A DNA stretch of 52,846 nt from assembly GCA_023251875.1 (NCBI GenBank), contig JAHEXY010000016.1, positions 1 to 52,846 of the forward strand, in the 5' to 3' direction. The notes below the pieces were generated by a model that saw nothing but the letters and a program-made list of their open reading frames with translations, did not search any database and was not told the DNA's origin. The first letter of the stretch is position 1, and each line of letters opens with the position of its first letter. Shown in pieces: positions 1 through 52,846 of this stretch. A program made the translations under genes and the position numbers. Origin of the DNA: Bacteroidota bacterium. GTDB taxonomy: Bacteria > Bacteroidota > Bacteroidia > JAHEXY01.

Positions 1-1255
1 TAGGATAAACATCTACCTTAATTATAAATTTTGCAATGTCTTTAGCCATTGTAGTTAAACTTTCAGAATAATAATAAAACATAGAATCGGTATTTACCCA
101 ACTACTACTCATATCAGACCAAATTTTCGATTGAGTAATTAGGATTTGATTATTAGAATTATATGTTCTACAAATCTTATATGCATTATCCCAATTGTTT
201 CCATTCCAATCTTGGTGTTCAATTATTGTTTGATTATTATTTGAATCATAAGTATACATATCTTGACTTACAAGACTCCAAATATTAATATACCATGTCT
301 TATAATAAATACTGCTAGTTTGATTATTATTTGAATCATAAGTATACAAATAATAAAAATCATCAATCCAACAGCTACCAATATCATTCCAATATTGATA
401 ATCATAGCTTATTTGATTATTATTCGAATCATAAGTATAAATAAATTTATGTATATCAGTCCAACTATTTCCATTCCAGGATTGAGCAGCATAGCTCAAT
501 AAATTATTGTTTGAATCATATGCTTTTAAAATTTGAAATGTATTTTCCCAATTGTTTCCATTCCAGTTTTGATTACCTGTATTTATTAAATTATTATTTG
601 AATCATAGGTATAAATAACTTGAATTGCATCATACCATATACTGCCATCCCAAAAGTTTGTTACTAGGTTTATTAAATTATTATTTGAATCATATGAATA
701 AAGCTCTTTAAAAAAATTAACCCACACTCCACCAATCCACATTTGGTTAATATGATTTTTTAATTTACTATATGAATCATATGTATAAAGATCCTGCGAA
801 TAATTAATCCATTTTTTTTGATTTTTATCCCACTCTGTATCTACAAATACAGTTAAATTGTTATCTGAATCATAAGTATAAATATATTTATAATCACCTC
901 GCCAAAAACTTCCATTCCATAATTTATGTACCTCGCTAGTTTTATTTTTATTCAAATCGTAGGTATAAATTGTTTTACTGTGAAAACTCCAATTATTGCT
1001 TGAATCTAGCTCCCAATCATAAATACTATCCAGTATGTTAGAATTTGAAGCAGTTTTCATCTTTATATTAGTTTCCATTTTTTTTAAACTATTATCATAT
1101 GTTTGTGCTTTTTCAAAAAACAACAATTCTTTATTGTTTGATGAACATTGCCCATTCAAATTTAATTTTTTCTCTTTTTTAGTTTGAGAATAGCCTTCAA
1201 CAACATTTGTAAAAACTAAAACTATTAATGCCAAAAAAAATGAATGTTTTTTCAT
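1..1255 (-). CDS. Secreted protein with tandem aromatic/Asn-rich repeats (3' end outside window)
   Basis: The reading frame starts at an ATG at 1255 and is still open at the left edge, so the C-terminus is missing. The first ~24 residues form a signal peptide ending in GYSQ. About a dozen degenerate repeats of 30-35 residues follow, each built on YTYDSNNN and then W-x-WNGNNW-x-N. At DNA level they appear as a recurring gattattatttgaatcata block roughly every 90-100 bases. Repeats of this type occur in Bacteroidota surface or secreted proteins, often with a T9SS sorting tail, which would lie beyond the edge here. The pattern recalls YD/Rhs repeats, but the spacing and the WNGNNW half are different. 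Function is unknown; export is well supported. Confidence 0.8.
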   Translation of the reverse strand, partial: MKKHSFFLALIVLVFTNVVEGYSQTKKEKKLNLNGQCSSNNKELLFFEKAQTYDNSLKKMETNIKMKTASNSNILDSIYDWELDSSNNWSFHSKTIYTYDLNKNKTSEVHKLWNGSFWRGDYKYIYTYDSDNNLTVFVDTEWDKNQKKWINYSQDLYTYDSYSKLKNHINQMWIGGVWVNFFKELYSYDSNNNLINLVTNFWDGSIWYDAIQVIYTYDSNNNLINTGNQNWNGNNWENTFQILKAYDSNNNLLSYAAQSWNGNSWTDIHKFIYTYDSNNNQISYDYQYWNDIGSCWIDDFYYLYTYDSNNNQTSSIYYKTWYINIWSLVSQDMYTYDSNNNQTIIEHQDWNGNNWDNAYKICRTYNSNNQILITQSKIWSDMSSSWVNTDSMFYYYSESLTTMAKDIAKFIIKVDVYP

Positions 1256-1401
1256 TGCTTTTACTTTTATTTTTTCCACAAAGGTATATAAACTACTATC
1301 AGAATAGTAGAGGTATTATGTATAATAGCATTCTCATTTATTAAATGGAAGTTTTTATTTATTTAATGATTATGTTTCGAGATATTGAGATGAAAAAATA
1401 T

Positions 1402-1580
1402 CTAAGAGCCTGTTTAAAATTTATTTGAAAAAATGATTATATCCTTTTTTTAGGGCTAAAGCCCGTATCTTTGATTGATTTTTAACCCCAGACTTAAGTC
1501 TGGGGTTGTAAAATGAGATGTAAAAAGGGGCTTTAGCCATGACAGTAAAATAAAACTATAAAATTTAAACAGGCTCTAAG
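1402..1580. repeat. MITE-like inverted-repeat element
   Basis: The element is bounded by near-perfect terminal inverted repeats: ctaagagcctgtttaaa at the left (1402 onward) and its complement ending aggctctaag at 1580. Inside are a 24-base palindrome centred on acttaagt (1482-1505) and a second pair, gggctaaagccc and ggggctttagcc. There is no coding capacity. The structure suggests a non-autonomous transposable element or a mobile hairpin that could also stop transcription between the two flanking secreted-protein genes. Confidence 0.65.
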
Positions 1581-1618
1581 TATAAAAAAATAATTATAGG
1601 TTTTAAATGATCATATAT

Positions 1619-2479
1619 CTAATCACCTATAAAAACTTTCTTATTAAAACTCCCCTCATTAGTTTGAATATTTATAAAATATTCTCCTGCATTCGCATTA
1701 ATAGGTATTTGATTGTGTTTATTAGTAAGCTTTGCTTTATAAATTTCTTGACCCATTACATTTACAATGGAGATATTGCCATCTGTAAAGTCTTGAATAA
1801 AGTTTATACAAACTTTATTGCCAAAACTGTAGGCAGAAACATTTAAAACTTTTTCATTTACATTTTTAATATTTGTAGTAATTGAACTTGTATCTCCTGC
1901 AATTATTGGAGTATTAGGAACATCATTATAGGCATAGTCATGAATTTTAATTTCCCAAGGAGATTTGCTAGTAGTTACTCTTATCCAACCAAAATAGTAG
2001 TTTCCGTTGTTTTCAAACTTTATCGCAATAAATTTTTTATTGGCTTTTATCCATTCCCCTTTTATATCGGTTGTAAATTCTCCAAAAAAGCCATTATACA
2101 AATAAGCAGACTGACCGTATGTTTTATTCCAAGATAGATTACTATTAATGCTACTATTCTGGTTTAGCTTTGAAACTAAAGTGTTTTGTGATACAACTTT
2201 ATTCTTAGGATTATCTAGTTTTAAAGTAAATGCTATATTGCTAGTATATGAAGAATACCAATATGATCCCTTTATTTCAGCATCTGTAATATTATCATTA
2301 TTAAAATCTATTGGAAACATGCAAGAATCTATAATATTTTGGCCTAAATAATTAGCAACCCAAACAGAATCCGGATCAACATTAGTATACACAACACCTG
2401 CATTTGCAATTTGTGTAGAACCTAATATTGCAATTGCCATTTCAGAATATTGTTTTAATTGTTTTGAATTATTTTTCAT
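1619..2479 (-). CDS. T9SS-sorted secreted protein of unknown function
   Basis: The 286-residue protein has a short, weakly hydrophobic N-terminal leader ending around IANAG. The central region is beta-rich and contains PIDFNNDNITDAEI, similar to Ca-binding or FG-GAP-like stretches of extracellular proteins. The last ~80 residues read as a type A T9SS sorting domain: a VNVMGQEIYKAKL strand, an NANAGEYFINI strand and the terminal KKVFIGD. Proteins with this tail are exported across the outer membrane by the PorSS machinery and then anchored or released. No catalytic motif was recognised. It lies between a MITE-like element and a fragment of another T9SS protein. Confidence is high for a secreted T9SS client and low for any specific role. 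Confidence 0.8.
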   Translation of the reverse strand: MKNNSKQLKQYSEMAIAILGSTQIANAGVVYTNVDPDSVWVANYLGQNIIDSCMFPIDFNNDNITDAEIKGSYWYSSYTSNIAFTLKLDNPKNKVVSQNTLVSKLNQNSSINSNLSWNKTYGQSAYLYNGFFGEFTTDIKGEWIKANKKFIAIKFENNGNYYFGWIRVTTSKSPWEIKIHDYAYNDVPNTPIIAGDTSSITTNIKNVNEKVLNVSAYSFGNKVCINFIQDFTDGNISIVNVMGQEIYKAKLTNKHNQIPINANAGEYFINIQTNEGSFNKKVFIGD

Positions 2480-2543
2480 AAAAATGTATTTAAATTTATT
2501 TTACTATAAAATCGATTATTAAAAATCTCTGTTCCTTATGTTT

Positions 2544-2738
2544 TTATTCTTTTACAATTATCTTATTAATTGCTTCATTATTTTCTCCAATGATTCTTAA
2601 AAAGTAAATTCCTTTTGAATAGTTACTTAAATCAAATTGAGTGTTGTAATTAGTTCTTTCAACTTTTGCATTTTTGGGATGCATTTGTTGACCATTGATA
2701 TTTGTAATTCCATTTTGAGTTGGCCAATTAAAGCGCAA
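2544..2738 (-). pseudogene. Remnant of a T9SS protein C-terminus
   Basis: The ~60-residue open stretch is only the end of a T9SS sorting domain (ITNINGQQM, then FDLSNYSKGIYFLRI, then the end IIVKE). It lacks the preceding protein, a signal peptide and a credible start; the frame opens at TTG. PTQNG just before it looks like the PNPTNG start of a sorting domain with the middle deleted. It is best read as debris of a deleted secreted-protein gene upstream of the intact paralogue. Confidence 0.65.
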
Positions 2739-3000
2739 AAATACCTATAGCGGAATTTAGGATATGTTTTAACATAATTCGAAATCTCTACTTCGTTACT
2801 AATAAGTTATCACATAAATAAATTAGACGAACTTGCCTTATTTGGGGGGGTATAAAACTTTACTTAATTACATATAAATTTTAACTATACCTAGTTTTGA
2901 AGTTCTTTGCAAAGGTATATAAAATATAAACACGATAATACCATCATTATTTGTAAAGGCAATTCTATTTATCAAAGGAGGTTTTTTATTTATTTAGTGC

Positions 3001-3579
3001 TTAGGTACCACAATGGCAAGAAGGAGAGAAAAATATTTTTGTATTGGGAAGCAGATTGGTAATGCGTTCTTGATCTTCATCTGTAATAAGAATTACACGC
3101 AAATCAAGCACTTTTAAATTAATTAGTTTTTTTAATTCATCTGGAAATGTAGCGATGTTATTACTCCAAAGATCTAATATTTCTAGCTTAGTTAAATTGC
3201 CAATTTCAGTTGGAATACTAGTCAGTTCATTTTGATTGATATTTAAATAGGTAAGTTTTCTTAGCTTTCCAATTTCGGTAGGTATTACTTTTATTTTATT
3301 ACGAGATAAATCAAGAGATTCAAGATTAGTGAGCTGTTGGATATCAGTCGGTATTTCTACAATTTTATTATTGCTTAAATCTAATTCTTTAAGGTTTTTA
3401 AATTGGAAAATTTCTTTTGGAAATTCTTTTAGTTTTTTCTTTTTCAGTTTTAATTTATAAACATTATTGGGATGCTCAAGAGCCTCCTTTAAATCAGTAT
3501 AAACATAATTGGTATCTATTTGCCCATAGACATTTACTATTGTAAAAAAGCCAACAATAAATACTAGTACATGTTTCAT
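3001..3579 (-). CDS. Secreted leucine-rich repeat protein
   Basis: The 192-residue protein has an N-terminal signal peptide (MKHVLVFIVGFFTIVNVYGQ). About five leucine-rich repeats of 23 residues follow, on the pattern L-x-x-L-x-L-x-x-N-x-I/L-x-x-IP-x-E/D-I, for example LKELDLSNNKIVEIPTDI and LTYLNINQNELTSIPTEI. The consensus is the bacterial, Ras-suppressor-like (PIRL/IRREKO) type. LRR solenoids bind proteins, and here the protein would act in the periplasm or outside the cell. A Cys pair near the end (SPSCHCGT) could form a disulfide or bind a metal. It lies 18 bases downstream of ribF on the same strand and may be co-transcribed, with no evident functional link. Confidence 0.85.
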   Translation of the reverse strand: MKHVLVFIVGFFTIVNVYGQIDTNYVYTDLKEALEHPNNVYKLKLKKKKLKEFPKEIFQFKNLKELDLSNNKIVEIPTDIQQLTNLESLDLSRNKIKVIPTEIGKLRKLTYLNINQNELTSIPTEIGNLTKLEILDLWSNNIATFPDELKKLINLKVLDLRVILITDEDQERITNLLPNTKIFFSPSCHCGT

Positions 3580-3597
3580 TTTGCAACAAATAAATTT

Positions 3598-4545
3598 CTA
3601 CTCCGATTTTGAACTTTCAAACTTTAAGCCTTGAACTACTTTTTTATCTTCTTCTAACTGTTTTTTTAACTCCTCAGCTCCACTAAATTTTTTCTCATCT
3701 CTAATCCTATCTACAAAAGATACGGAAATTGTTTTATGATAGATATCTTCATTCAAATTAAATATATGTACTTCAATACTTAATTTATTGTCATTATTAA
3801 ATGTAGGTCTAAAACCAATATTTAACATTCCGGCAAATGACTTATTATCGATCATTACTTTTACTGCATAAACCCCATTTTTAGGAATTAGTTTATACCT
3901 GTCTCCAATTTCAATATTAGCAGTAGGAAATCCAATAGATCTACCCAATTGTTTGCCTTTAACTACAGTACCACCTAGTTCGTAATTTCTACCCAAATAA
4001 TTAGCTGCAATTTTTACATTGCCTTCCATGAGTGCATTTCTAATTTTAGTAGAACTTATCTCTAAATTGTCTATTTCTTGTGCAGGAATCTCCTCTATCT
4101 CAAAATTATAGATGGGCGCAAATTCTTGTAATTGCTCAAATGAGCCTTCGCGATTACGACCAAAATGATGATTATAGCCAATTACTAAGGTTTTCAAACC
4201 CAATTTATTTACTAAAATATCTCTTACATATTCTAATGCCGATAGTCTTGAAAAAGTTTTAGTAAAAGGAATCACAACCAAATGATCCAAACCGGTTTTT
4301 CGTAAAAGTTCAATTTTTTCTTCTTGCGTACTTAATAATTTAAGATCATTATCGGTTGGTTGCAATACCATTCTGGGATGTGGGTAAAAAGTAAGCAATA
4401 ACGTTTCCCCTTTATTTCGTTTTGCTATCTCTGAGATTCTATTCAATACTTTTTGATGGCCAAGATGAACACCATCAAATGTACCTGTAGTTACAACAGG
4501 ATGAGTAATATGAGGAATATCTTCTAATGAGCGGTAAATTTTCAT
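3598..4545 (-). CDS. ribF: Bifunctional riboflavin kinase / FAD synthetase
   Basis: The 315-residue protein matches the usual RibF length and layout. Residues 1-180 form the FAD-synthetase (nucleotidyltransferase) half, with GTFDGVHLGHQKVL, the HxGH-type nucleotide-binding motif, and later ISSTKIRNALMEG. Residues 185-305 form the riboflavin-kinase half, with GKQLGRSIGFPTANI and KNGVYAVKV. The enzyme phosphorylates riboflavin to FMN and adenylates FMN to FAD in the cytosol. This is a core housekeeping gene next to a tRNA gene, so it marks the conserved chromosome left of the island. Confidence 0.95.
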   Translation of the reverse strand: MKIYRSLEDIPHITHPVVTTGTFDGVHLGHQKVLNRISEIAKRNKGETLLLTFYPHPRMVLQPTDNDLKLLSTQEEKIELLRKTGLDHLVVIPFTKTFSRLSALEYVRDILVNKLGLKTLVIGYNHHFGRNREGSFEQLQEFAPIYNFEIEEIPAQEIDNLEISSTKIRNALMEGNVKIAANYLGRNYELGGTVVKGKQLGRSIGFPTANIEIGDRYKLIPKNGVYAVKVMIDNKSFAGMLNIGFRPTFNNDNKLSIEVHIFNLNEDIYHKTISVSFVDRIRDEKKFSGAEELKKQLEEDKKVVQGLKFESSKSE

Positions 4546-4679
4546 CCAGTAAACATATTTTCAACAAATTTAACCGAATATTTGATTTATTGGTATTTGT
4601 TTTAAGCCCAACTCGCAAGAAAATTTAATTATTTACAGTAAATAAATAAGCTAAGGCATTATAATTAAAATTCTTTTTT

Positions 4680-4687
4680 TACTTTTG
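4680..4687 (+). promoter_or_regulatory. Bacteroidota-type -7 element for tRNA-Ser
   Basis: The octamer tacttttg matches the Bacteroidota housekeeping -7 consensus TAnnTTTG and ends 5 bases before the mature tRNA 5' end, as expected for a tRNA promoter. No clear TTTG -33 box was seen at the proper spacing, so the upstream half may be weak. Confidence 0.5.
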
Positions 4688-4692
4688 TCCCC

Positions 4693-4780
4693 GGAGAAAT
4701 GGCAGAGCGGTCTATTGCGGCAGTCTTGAAAACTGTTGAGGGTAATACCTCCGGGGGTTCGAATCCCTCTTTCTCCGCCA
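4693..4780 (+). tRNA. tRNA-Ser (anticodon TGA)
   Basis: The acceptor stem GGAGAAA (4693-4699) pairs with TTTCTCC (4770-4776), followed by discriminator G and an encoded CCA (4778-4780). The anticodon loop cttgaaa places TGA in a gcagt/actgt stem. A long variable arm (gaggg...cctcc) marks a type II serine tRNA, and the T loop ggttcgaatcc is canonical. A tyrosine recombinase starts 250 bases downstream in the same orientation, so the 3' half of this tRNA is the probable integration site. No second copy of the 3' end was seen elsewhere in the window. Confidence 0.95.
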
Positions 4781-5031
4781 CCTTTCCCTCAATATTATTC
4801 AAAGTCCTTTAAAATCAAGCAAATTTCTGGTTCAGAGCTATGGGGAATACTCAAAATTCTTCAAACTTTAGGCACTCTTGGGTACCCTATTAGGTGCCCC
4901 TTTATTTCAAGGAGTACTATAGAGCATTAAAAGCGCTCATTTTTTCAACATAACACATTGGTATTTAATAAAATAATTTAGTTGACCTAGTAAAATACTT
5001 GGTCACCCAAACCATTTAATCTATACTATTT

Positions 5032-6261
5032 ATGGAATCAATCAAAGTGTGTTTCTATCTGAAAAAATCAAAAAAAAGTAAAATCCAAAATGGAAGAATC
5101 CCTATCTATGCCAAACTCAGACTTAATGGTAAGATGGTATCATTTTCAACTCAAATCTATGTTTGGGAAGAAAGATGGAGAGATAGCAAACATTTTAATA
5201 TTATTTTAAAAAATAACGAGGATAAGCTTATCAGAAAAAGACTTGATGCAATCCGATTTAACTTGGATGAAAAATATTACCAACTTGAACGAGTAAACAA
5301 AAATGTTACTGTTCAGGAGGTAAAATCTGAAATTACAGAAAATGGGGGTAAGGTTGTTCAGTTCCTTGTGATTTTTCAAAAATATCTTGATGAATATGCT
5401 AAGAAAGTAAATGTAAATCTTCGATCAAAAGGAACTCTCACAAAATACAGAACCCTATATAAACATGTTGAAAACTACATTTTTGATAAATACAAAAAAA
5501 GCGATGTAGGTTTTAACGAACTTCATTATGAATTTATGGATGGCTTTCAAACCTATATGAGAAATTACTGCGATAATAATACAACCATTAAATACCTTCA
5601 AGCTTTAAAATCAGTTGCCAAATATTGTGTCAATCATAAATTAATAAATGATGATCCCTTTAAAACCTTTAAACTTAACCGCTTTCATGAAGTTACTTCT
5701 ACTGTTTTAACAGAAAATGAAATCCAAATATTAATGAACCAACATTTTGATAGCGAAGCTTTAAATAAAGTAAGGGATATTTTTCTTTTTACTGTTTTCA
5801 GTGGCTTATCTCCTATTGACATAAGGCAATTGAGCATAAATCAAGTTTTTAAAAAAGATGAAGGTTACTGGATAAAATCTAAAAGACAAAAAACTTCTGT
5901 TCCTCTGCAATTTAAGCTAATAAAACCCGCTTCAAATATTGTAGAAAAATATTTGCACTATCCCAATAAAAAAAATCCAAATCTAATATTTCTACCCATA
6001 AGCAACCAAAAGTTTAACCATTATTTAAAAGTTATTGCTGAACATTGTAAAATTAAAAAGAGGTTGTACTGGATGGTTGGAAGACATACATTCGCTACTA
6101 CAATTGCATTAAGTAATGGGGTTCCAATAGAAGTAGTAAGTCAACTACTTGGTCACACTAACATTAAGCAAACTCAGCATTATGCAAGGGTTACAGAACA
6201 ACTTGTTGCTACAAAAATTGATTTGCTGGATACGATTTTAAAAGGGAAGTTGAATATGTAA
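5032..6261 (+). CDS. Tyrosine recombinase / site-specific integrase
   Basis: The 409-residue protein has the layout of Bacteroidota mobile-element integrases: an N-terminal arm-binding domain (about 1-100), a SAM-like core-binding domain (about 105-205) and a C-terminal catalytic domain. GRHTFATT supplies the second catalytic Arg, LLGHTNIKQTQHYARV the His and the Tyr nucleophile. The usual first Arg (GLR) is replaced by Ser in FSGLSPIDI, as described for IntDOT of CTnDOT. The His normally three residues before the box II Arg is Met (WMVGR). Given its position just downstream of tRNA-Ser, it should integrate and excise the island starting here. The element type (ICE or simple genomic island) cannot be told. 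Confidence 0.9.
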   Translation: MESIKVCFYLKKSKKSKIQNGRIPIYAKLRLNGKMVSFSTQIYVWEERWRDSKHFNIILKNNEDKLIRKRLDAIRFNLDEKYYQLERVNKNVTVQEVKSEITENGGKVVQFLVIFQKYLDEYAKKVNVNLRSKGTLTKYRTLYKHVENYIFDKYKKSDVGFNELHYEFMDGFQTYMRNYCDNNTTIKYLQALKSVAKYCVNHKLINDDPFKTFKLNRFHEVTSTVLTENEIQILMNQHFDSEALNKVRDIFLFTVFSGLSPIDIRQLSINQVFKKDEGYWIKSKRQKTSVPLQFKLIKPASNIVEKYLHYPNKKNPNLIFLPISNQKFNHYLKVIAEHCKIKKRLYWMVGRHTFATTIALSNGVPIEVVSQLLGHTNIKQTQHYARVTEQLVATKIDLLDTILKGKLNM

Positions 6262-6298
6262 TATTTTAAAGACGTTTACATATTCGCTAAATGATGAA

Positions 6299-7375
6299 TT
6301 AGGATCTTTTATCAAGCTTAGATTGTAAACCTTTAAATACCTCATCTTCCCTCCCCTTAACCTGACCTACAAAATTGATATAGCCTCCAAGCCTGTTTAT
6401 AAACTTTGTTTGTAATTCAGGGGTAATTGAGCCTGAAATATGAAAGTGCTTCTTACTTGCCATTTCAATTCCATTCTTATTGAGATCATGAAGCATGGCT
6501 CTGATTTTTTTTAAGAGCACTCGATTAACATTTACTTTTTCATTAACTGTAAGCCCTGTAACAGTTTGCCTTTTATTATTGCAGGAAAATCGTAATTTCT
6601 TTTTGTTTATAGTAAAGTTATTTTTTTGAATGAGTTTAATTATAGCTTGCAATTGCTCATTTGAAATAAGGCTATTTGATGAAAAAGTCAAATCATCGGC
6701 ATATCTTGAATAGGCGAAGGAATGCGTTTCACAAAAATTGCTTAAATCATTATCCAACTTGAAACAGATAAAATTGGATATTACCGGTGAAGAAGGGGCT
6801 CCAATTGGTAGTTTCCCTTGGTAAGTTAAAAGCAAAGTAAGGGCATTAGCAATTTGTTCATTGTACTCAAATAGTGGAGAAGTAAAAACTTCTTTTACTC
6901 GTTTGGCTGAAATACTTGGAAAAAAATCTTGAAGGTCGATATTTAAGATGTGCGCCTTGCCAACATGCGCTTTCGCATTCTCAACAATATTACAACTCTT
7001 ACCTTCATGATAAGAATTGATTGTAAAGCCATGCACTTCTTTTGGTTTAATGCATAAATAATATGCTTGTAAATAATAATTCAAATGCTTTTGAACCAAT
7101 TTCAATGATTGATTGGGAGCATGTATTTCTCTTTCTCCTCCTTTCTTTTTCTTAATCTTAAAATATTTATAGGAAGGTGAATTGATCAATTGCTCCATAC
7201 TTTTAAAACCCATCCTTAAAAAATTACATAAATCAATTGGTGTTTGAATTGAAAGTAAAACCAACGCATTTAATTCATGCCTTTGTAATTGAGCCAAGGC
7301 AGATGGGGCTTCTATAAATTTTCCATTATAGAATTCCCAGATAATTTTCTTTTCTTTTTTAGCAATAGAAATCAT
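6299..7375 (-). CDS. Retron-type reverse transcriptase
   Basis: The 358-residue protein shows the RT palm motifs in order: LNIDLQDFFPSIS (motif A, about 144-156), LPIGAPSSPVISN (motif B, about 189-201) and YADD (225-228). It carries both retron-diagnostic signatures, NAxxH (NAKAH, 133-137) and VTG (VTGLTVN, 272-278). It lacks the maturase and HNH domains of group II intron RTs. Retron RTs reverse-transcribe part of an adjacent RNA into a branched RNA-DNA hybrid (msDNA) that controls an effector in anti-phage defence. The start lies 23 bases beyond the a2 repeat of the candidate msr-msd RNA, with the DnaB-like gene upstream on the same strand. Family assignment is secure; function is inferred from known retrons. 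Confidence 0.95.
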   Translation of the reverse strand: MISIAKKEKKIIWEFYNGKFIEAPSALAQLQRHELNALVLLSIQTPIDLCNFLRMGFKSMEQLINSPSYKYFKIKKKKGGEREIHAPNQSLKLVQKHLNYYLQAYYLCIKPKEVHGFTINSYHEGKSCNIVENAKAHVGKAHILNIDLQDFFPSISAKRVKEVFTSPLFEYNEQIANALTLLLTYQGKLPIGAPSSPVISNFICFKLDNDLSNFCETHSFAYSRYADDLTFSSNSLISNEQLQAIIKLIQKNNFTINKKKLRFSCNNKRQTVTGLTVNEKVNVNRVLLKKIRAMLHDLNKNGIEMASKKHFHISGSITPELQTKFINRLGGYINFVGQVKGREDEVFKGLQSKLDKRS

Positions 7376-7398
7376 TGGATTGAATAAAAAAGGTAAAA

Positions 7399-7542
7399 AT
7401 TGAGCCCTTGTTAATTATCTAATTTTATATGGTATTTATGAGGAACGAAATAAATACAGAACGCTTCCATTCTTTCATGGGTTGCAGGAACACAACCTCA
7501 AAGTCTTAAATATGACTCATAATTTTAGTACAAGGGCTCAAT
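7399..7542 (-). ncRNA. Candidate retron msr-msd RNA
   Basis: This 144-base stretch is bounded by a perfect 13-bp inverted repeat, attgagcccttgt at 7399-7411 and its complement at 7530-7542, matching the a1/a2 repeats of retrons. On the minus strand the order after a1 is: a small hairpin with stem AGTC/GACT and an 8-base loop (7502-7517), a hairpin with stem GGTTG/CAACC and an 8-base loop (7480-7497), a weak AGAA/TTCT hairpin, then a hairpin with stem GTATTTAT/ATAAATAC and a 10-base loop (7432-7457), the likely msd stem. It fills the gap between the DnaB-like stop and the RT start exactly. The branching G cannot be fixed from sequence; the G at the inner end of a1 is a candidate. Confidence 0.85.
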
Positions 7543-7547
7543 ATATT

Positions 7548-8561
7548 TTAATTGGATGTTTCTATTTCATTTAAGCGATTTGAGGAAATTGAAAACTCAT
7601 TATAATAGCCATCAAAATCATAAACGTGTGTAAAAAACCCATCTCTTTTTAGCTTTATAGAAGCTAATGGCCCATTCTTATTTTTGGCAATATCTATTTC
7701 AACTAAATGATGGGTATTATTTCCTTCACAATCTTGTTCTAAACCATAATAATCAGGCCTATAAATAAAAAATATTTTATCTGCATCTTGTTCTATTGCT
7801 CCACTTTCACGCAAATCGGATAATTGAGGTCGTTTATCTCCTCCCCTTGTTTCAACTGCACGGCTTAATTGGCTTGTAGCAATTACACAAACATTATAAT
7901 CTTTTGCTATATTCTTTAATTCTCTGCATATATGGCTAACTTCTTGCTCTCTATTATTTCTGAATTTATTTGAACTTATCATTTGTAAATAATCAATAAA
8001 AATAATTTTTACTCCATATTGCTCAATATAAGTTTTGCACTGCTTTTTAAAAGTTAAAAAAGCATGATTGCAATTATCATTAATAAAAATCTTATGGTCT
8101 TTCAGTTTATGTTCTACCGCTTCCAATTGTAAAGTGTCTTTAACAAGTATAGAAGCAGGCGTAGTTGCAATAGCAGCAATAATTCTACTTGTGAGAAGGT
8201 GTTCTGATAAATCAAAACTAAAAAAGAGGACAGGTATCGTTTTCGAAATATTAATGGCCAAATTAACCTGAAATAAAGTTTTTCCAATTGCCGGTCTTCC
8301 GCCTATTACAACAAATTCACCTAAACTAAGCCCGCCAATTTGTTGGTCAATATCTTTAAATCCTGTTTTTATAGAGTTTTCATCGTGTTTTTTCGATTTA
8401 ATATTTTCTTTGAATACATCTAAAATAGGCTTTGGCTCTTTTGAAATATTATTATGAAATTCATACTCAATAATCAAATTATAGAGCTTGTTTATTATTT
8501 CGTTATCAGCATCATTTTCATTACTGATTACTGATTTTATTTTTTCTACAATTGAAGTCAT
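7548..8561 (-). CDS. DnaB-like RecA-fold helicase/ATPase, candidate retron partner
   Basis: The ~337-residue protein aligns by motif with the C-terminal ATPase domain of the replicative helicase DnaB: GGRPAIGKT (Walker A, about 87-95), KIIFIDYLQMI (Walker B), IATSQLSRAVETRGGDKRP and LSDLRESGAIEQDAD, then the arginine-finger region. The ~75-residue N-terminus is too short for the DnaB N-terminal domain, and no primase-binding region is visible. Its stop codon lies 5 bases before the a1 repeat, placing helicase, ncRNA and RT in one transcription unit. The frame extends to a TTG at 8642, but the ATG at 8561 matches domain length better. It may be the retron effector, or a decoy of the host or phage helicase. 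It could also be unrelated cargo, though the spacing argues against that. Confidence 0.85.
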   Translation of the reverse strand: MTSIVEKIKSVISNENDADNEIINKLYNLIIEYEFHNNISKEPKPILDVFKENIKSKKHDENSIKTGFKDIDQQIGGLSLGEFVVIGGRPAIGKTLFQVNLAINISKTIPVLFFSFDLSEHLLTSRIIAAIATTPASILVKDTLQLEAVEHKLKDHKIFINDNCNHAFLTFKKQCKTYIEQYGVKIIFIDYLQMISSNKFRNNREQEVSHICRELKNIAKDYNVCVIATSQLSRAVETRGGDKRPQLSDLRESGAIEQDADKIFFIYRPDYYGLEQDCEGNNTHHLVEIDIAKNKNGPLASIKLKRDGFFTHVYDFDGYYNEFSISSNRLNEIETSN

Positions 8562-9061
8562 TTTATATGATTTGTTAGAGATTAATACAGGAAAAAAATA
8601 GGATGTTGTTATTCTTGAATGCTTTTTGAAAAGTATAAGCAATTAACTGCAAGAAAAAATTTAATCACCTAACTTTTTTAACATGTTAATAAATTTGAAT
8701 TGATATGCTGAAAGCAATTGGCTCCAAAATTATGAATCGTGTACGCCAAACTAAGTCGTAGTAAAAATATTTATGAAATAAAGGTCTTGAGCACTTGACA
8801 AATTTTAGTTTCCCGATAAATTGGAATATGAAAAAATTTCTCATCCCACTTAATCTCTACAAAAGGCAATAAAATTTTACCCCGGTAATATTTTCATCAT
8901 TATTAATTAAGGTTTTAGGTAGGTCAAATTTTCTTATTTATGATAAGAATTGAAATAATTTTAAAATATCAAATAATTAAACATCTGATTATGTAACTAT
9001 TAAAGAAATTTCACTTTTCTTCTCAACGAATCCGTTTTATATATAAACCAACTCAAAAACT
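8562..9061. other. Intergenic region between divergent retron and sigma-factor genes
   Basis: No gene was found in these 500 bases. The retron operon leaves to the left and the sigma-factor gene to the right, so both promoters should lie here. The one distinct feature is a perfect 12-bp palindrome ttaacatgttaa at 8678-8689, about 117 bases upstream of the DnaB-like ATG, a possible operator. The rest is AT-rich without recognisable structure. Confidence 0.5.
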
Positions 9062-9661
9062 ATGGAAACAAACATGATGAATAGCTCTTGCAAAGAAGAT
9101 TTATTAACAGTTAATGAATTAAAGAAAGGCGATATGAATGCCTGGGGAAAATTATATAAGAAATATAATCATGGGGTATTTACAAAGATTAAGTTAAGCC
9201 TTGGCAATAGTGACTTATCGTATGATTTAATGATGGACGTATTTATGAAAGTTTATGCCAGAATAAATCAATATGACGGAAAATCGGGAGCTTTTTCATC
9301 TTGGATATATACCATTACCCAACATCAAATAATTGATTATACCAGAGGAAAGCACAATAGTTCAACGCAATCTTTATTTAGAGGAAAAAATGAAGATATT
9401 GAAATGATTCAGGTAAAAGATACGGCAAATAATTGTGAGGAAACATTGGAGCTTAATCAAAAAAAGTTAAGGCTGAGAAAAGCAATTGAAAAATATATTA
9501 GCTGCAATAAATCGAAGCGAGCGCTCCTTATGTATTACATGAATGAAATGAGTTATAATGAAATTTCTGAAACATTACATGAAAAACTCAACACAGTGAG
9601 ATCATACATACATAGGGCTAAGCAGATACTTAAAGTAAAAGCAAGTGCAATGCTATTATAA
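9062..9661 (+). CDS. ECF-type RNA polymerase sigma factor
   Basis: The 199-residue protein has sigma-70 region 2 (about 28-98, including YDLMMDVFMKVYARINQYDG and FSSWIYTITQHQIIDYTRG). Region 4 helix-turn-helix lies at about 140-195 (ALLMYYMNEMSYNEISETL and VRSYIHRAKQILK). The spacing, with no region 3, is that of an ECF (group IV) sigma factor, which directs RNA polymerase to a small regulon. ECF genes usually sit beside a membrane anti-sigma factor. Here the next gene downstream encodes a soluble unknown protein without transmembrane segments, so the control mechanism is not evident. An internal ATG at residue 6 is an alternative start. Confidence 0.88.
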   Translation: METNMMNSSCKEDLLTVNELKKGDMNAWGKLYKKYNHGVFTKIKLSLGNSDLSYDLMMDVFMKVYARINQYDGKSGAFSSWIYTITQHQIIDYTRGKHNSSTQSLFRGKNEDIEMIQVKDTANNCEETLELNQKKLRLRKAIEKYISCNKSKRALLMYYMNEMSYNEISETLHEKLNTVRSYIHRAKQILKVKASAMLL

Positions 9662-9678
9662 ATTAAAAACAGAAACTT

Positions 9679-9782
9679 ATGAAATAGCCATGCACCAACA
9701 GTGCACAAACATTGATGAACATTGAATGGCGTCACGATGAATCGGGATGACCTTTTAAAAACAAATTATCTACATATGAATA
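9679..9782 (+). promoter_or_regulatory. Conserved hairpin leader, copy A
   Basis: A 44-base block (9679-9722) starts with the minimal frame atgaaatag (Met-Lys-stop), followed by a tgcac/gtgca hairpin with a five-base loop. It matches 43066-43109 at 38 of 44 positions. A second conserved block (9757-9782) reads aaaaacaaattat, one variable base, then tacatatgaat and ends in the downstream start codon. The sequence between the blocks differs in length and content between copies. The downstream genes are unrelated, so conservation points to a shared cis-regulatory leader or a small RNA rather than to coding homology. Confidence 0.55.
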
Positions 9783-10399
9783 ACCAAAAAATAAAAACAG
9801 AAGAGGAATTAAATCAATTATTAAGTTTAGTAACAAAAGAAGATTTAATAAGATTTTTTGAAATTGAAGAACATTTATTAAAAAGATTTCTTGCATGTTA
9901 TGTTTTTTATGACGCAATAAAGTATGATGCAGCAATTACATATGATGAATTTAACAAAACCGTTAGCATAATTGAACCTAATTTACTAATGACTGCCGGC
10001 AGAAATGCTAATTCAAATCAGGAAGGCGATAATACAAGTGGTGTGAAAAATAAAATTAAAGGTAGTTCTGAAAATATCGTATGTAATAAGCAAAAAAATA
10101 GAAAATATGAAGACTTAGATAAGGAAAAAATTGAATTGATAAAATCGCTTTTAAAAGAATATGGTAGAAAAGATGATGGCAAAAGGAATATTATTTTTTA
10201 TTATTCAACGTATGATATGAAAATTCAAGTTGATTCATTATTCTTAACGTTATATCAATTTGTTTGCAAGCAATTTTTGTTATTAAAAATAGGCGAAATT
10301 AAACCTGATGTTGCATTATACAGAAAATATCAAATTGCCAGGAGGTTAATAATTACACTATATCCGAAAGAATTTAAGCATATTGAGAAAACAATTTAA
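9776..10399 (+). CDS. Hypothetical soluble protein, paralogue of a downstream remnant
   Basis: Not recognised. About 207 residues from the ATG at 9776; the frame extends to a TTG at 9722, but 9776 coincides with the start codon in the conserved leader shared with 43194. The N-terminal third is helical (TEEELNQLLSLVTKEDLIRFFEIEEHLLKRF). A low-complexity Asn/Lys-rich linker follows (about 80-125), then a helical C-terminal region ending with YRKYQIARRLIITLYPKEF. The YRKYQIARRL motif recurs in a short remnant at 11104-11166, so the family was once duplicated here. There are no membrane segments. The ECF sigma factor upstream is the only regulatory context. Confidence 0.7.
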   Translation: MNNQKIKTEEELNQLLSLVTKEDLIRFFEIEEHLLKRFLACYVFYDAIKYDAAITYDEFNKTVSIIEPNLLMTAGRNANSNQEGDNTSGVKNKIKGSSENIVCNKQKNRKYEDLDKEKIELIKSLLKEYGRKDDGKRNIIFYYSTYDMKIQVDSLFLTLYQFVCKQFLLLKIGEIKPDVALYRKYQIARRLIITLYPKEFKHIEKTI

Positions 10400-10480
10400 C
10401 GGCTCATCAAAATTGATTTTAAGGAAAACTTCTGCCAAGCCGGAAACTTTTTTAATTTTTTCTCGTACAAATAAATAGAA

Positions 10481-10622
10481 TCTGTCCATAGAGTCTAAAA
10501 ATAGAACGCAGATGACGCTGATTTTTATGATAAGTCATGATTTTATCAGTGAAAATCATACTAATCTGTGTCATCAGCGTTCTGTTGTATTTTGAATTTT
10601 GCCACATTATTGACAGACACTA
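10481..10622. repeat. MITE-like repeat, copy 1 (tctgtccatagag family)
   Basis: This ~140-base sequence begins tctgtccatagagtctaaaa and ends ttgacagacact. It carries an internal inverted repeat (gaacgcagatgacgctg and its partial complement ending cagcgttc). A second copy, highly similar over its whole length, lies at 28793-28946, and a shorter relic of the internal part (atctgcgttatcagcgttcc) at about 24234-24253. It is non-coding. Copy 1 has lost the outer bases of its left terminus. Confidence 0.75.
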
Positions 10623-10646
10623 AATAGATGGTTTAAATTGTAATTT

Positions 10647-11087
10647 ATGAACAAAGATGAACTCTTAGGGTTATGGATTTTAACAAATCGCAAAGACAAT
10701 GAAGCAGCAACAGATTCTTCGTTTACCATTTTTGATAAAAAGTATGAAATTGTTATGCCCGAAATGGAAATATTATTTTTTATTGAGCAAAATAACGCAT
10801 GTTACCATATTGGTATTACCGAAAGAACGGAAGAGGAGCGAAAGGAATATGATTACAACACCCTATATGATAATACCTCATTTTTACCAGGTACATTTGA
10901 TCATGAAAATGGAACTGTTAAAATTCTTGAAGAAGGGAAATTTGAAATTTTACCAAATGGCAAACTATACATTGTAGAAAAAAACGATGATTATTTCTGT
11001 GAAGAGATTTGGTGCAGATTATCCAATGATAAAATGGAATTGAGAAACTTTGTTAATTTATTAATGAAAGATTTAAACCACAGCTAA
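10647..11087 (+). CDS. Hypothetical small acidic protein
   Basis: Not recognised. The 146-residue protein is acidic and mostly beta-like. It starts MNKDELLGLWILTNRKD, and the GLW start followed by alternating strands (FEILPNGKLYIVEKNDDYFCEEIW) resembles small lipocalin-like beta-barrels that begin with LxGxW. No signal peptide is present, so it is probably cytosolic. It lies just after a MITE-like repeat and before the remnant at 11104. The lipocalin-like reading is a guess from strand pattern only. Confidence 0.6.
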   Translation: MNKDELLGLWILTNRKDNEAATDSSFTIFDKKYEIVMPEMEILFFIEQNNACYHIGITERTEEERKEYDYNTLYDNTSFLPGTFDHENGTVKILEEGKFEILPNGKLYIVEKNDDYFCEEIWCRLSNDKMELRNFVNLLMKDLNHS

Positions 11088-11103
11088 CAGTTAAGTATAC
11101 GCA

Positions 11104-11166
11104 GACAGAAAATATCAAATTGCAGGGAGGCTATTTGAACATTGCTTGTTTAAGAATGTATTTTAA
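11104..11166 (+). pseudogene. C-terminal remnant of a 9776-type gene
   Basis: The frame reads DRKYQIAGRLFEHC and ends at a stop codon at 11164-11166. It matches the YRKYQIARRL C-terminal motif of the protein at 9776-10399, and the DNA agrees over about 25 bases (agaaaatatcaaattgc). Only about 20 codons remain and no start is present, so it is the scar of a deleted paralogue. Confidence 0.55.
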
Positions 11167-11234
11167 ACTAATAAATACAACTTTTTCTATTTTTTTCGTA
11201 CGACCATATTCCAAACAATTTAAAATATAAAGCT

Positions 11235-11783
11235 ATGGATCATTTGAATTATATCGTTTACATGAAATATGGCGTTCACACAGGAGAACCTGTTGAATCA
11301 ATACTCGAAAGAAAAAATAATGAATTTCAGAATGCAGGAAGAGTTTTTTGGGGATATGGAGGCAGCCTATGTCACCCTATAAATCAAATTCAGCCTTTTG
11401 CAAAAAGGGCTCAAAATGCAACTGAGAATATTTATTTAGTTATGAGTAAAACTAATTCTGGCAATAATGGAGAGCCAAGAACTTCACAAAAATACTCTAT
11501 TGACAAGGAGAATTGGAAGGAAATGCCTAAAGGAATACAAGTTCTTGGTTCTAAACATGCAGTTGTTTGTGATAAAATAGAATTATGCAAATTTGATTTG
11601 GATTTAAATTTATATGAAATAGGAGTTGGTCCAAGTACAGGATGGATTTTAGGTGACTATATTGGAAATAGAGTTGATAAAGCTTGTGCGATAAAAGCAA
11701 TTAAAAAAAATCCAGAGAAAAAAATAGAAATTAGTTTAATTGCAAAGTTATTGCCTCCTTATGCAGTATTCATTTCATATTAA
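11235..11783 (+). CDS. Hypothetical protein upstream of McrBC
   Basis: Function unknown. The 182-residue soluble protein has distinctive motifs: GEPVESILERKNNEF, then GRVFWGYGGSLCHPINQIQPFA, YLVMSKTNSG and a C-terminal VGPSTGWILGDYIGNRVDKACA. The FWGYGG-x-LCHP block has an invariant-looking Cys-His pair and aromatic residues that suggest a ligand-binding or enzymatic pocket. It lies 145 bases upstream of the first mcrB on the same strand and may belong to the restriction operon as an accessory gene. No membrane segment or signal peptide is seen. Confidence 0.7.
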   Translation: MDHLNYIVYMKYGVHTGEPVESILERKNNEFQNAGRVFWGYGGSLCHPINQIQPFAKRAQNATENIYLVMSKTNSGNNGEPRTSQKYSIDKENWKEMPKGIQVLGSKHAVVCDKIELCKFDLDLNLYEIGVGPSTGWILGDYIGNRVDKACAIKAIKKNPEKKIEISLIAKLLPPYAVFISY

Positions 11784-11928
11784 AATATGTTAGGCTTTTT
11801 AAATGCAAATAATTGTATCCACCAATAATTATTTATAACTAATATGTTGTGTTTTATATCTTTAATATTTAACATTGTTTATAAGATGTAAAGTACTACA
11901 AATCTCTCTTTTCTGATATTAGAATACT

Positions 11929-13230
11929 ATGATTAAAAAACTTAAGTTACCACAATTTCGAATTCCCAAACACTTCCTTGATGAAGCCAACAAGATTACT
12001 CAACTTTTTTTAGCACGAATAATAGGCGAGCAGATTGATAAAAGTATAAAATTGATTGATTTAACAATTGGTGACAAAACGCTAAAAAATTGTACTTATG
12101 TTCCAAGATCAACTACTAAAGGGAATTTACAATATCTCATAGATGTTTTAAATGATGGGGAAATTAGAATTAGACAAATTTTAGAAGGTTCTGAAAAGAA
12201 TGCGGAGGGGGATGTATATATTGACATAACTTTATCTTGGAAAGTTCACCCACTCAACCTTATCTTATTTGGGCCACCTGGAACCGGGAAAACATATACT
12301 GCTATTGAACGGGCGGTAGAAGTTATAGATTATAAAGAATGGAGAAAGGCAGATAATGTAAGGACTGAATATCCAAAGAAAGCTCGAGAAATAATCAAAA
12401 CAAGTTTTGATGAACTTAGGAAAGATGGTCGAATTGAATTTATAACTTTTCACCAATCGTATTCTTACGAAGAATTTATTGAAGGTATTAAACCGATAAT
12501 TTCTTCAACTAAAACGGATGCAGATTCAAATCAAATAAAGTATAAAATTCATTTTGGTGTTTTTAAAGAATTAGCAGAAAAAGCAAAAAAAGATTTAGAC
12601 AATAATTATGTTCTTATAATTGATGAAATAAACAGAGGAAATGTTTCTCAAATATTTGGAGAGTTAATTACATTAATTGAAAAAAACAAGAGATTGGGTG
12701 AAGATGAGGTTTTAGAACTAACTTTACCATATTCAAGCGAAGCCTTTTGTATTCCACCTAATTTATACATAATAGCAACCATGAACACTGCCGATAAAAG
12801 TGTTGAAGCATTAGATACAGCTCTTAGACGAAGATTTTATTTTGAAGAAATAAGCCCAATATCAACTTTAATACCAGAAATAATTCCGATAGAAGGTATG
12901 CCAAAAATTGAAATAAGAAAAATATTTGAAACCATAAATCATCGTTTAGAAATACTAAAAGACAAAGATCATCAAATTGGTCATGAATATTTAATGAACT
13001 GCAAAATAGAAAATGATGTAATAGAAGCATTTCAATACAAAATCATTCCCTTATTAAAGGAATATTTTTATTCTGATTATGGTAAAATTGCCTTAGTATT
13101 AGGAGATGACTTTATTGAAAGAGAAAAAAAACAAGACAGCATTAAAGATAATGATAGTGAAGATGAATATTTCTATGAAATTAAAAATGAAATAGAAATT
13201 GAATGGATAAACAAAATAACACTTATTTAA
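11929..13230 (+). CDS. mcrB: McrB-like AAA+ GTPase, first subunit
   Basis: The 433-residue protein has a ~105-residue N-terminal domain of its own type, presumably for DNA recognition. An McrB AAA+ motor follows: FGPPGTGKT (Walker A, about 114-122), FHQSYSYEEFIEGIKP, VLIIDEINRGN (Walker B, about 228-238), then TMNTADKSVEALDTALRRRF with sensor and arginine-finger residues. McrB forms GTP-driven hexamers that translocate DNA and, with McrC, cut DNA containing modified cytosine. A second, non-identical McrB follows 13 bases downstream. The C-terminus ends sooner after the AAA+ module than in the neighbour. Motor identity is secure; the DNA modification recognised is unknown. Confidence 0.92.
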   Translation: MIKKLKLPQFRIPKHFLDEANKITQLFLARIIGEQIDKSIKLIDLTIGDKTLKNCTYVPRSTTKGNLQYLIDVLNDGEIRIRQILEGSEKNAEGDVYIDITLSWKVHPLNLILFGPPGTGKTYTAIERAVEVIDYKEWRKADNVRTEYPKKAREIIKTSFDELRKDGRIEFITFHQSYSYEEFIEGIKPIISSTKTDADSNQIKYKIHFGVFKELAEKAKKDLDNNYVLIIDEINRGNVSQIFGELITLIEKNKRLGEDEVLELTLPYSSEAFCIPPNLYIIATMNTADKSVEALDTALRRRFYFEEISPISTLIPEIIPIEGMPKIEIRKIFETINHRLEILKDKDHQIGHEYLMNCKIENDVIEAFQYKIIPLLKEYFYSDYGKIALVLGDDFIEREKKQDSIKDNDSEDEYFYEIKNEIEIEWINKITLI

Positions 13231-13243
13231 AATATAGCCTAAA

Positions 13244-14647
13244 ATGAAAAGTGAAAATTATAACTTGGAAATTACTAAAGTTTGGTTGGATTGGACTCAG
13301 GGTCAAGTGGCTAATGCCGCATTGGGTGGAAATATTCGAAATGAAAAAGGTAAACCCAAAATACCTAATAGAGTTAAAGAAATTAAATTGAAATATAATA
13401 ACATAACTTATGAAGCATCCTTAGGTGACAATGGTCGCATCGCATTTTCAGTTAAAGGTGGCGACAAAAGTATCAAGATGAAGTTTATTAACGCAGTAAA
13501 AAACGCTAATCAAATTCAAACTGAAAAAATTAGTATTGATGTTGAGATATCGTGGGAAGAATCTGATGAACCATTAAACTTAATTTTATATGGACCACCG
13601 GGTACCGGAAAAACCTATACTGCAATTGAACGTGCCGTAAAAATTATTGATTATAAAAAATGGGGCGAAGCAAAAAGTAACGGAGGACAAAGAGAACAAA
13701 TAAAAATATTATTTGATGAATTTAGAAAAGAAGGTCAAATTGAGTTTATAACTTTTCATCAATCATATTCATACGAAGAATTTATTGTTGGCATTAAGCC
13801 TGAAATTGTAGGGATTAAGCCTGAAGTTGATGTTAATATTGAGGGTAATAACAGTTCCAATTCTGTAAATGCTAAAGAAAGAACTAGCACTGAAATAAAA
13901 TACAAAGTACAACCTGGTATATTTAATAAATTTTCAGAAAAAGCAAAAAAAAACTGGGAGGATAAAAAATTTGAAAAACATGTTCTCATAATTGATGAGA
14001 TAAACAGAGGCAACATAACTCAAATTTTTGGCGAACTAATTACATTAATAGAAAAAAATAAAAGATTAGGTGAAGATGAAGCCCTAGAGGTAAAGTTGCC
14101 TTATTCAGTTAAACCGGATGAAAGGTTTGTAGTACCGCCTAATTTATACATAATAGCAACCATGAATACTGCCGATAGAAGCGTTGAGGCATTGGATACC
14201 GCTTTAAGAAGAAGATTCCATTTTGAAGAAATTACAGCAGATTTAAAGCAAATACCAAAAACAATTTCATATGAAGATTCAAATTTAGAACTAAGAGATA
14301 TTTTTGAAGCAATCAACAAACGGATAAAATTGCTTAAAGATAAAGACCATCAAATTGGACATGAGTACTTAATGTATTGTAAAACTATATATGATGTTAT
14401 AGAGGCATTTCAATACAAAATTATGCCCTTATTAAAGGAGTACTTTTATTCTGATTATAGTAATATTAATAAAGTACTTGGCAATTGTGGCTTTATTACA
14501 ATAAAAGACAAAAAAAACATTCTCTTTCCTAGCCAATTATATAAGTTGAATTCAGAAGAACTTGAAGATAAATATGATTTTAAAGATTTAACAAATATTC
14601 AAGAAATGGAAATTATTACGTCTTTTAATAAAATAGCCGAAAAATGA
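13244..14647 (+). CDS. mcrB: McrB-like AAA+ GTPase, second subunit
   Basis: The 467-residue paralogue of the preceding gene has a nearly identical AAA+ core: YGPPGTGKT (about 116-124), FHQSYSYEEFIVGIKP, VLIIDEINRGN, TMNTADRSVEALDTALRRRF and LKDKDHQIGHEYLM. Its N-terminal ~110 residues differ (WLDWTQGQVANAALGGNIR), so the two subunits probably recognise different DNA features or form a mixed ring. An insertion after the FHQSYSY motif (IVGIKPEVDVNIEGNNSSN) includes a short internal duplication of GIKPE. The stop codon overlaps the mcrC start by 4 bases. Translational coupling indicates a single operon. Confidence 0.92.
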   Translation: MKSENYNLEITKVWLDWTQGQVANAALGGNIRNEKGKPKIPNRVKEIKLKYNNITYEASLGDNGRIAFSVKGGDKSIKMKFINAVKNANQIQTEKISIDVEISWEESDEPLNLILYGPPGTGKTYTAIERAVKIIDYKKWGEAKSNGGQREQIKILFDEFRKEGQIEFITFHQSYSYEEFIVGIKPEIVGIKPEVDVNIEGNNSSNSVNAKERTSTEIKYKVQPGIFNKFSEKAKKNWEDKKFEKHVLIIDEINRGNITQIFGELITLIEKNKRLGEDEALEVKLPYSVKPDERFVVPPNLYIIATMNTADRSVEALDTALRRRFHFEEITADLKQIPKTISYEDSNLELRDIFEAINKRIKLLKDKDHQIGHEYLMYCKTIYDVIEAFQYKIMPLLKEYFYSDYSNINKVLGNCGFITIKDKKNILFPSQLYKLNSEELEDKYDFKDLTNIQEMEIITSFNKIAEK

Positions 14648-15879
14648 AGGTAAAAACAATTTATGAATATGGTATAATTAAATTAGAAAACGAACATCTA
14701 AAAATATTAGACAATTATAAAAAACGAATTAAGCATAATTTTTATGATGTTGCATATAACAAAGTAATTTTTAAAAATTATGTAGGAGTTTTAAAAGTAG
14801 GTAATTTGCAAATTGAAGTTCTACCAAAAATTGATAACGTTTTAGAAGGTGAAAGTAAACTTTGGCGTGACGTATTAGTTGATATGCTACGCGAATGTTC
14901 AAAGATTAAAATTAATACGCTCAACTTCGCAAAATTAAAATCTGAAAAAAAATCGTTTTTTGATTTATATGTTGAACCCTTTTTAAATGAAGTAAAGGGT
15001 TTAAAGCGACAAGGTTTAATTAAAAAATATCATACCGTAGAAGAAAATTGTAAAAGCCTAAAAGGGAAATTGCTTCTCACAAAACATTTGAAGAAAAATT
15101 ATATTAACAAGCAATATTTTTATGTCTCTCACAATGTTTATGATACCAACAATATATACAATCAAATAATTTATATGGCGCTTATGGCTATCCAAGAAAT
15201 TGGCATAAATTCTAAATCAATTTCAATAATAAATGGTTTACTCCTTGATTACCCGTATCAAAATAATATATATATAGACAAAAATACATTTGATAAATTA
15301 ATTTATGATAGGATGTCTATACGTTATAAAAATGCAATTTCAATAGCAAAATTGATTTTATTACAATATCAACCTATGCTTACTAAGGGAAAAGAAGATG
15401 TCATCGCATTTATGTTTGATATGAATAACTTATGGCAAGAATATGTGAAAAGACAACTTGTAAAAGTTAAAGAAATTACTTTTGAATCAAAAAATTCAAC
15501 TGATTTTTGGAAAATAGAAAATAAAATAAATGATAATACGAATAGAAAAATTATTGCAGATATGCTTATTTGGACAAATGATAATTCCGATAAACTTGTT
15601 TTAGATACAAAATGGAAATTGGAAAAAAATATCCTCAATTCAGCCGATTTAAAACAAATGTTTGTTTATAATTTATATTTTAAATGTAAAACCGCCATTT
15701 TACTCGTTCCTGCTATAAAAACAGAATTTATTTGTAAAGGGCCATTTGAAAAACTAGAAGGAGTAAACGTATCTGAATGCATAGTTGCCGGTATTAATAT
15801 TATTAAAAATGGGAAATTAAATCCATCACTTGGAATGGAAATTTATTATCAATTAATCCTTCCGTCTTTACTAAATTGA
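14644..15879 (+). CDS. mcrC: McrC-like nuclease subunit
   Basis: The 411-residue protein overlaps the second mcrB by 4 bases. The N-terminal half is the McrB-binding region (NYVGVLKVGNLQIEVLPKID is typical of McrC). The C-terminal half carries the PD-(D/E)xK nuclease core: IADML (Asp at about 306) followed by LVLDTKWK (Asp321-x-Lys323). McrC supplies the cleavage activity and stimulates GTP hydrolysis of the McrB ring. It ends at the convergent helicase remnant at 15923. Length and motif order look intact. Confidence 0.92.
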   Translation: MKVKTIYEYGIIKLENEHLKILDNYKKRIKHNFYDVAYNKVIFKNYVGVLKVGNLQIEVLPKIDNVLEGESKLWRDVLVDMLRECSKIKINTLNFAKLKSEKKSFFDLYVEPFLNEVKGLKRQGLIKKYHTVEENCKSLKGKLLLTKHLKKNYINKQYFYVSHNVYDTNNIYNQIIYMALMAIQEIGINSKSISIINGLLLDYPYQNNIYIDKNTFDKLIYDRMSIRYKNAISIAKLILLQYQPMLTKGKEDVIAFMFDMNNLWQEYVKRQLVKVKEITFESKNSTDFWKIENKINDNTNRKIIADMLIWTNDNSDKLVLDTKWKLEKNILNSADLKQMFVYNLYFKCKTAILLVPAIKTEFICKGPFEKLEGVNVSECIVAGINIIKNGKLNPSLGMEIYYQLILPSLLN

Positions 15880-15922
15880 ATTTATAAAAATGCTTGCAGG
15901 TTATAAATAGGCATTATTTTCA

Positions 15923-16010
15923 TTACTGATACACCAACACATAAAGCTTTACTTTTGCCCTTGATACGCCAATTAAGAGTTGCAGCATTATCCTTGTCTT
16001 TTTGAAAAGA
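15923..16010 (-). pseudogene. C-terminal remnant of a NERD-helicase paralogue
   Basis: Reading leftward, this stretch encodes IMLQLLIGVSRAKVKLYVLVYQ and a stop at 15923-15925. It is almost identical to the C-terminus of the helicase at 18873-20555 (IMLQLLIGASRAKVKLYVLVC), and the DNA match includes caccaacacataaagctt. It lies directly downstream of the other helicase (16042-17703), which has its own ending. A third helicase gene, or a duplicate of the second, once ended here and was replaced or deleted. Confidence 0.75.
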
Positions 16011-16041
16011 GTATTAATAAATTAAACGATATACAATACAA

Positions 16042-17703
16042 TTAAATAGTTTTTTTCCTTAAAATATATAGAATATTTTTTGCTCTAGAAGTTTGCGCAT
16101 AGAATCTAGCTTTTGATTTAGCATCTTTAGGTTCATCAGGATCGATAAGAAACAAAACAGGGGATTCCATACCTTTAAAGCGGCTTATTGTGGTATAATA
16201 AATATGGTCATTCACAAGCTCGTTTGTTGATTTCAATTCAATAAACTGAATTCCACTTCCGCTAAGTTCATTAAGCCTATAAAGTTCATCATTTGCACCA
16301 TTAATAAGGATAATAATTTCATAAGCCTGTAAGTTTCCTTTGCCTATAAATTCGGTAATAGTTTCCTTAAGTATTTCACCAAGATTTTTAAATGAGTTAT
16401 AGGTTAATTCTTTTACTTTCATGCCTTCCGGTACTCCTTCTTTACTTTCAATAGACAGACCTGTTTTCGTTACTATAAACTCATTTATTTTTTTTGTGTT
16501 ACGACAATTTTTAGTAAGACGTTGTTTTGCAAATTTAGATTCTTCAGGTATGCAGGTAAACCGCTGAAAAATATCCTGTTGTTCATCAAGAAATATACTT
16601 ATACGTCCTTCCGGTTTTACCAACTCATATAAAGTTTTTATCCAATTCTGTTTCATATCCTGAGCCTCATCTATAATTAACGTATCAAAGCTTGCTTTCA
16701 ATGATTCTATGGATGTTAAAAATTTGAGTCCAACTACATGTTCAAAAAAATCACCTTTATTATTTTGTTGAGAAAATGACTTCAATTCATCATGCCACCA
16801 AGCGCTATCCATTTTAAGTATTTGTTCTTCAGCAAAAGCATGAAAGGTATTTGCCGTAATGGTTTGTGTATATTTCTGTAGAGTTTGTTGCAATAAATTA
16901 GCAAGCATTCTATTAAAACAAAGCAGCAAAACACGCTCTCCTTTTTCAGCGAGTTCAAGTGAGAGTTTCTGTATAATTAAAGTTTTGCCGGAACCAGCGC
17001 AGCCTTTAGTAAGAATGTGCTTATTATCTAATAGGCTTTTATAATTGTTTATCTGTTCATCCGTAAGCGCCAAATATTTTTGTTCATCTAAGTCGAATCG
17101 CGACCGCAAGGTTTCAAAAAAAAAGGCTCCTCTCAACAATGTCCTTTTTAGTTTTTCAAAGACTTCAATATCAGTTCCAAGTCTCCCGGGCAAACTCATA
17201 CACAAACCGTCTATTGCTCTTATTATGTGTTCAACAGGGGCTATTCTACCTGTATAATCAATTACCTGGTGGCTTTGCAGTGCAGGAGGATACCAATCAT
17301 TATTTGTGTCTTGTGCGGTAGAAAACCACAAGCACCAACCAACTGGAACAGGAGCCAATAAATTATTAAAGTGGTTAGCAAGCCCGTGAGTTTTAGCTGT
17401 AATCTCATTAATCAGATCATTTTGCTTTTCTTTTCCTTGAAGCCAATCCTGGGTTCTGGCATTATACTTAAAACTTCCACCTTTAGCTTCAATTATTAAT
17501 AAGGCATTAAATCTTCCTCCACGTAAGTCTGCAACTAAAAAATCAAATTCCTTCTCTTTCGTTCCTCCATTTTTTGATCGAAGATTAATTGGGATATGAT
17601 AAAATACGATAAAATCATCAGAAAGTTTTTTTAGTGCATCAAACACTTCTTTTTCTCCATATTCTGATTGACGGTTTATTGGAAAGTCAGATGGTATAAT
17701 CAT
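16042..17703 (-). CDS. NERD-nuclease/UvrD-like helicase fusion (helicase A)
   Basis: The 553-residue protein has an N-terminal NERD-type nuclease-like domain (about 10-130), with Asp54 (EFDFLV) and EAKGG (Glu72, Lys74) as PD-(D/E)xK-like residues. A superfamily 1 helicase follows: GCAGSGKT (Walker A), FDTLIIDEAQD (Walker B), FLDEQQDIF, and near the end TTISRFKGMESPVLFLID and QTSRAKNILYIL (motifs V and VI). Such fusions probably unwind and cut DNA or RNA and often sit in defence loci. It is divergent from the RLAA-tailed small genes, with a palindrome in the shared promoter region. It resembles helicase B in layout but not closely in sequence. The exact substrate is unknown. Confidence 0.88.
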   Translation of the reverse strand: MIIPSDFPINRQSEYGEKEVFDALKKLSDDFIVFYHIPINLRSKNGGTKEKEFDFLVADLRGGRFNALLIIEAKGGSFKYNARTQDWLQGKEKQNDLINEITAKTHGLANHFNNLLAPVPVGWCLWFSTAQDTNNDWYPPALQSHQVIDYTGRIAPVEHIIRAIDGLCMSLPGRLGTDIEVFEKLKRTLLRGAFFFETLRSRFDLDEQKYLALTDEQINNYKSLLDNKHILTKGCAGSGKTLIIQKLSLELAEKGERVLLLCFNRMLANLLQQTLQKYTQTITANTFHAFAEEQILKMDSAWWHDELKSFSQQNNKGDFFEHVVGLKFLTSIESLKASFDTLIIDEAQDMKQNWIKTLYELVKPEGRISIFLDEQQDIFQRFTCIPEESKFAKQRLTKNCRNTKKINEFIVTKTGLSIESKEGVPEGMKVKELTYNSFKNLGEILKETITEFIGKGNLQAYEIIILINGANDELYRLNELSGSGIQFIELKSTNELVNDHIYYTTISRFKGMESPVLFLIDPDEPKDAKSKARFYAQTSRAKNILYILRKKTI

Positions 17704-17761
17704 ATAAATTTTAAAATATTAAAATTTAGCCAAAACTATTTTTCTAAAATCGAAACTTTTT

Positions 17762-17776
17762 TACGTTTTTAACGTA
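17762..17776. promoter_or_regulatory. Inverted repeat in divergent promoter region
   Basis: tacgtt-ttt-aacgta is a perfect 6-bp inverted repeat with a 3-base spacer. It lies 58 bases upstream of helicase A (start 17703) and 53 bases upstream of the first RLAA-tailed gene (17830). The position suits an operator acting on one or both divergent genes; a chance AT-rich palindrome is possible. Confidence 0.35.
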
Positions 17777-17829
17777 TAAGGTAGAAATAAAATTATGATA
17801 GCAAAAAGTTTAAATTATAAATAAATCAT

Positions 17830-18489
17830 ATGGAAAATAGTGAGAAATTTAATAAGCTATTAGATCTTCTTGGGGAAGCTGAAGCATTTTTTGATGCAAT
17901 TACCATAGATAATTTATATTTATCTAATCCGGAAGTTGATATATTTTGTAGAGACTTGAATAAAAGTATTAATAATTTGCAAATAGGCAAATTTGATGAA
18001 TTAAATAATTTATTAGAAATTTTTTCAAACGATATTTGGAATGAATTTACTAATTCTGAAGCTCAAAGATATATCTCCGAAATATATTGCTTGATAAATG
18101 AAATACAAAAAGAAGAAAATGAGAATAAATATTTGCCACACATAGATATAAATCGTAGTGATAATAGTGAAAAATTTAATACTCTGTTAAATTTACTTGA
18201 TGAAGCCGAACATTTGTTAACCAAAAATACAAATGGCAATATGGGCACTGTAGAAACTGCAGAATTTCTATTAGCTCTTAATAATAAAATAAATAAATTA
18301 AAAGGGGGAAAGCTAGATGAGTTAAATAGTGTTTTAAAAATATTTTCACCGTATAATGATTGGAATAAGGTTACATGGAATGATGGAAAAAAATTAGGAG
18401 AAAAAATATTTCATTTAATAAGAGAATTACAAGATGAAATGGAAATATATTTTATTCCGATACTACCAATTCATAGGCTAGCTGCTTGA
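17830..18489 (+). CDS. Hypothetical two-unit helical protein with RLAA tail
   Basis: Not recognised. The 219 residues are two copies of a ~105-residue helical unit (SEKFNKLLDLLGEAEAF... and SEKFNTLLNLLDEAEHL...), each with a middle segment INNL/INKL-x-x-GK-x-DELN and a C-terminal helix. The protein ends HRLAA. The next gene encodes a single unit that also ends RLAA. The LAA end resembles the ssrA degradation tag recognised by ClpXP, so these may be short-lived proteins. The unit one/unit two junction looks like a fused gene end and start (PHIDINRSDNSEKF). It lies between two NERD helicases, divergent from A and convergent with B. It might be a regulator or inhibitor of them; that is inference. 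Confidence 0.75.
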   Translation: MENSEKFNKLLDLLGEAEAFFDAITIDNLYLSNPEVDIFCRDLNKSINNLQIGKFDELNNLLEIFSNDIWNEFTNSEAQRYISEIYCLINEIQKEENENKYLPHIDINRSDNSEKFNTLLNLLDEAEHLLTKNTNGNMGTVETAEFLLALNNKINKLKGGKLDELNSVLKIFSPYNDWNKVTWNDGKKLGEKIFHLIRELQDEMEIYFIPILPIHRLAA

Positions 18490-18530
18490 TTTCTTTTTAT
18501 GTTCTTAATCTTTAAACTTAAATAAATCAT

Positions 18531-18851
18531 ATGGAAAATAGTAAGAAATTTAAGAAGCTATTAGATCTTCTTGATGAAGCCGAAGGATTATATGGAGAAA
18601 TTATGATTGGTAATGATTCAACTTATTTCATAGAGATTGAAGAATTTAGGAAAAATTTAAATGAAAGCATTAATGAACTAAGAAAAGGAAAACTTGAAGA
18701 ATTAGATTTTTTAGAAGATATATTTTTATCTAATAATGATTGGGATATTTTAACTGGGTACTGGTATAGAGAATTAGGTGAAAAAATTGGCATCCTTATA
18801 AGTGAGCTAAAATTAGCGAGGGAAGAAGAAAATTATAGACTAGCTGCATAA
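18531..18851 (+). CDS. Hypothetical one-unit helical protein with RLAA tail
   Basis: Not recognised. The 106-residue paralogue of each half of the preceding protein starts MENSKKFKKLLDLLDEAEG and ends NYRLAA. The DNA around the start, aaataaatcatatggaaaat, is the same as upstream of 17830, so a whole gene including its translation-start region was duplicated. It is acidic, all-helical by eye and without membrane segments. It lies 41 bases after the two-unit gene, in the same transcript, and converges on helicase B. The conserved RLAA C-terminus in both proteins argues that the tail matters. Confidence 0.7.
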   Translation: MENSKKFKKLLDLLDEAEGLYGEIMIGNDSTYFIEIEEFRKNLNESINELRKGKLEELDFLEDIFLSNNDWDILTGYWYRELGEKIGILISELKLAREEENYRLAA

Positions 18852-18872
18852 TTCAATTTATGCAATTCCCCC

Positions 18873-20555
18873 CTAGCACACCAACACATAAAGCTTAACC
18901 TTTGCCCTTGATGCGCCAATTAAGAGTTGCAGCATGATATTTGATTTTTCATTTAAAATATCTTTGATAACCAAAATAATAATATCTCTTTCGAGTCCTT
19001 TAAATTTAAGTGAACTGGTGTACCAAAAACCATGATTTTTTGTACCCAACTTTGAAGGGGTTAGTAATTCAAAATAATTATCCTTTTCTATTTCGGTTTG
19101 CAATTGACGTTTTACATTGTTTTTTATGCCAATTAAATTAGAACTAAACAGAACCGCCAATTGCTCATTCAAGTTTTTATGCTTTTTATGGCTATCAATA
19201 ATTTTTTTTACTGCCGGTATTATTTCATTTTCATTTTTCTGGTTTTGAATAACAACATCATGCCCAAATTTTTTAGTAAAGTCAATAGTGCCGGAACCTA
19301 TTTCAGCAATAAACTCATTTAAACCTTCGCCACCGGTAGCCCTGTAATTTTCATAAAGTTTATAGTGTGCTGCATGGTGTTTTAAAAGGCTTAGCGTTTT
19401 TGTATAATTGGGAGAAAAAGCTTGTGCCATATCATACAGTACGAGATAACTCGCAATAGACATACCATTTTCTCCATCGGCAAGCAGGTTGTTTAATACT
19501 ACATCAACGCCTTTATCAAATAGATCTTGGGCTTCATCAAGCACTATAAAATCGAAATGGGCTAAACTATTTTTACTTTTTAGTTCGGCTATGGCTTTTA
19601 AAATAAAGTCAGGAATTGTATCAATATTGGTGTAGCTAAGTTCCTTTTCATCCAGGCCTGCTTGTTTTAATAATTTTTGAACAAATTTATACAAGGGAAA
19701 TACTTCCATGTTTTTCAATAAGCCCTTATTCATCACTTCATTTTTTATATGGGCAGCCAAAAGTTCGTTCCAGCATAAATAAAGTCCCTTTTCTCCCTGA
19801 GAAGTTTTGCGAATCATGTGAGAGAGCGCATAACTCGATTTGCCACTACCGGGAGGGCCTTGTATAATAATTCGTTTGTTTTCTATTAAGCCATCCAAAA
19901 TTATTTTATTCAAATTGAGTCGCTTCTTTGCTTTTTCGCTCGATTGTAATAAATGGCTGAGGTTTTGGTCGGGAATAACTTTGGGACTTAATTCATCAAT
20001 GATATTATTTATCTGAACACTATTTAAATCTGTTACTTTCCATTTTGCTATTCGCTTACCTTTTTCTAAAATCTCAAGTAAAAAATTACGAAAGGTATCT
20101 TCAATTCCTAAGTGCCAAAAATTATCAAAACTTATTCCATCATAATTAAAGGTAGATTGAGGAAAAGCAACGGCATGGCTTACCACGCAATCTCTGATTT
20201 GTTTTTCCTTTAAATGCTTAATTATCGAAGCGGCATTGTCATCAGCTTGAACAAATGGAGATTCATCCATACGTTTACTCAAATTAAAAAACTGATTTGC
20301 AGCATAATAAAAAGTATTTTCTTTGTATTCAATTAATCCACCTTTTACTTCCATTACAATAAGACCTCGCTTATTTAAGAAGACGAAATCACCCTCTCCT
20401 GTTTTTTTAGTGATATGTTTAGCAATCCTCATATTATAAAAAACATGCCATTCCTCTTCTTTATCATATAGCAATGATTCTGTTATGAGTTTATCCAATG
20501 CCTGCTCGCCTTCGTTAGTAATATTATAGGGAGAATAATGTTTTTTAAGGCTCAT
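18873..20555 (-). CDS. NERD-nuclease/helicase fusion (helicase B)
   Basis: The 560-residue protein has a NERD-like nuclease domain at about 15-120 (Asp56 in GDFVFL; VMEVKGG with Glu69 and Lys71). A superfamily 1 helicase follows: GPPGSGKS (Walker A, about residue 235), FDFIVLDEAQDLF (Walker B), YENYRATGGEGL, SSLKFKGLERDIIILV and GASRAKVKLYVLVC at the very end. It is the third gene of an operon after the YhaO-like and YhaN-like genes (22-base gap), which suggests it works on DNA ends processed by that pair. A near-identical C-terminal fragment lies at 15923-16010, evidence of past duplication. Substrate and trigger are unknown. Confidence 0.88.
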   Translation of the reverse strand: MSLKKHYSPYNITNEGEQALDKLITESLLYDKEEEWHVFYNMRIAKHITKKTGEGDFVFLNKRGLIVMEVKGGLIEYKENTFYYAANQFFNLSKRMDESPFVQADDNAASIIKHLKEKQIRDCVVSHAVAFPQSTFNYDGISFDNFWHLGIEDTFRNFLLEILEKGKRIAKWKVTDLNSVQINNIIDELSPKVIPDQNLSHLLQSSEKAKKRLNLNKIILDGLIENKRIIIQGPPGSGKSSYALSHMIRKTSQGEKGLYLCWNELLAAHIKNEVMNKGLLKNMEVFPLYKFVQKLLKQAGLDEKELSYTNIDTIPDFILKAIAELKSKNSLAHFDFIVLDEAQDLFDKGVDVVLNNLLADGENGMSIASYLVLYDMAQAFSPNYTKTLSLLKHHAAHYKLYENYRATGGEGLNEFIAEIGSGTIDFTKKFGHDVVIQNQKNENEIIPAVKKIIDSHKKHKNLNEQLAVLFSSNLIGIKNNVKRQLQTEIEKDNYFELLTPSKLGTKNHGFWYTSSLKFKGLERDIIILVIKDILNEKSNIMLQLLIGASRAKVKLYVLVC

Positions 20556-20577
20556 GTTGAATTGTAATAGTATAAAA

Positions 20578-23001
20578 TTAGATATTGATACAATTATTGC
20601 TTAATAAACTACCATGTGCAGGCTGACAAGTAAAAACAAGAACCTGTTTATCATTGGCAAATTCTCTGATAAGCGATGCAGCAGCTTTTTGCCTTTCAGG
20701 ATCCATATCTGTTAATGGATCGTCCATTGCAATAAAACCATTTTGATCTTTAAGATAATAACCAGACATACTTAGTCTGAGGGCCAATGCCAATGAATCG
20801 TTAGTGCCTTGCGAAAGCAAATCGGTTGTAAATTTTAGTGTGCCATTTGAAATTTCAGATGGAACAATAGTATCCATTATTAATTCTTTGTATTTACTAA
20901 TGGTTAGTTTTTCAAAATACTCTTGTGTTTTTTGATAATAGGGTTTAAATACTGCATCATTTCCTACTTCAAGTATTGCATCCAGTTTTTCTAAAATTAA
21001 TGAATAGGCTTTACCCTCTCGTTTTAATTTTTCAAAATCATTTTCATAAACCGCTATTTCTGCCTTAAGCTCATCTGATGACTTTTCAGGTTCATTGGCT
21101 AATAATTCTGTTCTTTCAGTACTCAAGCCATGGAATTCAATTTTTACCTTATCAAGTTCATCTCTTTTTAATTCAAATTCTTTAATAAACCCTTCGGCAG
21201 AAGCTATATTTTCAGGAAGCGGTTTTAATTCTTTTATTTTGTTTTCAATTTCACGCTGCTTCACCCTTTCATCTAATAAATCATCATCAAGTTTTTTATA
21301 ACTTGTATAAAGGTTCAATAATTCGCTCAATGCTTTTGCATCCGACTCATTTTTAGTTTTTGTTTCGGCATACAATTTATCTTTTATCGAAATTTCATTT
21401 CTTAGAAATTGAACATCCCTTGATGCAGCCAATTGATCAACCTCTTTTATTTCTTTCGAAAGATCCTCTATTTTATCTTTACCCAATACACTTTCAAGAC
21501 TTTTATTCAGAACCTGGAGGTCTGATTTTGCTTGCTTTTCTTTTTCTAATAATGCTTCCAGATCAGATGTTTTTTCTACATCATATTTTTTAAAAATAGT
21601 ATTGAGTTTATCGTTAGCCGTATTTATTTTTTCAATTAAAACCTGAACATCTTCATTTCCTGATGAAGCATTTAAAATAAAATTATCTGTTTCCAAAATG
21701 AATCGCCCTGATACATTCGACTCAAATTTTTCATTGGGTTTTATTTCAAGGCTTTCTTCATTTTCAATACCCCTTGTAAGTTTGGCATTTACCAGTTTTT
21801 TAGCAATAATAGATAAACTAAGTTGCTGGGCTGCCAGTTTTATTTGGGTATCATTTAATATTTTAATATTGGCTTTGGCTTCATTCAAATCTGTTGGGTC
21901 TACTTTTATTAAATTTTCGGTCTTTAAAAGCTGCTCTTTAATTTGCGCTAGAATTTTTGAGGCATTTTCAAATTTTTCTTTTTTCGATTGTATAGAAGCT
22001 TTTTTATCTGCAATTTTTAATTCATCATTTATTTTTTTCAATTCCTCATCTAATTCAAGTAATTTTTGCGCATAGTTTTTTGTATTGGCTTCCAGTATAG
22101 GAAAATGAGCAAGATCCTTTTGCATTTTCTCCGTTTTTAATTTAATGGTATTAAGTAAAGAAGTCAATTCACTATGCTTGCGTACATCATCTACTAATTG
22201 CTTATTGGTTTCAACAAAGCCTTGTAGGGTTCTAAGTTTTAATTGAATCGCTTCAATTTTTTTAGCCAGGGCATCAAGTTTAGCGTCATAATCTAAACTC
22301 AATTTTAAATTTCTGCGAGAAGTTTCTTTTTCATAATATTTTTTGAGAATGTAACCAACCTTGTTTTTATGTGGAATGTCAATTCCAGTCCCATTTAAGG
22401 GTAAAGCAAGAATGTCATTCCAGTTGTTGTAATAATCATCACATTTATTTTTCAAAAGCTGCTTTAATACCTCAACAGAAATTCCTCCTTGCAACTGAAC
22501 AGCTCCTCTTAAAATTCCGGAAAAGGAATTGATAATATCTTTTTCCTTTTCCTTCTTTATAGTTTCAATTGTAGCTGAAAGAGTATTTTGTTTGGCAAAT
22601 AAAACATTCTCCCAAGTAGCTCTATTTAACCGAATTAGATTTTCAAGTTCTTTTTGTACAGTAACAGGATTAGTTGTAACACTTGAATCAGGCTTTATAA
22701 GTTTAGATACACTTGTACCTCCCCATGATTTAGTTAGGACATATTTTTTTTCATCAATCTCAAATTCCATTGTGATATTTATTGTATCACCACCTCCAAT
22801 AGGCAAAAAATTCTCAATTTCTTTTTTAGTTTTATCTTTTAATGGAATAGTAGGTATAAATAAAGCAAGTAAAATGGCACGGACAATTGTACTTTTTCCG
22901 GCTTCATTTTTTCCAACTATTACATTGAGTCCATCTGTGAAAGTAATTTCACGTTCCCTTATCCCGGCAAAAGGATGAAGTATAATTTTTTTAATAATCA
23001 T
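20578..23001 (-). CDS. YhaN/SbcC-like SMC-type ATPase
   Basis: The 807-residue protein starts with an SMC/Rad50 N-terminal ATPase half (IVGKNEAGKSTIVRA). A long coiled coil of roughly 550 residues follows, interrupted near the middle by a short globular stretch. The C-terminal half has LSQGTNDSLALALRLS (ABC signature), FIAMDDPLTDMD (Walker B) and FTCQPAHG (switch His). No CxxC zinc hook is seen at the coiled-coil apex, so it is closer to YhaN than to classical Rad50/SbcC and is shorter than both. Partnered with the overlapping phosphoesterase gene, it would form an ATP-driven DNA-end clamp and nuclease. Coding overlaps upstream by 4 bases. Family assignment is firm; a defence or repair role is inferred. 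Confidence 0.9.
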   Translation of the reverse strand: MIIKKIILHPFAGIREREITFTDGLNVIVGKNEAGKSTIVRAILLALFIPTIPLKDKTKKEIENFLPIGGGDTINITMEFEIDEKKYVLTKSWGGTSVSKLIKPDSSVTTNPVTVQKELENLIRLNRATWENVLFAKQNTLSATIETIKKEKEKDIINSFSGILRGAVQLQGGISVEVLKQLLKNKCDDYYNNWNDILALPLNGTGIDIPHKNKVGYILKKYYEKETSRRNLKLSLDYDAKLDALAKKIEAIQLKLRTLQGFVETNKQLVDDVRKHSELTSLLNTIKLKTEKMQKDLAHFPILEANTKNYAQKLLELDEELKKINDELKIADKKASIQSKKEKFENASKILAQIKEQLLKTENLIKVDPTDLNEAKANIKILNDTQIKLAAQQLSLSIIAKKLVNAKLTRGIENEESLEIKPNEKFESNVSGRFILETDNFILNASSGNEDVQVLIEKINTANDKLNTIFKKYDVEKTSDLEALLEKEKQAKSDLQVLNKSLESVLGKDKIEDLSKEIKEVDQLAASRDVQFLRNEISIKDKLYAETKTKNESDAKALSELLNLYTSYKKLDDDLLDERVKQREIENKIKELKPLPENIASAEGFIKEFELKRDELDKVKIEFHGLSTERTELLANEPEKSSDELKAEIAVYENDFEKLKREGKAYSLILEKLDAILEVGNDAVFKPYYQKTQEYFEKLTISKYKELIMDTIVPSEISNGTLKFTTDLLSQGTNDSLALALRLSMSGYYLKDQNGFIAMDDPLTDMDPERQKAAASLIREFANDKQVLVFTCQPAHGSLLSNNCINI

Positions 23002-24125
23002 AATTTTGATTTTTCTATTAGTTCATTTGCGAGTTGAAGTGCTAATCCATCATCATCAGCTGAAATTAATGACGAAAGTAATTGATGCGGTATTGAATCA
23101 TTTGGATATAATGCATTGATGTACGCCTGGTCAATATATTCATTTAGTAAGTCGTTGCTTTGAAAAAATAAAAATTCATCATTTAATTGCTGAAGTTTAT
23201 TTCTGGCTTTTGCTAAATCTTCCATTTTTAATCTTCCATTCAGCTCAATACGTAACATTGAATTTAATTTATCAAGGCTATTTAATTCCATTACTAATTT
23301 TTCAAAATCGTCCAATGAATTGAGTTGCCATTTCAGGTCGAAAAATTTAATACTTCCGGTTTCTATCAAATCTGCTTTGATTGATTTTTTTTCATCAACC
23401 TCAATTAACCAACAGTAACCTCCATGTTTACGATCCCAACCATCGGGAGTATGAGTGGCCGGCATAAAATAACCCGGATTGGTAGAAACCGAAGTTTTAG
23501 GATAGGGCACATGTATATGTCCGAGCAGCCAAAAATCAAGCTTGCTGTCTTTTAATTCCTGAGGTTTCATATTAAAATATTTCTCTCTCTCATCAAGGCC
23601 CATTCCTTCAACATTTCCATGTGCAATACCAATATTTATTGCTTCCGGTTCAAGAGTTTCTTTTGCCACCCACCCAATCATATTTTCTTCTGAATGTTTG
23701 CTTTTGCAACAAGCCGGAAAAAATACAAGCTTTTGGTCTTTTATGTTAAATTCTTGTGGTGCGTATTCAGATAAAATAAATAGTTTTTGCTCATCGGCCT
23801 CTTTATGAAATTTGTCCCATAATGTACCTGATGATGATTCAAAAAAATCGTGATTTCCAGGAACTATCAATACCGCCTCCCCTGCAAAAGAATTTAAGAT
23901 TTTTACAGTTGCTTTAATATCTCCTGACTTTACATTTACGCTATCGAATAAATCTCCTGCAATTACTAAAAAATGACAATGTGTTTCATTGGCATTGTCA
24001 ACAATTCTCTTTAATGCATTTAATCGCTCTTCAAGTAGTTTTTCTTTTACTTTTTGGGGGTATTCTTTATTACTAAATTTCATGCCAATATGATTATCGG
24101 CAGTGTGCATAATTTTTATAGCCAT
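22998..24125 (-). CDS. YhaO/SbcD-like metallophosphoesterase nuclease
   Basis: The 375-residue protein carries the calcineurin-like Mre11/SbcD motifs in order: ADNHIG (Asp10, His12), IAGDLFD (Asp58), VPGNHDFF, GIAHGNVEG and LLGHIHVPYP. A C-terminal capping region follows. These residues bind two metal ions, typically manganese, for DNA exonuclease and endonuclease activity. It is the first gene of the operon and its end overlaps the YhaN-like gene by 4 bases, so the two products should form a complex. Length is close to YhaO/SbcD. A chromosomal repair role is possible, but the island setting and the downstream NERD helicase favour a specialised module. Confidence 0.92.
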   Translation of the reverse strand: MAIKIMHTADNHIGMKFSNKEYPQKVKEKLLEERLNALKRIVDNANETHCHFLVIAGDLFDSVNVKSGDIKATVKILNSFAGEAVLIVPGNHDFFESSSGTLWDKFHKEADEQKLFILSEYAPQEFNIKDQKLVFFPACCKSKHSEENMIGWVAKETLEPEAINIGIAHGNVEGMGLDEREKYFNMKPQELKDSKLDFWLLGHIHVPYPKTSVSTNPGYFMPATHTPDGWDRKHGGYCWLIEVDEKKSIKADLIETGSIKFFDLKWQLNSLDDFEKLVMELNSLDKLNSMLRIELNGRLKMEDLAKARNKLQQLNDEFLFFQSNDLLNEYIDQAYINALYPNDSIPHQLLSSLISADDDGLALQLANELIEKSKL

Positions 24126-24265
24126 TTTTCAATTGAATTTTAAGATGCTAAACTTACTAAATATATTCTACGAATATTCTATTAATAAGTTGCAAGGAAA
24201 CAATAATTTATTTTTATTAGTGGGCATCATAACAATCTGCGTTATCAGCGTTCCAATTATATTAT

Positions 24266-24838
24266 TTATTTAAGCTTCGGTAAAGGATCTTTAAGCCCCG
24301 ATTGCCCAAAATCATATTTATACTTTATATACATACTCGTGTATGGGTCGCTATACCATGCCCAATTGGCCGCAACATATCTAAAAGTATTTATGCCTAT
24401 CCATGGGGCGCCTAGGTTTTTGGTTGTAGTACTCAAGTCAATATTTAAACCATCAACAGTGCATTTGTTTCTTTTACCATAACCCCAACGGTAATATGTT
24501 TTGCCATAACCAATTTTTAAATCAAAATAATTTGATTCAGCCATGAGATTAATGGTATTGTGCCAATGCCTTTTGTTACCAAATCGAAATTTAACCATGG
24601 TTAAATATTTAGAAGCCGATATGCCATAATTAACCGGCATACCCTGTATAGGATATTGAAACAATCCCATATCGCAACTTACACCACAGCATATACCATG
24701 GGTTGTAAATGTATAGCCAATAAATGCGCCCGGTGATACATAAAAATTTGCTTTACCTAATGACTGTCCATTTGCGGAGGATATACATAAAGCGGTAAAT
24801 GCCATTAAAATGAATTTAACAGATTTTTTCATGATCAT
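24266..24838 (-). CDS. Hypothetical secreted or outer-membrane protein
   Basis: Function unknown. The 190-residue protein has a signal peptide (KFILMAFTALCISSANGQS). The rest is rich in Gly, Tyr, Trp and alternating strands (FYVSPGAFIGYTF, FDLKIGYGKTYYRWGYG, YIKYKYDFGQ), in the style of a small outer-membrane beta-barrel or periplasmic beta protein. Three Cys around ICCGVSC may form disulfides. It is not obviously linked to the island genes around it. A fragment of the repeat family seen at 10481 and 28793 lies just downstream (24234-24253). Confidence 0.65.
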   Translation of the reverse strand: MIMKKSVKFILMAFTALCISSANGQSLGKANFYVSPGAFIGYTFTTHGICCGVSCDMGLFQYPIQGMPVNYGISASKYLTMVKFRFGNKRHWHNTINLMAESNYFDLKIGYGKTYYRWGYGKRNKCTVDGLNIDLSTTTKNLGAPWIGINTFRYVAANWAWYSDPYTSMYIKYKYDFGQSGLKDPLPKLK

Positions 24839-24850
24839 TATTTTATGAAG

Positions 24851-24954
24851 ATTTCTAAAAACTTGTTTTTTAAGCCCTCATCCTGACCTTCCCGAAAAAT
24901 CGGGACAAGTACTCCCAAAGGAGAAGGAAATACAAGGAATAAGTTTTTAGAAAT
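24851..24954. repeat. MITE-like element, copy of the 29031 family
   Basis: Terminal inverted repeats atttctaaaaactt (24851-24864) and aagtttttagaaat (24941-24954) enclose a GC-richer core beginning taagccctcatcctgacc and including the hairpin cttcccgaaaaatcgggac. The core is nearly identical to that of 29031-29143, while the termini differ from that copy beyond ttctaaaaa. It is non-coding. Confidence 0.7.
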
Positions 24955-25097
24955 GCCTCGATTTAATTTATAAAAAACGTAGTGTTTTAATCAATATTTT
25001 GGGTTGAGGTTGTAGAAATGAATAAAATATTTAACTAGTATTGGTATAATACGAATGAGGTTTTTAAAAGTTGCATATATAAAGGCTGCAACTTATA

Positions 25098-25113
25098 GTA
25101 TACGTTATCGTAT
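25098..25113. promoter_or_regulatory. Palindrome upstream of the 25146 gene
   Basis: tatacg-ttat-cgtata is a perfect 6-bp inverted repeat with a 4-base spacer, 32 bases before the start of the small gene at 25146. The position fits an operator overlapping the promoter or 5' leader. It may also be chance in AT-rich sequence. Confidence 0.35.
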
Positions 25114-25145
25114 ATAATTAGGTACAAAACTCTAAATTAAATATT

Positions 25146-25379
25146 ATGGATAGTGTAAATCAGCAAAAATTAATATCAGAAATTGAAAGTTTATTCACCT
25201 TTGCCTCCCCAAGCAGTTTAAGAAAATCTATAACATTTATTTACCATGATTATATCTCGCGAAATAGCGATATACTTCCTTCTAATTTTAAGGTAATAGC
25301 AGGTGATATGTTTTACCTTATAGAATTTTTAGAGAAAGTAGAGGATGGTATTTCTGATGATGAGAGTGAAGTAGAATAA
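25146..25379 (+). CDS. Small hypothetical acidic protein
   Basis: Not recognised. The 77-residue protein is helical by eye (QQKLISEIESLFTFASP, MFYLIEFLEKVEDG) with a very acidic tail (DDESEVE). Its size, charge and isolated position within a region of mobile fragments suit a small regulator or antitoxin, but nothing in the sequence proves this. A palindrome sits 32 bases upstream. Start at the only ATG; no strong Shine-Dalgarno sequence. Confidence 0.6.
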   Translation: MDSVNQQKLISEIESLFTFASPSSLRKSITFIYHDYISRNSDILPSNFKVIAGDMFYLIEFLEKVEDGISDDESEVE

Positions 25380-25452
25380 TCTATTAATCAATTTTTTCAT
25401 ATCACGCTAAAATCACATATTGTAATTAATAGAATTCTTTATTTAATCAGAA

Positions 25453-25700
25453 TTATTTCCCCTTCTTTTCAAGCAGATCATTAATTCGTTTCAGATAAGA
25501 AATTTCTTTTTCGGCAAAGGCGGCTTTCAGTTTTTGATTCTCGTTTTTGCAACTATCTAATTGCGTTTGCAATTCCTGCAGTTGATTTGTTAAAGTAGCA
25601 TTATTTACATTGATATTGTATGCATTTACTCTAAAAACATTACAAGCATTATAGGAACAAGTAAATAGGCAACTACCTATTACTTTTAAAATTTGGTGTC
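25453..25700 (-). pseudogene. Coiled-coil tail remnant related to the 29228 gene
   Basis: Reading leftward, the frame encodes NATLTNQLQELQTQLDSCK, then NENQKLKAAFAEKEISYLK and ends LLEKKGK at 25453-25455. The tail is nearly identical to the out-of-frame tail of the HTH gene at 29228-29670. No in-frame ATG or HTH part is present. The upstream codons (IGSCLFTCSYNAC) are unrelated, so the tail is a detached duplicate, now promoterless, downstream of nothing intact. Confidence 0.65.
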
Positions 25701-25717
25701 ATGTCTTTACTAGCCAG

Positions 25718-26578
25718 TTATTGAAATAATTCTTTGAAATACTTTACAACTTCAGAAATAACAACAATATAATCCACCAACTTCTCTTTAGGAATCTGAT
25801 GCCCAAGACTATTCTGCCAATTATGCCTGAGTATCTTTTCATGCCTGGGATTTATAAGTTGCTCTATCCCTGTAAACTCAAGATTTTTATATTTCACTTT
25901 TTCGTGAAACGCTTTTACGATTTTATCATTGTCTAGCTTATAATTTCTACTTAGATGCCATATATCGTAATAGTCTCTTGGGGCAGTATATTTACGCTGC
26001 ATCAAAGCTCTTATTTTTTCTGACATTACTTCTTCAATGGAATAACAGGGAATTTTAGTTGCATTAGCAGAGAGCTTATCCGAATATGGATGAACAACTT
26101 TATTTTTCTTAACCGGAAATAACATAAGCTCATACAAGATGATTTCAATTTTAATAGATGTTTGCCATCTTTCAGGTGATGGGGGATCCACATTTTTGGC
26201 ATGGTCAGCTCCCCAGTATTTTATTATTGCCTCGTATCCTGTTTTCTGATTTTTATAAATCAACTCCCGGATTGAAACCACATGGCTGGCAATTCCACTC
26301 CGTTTCTTTACAAGCTCTATTACTTTTTTTAAGTATCCTTCAGTAAGAACAAATTTCTCATCTGTTGAAGTGAAATCAATATCCTCTGAAAACCTGTAAT
26401 CGGGCAAGTAACACTTTTTTAGGCACGTACCACCTTTGAAAATCAGAGACTCTTTCAACACCTTAACAGAGTAAATAGCATCAATAAAGTGACCCAATAC
26501 CCAGTCTTTATCAATGGTATTTTTCGATACCCTTAGTTTTTCAGATATACGTTCTATTTCTCTCTGAGAAATCATCAA
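25718..26578 (-). CDS. AbiEii-type nucleotidyltransferase toxin (pair 1)
   Basis: The 286-residue protein has the AbiEii/DUF1814 nucleotidyltransferase core: LIFKGGTCLKKCYLP, then RFSEDIDFTS (GG-x-x-L and DxD-type metal ligands), and AKNVDPPSPERW. AbiEii toxins transfer nucleotides, in known cases blocking tRNA or protein synthesis, and their partner represses the operon. The start overlaps the AbiEi-like antitoxin gene by 4 bases. KIRALMQRKYTAPRDYYDIWHL further along is a standard family motif (arginine and RD-x-YD). It appears intact. Confidence 0.9.
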   Translation of the reverse strand: MMISQREIERISEKLRVSKNTIDKDWVLGHFIDAIYSVKVLKESLIFKGGTCLKKCYLPDYRFSEDIDFTSTDEKFVLTEGYLKKVIELVKKRSGIASHVVSIRELIYKNQKTGYEAIIKYWGADHAKNVDPPSPERWQTSIKIEIILYELMLFPVKKNKVVHPYSDKLSANATKIPCYSIEEVMSEKIRALMQRKYTAPRDYYDIWHLSRNYKLDNDKIVKAFHEKVKYKNLEFTGIEQLINPRHEKILRHNWQNSLGHQIPKEKLVDYIVVISEVVKYFKELFQ

Positions 26579-27363
26579 TAAACCTTATTACATATTTCTA
26601 AAATATCTTCCTTGCTAATATTCAGGCGAAGTGTCCACTCTTTTACAAACTCCCCCTCATCCAATCCAACAGGGTCAAAAAGATTATATTTTTTATTCAC
26701 TATACCCTTCACATAATCAATAAATGGCTTCATATTTTCCTTTTGTAACAGATCAGAAAGAAATGCCATACGCTTTGTTACTGCTATATTATCAATGGCT
26801 TTACAATATTTCACCATTTTTTTTGCATCAAGCTTGGAGGAGTTAAATGCCCGCAATAATTCTGCATATCCTCCTGAGTATTGCGGCAGATCGAAACAAT
26901 CTACAATAGTTTTTTCAATATTGCTCATTCGGTACCGGTGATTCCCGCTGCCATAAATTTCATACCCGCTAAGTTTTCTTTTAGGAACATGGATAAATTT
27001 ATATTTTACGCCAAAAATTTGCTTCTCTCTAATATATTTAGCGGTTTGCACGAATATACTATTAGGGAATTGTTCTGTTAAACCGTGCTTATTCAGTGCT
27101 GTCCAGTATGCAATTATACCATCGTTTGCAAGGTAGTTTCCGAGAACATATTCATTTCTGAAATTATGGCGGCAGTATTTAGCGTTTTCAATTTTTACCA
27201 AGATACCTTTCCGGGCAAGCCTATTAATGGTAAAATCTATATTTTGAAATGCTTTACCGGCTTTTTTTCTAATATCTTTCAATGTAAAAACATCCATCTC
27301 GTTTTCATCAAGCCATTTGATGAAAGCAAGCTCTTTTGTCATCATACCTGTAGTAGTAGCCAT
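26575..27363 (-). CDS. AbiEi-type antitoxin and autorepressor (pair 1)
   Basis: The 262-residue protein has an N-terminal winged-helix (TLKDIRKKAGKAFQNIDFTINRLARKGILVKI) and the AbiEi core (YWTALNKHGLTEQFPN, then RKLSGYEIYGSGNHRYRMSNIEKTIVDCFDLP). It ends in a C-terminal antitoxin domain. These proteins neutralise the AbiEii toxin and repress transcription by binding inverted repeats. A perfect 10-bp inverted repeat lies just before the start (27366-27422). It overlaps the toxin gene by 4 bases. Repression by this repeat is an inference from the family. Confidence 0.88.
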   Translation of the reverse strand: MATTTGMMTKELAFIKWLDENEMDVFTLKDIRKKAGKAFQNIDFTINRLARKGILVKIENAKYCRHNFRNEYVLGNYLANDGIIAYWTALNKHGLTEQFPNSIFVQTAKYIREKQIFGVKYKFIHVPKRKLSGYEIYGSGNHRYRMSNIEKTIVDCFDLPQYSGGYAELLRAFNSSKLDAKKMVKYCKAIDNIAVTKRMAFLSDLLQKENMKPFIDYVKGIVNKKYNLFDPVGLDEGEFVKEWTLRLNISKEDILEICNKVY

Positions 27364-27365
27364 TT

Positions 27366-27422
27366 TTACCTTTTGTTAGCACAAATATACGTAAAATGTT
27401 AAAATAGGCAATCAAAAGGTAA
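27366..27422 (-). promoter_or_regulatory. Candidate AbiEi operator (pair 1)
   Basis: ttaccttttg at 27366-27375 and its exact complement caaaaggtaa at 27413-27422 flank 37 bases directly upstream of the antitoxin start. AbiEi antitoxins bind such widely spaced inverted repeats to autoregulate the operon. The same arrangement, with different repeat sequence, precedes pair 2 (39058-39092). Confidence 0.6.
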
Positions 27423-27474
27423 TAAATGGTATTACAGCTAATCTCAACCAAATACAAACCACTTTCCCCCTTTT

Positions 27475-28005
27475 TTAATTCAAAAATTCATCATTATTTT
27501 CAAAATATTCCGGTTTGTTTTCTTGTGATCCTTCCGTCCATATTTCAAGGGTTTTGTTTTTGTTATTAGAGCCAAATACATTTCCATTTTCATCAGCACT
27601 TAACACGCCTTCAAAATTTTCTATAATTACCCCAATATCCCAGTTATTAAAATTAGGATCAATATTTTTTAAATCATCTAATGTTAGCAGGCCAATTATT
27701 CCATTTGATACCATAAAACCATTGCCTCTTTTTGGTAAACTTGTATCTGCATAATAAAATCCATTTCCATAAGCAGTTTTGGTATATACTATTTTTGCTC
27801 CTTCATATTCAATAATACCTTTCCTCTCCAATTTATTTTGGTTTATATCTTTAATCATTTTATCAACTACATCCTTATTTAAGGATTGGGGTACATTGTT
27901 AAATATAAAACAGAGATCAACAACAAATACTGATGTTGGTTTAAATATTGGCAAAAATGCATTGCCTGTTATTGAAATTTTTAGCTTGCCCATATTACAA
28001 AGCAT
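27475..28005 (-). CDS. Hypothetical protein
   Basis: Not recognised. About 172-176 residues; starts at 28005 or at the ATG four codons later (27993, MGKLKISITGN), which looks more natural. Alternating strands and turns (IIEYEGAKIVYTKTAYGNGFYYAD, GNGFMVSNGIIGLLTLDDL) with an acidic C-terminus (ENKPEYFENNDEFLN). No signal peptide or membrane segment. An immunity-type role is conceivable because of size and acidity, but there is no adjacent toxin. Convergent or co-directional genes show no link. Confidence 0.55.
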   Translation of the reverse strand: MLCNMGKLKISITGNAFLPIFKPTSVFVVDLCFIFNNVPQSLNKDVVDKMIKDINQNKLERKGIIEYEGAKIVYTKTAYGNGFYYADTSLPKRGNGFMVSNGIIGLLTLDDLKNIDPNFNNWDIGVIIENFEGVLSADENGNVFGSNNKNKTLEIWTEGSQENKPEYFENNDEFLN

Positions 28006-28141
28006 TTTAATTTAATTATTGGGTTGTTTGATAAGCCTGATCAGGATGATTAATCATTTCCGGAAACAAAAATGTTAACTTATCTACATAAAGCATGGTT
28101 TTTAGTAAATTAATAATTCAGATTACCTTGTGATACTACTA

Positions 28142-28711
28142 TTATTCACCTTTTTGTTTTGGCTTTTTGGATACTTCCAATTTCTTGATGGCTTTATCAA
28201 AATCGCTTTCAAAAAGTTTGTCTTGCACAATACGGTATTTTTCAAATTCACTTTCGGCAAATGCTTTAGCAATCGCTTGCGTAACCTTGCCTGTATTTTT
28301 CAATCGTTCTTTATCTAATACATAACCACGCATGGCAAAATCTCTCAATACCGAAGTAGCCCACTGCCTAAACTGTGTTGCCCGTTGTGAATTGACACGG
28401 TAACCAACTGAAATTATTACATCTAAGTTGTAAAACTCCACATCACGATTTACCTCTCTTTTGCCTTCTGTTTGAACTATTCGAAATTTTCGAATAGTTG
28501 CAATTTCCTGCAATTCGCTACTCTTATATATTTCTTTGAGATGATAATTAATAGTGTTTACTTCTACCTCAAAAAGTGTGGCAATCATTTTTTGAGTGAG
28601 CCAAACAGTTTCATCCTGAACCATTACTTCAATGGTGTTTTCATCTGCTTGCGAAGTGAAAATTAAAAATTCAGCTGTGCTGTTGCGTATTTGTAATTTC
28701 TTATTTGACAT
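28142..28711 (-). CDS. RhuM-family protein with internal deletion
   Basis: The 189-residue protein begins with the RhuM N-terminus (FTSQADENTIEVMVQDETVWLTQKMIATLFEVEVNTINYHLKEIY, then REVNRDVEFYNLDVIISVGYRVNS, then RQWATSVLRDFAMRGYVLDKERL). It jumps directly to the RhuM C-terminal motif (EFEKYRIVQDKLFESDFDKAIKKL). Full-length members are about 330 residues, so a central block of roughly 140 residues is missing without loss of frame. The N-terminal part is probably a DNA-binding (KilA-N/Bro-like) domain; the family role is not settled. It may be an active short form or a decaying gene. It lies beside several MITE-like repeats. Confidence 0.75.
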   Translation of the reverse strand: MSNKKLQIRNSTAEFLIFTSQADENTIEVMVQDETVWLTQKMIATLFEVEVNTINYHLKEIYKSSELQEIATIRKFRIVQTEGKREVNRDVEFYNLDVIISVGYRVNSQRATQFRQWATSVLRDFAMRGYVLDKERLKNTGKVTQAIAKAFAESEFEKYRIVQDKLFESDFDKAIKKLEVSKKPKQKGE

Positions 28712-28792
28712 GTTTTGTACTTAGCCTATTTACTTATTATTTACCCGCTTTTTTGAACTTTGAATATTAATCGATAAACCTACACTATTAAT

Positions 28793-28946
28793 AATTAGTG
28801 TCTGTCCATAGAGTCTAAAAATAGAACGCAGATGACGCTGGTTTTTTATGATAAATTATGATTTTATCTGTGAAAATCATACTAATCTGTGTCATCAGCG
28901 TTCCATTGTATTTTAAATTTCTCGACATTATTGACAGGCACTAATT
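28793..28946. repeat. MITE-like repeat, copy 2 (tctgtccatagag family)
   Basis: The element ends in inverted repeats: aattagtgtctgtc at 28793-28806 and gacaggcactaatt at 28933-28946, a single mismatch. The interior is almost the same as 10481-10622, including gaacgcagatgacgctg and atctgtgtcatcagcgttc. Compared with copy 1, this copy keeps both termini, so it defines the element's ends. Confidence 0.8.
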
Positions 28947-29030
28947 AAGATAAATATAAAGATTATCAGCAATATTTTTTTCAATCTTCCTTTTATGTTA
29001 AAATTTACTATTACAATATTCTATTGTTGA

Positions 29031-29143
29031 AGGGCAGTTCTAAAAATTGATTTTTTATGCCCTCATCCTGACCTTCCCGAAAAATCGGGACAAGTACTCC
29101 CAAAGGAGAAGGGAACTTAAATGATAATTTTTAGAACTGCCCT
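29031..29143. repeat. MITE-like element with 18-bp perfect terminal inverted repeats
   Basis: agggcagttctaaaaatt at 29031-29048 is exactly complementary to 29126-29143. The core matches 24851-24954 closely (ccctcatcctgaccttccc, then hairpin and actcccaaaggagaagg). At 113 bases with perfect ends and no coding sequence it has the form of a non-autonomous transposon. It may have been mobilised by a transposase not present in the window. Confidence 0.75.
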
Positions 29144-29227
29144 GAATATACTTGTAGCGGTATTGAGAAAAATATGCAGATAGCAATTTAGGTAGCTTAT
29201 AGTACAAGTATTTTAAGGAGAATAAAA

Positions 29228-29670
29228 TTATTTCCCCTTCTTTTCAAGCAACTCATTAATTTTTTTCAGGTAAGAAATTTCTTTTTCGGCAAAGGCGGCT
29301 TTCAGTTTTTGGTTCTCGTTTTTACAAATATCTAATTGCGTTTGCAATTCTTGTTTTGATTTGTTAAAGCAGCATTAAATTTGGTTTTGTAATGAGCAGC
29401 CTGCTCTTTTACTATTGAAACGTTTGAGTGAGGTGCGTAATAAGAGAAAAAATCAAAATCAAGAGCTTTGGAAATATTGCTGAGTAATTCGGTATCTACG
29501 GTTTTGCGTTTATAAATACCAAACACATTTTGTTTTGAAGTATTAATCATTTTACCCAACTCAGTTGGGCCAATACGAACTTCCTTTGCCCGGAGTTTTA
29601 TTTTTTCTCCTATGTGAACGCGTGATGTAATACTATTATCGTATAATTTTTTTAAATGCTGTGTTAGCAA
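29228..29670 (-). pseudogene. HTH (XRE-like) regulator, frameshifted before coiled-coil tail
   Basis: The first frame (29332-29670) encodes an HTH region (IGPTELGKMINTSKQNVFGIYKRKTVDTELL) followed by SKALDFDFFSYY, as in short Bacteroidota XRE-like proteins. It stops early after NAALTNQNKNCKRN. A one-base deletion near 29360, judged against the duplicate tail at 25453-25700, separates it from the continuing frame ELQTQLDICKNENQKLK to KKGK (stop 29228-29230). The intact ancestor would be about 145 residues. The N-terminal HTH might still be made as a tail-less protein. Confidence 0.65.
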
Positions 29671-29846
29671 TTTATCAGTAATAGTTTTTTTCTTCTTGTG
29701 GCGTTATTGTTTTTCAAATTCTATTATATCATAATTTTAGCTTGAAAAGTAAATAAATAATTACTACTATTATACAGATTAAAAAAAAATCTATTTATAA
29801 AACAGCACTAATATTTATCTTAGCACTACTAAAATGACCTAAATGT

Positions 29847-30662
29847 ATGTATGAACAAAAGTTTTTTAAATATAAAATAGAACCTGATTTATTTGCTTCT
29901 CAAATTGGTGTAAGTAGGTGGGATTGGGAGTTTGCTAAAAGTTCAACTGACGAAGAAACTGCAAAAGTAATAATGTCGGAGAACAAATATGATGTATTAC
30001 CAATAAAAGAAAACAATGAATACAAGGAATATTTTGCAACAAGAACGTGGAATAAATATACTAGCTTAAATTTATATAAAATTGAAGATGCGAATACCAT
30101 TTATTATAGGTTAACTTTTAGAGACCTTATTAAAAAATTTTCATCCTCACTTAACAAACGATATTTCTTTTTAACAAGCCATGACGATCATATTATCGGC
30201 CTTATATCATTGGTTAATTTTAATAGTTTGCCTGTTTATAATTACTTATATCAAGAAATTGCTTCTTTTGAAATAAATATGACGGAATTTCTTAAGAAAT
30301 ACATATCAGAAGAGGAAATAGTTTTATGCCTAGAAAAAGATACGTCTGATGATTCTAAAAATTCACTAGCAAGATATAATGAACTTTATAAAAAAGGAAA
30401 TCATGGTTCAATTTATGATTATCTCTATTTAAACTCTTTTAATAGTATAATAACAAAAAATATAGATAAAATACCGGATAAACATAGAAAAATAATAAAC
30501 ATCTCAAGAAAAATTCAACATAATTTTACAAATGTTAGAAATACGGTAATGCATCCTTCTAAGTCTCTATTTATCGACCATGACTCATTTAAAAAAGTTA
30601 CAGAAGTTTTAGAAAACTCAAATGCCTTATATGAATTTATTAATTCAATTGAAGATAAATAG
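29847..30662 (+). CDS. CBS-like sensor / HEPN-like candidate defence protein
   Basis: The 271-residue protein shows no confident family match. Residues about 30-135 resemble a degenerate CBS pair (ETAKVIMSENKYDVLPIKENN early, HIIGLISLVNFNSLPVY later), a nucleotide-sensing fold. The C-terminal ~100 residues are helical and contain RNTVMH (Arg231 to His236), which fits the R-x(4-6)-H catalytic motif of HEPN ribonucleases. The preceding helices (IINISRKIQHNFTNVRNTV) suit a HEPN core. If right, it would be a single-gene toxin that senses a ligand and cuts RNA. It lies convergent with the type I restriction operon. Both domain calls are by eye. Confidence 0.55.
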   Translation: MYEQKFFKYKIEPDLFASQIGVSRWDWEFAKSSTDEETAKVIMSENKYDVLPIKENNEYKEYFATRTWNKYTSLNLYKIEDANTIYYRLTFRDLIKKFSSSLNKRYFFLTSHDDHIIGLISLVNFNSLPVYNYLYQEIASFEINMTEFLKKYISEEEIVLCLEKDTSDDSKNSLARYNELYKKGNHGSIYDYLYLNSFNSIITKNIDKIPDKHRKIINISRKIQHNFTNVRNTVMHPSKSLFIDHDSFKKVTEVLENSNALYEFINSIEDK

Positions 30663-30723
30663 AGTTAGTATCTCTCATCTTCAATTGCCATTTCTACAAA
30701 TTTCCAACACAAATTGTCTTATT

Positions 30724-33105
30724 TTAAGCAGCAATTTTACTAGCATACAAATGCGATTGGAATCCAATAAAAATATTTCGTATTGTATTAATATCCCCCA
30801 ATTCTTGCTTTGCATCAGGAATTGCTTTGTATTTTAAAACCAGTAATGGAGTTAACTTTTCTTCGTTTAATTCTTCTACCCCTGAATTAACATACTGCTG
30901 CAAAACAAAATTTAGAAATTCCTGCTGTTTTGAATCATAATTATAAAGATAGATTTTTGCACGTTCAGCTCTTATTGTTCTTGCAATAATTGAAGACTGA
31001 AAAGCAACATATGCTAACACATCATACAAATCACTATTTTCTGCGTTCAATACTTTTTGAAATTCTTGTAATTGCTGTTTTGCAAATCCTCTTTCTTGTA
31101 ACTCTTGCAACAATTTTTTTCGTGTGTCGGGCTTGCTCCATATTGCTCTCAATTCATCTTCGCTTTTAAACAAATCGGGAATCACTCCGAACATTGATTT
31201 CAAAAATTCTTCTGCTGAAATTGGTGTTCCATCAGGACTGTAAAAGGAAGTTTTAACCATGTGCTGCAAATCACGAATTTTTCCATCACCCAATTTTACT
31301 TTTATCATTCGCCTTTGTTGTGCATCACACTCACAAGGAAACTTTCCGCAAACTGGACAAGGTTCAGGTGTTGATTTCACACACACACAAGGAACTTTGC
31401 CGCAAATTATACATGATTGTGGTTCTGGTCTTGGCGTTGGTGGTTCGGGTTCTAATGGCTCTCCATCCCATTCAGGATCTTGGAAATGATGATGTGCATT
31501 TACAAAATCATAAATCGTAAAATAATCTTTACCGTCAAACAATCTTGTTCCTCTACCAATAATTTGTTTGAACTCAATCATTGTTCTGATAGGTCGCAAC
31601 AAAATAATATTCCGCACTTCGGGAGCATCTACACCTGTGCTCAACTTTTGTGAAGTAGTAAGTATGGTTGGAATATTTTTTTCGTTGTCTTGAAAATCTC
31701 TCAAATGTTGTTCGCCTCTTTTTCCATCATCGGCTGTAACACGATGACAGTAATTCGGGTTTTTACTTTTCGCTTGTTGGTTTATCAAATTGCGAATTGC
31801 CAACGCATGAAGTTGTGAAGCACAAAACACCAATGTCTTTTGCGACTGGTCAATTGAATCCATGAATATTTTTACACGATATGCTTCAATATCCATCAAC
31901 TCAATTACTCGGTTCTGTTCTTCAAGACCGTAAACTTTTCCTTCTTCTATTTCACCTTCAATAACTGTATCATCACTTGTGTAAACATAATTGTCGCCTG
32001 TGGTTGAAACTTCTTTCAATTTAAATGGCGTTAAGAAACCGTCATTGATTCCTTCCTTCAATGAATAGATGTAAACGGGTTCGCCAAAATAATTGTAGGT
32101 GTCAACATTGATGGTTCGTTTTGGTGTAGCTGTTAATCCCAACTGATATGCAGGGCTGAAATAATTCATGATGGCTCTCCATCTGCTTTCATCTTTTGCA
32201 CCGCCTCTATGACACTCATCAATAATTATAAAATCAAAAAAATCTTTTGGATATTCGCCAAAGTATGGAGTGTCATTCGCACCACTCATAAAAGTTTGGA
32301 AGATGGTGAAGAAGATGCTTCCGTTCTTCGGTACCTTGCCTTTCTTCTTTATGTCGCTTGGACTGATTCGAACCAACGCATCTTCTTCAAATGTACTGAA
32401 CGCATTATATGCTTGGTCTGCTAAAATATTTCTATCAGCTAAAAATAAAATTCGTGGGCTTCGTTGTCCATCTTTGTTGATGTTCCAACGGCTCTGAAAA
32501 AGTTTCCATGCAATTTGAAAAGCGATTGCAGTTTTTCCTGTGCCTGTTGCAAGCGTTAATAGAATTCTGTTTTTATTTTCTGAAACTGCTTGCAACACAT
32601 TTGTAACTGCGTTCTCTTGATAATATCTCGGCTGCCATGTGCCGCCTCTGTCTTCAAACGGAACGGATAAAAGTTTATCTCTTAAAACAGCTTTCTGTGG
32701 TTGCAATTTATCTTGCTCACCAAAAGTCATTGCCCACAATTCATCAGGCGAAGGATAAACTGAAACATCTGCTTCAGTTCCCTCACTCATATCCATTCCG
32801 TAAATCTTCAAACCGTTTGTGCTGTATGTGTAACGCACTTGCAACCGTCCTGCATAATCCTTTGCTTGTGTTACACCTTCGGTATAATCCAAATTTCTTT
32901 TCTTGCCTTCAATTACTGCAAGGTTACGGTTGCGATATTGCAAAACATAATCTGCTTTGTCGGGTGTGCTGCGTTGTCCGTTGCCAATTAACCTTCCTTT
33001 TGAAATTGGAAATTGTTTACGAATGCGACTGCCCTCAACCACTCCCCAGCCAGCGGCTTGTAATGCAGGGTCAATATATGTGAGTTCTGTTTCTGCTTCG
33101 TTCAT
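30724..33105 (-). CDS. hsdR: Type I restriction enzyme, R subunit
   Basis: The 793-residue protein has an N-terminal nuclease with ADYVLQYRNRNLAVIEGKKRN (D...ExK). The helicase motor follows with LATGTGKTAIA, DFIIIDECHRGG (DECH box), LGLTATPKRT, CASQLHALAI and IILLRPIRTMIEFKQIIGRGTRLF. It translocates DNA and cleaves unmethylated sites far from recognition. A short insert after the motor (about 575-615) carries two copies of a C-x-x-CGK-x-PC-x-C pattern, a likely zinc knuckle pair, set in a Pro-Glu linker. It is the last gene of the operon, two bases after the unknown protein at 33108. Intact by length. Confidence 0.95.
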   Translation of the reverse strand: MNEAETELTYIDPALQAAGWGVVEGSRIRKQFPISKGRLIGNGQRSTPDKADYVLQYRNRNLAVIEGKKRNLDYTEGVTQAKDYAGRLQVRYTYSTNGLKIYGMDMSEGTEADVSVYPSPDELWAMTFGEQDKLQPQKAVLRDKLLSVPFEDRGGTWQPRYYQENAVTNVLQAVSENKNRILLTLATGTGKTAIAFQIAWKLFQSRWNINKDGQRSPRILFLADRNILADQAYNAFSTFEEDALVRISPSDIKKKGKVPKNGSIFFTIFQTFMSGANDTPYFGEYPKDFFDFIIIDECHRGGAKDESRWRAIMNYFSPAYQLGLTATPKRTINVDTYNYFGEPVYIYSLKEGINDGFLTPFKLKEVSTTGDNYVYTSDDTVIEGEIEEGKVYGLEEQNRVIELMDIEAYRVKIFMDSIDQSQKTLVFCASQLHALAIRNLINQQAKSKNPNYCHRVTADDGKRGEQHLRDFQDNEKNIPTILTTSQKLSTGVDAPEVRNIILLRPIRTMIEFKQIIGRGTRLFDGKDYFTIYDFVNAHHHFQDPEWDGEPLEPEPPTPRPEPQSCIICGKVPCVCVKSTPEPCPVCGKFPCECDAQQRRMIKVKLGDGKIRDLQHMVKTSFYSPDGTPISAEEFLKSMFGVIPDLFKSEDELRAIWSKPDTRKKLLQELQERGFAKQQLQEFQKVLNAENSDLYDVLAYVAFQSSIIARTIRAERAKIYLYNYDSKQQEFLNFVLQQYVNSGVEELNEEKLTPLLVLKYKAIPDAKQELGDINTIRNIFIGFQSHLYASKIAA

Positions 33106-33107
33106 AT

Positions 33108-33770
33108 TTAATTTACTATTGAATTTAATCTCAAATAATTTGCTCTATAGCCCGCAATTGCATCTATCTCTCCGCTTTCAATCCATTCCTCAATATCAGT
33201 GTTGTGATTTCTTCCACAATTCAGAATTAAATTTCCACCTGCTGTTTGCAATAAATTGTAGTGTTCAAATAATGTTTGGATAAAATGTTTAGAACGAACT
33301 TTATTTAAAGGGTGAGTTGAAATATCTCTTTGAAAATATGGATTTCCTTCCAGTGCATCAATTTCAATCTTCTCCATCATGCCCATACTTTCAACTCCGA
33401 ATATTTTGCTTTTATGTTTTATGCTTAGTTCGTCAGCGAATTTTGTGCAGTTGTTTTTCCAATTGCTCTCTTGGAGTTTATAAAATTTTCCATTGAAATC
33501 ATTATTACAATAATCTTCATCATCTATACTCCATTCCTTCCCGCCTGCTAAACTTTCAACGCCTATTAATACTACCTCAGCATTTACAATAAGTTCTTTT
33601 GCATCTTCAATATTTTTGTCAATGCAGTTATTTGAGTTGTCATGGTTTTCATCAATTAGAAAAACAAGTGGAAGCCCGATTTCATTTCTTAAAATTCGTA
33701 AACTACCTCGTAGTTCCAACATTGGTTCTATTCCAAAATTCTGCAACTTATATTCTTTAAACTGTGGCAT
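33108..33770 (-). CDS. Unknown protein within type I RM operon (possible ChaN/TraB-like fold)
   Basis: No firm match. The 220-residue protein is inserted between hsdS (14-base overlap) and hsdR (2-base gap). Motifs: FLIDENHDNSNNCIDKNIEDA, VVLIGVESLAGG, KIFGVESMGMMEKIE and NLILNCGRNHNTDIEEWI. The E-x-H-D early, two GVES strands and the late GRNH resemble the metal-binding set of ChaN/EreA/TraB-like (TIKI) hydrolases. The remaining order of strands also fits. Tight packing means it is co-translated with the RM subunits. It may tune or guard the enzyme. The fold suggestion is low confidence; membership in the operon is firm. Confidence 0.6.
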   Translation of the reverse strand: MPQFKEYKLQNFGIEPMLELRGSLRILRNEIGLPLVFLIDENHDNSNNCIDKNIEDAKELIVNAEVVLIGVESLAGGKEWSIDDEDYCNNDFNGKFYKLQESNWKNNCTKFADELSIKHKSKIFGVESMGMMEKIEIDALEGNPYFQRDISTHPLNKVRSKHFIQTLFEHYNLLQTAGGNLILNCGRNHNTDIEEWIESGEIDAIAGYRANYLRLNSIVN

Positions 33771-34938
33771 GTAAATGTTTAGTAAGTTCTCCGCTAAATG
33801 CTTTTTGAAGAATTGATTTTTTTAATTCTTCAAGTGCGTTTAATTTTTGCTGATAAATATTTTCTAAGTTTTTTGTTTCGACTGCAAGTGTGCCAAATTG
33901 GTAAACTATTTTCTCTTGTTCTTTTAATGATGGAAGGGGTAAAGAATATCCTTTTATCATTGGAATAGTAAGTTGTGGAATGGCTGAACCACTAATCAAA
34001 ATATCTAAACTTTGAATTGCGTATTTCAAAAACTCTAAAGTAATCTTCTCAATATTTGGTGTCAATACTATTAACCTCACGATTGGGAAAAATGGTTCGT
34101 ATCTTATTTCTGCATATCCAGTTCCGCTTCCTCTTCCTGCAATTGTTATTGATGGTTCAGTAACTCTACTTACATCCGTAAAACCATAAAGTCCTTTTCT
34201 TCCAACAGCGTTTGCAAAAATTGGTATTGAATATTTTTCGGTTTTTTCATCAGAGAAATTGCCTTTCGGTGCATCACCGCCAGCAAATATTTCATTGCAA
34301 ACTGAAGCGATTGGAACTTTGCCTTCTCTCTTTGCTAAATTTTCAAACACTTGATTTTTCTCACTCTGAAAAAGGTCTTTTGCGTTTTGTAAGTTGCATT
34401 GGACATTTTCTTTTGCTTGCTCGGCTAAAACTAATGCTTCGTCTAATATAGAAACGATATGATTTTGTTCTTCAATATTTGGAATCGGTAGTGAGATTGA
34501 TTTTAATATTTGAACCGAAGCCACATTCTTTATTGCTGCACCTTTTGAATGTTTTGAAATGCTTATTTTAAAATCTTCGCTATCCATCCAATATTTTAGA
34601 AATTGAATATTAAGATTAGATTTCGGAGTTAGTTTTAATAACGCTTGATTGATTACTCCTTTCTTTATTCCATTTGGAACTATTGCAGCTTTTCCCATCG
34701 TGCCTGAACAACTCATTATTAAATCACCTGCAAGAAGTTCAAATCGTTTCATTTCTTTGAACTTCGCTTCATCAATGAAATAACGGATTTCATCAAATTG
34801 ATTATTGATAGCATGTTGCTGTTCGTAAACTGCAAAACCGTCTTCAACAAAACATTCTTTTTTTAAGCTGCCACCAAAAGGTCCTCTTACGAAATTGCAG
34901 ACATCTCCCAACTTTTTTATTTCCCAACTTTTTTTCAT
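33757..34938 (-). CDS. hsdS: Type I restriction enzyme, S (specificity) subunit
   Basis: The 393-residue protein has two target-recognition domains with repeated conserved spacers: first half ending SLPIPNIEEQNHIVSILDE and a long helix, second half ending YSLPLPSLKEQEKIVYQF and a second helix. Each half recognises one part of a split DNA site, and the helices set their distance. It assembles with HsdM and HsdR. It overlaps hsdM by 4 bases upstream. The second domain begins GKVPIASVCNEIFAGGDAPKGNF. Recognition site cannot be read from sequence. Confidence 0.95.
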   Translation of the reverse strand: MKKSWEIKKLGDVCNFVRGPFGGSLKKECFVEDGFAVYEQQHAINNQFDEIRYFIDEAKFKEMKRFELLAGDLIMSCSGTMGKAAIVPNGIKKGVINQALLKLTPKSNLNIQFLKYWMDSEDFKISISKHSKGAAIKNVASVQILKSISLPIPNIEEQNHIVSILDEALVLAEQAKENVQCNLQNAKDLFQSEKNQVFENLAKREGKVPIASVCNEIFAGGDAPKGNFSDEKTEKYSIPIFANAVGRKGLYGFTDVSRVTEPSITIAGRGSGTGYAEIRYEPFFPIVRLIVLTPNIEKITLEFLKYAIQSLDILISGSAIPQLTIPMIKGYSLPLPSLKEQEKIVYQFGTLAVETKNLENIYQQKLNALEELKKSILQKAFSGELTKHLHATV

Positions 34939-36395
34939 ATCAGTTCTTTAATGGTTGACAGGATTTGGTTTGTGTCTGCATCAAGGGCTTCCATTTCATC
35001 TAAAATCTGTTGTGGTGTCCGCAATGCTGCTTCTTCGGGTGTGTTTGGATTCTTTACACTCAAATCAAAAGTTGTGGCGTTAAGATTAGCTGCGTTTATG
35101 TTCCAACTTTTTTCTGTTTCAGAATTTGATTTTTGCAGAGCAACAAATTCTTTCATGTCTGCATCATTCAAAGGATTTCCTTTTCCCATGTTTCTTCCTG
35201 CATTCATTTGATAGAACCAAATATTTTTTGTCGGTTCGCCTTTCGCAAAAAACAACACAACTGTTTTAACTCCTGCACCTAAAAAAGTTCCTTGTGGCAT
35301 ATCAAGTATGCAATACAAATTGCAACTCTCCAATAAATATTTTCTCAAACTAAGAGCAGCATTATCTGTATTGCTCAAAAAAGTATTCTTAATTACAATA
35401 GCGGCAGTGCCACCTGCTTTTAAATTTTTTATGAAGTGCTGCAAAAAAAGAAAAGCGGTTTCGCCTGTTTTTATATCAAAGTTTTGTTGCACTTCGGGTC
35501 TTTCCTTTCCGCCAAAAGGTGGATTTGCAAGTATTATATTGTAGCGGTCTTTCTCCTGTATGTCACGGATGCTTTCACTAAGAGTGTTCGTGTGTATAAT
35601 GTTTGGAGCTTCAATTCCGTGCAATATCATGTTCATCACACCAATGATGTAAGCAAGATTTTTTTTCTCCTTGCCGTAAAAAGTTTTCTCCTGTAATGTT
35701 TTTAAATCGGTGGTGCTTAGTTTTGCTCTGTCTCTTGTTAAATACTCAAACGCTTCGCATAAGAAACCACCACTACCACAAGCACCGTCATAAATTCTAT
35801 CTCCAATTTTCGGTTTCACCACTTCAATCATTGCACGAATCAAAGGTCGTGGAGTGTAATACTGTCCGCCATTGCGTCCTGCATTACCCATGTTTTTAAT
35901 TTTGCTTTCGTAGAGATGGCTTAGTTCGTGTTTGTCTTTGGTGCTGCGAAATGGAAGTTCGTCAGCATAATCCAAAATTTCACGAAGGTTGTAACCACTT
36001 TGAATTTTGTTTTTCAGTTCACTGAAAATTTCTCCAATCTTATATTCAATCGTCTGCGGGTTGTCGCTGTGTTTTAGTTTAAAGTTTGATAAATAAGGGA
36101 ATAGTTTGAGGTCAACAAAGTCAACCAAATCTTTTCCCGTCACGGCTTTGTGGTGGTCAAGTTTTCCGTCAGCAGTTTTGGGCATTGCCCATACACTCCA
36201 ACGGAATTGTTCTTCAATTATGTGTTCGTAAGGTTTGCCCTGCAAAGCTGCTTGGTCTGCTTTGTCCTGTTCCAACTCGTCAAGATACCGAAGGAACATT
36301 ACCCAACTTGTCTGCCCGATGTAATCCAGTTCGCTGTCAGCACCTGAATCTTTGTAAAGGATGTCGTCTATATTTTTAAAAGTTTGTTCAAACAT
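34935..36395 (-). CDS. hsdM: Type I restriction enzyme, M (adenine methyltransferase) subunit
   Basis: The 486-residue protein has the N-terminal helical HsdM domain (about 1-150) and a Rossmann methyltransferase domain. QYYTPRPLIRAM, YDGACGSGGFLCEAF (SAM-binding motif I) and ILANPPFGGKERP (catalytic NPPF) are all present. It makes N6-methyladenine at the site chosen by HsdS, protecting host DNA. First gene of the operon, so the promoter should be in 36396-36660, which is otherwise an AT-rich region without a gene. Confidence 0.96.
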   Translation of the reverse strand: MFEQTFKNIDDILYKDSGADSELDYIGQTSWVMFLRYLDELEQDKADQAALQGKPYEHIIEEQFRWSVWAMPKTADGKLDHHKAVTGKDLVDFVDLKLFPYLSNFKLKHSDNPQTIEYKIGEIFSELKNKIQSGYNLREILDYADELPFRSTKDKHELSHLYESKIKNMGNAGRNGGQYYTPRPLIRAMIEVVKPKIGDRIYDGACGSGGFLCEAFEYLTRDRAKLSTTDLKTLQEKTFYGKEKKNLAYIIGVMNMILHGIEAPNIIHTNTLSESIRDIQEKDRYNIILANPPFGGKERPEVQQNFDIKTGETAFLFLQHFIKNLKAGGTAAIVIKNTFLSNTDNAALSLRKYLLESCNLYCILDMPQGTFLGAGVKTVVLFFAKGEPTKNIWFYQMNAGRNMGKGNPLNDADMKEFVALQKSNSETEKSWNINAANLNATTFDLSVKNPNTPEEAALRTPQQILDEMEALDADTNQILSTIKELI

Positions 36396-36660
36396 TTGCG
36401 TGTTTTGATTAATGTATTGTTCTAAAAAAAGTTTACGCTTATTAGAGTTTATATATATATTGTTAATGGCTCAATTACAAGTTTACATATATTTATTTTA
36501 TTCCTAAAACTATTTTACTTTCGTGTATTTTAAAATTTAAAAGCTAATCTAACAAAAAAACATAAGCTATAAATATTTTTTGAAGTAAAACCGGCCAATA
36601 AATTAAAACCCTAAATTTGAAACAGTTTGTTTACAAATTTGGCATTATTATTAAAACGCT

Positions 36661-36992
36661 ATTAAAATGATTGCGCTTGGGGACAGCGACAGGGCATTTT
36701 TAGTAAATTAGGCCGTGATGAGCCGAAAGGAATTTTTGCTTCGGGTAAAGTATCAAAATTGCCATTTGAATTGCCTCATTGGAATGATCCAACTAAAACT
36801 GCATGGAGAGTGATGATAGATTTTGATACTTTGCTAAATCCGGAAAAGGAAAAAATTTTAGGTCTGGATATTTTGCAACATGGCATTCTTGCCAATCAAA
36901 TATGGACACCAAGGGCATCAGGAGTTCTAATTAAACATGAGGTGGTAAATGAACTTGAGCAGGTTTGGGCTAATTTTATTAAGTTAAGGTAA
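36661..36992 (+). pseudogene. Gene remnant, PUA/EVE-like C-terminal segment (copy 1)
   Basis: The frame is open from 36661, but without a start codon it reads GIFSKLGRDEPKGIFASGK, then LPFELPHWNDPTKTAWRV, DFDTLLNPEKEKIL and ends EVVNELEQVWANFIKLR. The GxIFASGKV and PHWND-x-TKTAWRV pattern resembles PUA/EVE-like segments of HNH-type or modification-dependent nucleases. The remaining gene is gone. A homologous segment lies at 38588-38831 in the same orientation, with an opposite-strand ATPase gene between them. It is a broken gene end, not an independent protein. Confidence 0.6.
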
Positions 36993-37044
36993 ATTATTTC
37001 TTTTTGTTTTCTGTGTTTCAAAAACGGCTTCAATTGAACTATTC

Positions 37045-38502
37045 TTAAAGCAACAAAAACCAACTCAATGGTAAATGAATGCAATTATCTTTTAAGGCAG
37101 GAGCGGTAAGGTTATTAGAAATTAATATACCGTAACGGCATTTAATTTTACTTGCATTAATTTGCTTAGATGATGTTTTGCCTGTACCCACCTCAATGAG
37201 AATAGGTGCATCACGGGTTTCAATTACAAAATCGGGGTTAACATTATCGCTGCCTGATGTAAATGAAATAACGCCTTCAACAAGTACTCTTCGTAAATAC
37301 ATAACTACAATATCTTCTAATAATTTAGAGCGAAATTGTTCGGGTAGTTCTTGTCCGTAAAGTGTAGAAAGCAGAGCCCTTCTTAATGAAGGAGACATAA
37401 AAAATGCTTTTTTGTTTTTTGCAATTTTTGAGTCTAAGCCACCATAAGGCAATAATACATTCAGCAATTCAGCTTTTGCTAAAATATCAATCAGTTCATT
37501 TATTTCCTGTTGTTTTATGCCAATGATTCCTGCTAATTTTTCAGGATTAATTTCATCTGAACCTGCCAATCGTAAAATGAGTTTTTCAATTTTTGTGTAA
37601 TCGGTAAAAGATGGTTTTAGCTGTGGAATATCTTCGTAAATAATTCGTTTAATCAGTTCAAGAAAACTGTTATTGATGGCGGTTTGGTTATTATAAAGAA
37701 GGTATTTCGGAATATTTTGAAATAAGATATATTCTTCAATCCAGTTTTTAATAACATTGCCGTTGGTATTTTCAATAGCAGCAAAATATTTACTTATCAA
37801 ACCCAAATAAGAATTTAATTTTTCTACTGCAAGTTCGGCAGTATTGCTAAAAAAAAGTGTGTCTTTTAATGTGTCAGAAAAATTATTTTCAAGTTCAATT
37901 AAGAGCCCTTCTTTTTCAAGGTAAATTTTGGATCTTATAAATTCAGGTAAAGAGAATGGAAGCACTTTTTCAGTATGCATTCTCCTGGCTAAATCTGCGG
38001 TATTATTTAATAACAATGCAGAAGAACCTGAACATAAAATAAATGCCCAACGCGCTTCGTCATACAAAATCTTTAAGGTAGTTGCCCAGTTTTCATCTTC
38101 CTGTACTTCATCAAATAAAAGCACAATAGGTTCGGTAGATTCTATAAAACGCTTCTTTAATATATGCTTTTGAAATTCTTCTAATGCCGTATGCAAACTA
38201 ATATTTAAATTCTTTAATGTATTTACATTAAAAAAGTAAATGTTTTTTGAGTGGTTAAAATGAATATGATTTGCAGCTTGCCAAAGCAAAGTGGTTTTTC
38301 CAACACCTCTTAAACCAACCAAGCTAACAAATCGTGGCTCTACCCCTGATTTAAAAAAATCATGCGTATATTTTTTTAGTGATTCATATAGCGTACGTGT
38401 AGGATACCTCAAATTGGTAATGGGGTGCATTAGCCTACTATCAATAGCTTCTTTGGTAACAGCTGTATTATCTAAATAGTATTTTAAATTATCTTCCATC
38501 AA
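37045..38502 (-). CDS. AAA ATPase with DUF4143-like C-terminal domain
   Basis: The 485-residue protein has the ATPase core SLVGLRGVGKTTLLWQAA (Walker A, about 66-75), PIVLLFDEVQEDENW (Walker B) and ILCSGSSALLL. A helical region follows, then FFMSPSLRRALLS, and a C-terminal nuclease-like domain with VNPDFVIETRDAPILIEVGTGK (D...ExxxxK). This is the layout of the AAA_14/DUF4143 family, common in Bacteroidota and archaea, of unknown role. It is on the opposite strand to the flanking gene remnants. Those remnants form direct repeats around it, so the gene may have been inserted by duplication. Confidence 0.85.
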   Translation of the reverse strand: MMEDNLKYYLDNTAVTKEAIDSRLMHPITNLRYPTRTLYESLKKYTHDFFKSGVEPRFVSLVGLRGVGKTTLLWQAANHIHFNHSKNIYFFNVNTLKNLNISLHTALEEFQKHILKKRFIESTEPIVLLFDEVQEDENWATTLKILYDEARWAFILCSGSSALLLNNTADLARRMHTEKVLPFSLPEFIRSKIYLEKEGLLIELENNFSDTLKDTLFFSNTAELAVEKLNSYLGLISKYFAAIENTNGNVIKNWIEEYILFQNIPKYLLYNNQTAINNSFLELIKRIIYEDIPQLKPSFTDYTKIEKLILRLAGSDEINPEKLAGIIGIKQQEINELIDILAKAELLNVLLPYGGLDSKIAKNKKAFFMSPSLRRALLSTLYGQELPEQFRSKLLEDIVVMYLRRVLVEGVISFTSGSDNVNPDFVIETRDAPILIEVGTGKTSSKQINASKIKCRYGILISNNLTAPALKDNCIHLPLSWFLLL

Positions 38503-38587
38503 CTACAAAGTTAGTATTATTTGTTAAGTAAATTACATCAGGTTTTCCCTCTTAACAGCGTTTTAAAATGAATTGAAGGGTCTAACT

Positions 38588-38831
38588 ATCATCCTTGCCA
38601 TTTGAAGCCACCCATTGGAATGATTCAACTAAAACTGCATATAGAGTGATGACTGATTTTGATATTTTACTAAATCCTAAAAAAGTAAAAATTTTAGGCC
38701 AGGATATTTTACAACAAGGCACTCTTGCAAATCAAATATGGACACCAAGAGCATCAGGAGTTCCAATTAAACATGAAGTGGTAAATGAACTTGAGCAGGT
38801 TTGGGCTAATTTTTTTAAAGAAAAATATTAA
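38588..38831 (+). pseudogene. Gene remnant, PUA/EVE-like C-terminal segment (copy 2)
   Basis: LPFEATHWNDSTKTAYRV, then DFDILLNPKKVKILGQDILQ and EVVNELEQVWANFFKEKY closely match copy 1 at 36661-36992 over its last ~78 residues. The preceding GRDEPKGIFASGK part is absent; sequence similarity starts at 38588. A start codon is lacking except the first Met at an internal TTG. It is the duplicated end of the same broken gene. Confidence 0.6.
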
Positions 38832-39057
38832 TTAAAACATCCTTGTGTTTTGTTTCAATTTAGTCTTTATATTCTTTTAAAATTTTGTTCAGTATCTTCC
38901 AGTATCCTCCTTTATCAGCACCTAAACGTTTAATTTTCTTTTGAGTTTATCTAATTGATATTCTACTATATAATATATTGAAATTAGCAGGAAAAAATTC
39001 ACAATTACAGAAATATTTAAATGCAGATTGGTAAAAACAATTATGAATTAGGAATTA

Positions 39058-39092
39058 TTTTGTAACAAATATTTGCTAAATTTGTTACAAAA
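39058..39092 (+). promoter_or_regulatory. Candidate AbiEi-type operator (pair 2)
   Basis: ttttgtaacaaat (39058-39070) and its exact complement atttgttacaaaa (39080-39092) flank 9 bases, ending 6 bases before the antitoxin start. A 13-bp perfect inverted repeat at this position is a strong candidate autoregulatory operator. Confidence 0.7.
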
Positions 39093-39098
39093 ATAGAA

Positions 39099-39707
39099 AT
39101 GACGAGTATAGAAGACAAAATATTACAGCGTATAGAAGCCTTTCCTAAAGGAGAGTTATTGCTTCCTGCTGATTTCATTGAACTGGGTTCGTCAGAAGCA
39201 GTACGGCTATCCCTATTTAGGTTAGAAAAAGAAGGGGTGATTAGCAGAGTGGCTCAGGGAATATATGTACGTCCAAAAGAGAACAGTTTAATAGGAAAGC
39301 TTGTACCCACAGCCGAAGAAGTGGCAGAAGCCATTGCCAAGCGAGATAGAATAAGAACTGTTCCGACAGGAAGCTATGCTTTAAACGCTTTGGGGCTTAG
39401 TACACAAGTGCCAATTAATATTGTGTTGCTTACGGATGGCTCACCCCGCGAAATAAAAGTGGGCAAACGAAAAATAAAGTTTAAAAAAACCACCCCTAAA
39501 AATCTGTTGGCAAAGGGCAAAATTAGCCGATTGGTTATACAGGCATTAAAAGAAATTGGCAACGGCAAAGTAAGGGAAGATGAAGAGCAAAAGATTATTG
39601 AATTACTGAGAAAGGAAGATGAAAAAGACCTAAAACATGACATTTCCCTAGCACCGGTATGGGTTCAAAAAATAATGAAAAAAGCATTGAACGATGGCAA
39701 AACTTGA
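39099..39707 (+). CDS. AbiEi-like antitoxin (DUF6088-type), pair 2
   Basis: The 202-residue protein has an N-terminal winged helix (EDKILQRIEAFPKGELLLPADF, SSEAVRLSLFRLEKEGVISRVAQGIYVRP) followed by the DUF6088 core (TAEEVAEAIAKRDRIRTVPTGSYALNALGLSTQVP, KRKIKFKKTTPKNL). These proteins pair with AbiEii-type nucleotidyltransferase toxins, as here, with a 14-base overlap into the toxin gene. They repress the operon through repeats like the one directly upstream. It differs from pair 1 in size and sequence. The two pairs are probably independent arrivals. Confidence 0.88.
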   Translation: MTSIEDKILQRIEAFPKGELLLPADFIELGSSEAVRLSLFRLEKEGVISRVAQGIYVRPKENSLIGKLVPTAEEVAEAIAKRDRIRTVPTGSYALNALGLSTQVPINIVLLTDGSPREIKVGKRKIKFKKTTPKNLLAKGKISRLVIQALKEIGNGKVREDEEQKIIELLRKEDEKDLKHDISLAPVWVQKIMKKALNDGKT

Positions 39708-40740
39708 TTTTTATACAATAGATAAGATAGAGAAAGAAGCTATTTTTAATGCAATAGCTACCGATAAAGGGATGACGCCATTTGCAGTAGAAAAAGACTG
39801 GTGGGTAAGCCGAACCTTGCACATTATCTTTCAGATGGATATAGCCAAACATTTGGTATTTAAAGGTGGTACATCTCTGAGTAAAGCATGGAAGCTGATA
39901 AACCGCTTTTCAGAAGATATTGATTTGGCTATCGATAAGGAATTTTTTAAAGGTTACAAAGGTAATATTTCAAGAACTCAAATAAACAAGCTAAGAAAGG
40001 AAGCAGGAGTTTATACCACAGGAACTTTCTTCGCAGAATTGCAGAAAGAGTTCAGGGTAAAAGGCTTTAATGAGCTTGCATTTAAAATAATTGATAGTGG
40101 AGAAAGTGACCAAGATCCAAGGATTATTGAAATATATTACCAAAATGTTGTCCCCCAACCCACTGAATATGTTTTACCAAGGGTGCAAATAGAAATCAGT
40201 TGCAGGTCGTTACGGGAACCATTTACTGTTCAAAATTTTGGTTCGTTGGTAGATGAAAGTTATTCTGATAGAGATTTTGCAGAACCCTTATTTGAAGTAC
40301 CTACTGTAAATCCAGAACGCACCTTTTTAGAGAAGCTATTCTTATTGCACGAAGAATTTCATCGTCAGGCTGAAAAAATGCGAGTGAATAGATTAAGCCG
40401 TCATTTGTATGATATATACCATCTTACTGAAGCAGGAATTGCTGAAAAGGCAATAGGCGATAAAGAGTTATATGAAACCATTGTAGCACACCGATACAAG
40501 TTTTCAAGAATAGGTGATGTGGATTACAATATCCATAATCCCAAAACACTTAATCCGATTCCAATTGAAGAAAAAATGGATGAATGGAAAGCTGATTATT
40601 CCAAAATGAAGGAAGATATGATCTATGAAGAGAATAAGCCAAGTTTTGAAGAGCTGATAAATAATTTGAATAATTTAAGAACCCAGCTTCAAGAATTGGA
40701 TTGGCAGTTTGAACTTGAGTTTCCCATTCCTAATTCCTAA
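39694..40740 (+). CDS. AbiEii-type nucleotidyltransferase toxin, pair 2
   Basis: The 348-residue protein has LVFKGGTSLSKAWKLINRFSEDIDLAID, the nucleotidyltransferase GG-x-x-L and S-x-DIDL motifs. PERTFLEKLFLLHEEFHR and RLSRHLYDIYHL follow, also typical of the family. It is longer than the pair 1 toxin by about 60 residues, mainly a C-terminal helical extension. AbiEii enzymes modify RNA, in characterised members the 3' end of tRNA, and arrest growth or abort infection. Overlap with the antitoxin gene shows co-expression. Confidence 0.9.
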   Translation: MAKLDFYTIDKIEKEAIFNAIATDKGMTPFAVEKDWWVSRTLHIIFQMDIAKHLVFKGGTSLSKAWKLINRFSEDIDLAIDKEFFKGYKGNISRTQINKLRKEAGVYTTGTFFAELQKEFRVKGFNELAFKIIDSGESDQDPRIIEIYYQNVVPQPTEYVLPRVQIEISCRSLREPFTVQNFGSLVDESYSDRDFAEPLFEVPTVNPERTFLEKLFLLHEEFHRQAEKMRVNRLSRHLYDIYHLTEAGIAEKAIGDKELYETIVAHRYKFSRIGDVDYNIHNPKTLNPIPIEEKMDEWKADYSKMKEDMIYEENKPSFEELINNLNNLRTQLQELDWQFELEFPIPNS

Positions 40741-40877
40741 TTGAAAATTCGTAATTAATTATGACAGAACAATGGCTCATGATAGCTGCCTCGATCTGAG
40801 TCATCCATAGGATTGGCAAGTGGGTGCATAAGTGCTGTCCATATCTTAAGCTTGTTAGATAACTTACACTAGAGATA

Positions 40878-41627
40878 CTATTTTTCAATTTTATAATAAC
40901 TGGTTTGTGGAAAAACTCCTGCTGAGTTAAAAGTTAGGGTGGAGTTATACAATAAAGCAGGGGGCCAACTTTTAACATTTTGCAAAATTGTACTATAGTA
41001 GTTAATGGAACTTATCGCTCCCATATTCACATCAGGTGATAGCATATTTTCCCGATACAAAGTGGACTGATCCCACTTGTAAATACAATATAACATGGCA
41101 AGGGTTTCAGCCTTTTCCTTAAAAATATCCTTATCATAAACTTTCAAAACAAATTCAGAAAAAGCCGAGCATGAATCTAAATAAAATGAATAATAACCTG
41201 CATCTACATTTTCATTTATAAAATAATTAATGTCTTCATTATTATAGGGTAAAAATTTATAAAACCGTTCTTCGCAATCTAACAGCTCATTGAAATCTTT
41301 GAGATCAGTGGTTTCATAATTTGAAATAACCTTTGCTTTAATTTGATAAATGGAATGATGCCTTGCCATGGCATACATTTCGTCACTCCATTTTAATTTA
41401 TGTAGTTGGTGAAATTCTCTGTACTGATTTATAAAAGAAAAAAACAAAGTATCCATTACTTTGGATGAAGTAATAATGCTATCATTAAAATACTTTCCCG
41501 TAAGGCTGGTTTTATGCTGAATAGTATCTCTAAATTCAATTACAGCCGGATTACACAATGAATCGTATTTTTGGCTGTAACCATTTACAACAATAAACAC
41601 CAATATGTATAAAATGAGCTTCTTCAT
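40878..41627 (-). CDS. Secreted CAP-like (SCP) domain protein
   Basis: The 249-residue protein has a signal peptide (KKLILYILVFIVVNGYSQ). FFSFINQYREFHQLHKLKWSDEMYAMARHHS matches the start of a CAP/SCP domain, in which N-x-x-R and L-x-W precede the A-x-x-HS helix. The rest is divergent and ends in a beta-rich tail. CAP proteins act outside the cell, with varied or unknown roles. A second CAP-like protein lies at 42381, divergently oriented; both may respond to similar substrates. Role not known. Confidence 0.7.
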   Translation of the reverse strand: MKKLILYILVFIVVNGYSQKYDSLCNPAVIEFRDTIQHKTSLTGKYFNDSIITSSKVMDTLFFSFINQYREFHQLHKLKWSDEMYAMARHHSIYQIKAKVISNYETTDLKDFNELLDCEERFYKFLPYNNEDINYFINENVDAGYYSFYLDSCSAFSEFVLKVYDKDIFKEKAETLAMLYCIYKWDQSTLYRENMLSPDVNMGAISSINYYSTILQNVKSWPPALLYNSTLTFNSAGVFPQTSYYKIEK

Positions 41628-41639
41628 AAAAGAATGTAT

Positions 41640-42116
41640 TTAATAAGTCTTAAAAATTTCAGATAGGCATTCTTCATCATTCAAAATATCTTCAATCTTT
41701 TTCATCCACCCATATTTATTTTTGCAGTATAAAAAGTCCTTAATGAGTGCAATATTGTCATTGATTAATGATAATAGCATCTTATTTAAATCATTTAAAA
41801 GATTTATTTTTTCATTTTTTGCTAAAAATTCCGCTTTTTTATTTTCACCTTTCTTTAAACATTCAAGTAAATAATCTATATCCGATGAATTAACTTTTTC
41901 TCTAATAATATTGTATTTTATTTTTAATAATTCCAATCGTTTTTTATGTGAATCAAATGCCTGATGAAAGTAGAACGATTGCTCTTCTGGATGCTTAAGC
42001 TTGTATTCCAACAATACAATCTCCTGAATCAATTGATTTGTTGAATCGTATTTTTCGGTTCCTTGATTATTTACAAATAATCGCATTAACATAAATGATG
42101 GCATCATACTTAGCAA
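41640..42116 (-). CDS. Hypothetical helical protein
   Basis: Not recognised. The 158-residue protein is almost entirely helical with coiled-coil character (LIQEIVLLEYKLKHPEEQ, KKRLELLKIKYNIIREKV, KINLLNDLNKMLLSLIND). The N-terminal Met-rich segment (MLSMMPSFMLMRLFVNNQ) is only weakly hydrophobic. It lies 12 bases upstream of the CAP-like gene and is likely in the same transcript. An alternative start is the third or fourth Met. Confidence 0.55.
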   Translation of the reverse strand: MLSMMPSFMLMRLFVNNQGTEKYDSTNQLIQEIVLLEYKLKHPEEQSFYFHQAFDSHKKRLELLKIKYNIIREKVNSSDIDYLLECLKKGENKKAEFLAKNEKINLLNDLNKMLLSLINDNIALIKDFLYCKNKYGWMKKIEDILNDEECLSEIFKTY

Positions 42117-42196
42117 GTTATATGTGATACTATATAATACGATTTAGTTATAGCATAGTTGCAAAACGCTATCTTTTTATGATTAGTAGAGTTTTT

Positions 42197-42303
42197 ATAA
42201 GTTAAGAGATTATTAAAAATTCCAAACTTACCCTCTCCTTTGGGAGAGGGGCAGGGTGAGGGCATAGAAGATAAATATTTATTTACATTTTGCTTAACTT
42301 ATA
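42197..42303. repeat. MITE-like element with gagggc core
   Basis: Inverted termini ataagttaag (42197-42206) and cttaacttat (42294-42303) enclose the hairpin ccctctcctttgggagaggg and gcagggtgagggc. The core is a relative of the ccctcatcctgacc...ggagaagg core in the 24851 and 29031 elements, in the opposite orientation. Non-coding, 107 bases. Confidence 0.65.
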
Positions 42304-42380
42304 TAATCTTTAGTGCGCACTTTTAACACCAAATTCATAATGAGCATGCAACTTCCGGCATCTTCATTCGTACTATATAA

Positions 42381-42956
42381 ATGAAAATTATAGTATTGAC
42401 ATTTTTATTGCTGCTAAACTTTAATCTTATTGCAGTATCGCAAGTATCCTATTCCTATACAACACGGGAATTTGATATGATAAGAGAAATAAATAAGCTA
42501 AGGAACAATCCACAGCAATACATTTCGCTTCTTTCCTTTTATACCGATACCACTTATTTTGAATACGGCAATAGAAAAACCTTGAAAGAGCAAATGCGAA
42601 AAGCACAACTGGCAGAGGGAATAATATCATATTTAAATGCATTAAAGAAAACGGAACCCATGCTGGAAGACAGCCTACTTACACAAGCAATTCAAATGTA
42701 TGCCAATGGTGAAAAGAAACAAAACACCAAAAAATTTCTACTCCAAAATTTACAAAGTAATTGCCGTTGCATGAAACATTGGCAGTTGCATGGAAGCACA
42801 GCCCAGGAAGCACTCCTCAATTTATTTTTTAGTAAGCATGGTACAATTTTTATGCAGGTATTATTATACCCACAATACAATTCAATTGGATGTTATTATT
42901 TATGGGATAAAGGCGAAGAGCATTATTGGTTTATTGCAGTTACAATGGATGAGTAA
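42381..42956 (+). CDS. Secreted CAP-like protein
   Basis: The 191-residue protein has a signal peptide (MKIIVLTFLLLLNFNLIAVSQ), then REFDMIREINKLRNNPQQYISLL, the typical N-terminus of bacterial CAP-domain proteins (E-x-x-x-N-x-x-R-x-x-P). Later parts (LQSNCRCMKHWQLHGSTAQEALLN, YPQYNSIGCYYLWDKGEEHYWFIAVTM) fit the CAP beta sheet, with NSIGC-Y ending in a final strand. Probably extracellular; function not known. Divergent from the 40878-42116 pair across a MITE-like element. Confidence 0.7.
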   Translation: MKIIVLTFLLLLNFNLIAVSQVSYSYTTREFDMIREINKLRNNPQQYISLLSFYTDTTYFEYGNRKTLKEQMRKAQLAEGIISYLNALKKTEPMLEDSLLTQAIQMYANGEKKQNTKKFLLQNLQSNCRCMKHWQLHGSTAQEALLNLFFSKHGTIFMQVLLYPQYNSIGCYYLWDKGEEHYWFIAVTMDE

Positions 42957-43065
42957 AAATTTATTTTTATATATCCGAAATAAAAATTTGCGCATCAAAA
43001 ACATTTTACTACTTTGCTCAGCTTCAAACCCTTAATCTTTACCAAACGATCTAACATTTTACACA

Positions 43066-43199
43066 ATGAAATAGTCATGCACGAACAGTGCGAAAACACT
43101 GATGAAGATAGCATGACAGGGCAAACAGCCTGTGCTGTTTGAGCCGGTTTGTGTGAAAGCAAAATAACTTATAAAAAAACAAATTATATACATATGAAT
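43066..43199 (+). promoter_or_regulatory. Conserved hairpin leader, copy B
   Basis: Block one (43066-43109) starts atgaaatag and carries the gcac-gaaca-gtgc hairpin; block two (43175-43199) ends at the AddB-like ATG. Both match copy A (9679-9782). The middle here is longer and adds a further hairpin aaacag-cctgtg-ctgttt. It is a putative mRNA leader controlling the AddAB-like operon. The shared middle does not align, so only the ends are conserved. Confidence 0.55.
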
Positions 43200-45854
43200 A
43201 TTCATTTTGGATACTATTTTGACCAGACTTACGATTTTAATTATGGTGAACAAATAAATACCACCGACATAGTGCTTGGCCCTATTGGGCTCTTAAATTG
43301 GTTGAAATTAAATTTAGGATTGAATAGAACAGCTATTTCAGATGAAATCAGAATTTCGGCTTATAGTACAGCCATAGAAAACGTAATTGCAAAAAAACAT
43401 CCTTTTTTTGAATCATATAGTAAAAATCCACTTGCCTTTGCAGAAAAACTACTTTTAGTAAGAGATGAACTTGCACTTTATGGAGCACTAAGCAATGATA
43501 ATGTAAAAGGCGAACGTATCAATTTTATTAAAGAAATTGAAAATCATTTTACAATAAAAGGAATAAGTGATGACTTTATAAATGCGCTTGAAAAAATTGA
43601 CACCTTAACAAATACGAACATTAACATTCTTGTTTACGATAAGATTGATTTATTACCAAGGTACTTGAAAAAACTACTGGATGAGTTAAAAGCGAATGGC
43701 GTTATTATTAATGAAATCAAAGCTGAAACAAAAACTGAAAATACCGACCTAATAAAACTTATTGGCCTTATTAATGGAGAGAAAAATATTGAATTTACCG
43801 GTGATGGAACTGTTATAGTTTGTGAATTTTCAACAGATGAAGAAGCCTATGAAAATCTCTATCCCTTAACACAAACAACGGATGCGGTTCATATCATGCA
43901 AACCGAAACCATTGGATTAGAATCTAAAATATTAGTTAATAAAGGGGCTCCATTCGGCCAATCGCATTCCATCATTAATTCGTATTGGATTAATTTGCCG
44001 TATCTCATAACGGGTATACTTTCAGAAAAACTGGATGTTAAAAAGGTATATCAATTAAGTAAAACTCAGTATTCTATTTTTGGAGAAGATACAGCAGAAT
44101 TTATAGAAAAAAGATTAGAAAGCGTTTTGGCTTTTGACAAAGAAAATTGGTTAATTGAGTTACCAAAATGGGAAGAAAAAGAAAGAGCAAAAGAAAAGGC
44201 AGACATTGACGACATTAATAATCGTAAAAATGATATTCAAAAAGGTATTGACTACTGGATATTTGATAGAGCTCCCCTATTCAATAAAGATGAAATTGCG
44301 GAAGTGAAAAGTGTAATTGCTTTTTATGAAAAAGCACTTAAAATTATAAATAATTTTGGTGTTAAACATTTTAATGCAGTTGGCTATAATAATTGTAAAA
44401 TTTCATTTTCATCATTAATTTATCATTTAAAAAAAATCGAGAATCAAACCATTTCTTTTACCCAATTAGAAAACCTATGCGTTCAATACCAAAAGCCAAC
44501 TACTTTAGAATTTACTACGCCATTGGTGGGCAGTTCAAACATTGTGAATGCGGCAGGTAATAATCTTCATAAAAATGATTTATTGGTGTGGTGGAATTTT
44601 ACCGATACCATATTTCCAACATTTGAAGATCATTTATTTGAATCAGAAAAAACATCATTAAAGGAAGCCGGTATACAAATTAATACGGTTGAAAATCATA
44701 CTTCGCTTTGGATGAATAGTATTGTAAGAAGTTTGTCGAACACAAAAAAAATAATATTTGTGGTGCCTCAATACATAAGGGGCGAGCATCAGGGATGCAA
44801 TGTATTATTGAATCAACTCAGAAATTTAAAAACATTTTCAAAAATTGAAAAAAATAATATTGAAGAAATTCTCACAACGGTTTCAATAAATTCCATTAAA
44901 TCAAACCAAACTAAATTACCTGATACAATTGGAGAGGTAAAACCTGAAAAATATTGGCAAGTAGGTGAAATGAAAGATTTAGAAATGAAAGACAAAGAAT
45001 CCTACACTTCTTTAATTGAACTGATTGATTACCCTCATGCCTATTTCCTGAAAAATATAATGGAAATTTATAAAAAAGGTGTACCTGATTTTGATGCACT
45101 TTTCAGAACCAAGGGAACTGTTTCTCATAAAACCATTGAATTATTAGTCATCGACAATAAATTTTTAAATGCTACAAAAGAAGATATTAAAACTGCCACT
45201 GAAAAGGCCATTGAATTATGCGGAGCCATTTTAAATTTAAAAGAAAACATTGCAGATAGAAAAGAAGTTGAAAGTTGTTTGTTAGCAAGTATACCTGTAT
45301 TGGCCAACGCAATAAAAAATTCTGCAATAAAAACCCCATTATTTAAAATGGAAGAAAAATTAGAAAAGCAAAATTTCTGTACTGCATTTAATAAATTAAC
45401 CGGAAATGCGGATATGGTTATTTATGATGGAAATAATCCAACTCCTATAGCAGTAATTGATTTAAAATACAGTGGTTCAAAAAAGAGAAAAACTGAAATG
45501 AAAGAAGGCAGGGATTATCAATTAGCCATTTATGCTCGTTTATTAAACGATAAAATAACACGAGCCTTCTACATTATTGATGATATGAATTTATATTCAA
45601 ACAATCACGCTTTATTTCCAAACTCAATATATATTAATACAGAAAAAACAGAAAACCAAATACAACAACTCATTACTTCTTTTCAATTCAGAAAACAAGA
45701 ATTTGAAGAAGGTAAAATTGAAGTTGGCATAGGAACTTTAATTGTGGATTTAGCTTTTTGGTTGAATCCTAATATAGTTAAAGTGAATGTAGATTGGGAC
45801 AAAAAAACAAAACAGCAAAACAAATACGAAAACTTTATAAATTTTATAAAATAA
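43194..45854 (+). CDS. AddB/RecB-family PD-(D/E)xK nuclease protein
   Basis: About 886 residues from the ATG at 43194; the frame runs to 43149 through the conserved leader. The C-terminal PD-(D/E)xK domain shows a GTVSHKTIELL-type (G-x-x-x-H) start, LTGNADMVIYDG, AVIDLKYSGSKKRK (D-x-K) and QLAIYARLL (Q-x-x-x-Y). The N-terminal part is an AddB-like inactivated helicase fold. With the following AddA-like protein it should make a heterodimeric helicase-nuclease that resects double-strand breaks before RecA loading. This pair is core recombination machinery in many Bacteroidota, so 43-49 kb may be ordinary chromosome. Confidence 0.85.
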   Translation: MNIHFGYYFDQTYDFNYGEQINTTDIVLGPIGLLNWLKLNLGLNRTAISDEIRISAYSTAIENVIAKKHPFFESYSKNPLAFAEKLLLVRDELALYGALSNDNVKGERINFIKEIENHFTIKGISDDFINALEKIDTLTNTNINILVYDKIDLLPRYLKKLLDELKANGVIINEIKAETKTENTDLIKLIGLINGEKNIEFTGDGTVIVCEFSTDEEAYENLYPLTQTTDAVHIMQTETIGLESKILVNKGAPFGQSHSIINSYWINLPYLITGILSEKLDVKKVYQLSKTQYSIFGEDTAEFIEKRLESVLAFDKENWLIELPKWEEKERAKEKADIDDINNRKNDIQKGIDYWIFDRAPLFNKDEIAEVKSVIAFYEKALKIINNFGVKHFNAVGYNNCKISFSSLIYHLKKIENQTISFTQLENLCVQYQKPTTLEFTTPLVGSSNIVNAAGNNLHKNDLLVWWNFTDTIFPTFEDHLFESEKTSLKEAGIQINTVENHTSLWMNSIVRSLSNTKKIIFVVPQYIRGEHQGCNVLLNQLRNLKTFSKIEKNNIEEILTTVSINSIKSNQTKLPDTIGEVKPEKYWQVGEMKDLEMKDKESYTSLIELIDYPHAYFLKNIMEIYKKGVPDFDALFRTKGTVSHKTIELLVIDNKFLNATKEDIKTATEKAIELCGAILNLKENIADRKEVESCLLASIPVLANAIKNSAIKTPLFKMEEKLEKQNFCTAFNKLTGNADMVIYDGNNPTPIAVIDLKYSGSKKRKTEMKEGRDYQLAIYARLLNDKITRAFYIIDDMNLYSNNHALFPNSIYINTEKTENQIQQLITSFQFRKQEFEEGKIEVGIGTLIVDLAFWLNPNIVKVNVDWDKKTKQQNKYENFINFIK

Positions 45855-48800
45855 TGGGAATAACAATCTATAATGCCAGTGCCGGTAGTGGAAAAACCTA
45901 TTTGCTTACCAACTTAATTGCCGATTTTATTAAAGGGGAAAAAGCAGATAGAAATATTAATGGCAACCCTTTGCATCCTCAACGTTTTATTGCCACCACC
46001 TTTACCAAAGATGCTGCAAAGGAAATAAAAGAACGTGCTGCCAAAGAATTATTAAAGCAAAATCTCATTCCTCAAGCCTATCAACTTAACAACAGTTGTA
46101 TTGGAACCGTTAATGCGGTTTGCGGTAGTTTATTGGAAAAATATGTTATGTATATAGGCATCTCTTCTAACCTAAGAGTAATTGATGAAGATGAAGCAAC
46201 TGTTATTATGAAAGAAATTAGCGGAAGTTGTATAAGCCATGAAGATATTCTGCTTGCAAAAAAAATAGGCTGTTATGAAAAATATAATGCTATTAAAGAA
46301 GAATTTGAAATTTTGTGGTTCAAAGAAATTGAAAAGTTGGTAAATAAACTCAGAACCAATAATATTATCAGCAAGGAACAGTTTGAGGAACATGATAAAT
46401 TAGTAAACGACTATTTAGAAAAGCTATACCCTCTTACTGCCTTTAATAACAATGAAACATTAGAAAAAGTAATTAATGACGCTAACCTGTTTATTAACCA
46501 AATGAAAGTTCATTATGATGATTACATAATAACAGAAGGTGGATTTAATAATTTAGGAAAAAACGATATTAAATTTTTTCTTGAACTATGTGAATATTTG
46601 GCAAAAAAAAATAATCATTCAATTGAGTTTTCTGAAATATTTTATTTATTAAAAACAGAAAAAAGAGGTTCCGCAGATTTTAAGAAAAAAAAATATGGAT
46701 CAACCAATAATTATAATCTTTTAGCAGATGAATTAAGTTTGCGAATAAGCCAAAATAGTGGGGCAAGAAATGTAATTGTTTCTTTTATCAAAAAAACCTA
46801 TCAATTAAGTTTCGAAATTCTTAAAAAGTATCAAGAATATAAAGCTGAAAAAGGCTTATTGGACTTTACCGACCAGGAACATTTGTTATTAGAAATTATT
46901 CGAGAAAATAAATTTGTGAGAGACGACATAAAATTATCGTATGATATTTTATTCGTTGATGAATTTCAGGATACCAGCCCTATCCAATTAGCCATATTTT
47001 TAGAATTAAGCAAATTGGTAAAATATAGTTTTTGGGTAGGTGATCCTAAACAGGCTATTTATGAATTTCGGGAAGCTGATCCCTATCTTATGCTTCAAAT
47101 TATTAAGGCGGTTGAAGAAAATAAAAGTTGGCAATCGCCCATCAAACAAAAAGATAATGATTTAGATACATCGTATCGCTCCAGAAAAGAAATTGTTGAA
47201 CTAACCAACCACTGGTTCGAAGATTCTTTTGATTTTTTAAAACGTGAACATATCTGCTTAAAATATGATCAAAAAAGACCTATAGTTGAAGGTCAAGCTC
47301 CTGCTTTGCATTTTTGGCAAGGCGAATTACAAAAAGATAATAAAACAAGCTTAATGGCAAATTTCGTAGCAAGTAAAATAAAAAAAACTTTAGATGCGAA
47401 GAATTTATTATTTATTCCAAAAGATGAAAAAACGCCTAAATTAATTGTGGCCGGGGATATTGCGGTATTATGCAAAACTAACGACCAAGTTAAAAATATT
47501 GCAAAGGCTTTAATGGACACAGGTATTAAAGCCAACGCGAAATCGGAAGGCTTATTAGCAGAAACAGAAGTTGCCTTGATTTTGGCCATGATGAAATATG
47601 TTAATAACCCATTTGACACCTTGGCAAAGTCTGAACTTTTATTGCTTGCTAATTTTAAAGGAAATATTAGCACTTTAATAATGGATAAACAAAAAAGCGT
47701 ATCAAATGAAAATTGGCAAGAAAATTCTTTCATTATTAAATTACTTGCAGATAAAGATCACAAACTTAATATTAGGTCATTAAGTTTAAGCGGACAATTT
47801 GAAGCCTTAATAAGTATAACCAATTACTTTGCATGGATACAATATCTTGGAAATACAAGCCAAAGAAGAGCTAATGTATTAGAACTTCAAACAAAAATAA
47901 CCGAATTTGAAAAAGCTTGTGCAAATAAAGGTTCATTGGGTGGCATATATCAATTAGAAAGCTGGCTCAATAAATTAGAATTATCAAAAGGTTCAGCAAT
48001 TGATAGTGAAAGTGTAAATGTAATGACCATTCATAAATCAAAAGGACTTGAATTTCCAATGGTAGTTTTATTTGGGTTAGAAAGTAGAGATAAAGACAAT
48101 CATTTTGGCGTAAAGGTTTTACCGGCTGAAAAATTTAATATTAACGATCCTCTTGCAAACAGGCTTATTCATTTTGCCATTAAATTTGGTGGAGAAGATT
48201 TGGCAAATGAAGAAATAGCAAATCAGTTTAATGAAAAAGTAAATGAAGAAATAAAACGACTTATGTATGTTGCTGTTACTAGAACAAGAGATTTTTTAAT
48301 GATTCCGGTAAGAGAAAATAACAACGAAACCCTGAAATTATTAAATATTGCAACCGGAAATAAAATTAATTCCGCTAAAGCAATAGCGCTTCAAAATGGA
48401 CAAAGTATAATGGAATTAGATGATAAGACAATAGCTATTGAGAAAACATCTGAAAATATTCCTACTCAATTTGATGTTATGCCAGTTAATGATGGAGCTA
48501 AAGAGGTAAAAATTAAAGAATGGGCATTAACCGCTACTTCAACAAATAAATATGTATTAGGCTCTGGTGATAAAAAAATATTCCCAACTAAACTTTTTAC
48601 TGAATTTAATGCCATGAGCTTAGAAAATAGGCTTAGTTTTAAATATGATCATATTGGAGAAAATACTGAAGATGAAATAGGCAATTGCATGCATGCTATT
48701 TTCTATTTGGTAAACATGAATAACTTTAATGACAAAGCCCATCAAACCCTTATAAATTTCAATATGCTTAATCTTTTCAATTCTATTGAAAGCTATAAAA

Positions 48801-49183
48801 ATTGTTTTAATGAACTGAAAAAATTTATTGAAAACACCTATGGAAAAATTTTAACTATTCATCAAGAGCAGCATTTTAATTTTTCAACAAATAAACAACA
48901 GCTCAGTGGCATTATTGATTTACTTTTTGAAACCGAAAAAGGATGGGTGATTGTAGATTACAAATCGCACTTTAATACAACAACTGATTTGTTGAATAAA
49001 ACACAAGACAATTATACTACGCAACTCAATAATTATGCTTTTGCCATTAATAATTACAAAGGCAAAGCGGTAATTGGTGCGCTAATTTATTATCCAATTT
49101 TAGGTCAAGTAAATTTTGCAACAACTATAAATACATCAAACAATAACACCTTAATTACTGAGGAGCAAATTACAAGTGCTTAA
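45854..49183 (+). CDS. AddA/RecB-like UvrD helicase-nuclease
   Basis: About 1109 residues, starting at the ATG that overlaps the upstream stop (TAATG at 45852). Helicase motifs: NASAGSGKTYLLTN (Walker A), TTFTKDAAKEIKERAA (Ia), LFVDEFQDTSPIQ (II), WVGDPKQAIYEFR (III), DTSYRSRKEIVELTN (IV), VMTIHKSKGLEFPMVVL (V) and LMYVAVTRTRD (VI). A C-terminal PD-(D/E)xK nuclease follows (LSGIIDLLFETEKGWVIVDYKSH, then QLNNYAFAI). It matches AddA in size and order. The start overlap indicates coupled translation with AddB. Core repair, with a role against linear phage DNA possible. Confidence 0.93.
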   Translation: MGITIYNASAGSGKTYLLTNLIADFIKGEKADRNINGNPLHPQRFIATTFTKDAAKEIKERAAKELLKQNLIPQAYQLNNSCIGTVNAVCGSLLEKYVMYIGISSNLRVIDEDEATVIMKEISGSCISHEDILLAKKIGCYEKYNAIKEEFEILWFKEIEKLVNKLRTNNIISKEQFEEHDKLVNDYLEKLYPLTAFNNNETLEKVINDANLFINQMKVHYDDYIITEGGFNNLGKNDIKFFLELCEYLAKKNNHSIEFSEIFYLLKTEKRGSADFKKKKYGSTNNYNLLADELSLRISQNSGARNVIVSFIKKTYQLSFEILKKYQEYKAEKGLLDFTDQEHLLLEIIRENKFVRDDIKLSYDILFVDEFQDTSPIQLAIFLELSKLVKYSFWVGDPKQAIYEFREADPYLMLQIIKAVEENKSWQSPIKQKDNDLDTSYRSRKEIVELTNHWFEDSFDFLKREHICLKYDQKRPIVEGQAPALHFWQGELQKDNKTSLMANFVASKIKKTLDAKNLLFIPKDEKTPKLIVAGDIAVLCKTNDQVKNIAKALMDTGIKANAKSEGLLAETEVALILAMMKYVNNPFDTLAKSELLLLANFKGNISTLIMDKQKSVSNENWQENSFIIKLLADKDHKLNIRSLSLSGQFEALISITNYFAWIQYLGNTSQRRANVLELQTKITEFEKACANKGSLGGIYQLESWLNKLELSKGSAIDSESVNVMTIHKSKGLEFPMVVLFGLESRDKDNHFGVKVLPAEKFNINDPLANRLIHFAIKFGGEDLANEEIANQFNEKVNEEIKRLMYVAVTRTRDFLMIPVRENNNETLKLLNIATGNKINSAKAIALQNGQSIMELDDKTIAIEKTSENIPTQFDVMPVNDGAKEVKIKEWALTATSTNKYVLGSGDKKIFPTKLFTEFNAMSLENRLSFKYDHIGENTEDEIGNCMHAIFYLVNMNNFNDKAHQTLINFNMLNLFNSIESYKNCFNELKKFIENTYGKILTIHQEQHFNFSTNKQQLSGIIDLLFETEKGWVIVDYKSHFNTTTDLLNKTQDNYTTQLNNYAFAINNYKGKAVIGALIYYPILGQVNFATTINTSNNNTLITEEQITSA

Positions 49184-49267
49184 AAATGGTTCTGCGATAG
49201 GCAATCGAAACGTTTTAAAAAAATTATCCATACCGTATTTGATTTTTATAATATAAAAGGTTATTTT

Positions 49268-49283
49268 GTATTATATATCATAC
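49268..49283. promoter_or_regulatory. Candidate HipB operator
   Basis: gtattatatatcatac is an imperfect palindrome (gtat-n-atatat-n-atac), 23 bases before the hipB start. HipB dimers repress hipBA by binding palindromes of about this size; the base sequence differs from the E. coli operator, so assignment rests on position and symmetry. Confidence 0.45.
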
Positions 49284-49306
49284 ATTAAGCTAAAATACGA
49301 ACAATT

Positions 49307-49630
49307 ATGAATGATTTACCATACACAAACTGGGCTTCTATGAGCGATAAGGCACTAGCCGAGCAAATTGGGACATTTGTAAAACACCATAGGTTGGAGC
49401 TAAATAAAACACAAGATATATTGGCTCATGCAGCCGGAATTAGTCGTTCTACCTTAAGCTTACTCGAAAGAGGAGAAACAGTTACCATGGCTACTTTTAT
49501 ACAAGTGCTAAGGGTGCTGGATCAATTACAAGTAATGGATGCCTTTGTAGTTCAAAAAAGTATTAGTCCTCTGGCTTTGGCTAAAATGGAACAGGAAAAA
49601 AGAATAAGGGCAAGAAATAAAAAAGTTTAG
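49307..49630 (+). CDS. hipB: HipB-like antitoxin/repressor
   Basis: The 107-residue protein has an XRE-type HTH (AEQIGTFVKHHRLELNKTQDILAHAAGISRSTLSLLERGETVTMATFIQVLRVL) and a basic tail (KMEQEKRIRARNKKV). It lies 3 bases before hipA, the normal order for the type II hipBA pair. It should bind HipA and repress the operon. The spacing suggests translational coupling. Confidence 0.92.
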   Translation: MNDLPYTNWASMSDKALAEQIGTFVKHHRLELNKTQDILAHAAGISRSTLSLLERGETVTMATFIQVLRVLDQLQVMDAFVVQKSISPLALAKMEQEKRIRARNKKV

Positions 49631-49633
49631 GTT

Positions 49634-50938
49634 ATGAATACGGCATTTGTAAAACTATGGGGTGAACTAGTAGGTGCGGTTGCTTGGAACGAAGCAACAG
49701 GTATAGCCACTTTTGAATATGACCCAAAGTTCAAAAGTAAGGGTTGGGATATAGCACCATTTCAAATGCCTATTCAATCAGGTAAAAACCAATTTAGCTT
49801 TCCGGCACTGCGTAAAAAAAGTGATCCTGCATTAGATACCTTTAAAGGTTTACCAGGTTTATTAGCTGATGTGCTTCCGGATAAATATGGTAATGAGTTA
49901 ATCAATCTATGGCTGGCACAGCAAGGCAGACAAATGGATAGTATGAATCCGGTAGAAATGTTGTGCTTTATTGGAACAAGAGGCATGGGAGCACTGGAGT
50001 TTGAACCGGCCACGATAAAAGAAAATAAAAAAACTTTCTCTATTGAAATAGACAGCATGGTGGATATCGCAAAAAAGATGCTCTCTAAAAAGGCTGCATT
50101 TACCACTAACCTGAAAGCTGATGAAGAAAAAGCTGTGTTGGAAATTTTGCAGATAGGAACATCAGCCGGTGGAGCAAGGCCTAAGGCAGTAATTGTTTAC
50201 AATGAAAAAACAGGGGAAGTAAAATCAGGTCAAACAAATGCGCCAAAAGGGTTTGAACATTGGCTAATAAAACTAGATGGAGTAAGTGATGTGCAACTGG
50301 GCGCCAGCAAGGGTTATGGAAGAGTAGAAATGGCTTATTATAATATGGCAATAGCATGTGGAATTGAAATGATGCCATCCAGATTATTGGAAGAAAATGG
50401 TAGAGCACATTTTATGACCAAACGTTTTGATAGGGAAAACGGTTCAACCAAACATCACATTCAAACTTTTTGTGCAATAAAACATTTTGACTATAATGCT
50501 GTTGGCAGTTTTAGTTATGAGCAGCTTTTTCAAACCATGCGCGAACTGAAATTGCCATATCCTGCTTCAGAGCAACTATTCAGACGAATGGTGTTTAATG
50601 TAGCAGCACGTAATTGTGACGACCATACTAAAAATTTTGCCTTCAGACTCAAAAAAGATGGGGTATGGGAATTAACCCCTGCCTATGATATATGCCACGC
50701 ATATCAAACCAAACACTATTGGGTTAGCCAACATGCTTTAAGCATTAATGGCAAGCGAACAAACATAAATAAAGAAGATATGTTGTTAATTGGCAAATCA
50801 ATTAAAAACAAAAAAGCGGATGCAATAATAGAAGAAATAAATAAAGTTGTGGGTAAATGGAAATCCTTCGCTGATGAAGTAAAAGTGTCTCCCACTCTCC
50901 GAAATGCAATTAATGATACTTTAGTAAAATTAAAATGA
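49634..50938 (+). CDS. hipA: HipA-like serine/threonine kinase toxin
   Basis: The 434-residue protein has the HipA N-subdomain (VKLWGELVGAVAWNEATGIATFEYDP, then GLPGLLADVLPDKYGNELI), the GTSAGGARPKAVIV Gly-rich loop, and the kinase core FMTKRFDREN, VAARNCDDHTKNFAFRL (catalytic DDHTKN) and LTPAYDICHA (DFG-like). HipA kinases phosphorylate glutamyl-tRNA synthetase in E. coli and cause persistence. All catalytic residues look present. Length is standard. Target here is not known. Confidence 0.94.
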   Translation: MNTAFVKLWGELVGAVAWNEATGIATFEYDPKFKSKGWDIAPFQMPIQSGKNQFSFPALRKKSDPALDTFKGLPGLLADVLPDKYGNELINLWLAQQGRQMDSMNPVEMLCFIGTRGMGALEFEPATIKENKKTFSIEIDSMVDIAKKMLSKKAAFTTNLKADEEKAVLEILQIGTSAGGARPKAVIVYNEKTGEVKSGQTNAPKGFEHWLIKLDGVSDVQLGASKGYGRVEMAYYNMAIACGIEMMPSRLLEENGRAHFMTKRFDRENGSTKHHIQTFCAIKHFDYNAVGSFSYEQLFQTMRELKLPYPASEQLFRRMVFNVAARNCDDHTKNFAFRLKKDGVWELTPAYDICHAYQTKHYWVSQHALSINGKRTNINKEDMLLIGKSIKNKKADAIIEEINKVVGKWKSFADEVKVSPTLRNAINDTLVKLK

Positions 50939-50941
50939 TAT

Positions 50942-51418
50942 TCATTTTTTTGACACTCCTTTAATATATTTTAATCCATTTTCATTACTCATAGTTCCCA
51001 ATTTCCCATTCAAATATTTAACTGCATTTTTGGTGTTAGTACCGCTTGTATTCATGGCTCCATCAAGCCAAGATGTTGCTAAATATTCCTGTGAAGCTTT
51101 TTCATTACTCATGGTATTCATTATTCCATTTCTATAATTTAATACTGATTGTATATTATTATTGCTCCCATTTGAATTTATATTATAAGCAAGATCGGCA
51201 ACACTATAATTAGCTGTGAACATCATATATGCTCCCAATACAAAATAATAAACAGCAATACAATATGGAATTAAAAATATCAATCCATACATATTTACTG
51301 TATCAAGAGAATAATTTTGATTTCTAAGATAATGATACCAAGTATCTTCATATTCTGGTCCTATTACAAACCAATAAAAACTTAGGGAAAATCTTATTAT
51401 TCCTCCAAGTAATCTCAT
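50942..51418 (-). CDS. Small membrane protein with MSNEKA repeats (paralogue 1)
   Basis: About 158 residues from the ATG at 51418 (MRLLGGIIRFSLSFYWFVIG); the frame extends further to 51478. Two N-terminal membrane segments (about 5-20 and 45-70, FLIPYCIAVYYFVLGAYMMF) precede a soluble C-terminal domain. That domain has two related motifs, IMNTMSNEKASQEYLATSWLDG and LGTMSNENGLKYIKG. Two paralogues follow on the plus strand. Function unknown. Convergent with hipA, separated by 3 bases. Confidence 0.7.
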   Translation of the reverse strand: MRLLGGIIRFSLSFYWFVIGPEYEDTWYHYLRNQNYSLDTVNMYGLIFLIPYCIAVYYFVLGAYMMFTANYSVADLAYNINSNGSNNNIQSVLNYRNGIMNTMSNEKASQEYLATSWLDGAMNTSGTNTKNAVKYLNGKLGTMSNENGLKYIKGVSKK

Positions 51419-51571
51419 AGCGTTAAAGTTTATTGTACTAGATATAATACGATTATGATTACCGGAAGTTGCAAACATTTTATTTTATATATCCCTGCAA
51501 CTATAAACTTGCTCATTCGTAATATATATATATCAATAAAATATTTAAATCACACCTTAATTTTAAAAATT

Positions 51572-52081
51572 ATGAGAGGATTAATCGGTATTATTCAAAT
51601 AATAATCAGTTGCTACTATTTTGGAACATATAGAGAATATGAAAGTCATGGTTTATTTTATTTTGTATATGAAAAAGAATGGACAACGTATGAAACATTT
51701 AACACGTATGCTGAAATTTTGCAGTTTGTGAGTAGTTTAATATTTATACCCATGTTTTTTAATGGAGGGTATAAAATAATAATATGGAACACGGGGCCTT
51801 TACCTATGTTTAACCATACTGGCGGGAGCAGCAGTTATTATACCGAAAGCAATTCAAAATACAGCAACATTGAAGGTATATTAAGATATAGAAATAGCGT
51901 GCTTGGCAATATGTCAAATGAAAAGGCTGCAAAAGAATATGCGAAAACAGCTTGGATAGATACCTATGCAAACAATGGCGAATCTAACACAACAAAAACT
52001 ATTGGATATATAAATAGTAGATTGGGCGCAATGAGCAATCAAACGGGATATGAGTATTTAAAAAATGGAGCGAAAGAATAA
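51572..52081 (+). CDS. Small membrane protein with MSNEKA repeats (paralogue 2)
   Basis: About 169 residues from the ATG at 51572 (MRGLIGIIQIIISCYYFG). Two membrane segments, then LGNMSNEKAAKEYAKTAWID and LGAMSNQTGYEYLKNG, the same motifs as its neighbours. The MR-L-x-G-I-x-x-x-x-S start is shared with paralogue 1. Divergent from paralogue 1, with 153 bases between. Function unknown; cytoplasmic or periplasmic side of the C-domain cannot be set. Confidence 0.7.
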   Translation: MRGLIGIIQIIISCYYFGTYREYESHGLFYFVYEKEWTTYETFNTYAEILQFVSSLIFIPMFFNGGYKIIIWNTGPLPMFNHTGGSSSYYTESNSKYSNIEGILRYRNSVLGNMSNEKAAKEYAKTAWIDTYANNGESNTTKTIGYINSRLGAMSNQTGYEYLKNGAKE

Positions 52082-52134
52082 ATTTCTATGACAAATAGTA
52101 TGACCCAATAAAAATAATTTTAAAACTTTTATCT

Positions 52135-52632
52135 ATGCTACGGCTCTTAAATGGTTTTCTAAGATTTTCAATATCATTTTTTATAATAATTTTTTGCACC
52201 CAGAAAGAAGGGCAAAATGAAATTTGGTATTTTTTATATAAACACAATTTATCATTTCATGACATTAAGGAGGAATATGGATGGGTATTTATTATTCCAG
52301 CTCTTATATTGGTATATCAATTTATTAGAGGCTGGTATTATATGACAACGGAGGCTCCTCTTCCAGTATGGGAAGGGTCATCTAGCAAAGGGGTTATATG
52401 CGAAAAAGAAGAGGAATTCGAAAATATACAATCAGTTTTACGATATAGAGAAAGTTTAATGTCGACCATGAGCAACGAAAAAGCTTCAAAGGAATATATG
52501 AAAACTGCCTGGGTTGAGGGTTTTGTTAATAATAGCGGTAATACTAAAAATGCAGTTAGTTTTTTAAATAGCAAATTGGCTACCATGAGCAATGAGGAAG
52601 GTTACAAATATTTAAAAGAAGAAAATAAGTAA
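52135..52632 (+). CDS. Small membrane protein with MSNEKA repeats (paralogue 3)
   Basis: The 165-residue protein is paralogous to the two before it: MLRLLNGFLRFSISFFIIIF as first segment, a second segment (WVFIIPALILVYQFIRGWYYM), then STMSNEKASKEYMKTAWVEG and LATMSNEEGYKYLKEE. 53 bases after paralogue 2 and probably co-transcribed. The C-terminal domain in each consists of two helix-forming repeats separated by NAVSFLNSKL-type linkers. Not recognised. Confidence 0.7.
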   Translation: MLRLLNGFLRFSISFFIIIFCTQKEGQNEIWYFLYKHNLSFHDIKEEYGWVFIIPALILVYQFIRGWYYMTTEAPLPVWEGSSSKGVICEKEEEFENIQSVLRYRESLMSTMSNEKASKEYMKTAWVEGFVNNSGNTKNAVSFLNSKLATMSNEEGYKYLKEENK

Positions 52633-52775
52633 AATAAATAAATTTTATGGAAAATCTTTCAACGAGGGATTGTAAAATGAACTGTGCTTTTCTTTAACTT
52701 TACATTGTTAGGCGAAGCATAGTGAAGCTCTGCTGGAGAGCAACTCCACAAGGAATATCCTAACCCAATGGAATG

Positions 52776-52807
52776 AAAAGAGGTCTGATTTCGGGCCTCT
52801 TTTTTTA
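52776..52807 (+). terminator. Rho-independent terminator
   Basis: aaaagagg pairs with cctctttt around a tctgatttcggg loop, followed by a run of T on the plus strand. It lies about 145 bases beyond the last membrane-protein gene. The stretch 52633-52775 has no gene I can recognise; a small RNA or an extended 3' UTR is possible. Confidence 0.6.
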
Positions 52808-52846
52808 TGCCCATTCTGTTGGTTATATGCCTCACAAAACTCATCA

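Follow-up and report, generated by a model that had tools for sequence, protein, structure and literature searches.

Gene organization of the locus

The window, that is, the whole stretch of DNA analysed here (52,846 nucleotides, representing one whole contig from the otherwise complete genome of a Bacteroidota bacterium), contains three open reading frames, all on the minus strand, within positions 18873-24125:

22998..24125, minus strand: gene 1 (P0003), Mre11/SbcD-like calcineurin-type phosphoesterase, 375 aa
22998..23001, minus strand: overlap of genes 1 and 2, 4 bases (ATGA)
20578..23001, minus strand: gene 2 (P0002), Rad50/SMC-like coiled-coil ATPase without zinc hook, 807 aa
20556..20577, minus strand: gap between genes 2 and 3, 22 bases
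18873..20555, minus strand: gene 3 (P0001), NERD nuclease domain fused to an SF1-type helicase, 560 aa

The genes are packed as reported in a preliminary description of the locus, with both the overlap and the gap found, and the identities proposed there for the three proteins agree with their Pfam domains (Metallophos, AAA_23/SMC_N, and NERD plus helicase domains, respectively). Elsewhere in the same-strand run, gaps of -14 to 2 bases occur within recognisable operons (type I RM and AbiE), and gaps of 111-1169 bases separate units. Against these neighbouring sizes, the 22-base gap is compatible with co-transcription, although it is no proof of it, and the Mre11–SMC pair and the NERD helicase probably share one transcript. 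Promoter and terminator scans of the sequence stayed at or close to the level of shuffled sequences, and a TAnnTTTG motif was less frequent than expected by chance; both results are uninformative on co-transcription.

Defence island around the three genes

After a tRNA-Ser gene (4693-4780) comes a gene for a tyrosine-type integrase (5032-6261, assigned by sequence reading), and then a retron-like reverse transcriptase (RT), McrBC, two NERD helicases, and two AbiE pairs, as well as RhuM/PDC-S05-like, type I RM, and PDC-S01 genes. Taken together, these genes make the region a defence island.

Several other features of the island were observed. The retron-like RT (6299-7375, minus strand) matches PADLOC RT types XI, XII, and I-C near 1e-97 and is adjoined by a DnaB-like ATPase gene (7548-8642, minus strand); no Rfam retron RNA was found. 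Two tandem mcrB-like paralogues with approximately 80% identical blocks (11929-13230 and 13244-14647, plus strand) precede mcrC (14644-15879, plus strand). Moreover, intergenic repeats of 87-95% identity lie between defence genes (10470-10626/28790-28947, 25451-25603/29226-29377, and 36748-36982/38584-38818).

The Mre11-like phosphoesterase and the hookless SMC-like ATPase

P0003 matches Pfam Metallophos (1e-12), and its residues D10, H12, D58, N91, H92, H169, H203, and H205 are invariant across 13 relatives. Its profile matched solved SbcD/Mre11 chains (best match 4e-10), and its score against the NCBIfam SbcD model was 44.9 bits, under the cut-off of 77.65. A weak match to PDC-S10 was its sole PADLOC match. 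In a tree of Mre11-like proteins, P0003 falls within a 27-row clade (100/99), in which it groups with the protein of genome G485 (57% identity, locus L114), and Bacillaceae YhaO-like rows lie outside this clade. The YhaO/YhaN label applied in the preliminary description is thus a loose one.

P0002 matches AAA_23 (1.8e-8) and SMC_N (7.8e-7) in Pfam, with conserved Walker A (GKNEAGKST), signature (LSQGT), and Walker B (DDP) motifs. As was noted before, the zinc hook is missing: no CxxC motif is present in the protein or in its 31 relatives. An AlphaFold model (pLDDT 81, pTM 0.45) shows an ATPase head and a long coiled coil, with a six-strand tip at residues ~393-446 where the hook would be; a small β-domain is accordingly predicted for the tip. 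Among solved structures, Rad50 chains come closest (Z 27.9 over 282 residues); LmuB structures were among the Foldseek matches, and the best PADLOC match was a partial one to LmuB (1.6e-19).

The NERD helicase and its relatives

P0001 contains NERD (8.7e-11), DEAD (2e-9), and SLFN-g3 helicase (9e-9) domains, and its catalytic positions are intact (D56, E69, K71, GPPGSGKS, and DEAQD). In PADLOC it best matches the model for NERD helicases associated with reverse transcriptases (RTasNERD-Hel, 2.5e-28), and no sequence relative was found in the PDB. When relatives were sought in 395 genomes of the phylum and 395 genomes of the class, the six nearest formed one clade (100/98), each of them encoded behind a DNA cytosine methylase gene. 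In three of these loci (L105, L106, and L154) the helicase operon continues with an ~830-aa gene, DrmA, and DrmB, the last two being called by HMM in L105 and by similarity in L106 and L154. A Mre11 or SMC gene was found beside none of the six. Where the locus is long enough to read, the kin of this helicase are at home in DISARM-like operons.

A trace of a similar gene is present within the island:

15931..16002, minus strand: remnant, 3' end of a gene like the P0001 gene, 72 bases, 89% identical to 18878-18949

The local alignment score of the two segments was 58, compared with at most 21 among 300 shuffles, which points to past rearrangement of such helicase genes in the island. The 2.9-kb stretch flanked by these direct copies of the P0001 3' end holds the second NERD helicase (16042-17703) together with two small open reading frames, an arrangement resembling cassette exchange. 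The small open reading frames (17830-18489 and 18531-18851, plus strand) have in common a repeat of ~70 aa present in three copies, and both terminate in RLAA (EENYRLAA and PIHRLAA), resembling an ssrA-type degradation tag; the tmRNA tag of the host is GEYNYAMAA.

Distribution and genomic neighbours of the pair

Full-length relatives of P0002 were detected in 5 of the 395 genomes searched from the phylum, 3 of the 395 from the class, and 11 of the 92 from the Fodinibius family (the family of Fodinibius roseus, contig NZ_FQUS01000024.1), and also in Bacillota, Verrucomicrobiota, Spirochaetota, and Candidatus Tritonobacter. In every locus readable on both sides the Mre11 gene precedes the SMC gene, mostly with a 4-base overlap. 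The pair is a conserved unit across phyla, and it occurs without the helicase.

Defence genes recur beside the pair in the Fodinibius family. A Drt2 RT gene (6e-151) overlaps the Mre11 gene in L014 (4681-7169), and in L016 (51-8005) the pair directly follows a UG39 RT (1e-156), itself behind PglZ and BrxL; PDC-S06 (L133), SIR2 and HerA (L135), the type I methylase HsdM (L137), and ZorA2 (L138) are found near it in other members. Three loci (L131, L134, and L136) have no strong defence neighbour, and one copy of the pair is decayed (L139). Outside this family, the pair adjoins the BREX genes BrxC/PglX in Candidatus Tritonobacter (L032). Its surroundings in Bacillota, Verrucomicrobiota, and Spirochaetota are ordinary genes, including those for sulfatases, transporters, and CoA transferases. 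At a threshold of 1e-20, 85 proteins encoded near the pair in the Fodinibius family matched 190 PADLOC models and 95 pair neighbours in other groups matched 5, figures that represent a contrast and not a count of independent systems, since PADLOC models are redundant; L032 had been excluded from the latter set because its BREX genes had already been seen, which leaves that set cleaner than warranted.

These data also bear on the possibility that the pair performs ordinary DNA repair as a substitute for SbcCD and came to lie in the island by chance, with the helicase as an unrelated passenger. No second SbcD-like gene was found in the host genome, so the pair, which holds the sole one, could serve as a housekeeping SbcCD substitute, and the ordinary neighbours outside this phylum point in the same direction. 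However, the patchy occurrence of the pair, the decayed copy, and the recurrence of defence neighbours argue against such a role, and we regard this explanation as quite improbable.

Relationship between the pair and the helicase

The preliminary description had treated the three genes as one system. This part of it does not hold up across genomes: when the NERD-helicase profile was run on the other Mre11–SMC loci with a readable downstream side, all from genomes outside the family of the window, an adjacent NERD-helicase gene was found in 0 of 28, so that the pair stands without it in all of them. For a pair in core positions, which had likewise been named as evidence against a single system, the picture is mixed: the positions are ordinary in Bacillota, Verrucomicrobiota, and Spirochaetota, but the pair occupies defence islands in the Fodinibius family and adjoins BREX in Tritonobacter. 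Among 14 pair-bearing genomes, no P0001 match lay beside the pair, and one distant match was located on another contig. Two loci of the Fodinibius family have a different, SLFN-g3-type helicase some genes away. The locus with the nearest pair (L114) stops at a contig edge, where a helicase is possible, and a P0001 search of that genome (81% complete) gave no match. A scan of genome contigs with P0001 alone as the query and scans of viral contigs with P0002, A4, and A5 as queries found no relatives.

One look-alike was considered and set aside. In a Selenomonas plasmid locus (L002), genes for a NERD helicase, an AAA ATPase, and a metallophosphoesterase occur close together; the ATPase is of the AAA+ type and carries AAA_lid_6, and both it and the metallophosphoesterase fail to match the pair.

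It remains conceivable that the genes form a true three-component defence system in this lineage only, in which DNA ends would be sensed and clamped by the pair, and unwound and degraded by the NERD helicase as its dedicated partner. The shared strand, the 4-base overlap, and the short gap are in line with this idea, as are nuclease-helicase genes adjoining Mre11/SMC genes elsewhere, such as those for UvrD–PD-(D/E)XK proteins in Armatimonadota, and a PIF1-like helicase gene 46 bases downstream of the pair in L020. On the other hand, a second example is absent from the 28 readable loci and from the helicase side, the place of the helicase clade is in methylase/DISARM-like operons, and the remnant 2.9 kb away, a second 3' end of such a gene, shows that these helicases move within the island. 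A dedicated trio therefore appears unlikely. The Mre11–SMC pairs next to the UvrD–PD-(D/E)XK genes in Armatimonadota and relatives (L049, L052, L062, and L067) are more distantly related ones, and these helicase genes lie immediately upstream of them.

The reading that we favour, and consider fairly likely, is that the locus represents a conserved pair joined here with an independently mobile helicase, the pair having been recruited into the defence islands of the phylum. It is plausible that the pair is an uncatalogued defence-associated module. A further proposal, that such a module plugs into Drt2, BREX, SIR2–HerA, Zorya, and type I RM systems and that a NERD helicase of the DISARM family has become its dedicated third part here, seems doubtful to us. 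PADLOC has no system model for the three-gene set, and a named system with exactly these genes was not found in the literature searched (coverage incomplete), in keeping with the preliminary description, which knew of no such system.

Possible function

The best reading of the pair itself is a hookless Mre11–Rad50-type nuclease recruited to the phylum's defence islands, its defence activity being suggested by location. Mre11–Rad50 complexes are known to detect DNA ends that are free, hairpin, or blocked and to cleave them (PMC6265447, PMC10586767), and by analogy with this activity the pair may detect and cut the ends of invading DNA. The SMC-like protein would dimerise via its ATPase heads, clamp DNA with coiled coils closed at the tip by the small β-domain, and gate the Mre11-like nuclease, for which free, hairpin, or protein-blocked ends would be the substrates. 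The likely targets here would be ends of phage or plasmid DNA, along with replication intermediates. The NERD nuclease–helicase could then unwind and degrade the cut DNA, should it cooperate with the pair.

If this interpretation is true, a Mre11–Rad50-type machine without a hook in defence islands would tie DNA-end processing to antiviral immunity, and a single shared DNA-end module may serve several defence systems. The pair lies repeatedly in defence islands and is listed as a system in none of the libraries searched. The locus also offers a caution: close packing of genes in a single genome is not enough to define a system, and the helicase here belongs to the operon of another family.

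Comparison with known systems

The pair resembles SbcCD/Mre11–Rad50 in its adjacent metallophosphoesterase and Rad50-like coiled-coil ATPase genes, its conserved catalytic and ATPase motifs, and the fold of P0002, to which Rad50 is the closest solved one. It differs in that the SMC protein of the window is shorter (807 aa), lacks a CxxC hook, has a predicted β-domain tip, and carries a DDP Walker B, and the Mre11-like protein scores below the SbcD cut-off of NCBIfam (44.9 vs 77.65 bits). YhaO–YhaN of B. subtilis likewise joins a Mre11-like protein to an SMC-like ATPase that has no hook, a combination shared by the window, whereas Bacillaceae YhaO-like rows are placed elsewhere in the Mre11 tree, which did not include the B. 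subtilis proteins themselves.

Lamassu/DdmABC also uses a Rad50-like protein, LmuB, in defence, and P0002 matches LmuB in part (1.6e-19). Unlike Lamassu, the window has no LmuA effector and no LmuC match, the partner is a Mre11 nuclease, and the Walker B is DD, in contrast to the Q described for LmuB (PMC10586767). Gabija, which consists of the OLD-TOPRIM protein GajA and the helicase GajB, differs in that P0002 has no TOPRIM match and only a 46-residue match to GajA. RTasNERD-Hel is associated with DRT, whereas the only RT of the window (6299-7375) is 11 kb from the helicase. The link of the locus to DISARM and related DrmA/DrmB systems is its helicase, the six nearest relatives of P0001 being encoded behind a methylase and three of them with DrmA/DrmB-like genes, but the window helicase has no adjoining methylase, DrmA, or DrmB. 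Finally, in addAB–sbcDC repair operons helicase–nuclease genes adjoin Mre11–Rad50 genes, and a similar gene set was found in Armatimonadota loci; the helicase there is a UvrD–PD-(D/E)XK protein of 1000 aa encoded upstream of the pair, whereas that of the window is a NERD helicase.
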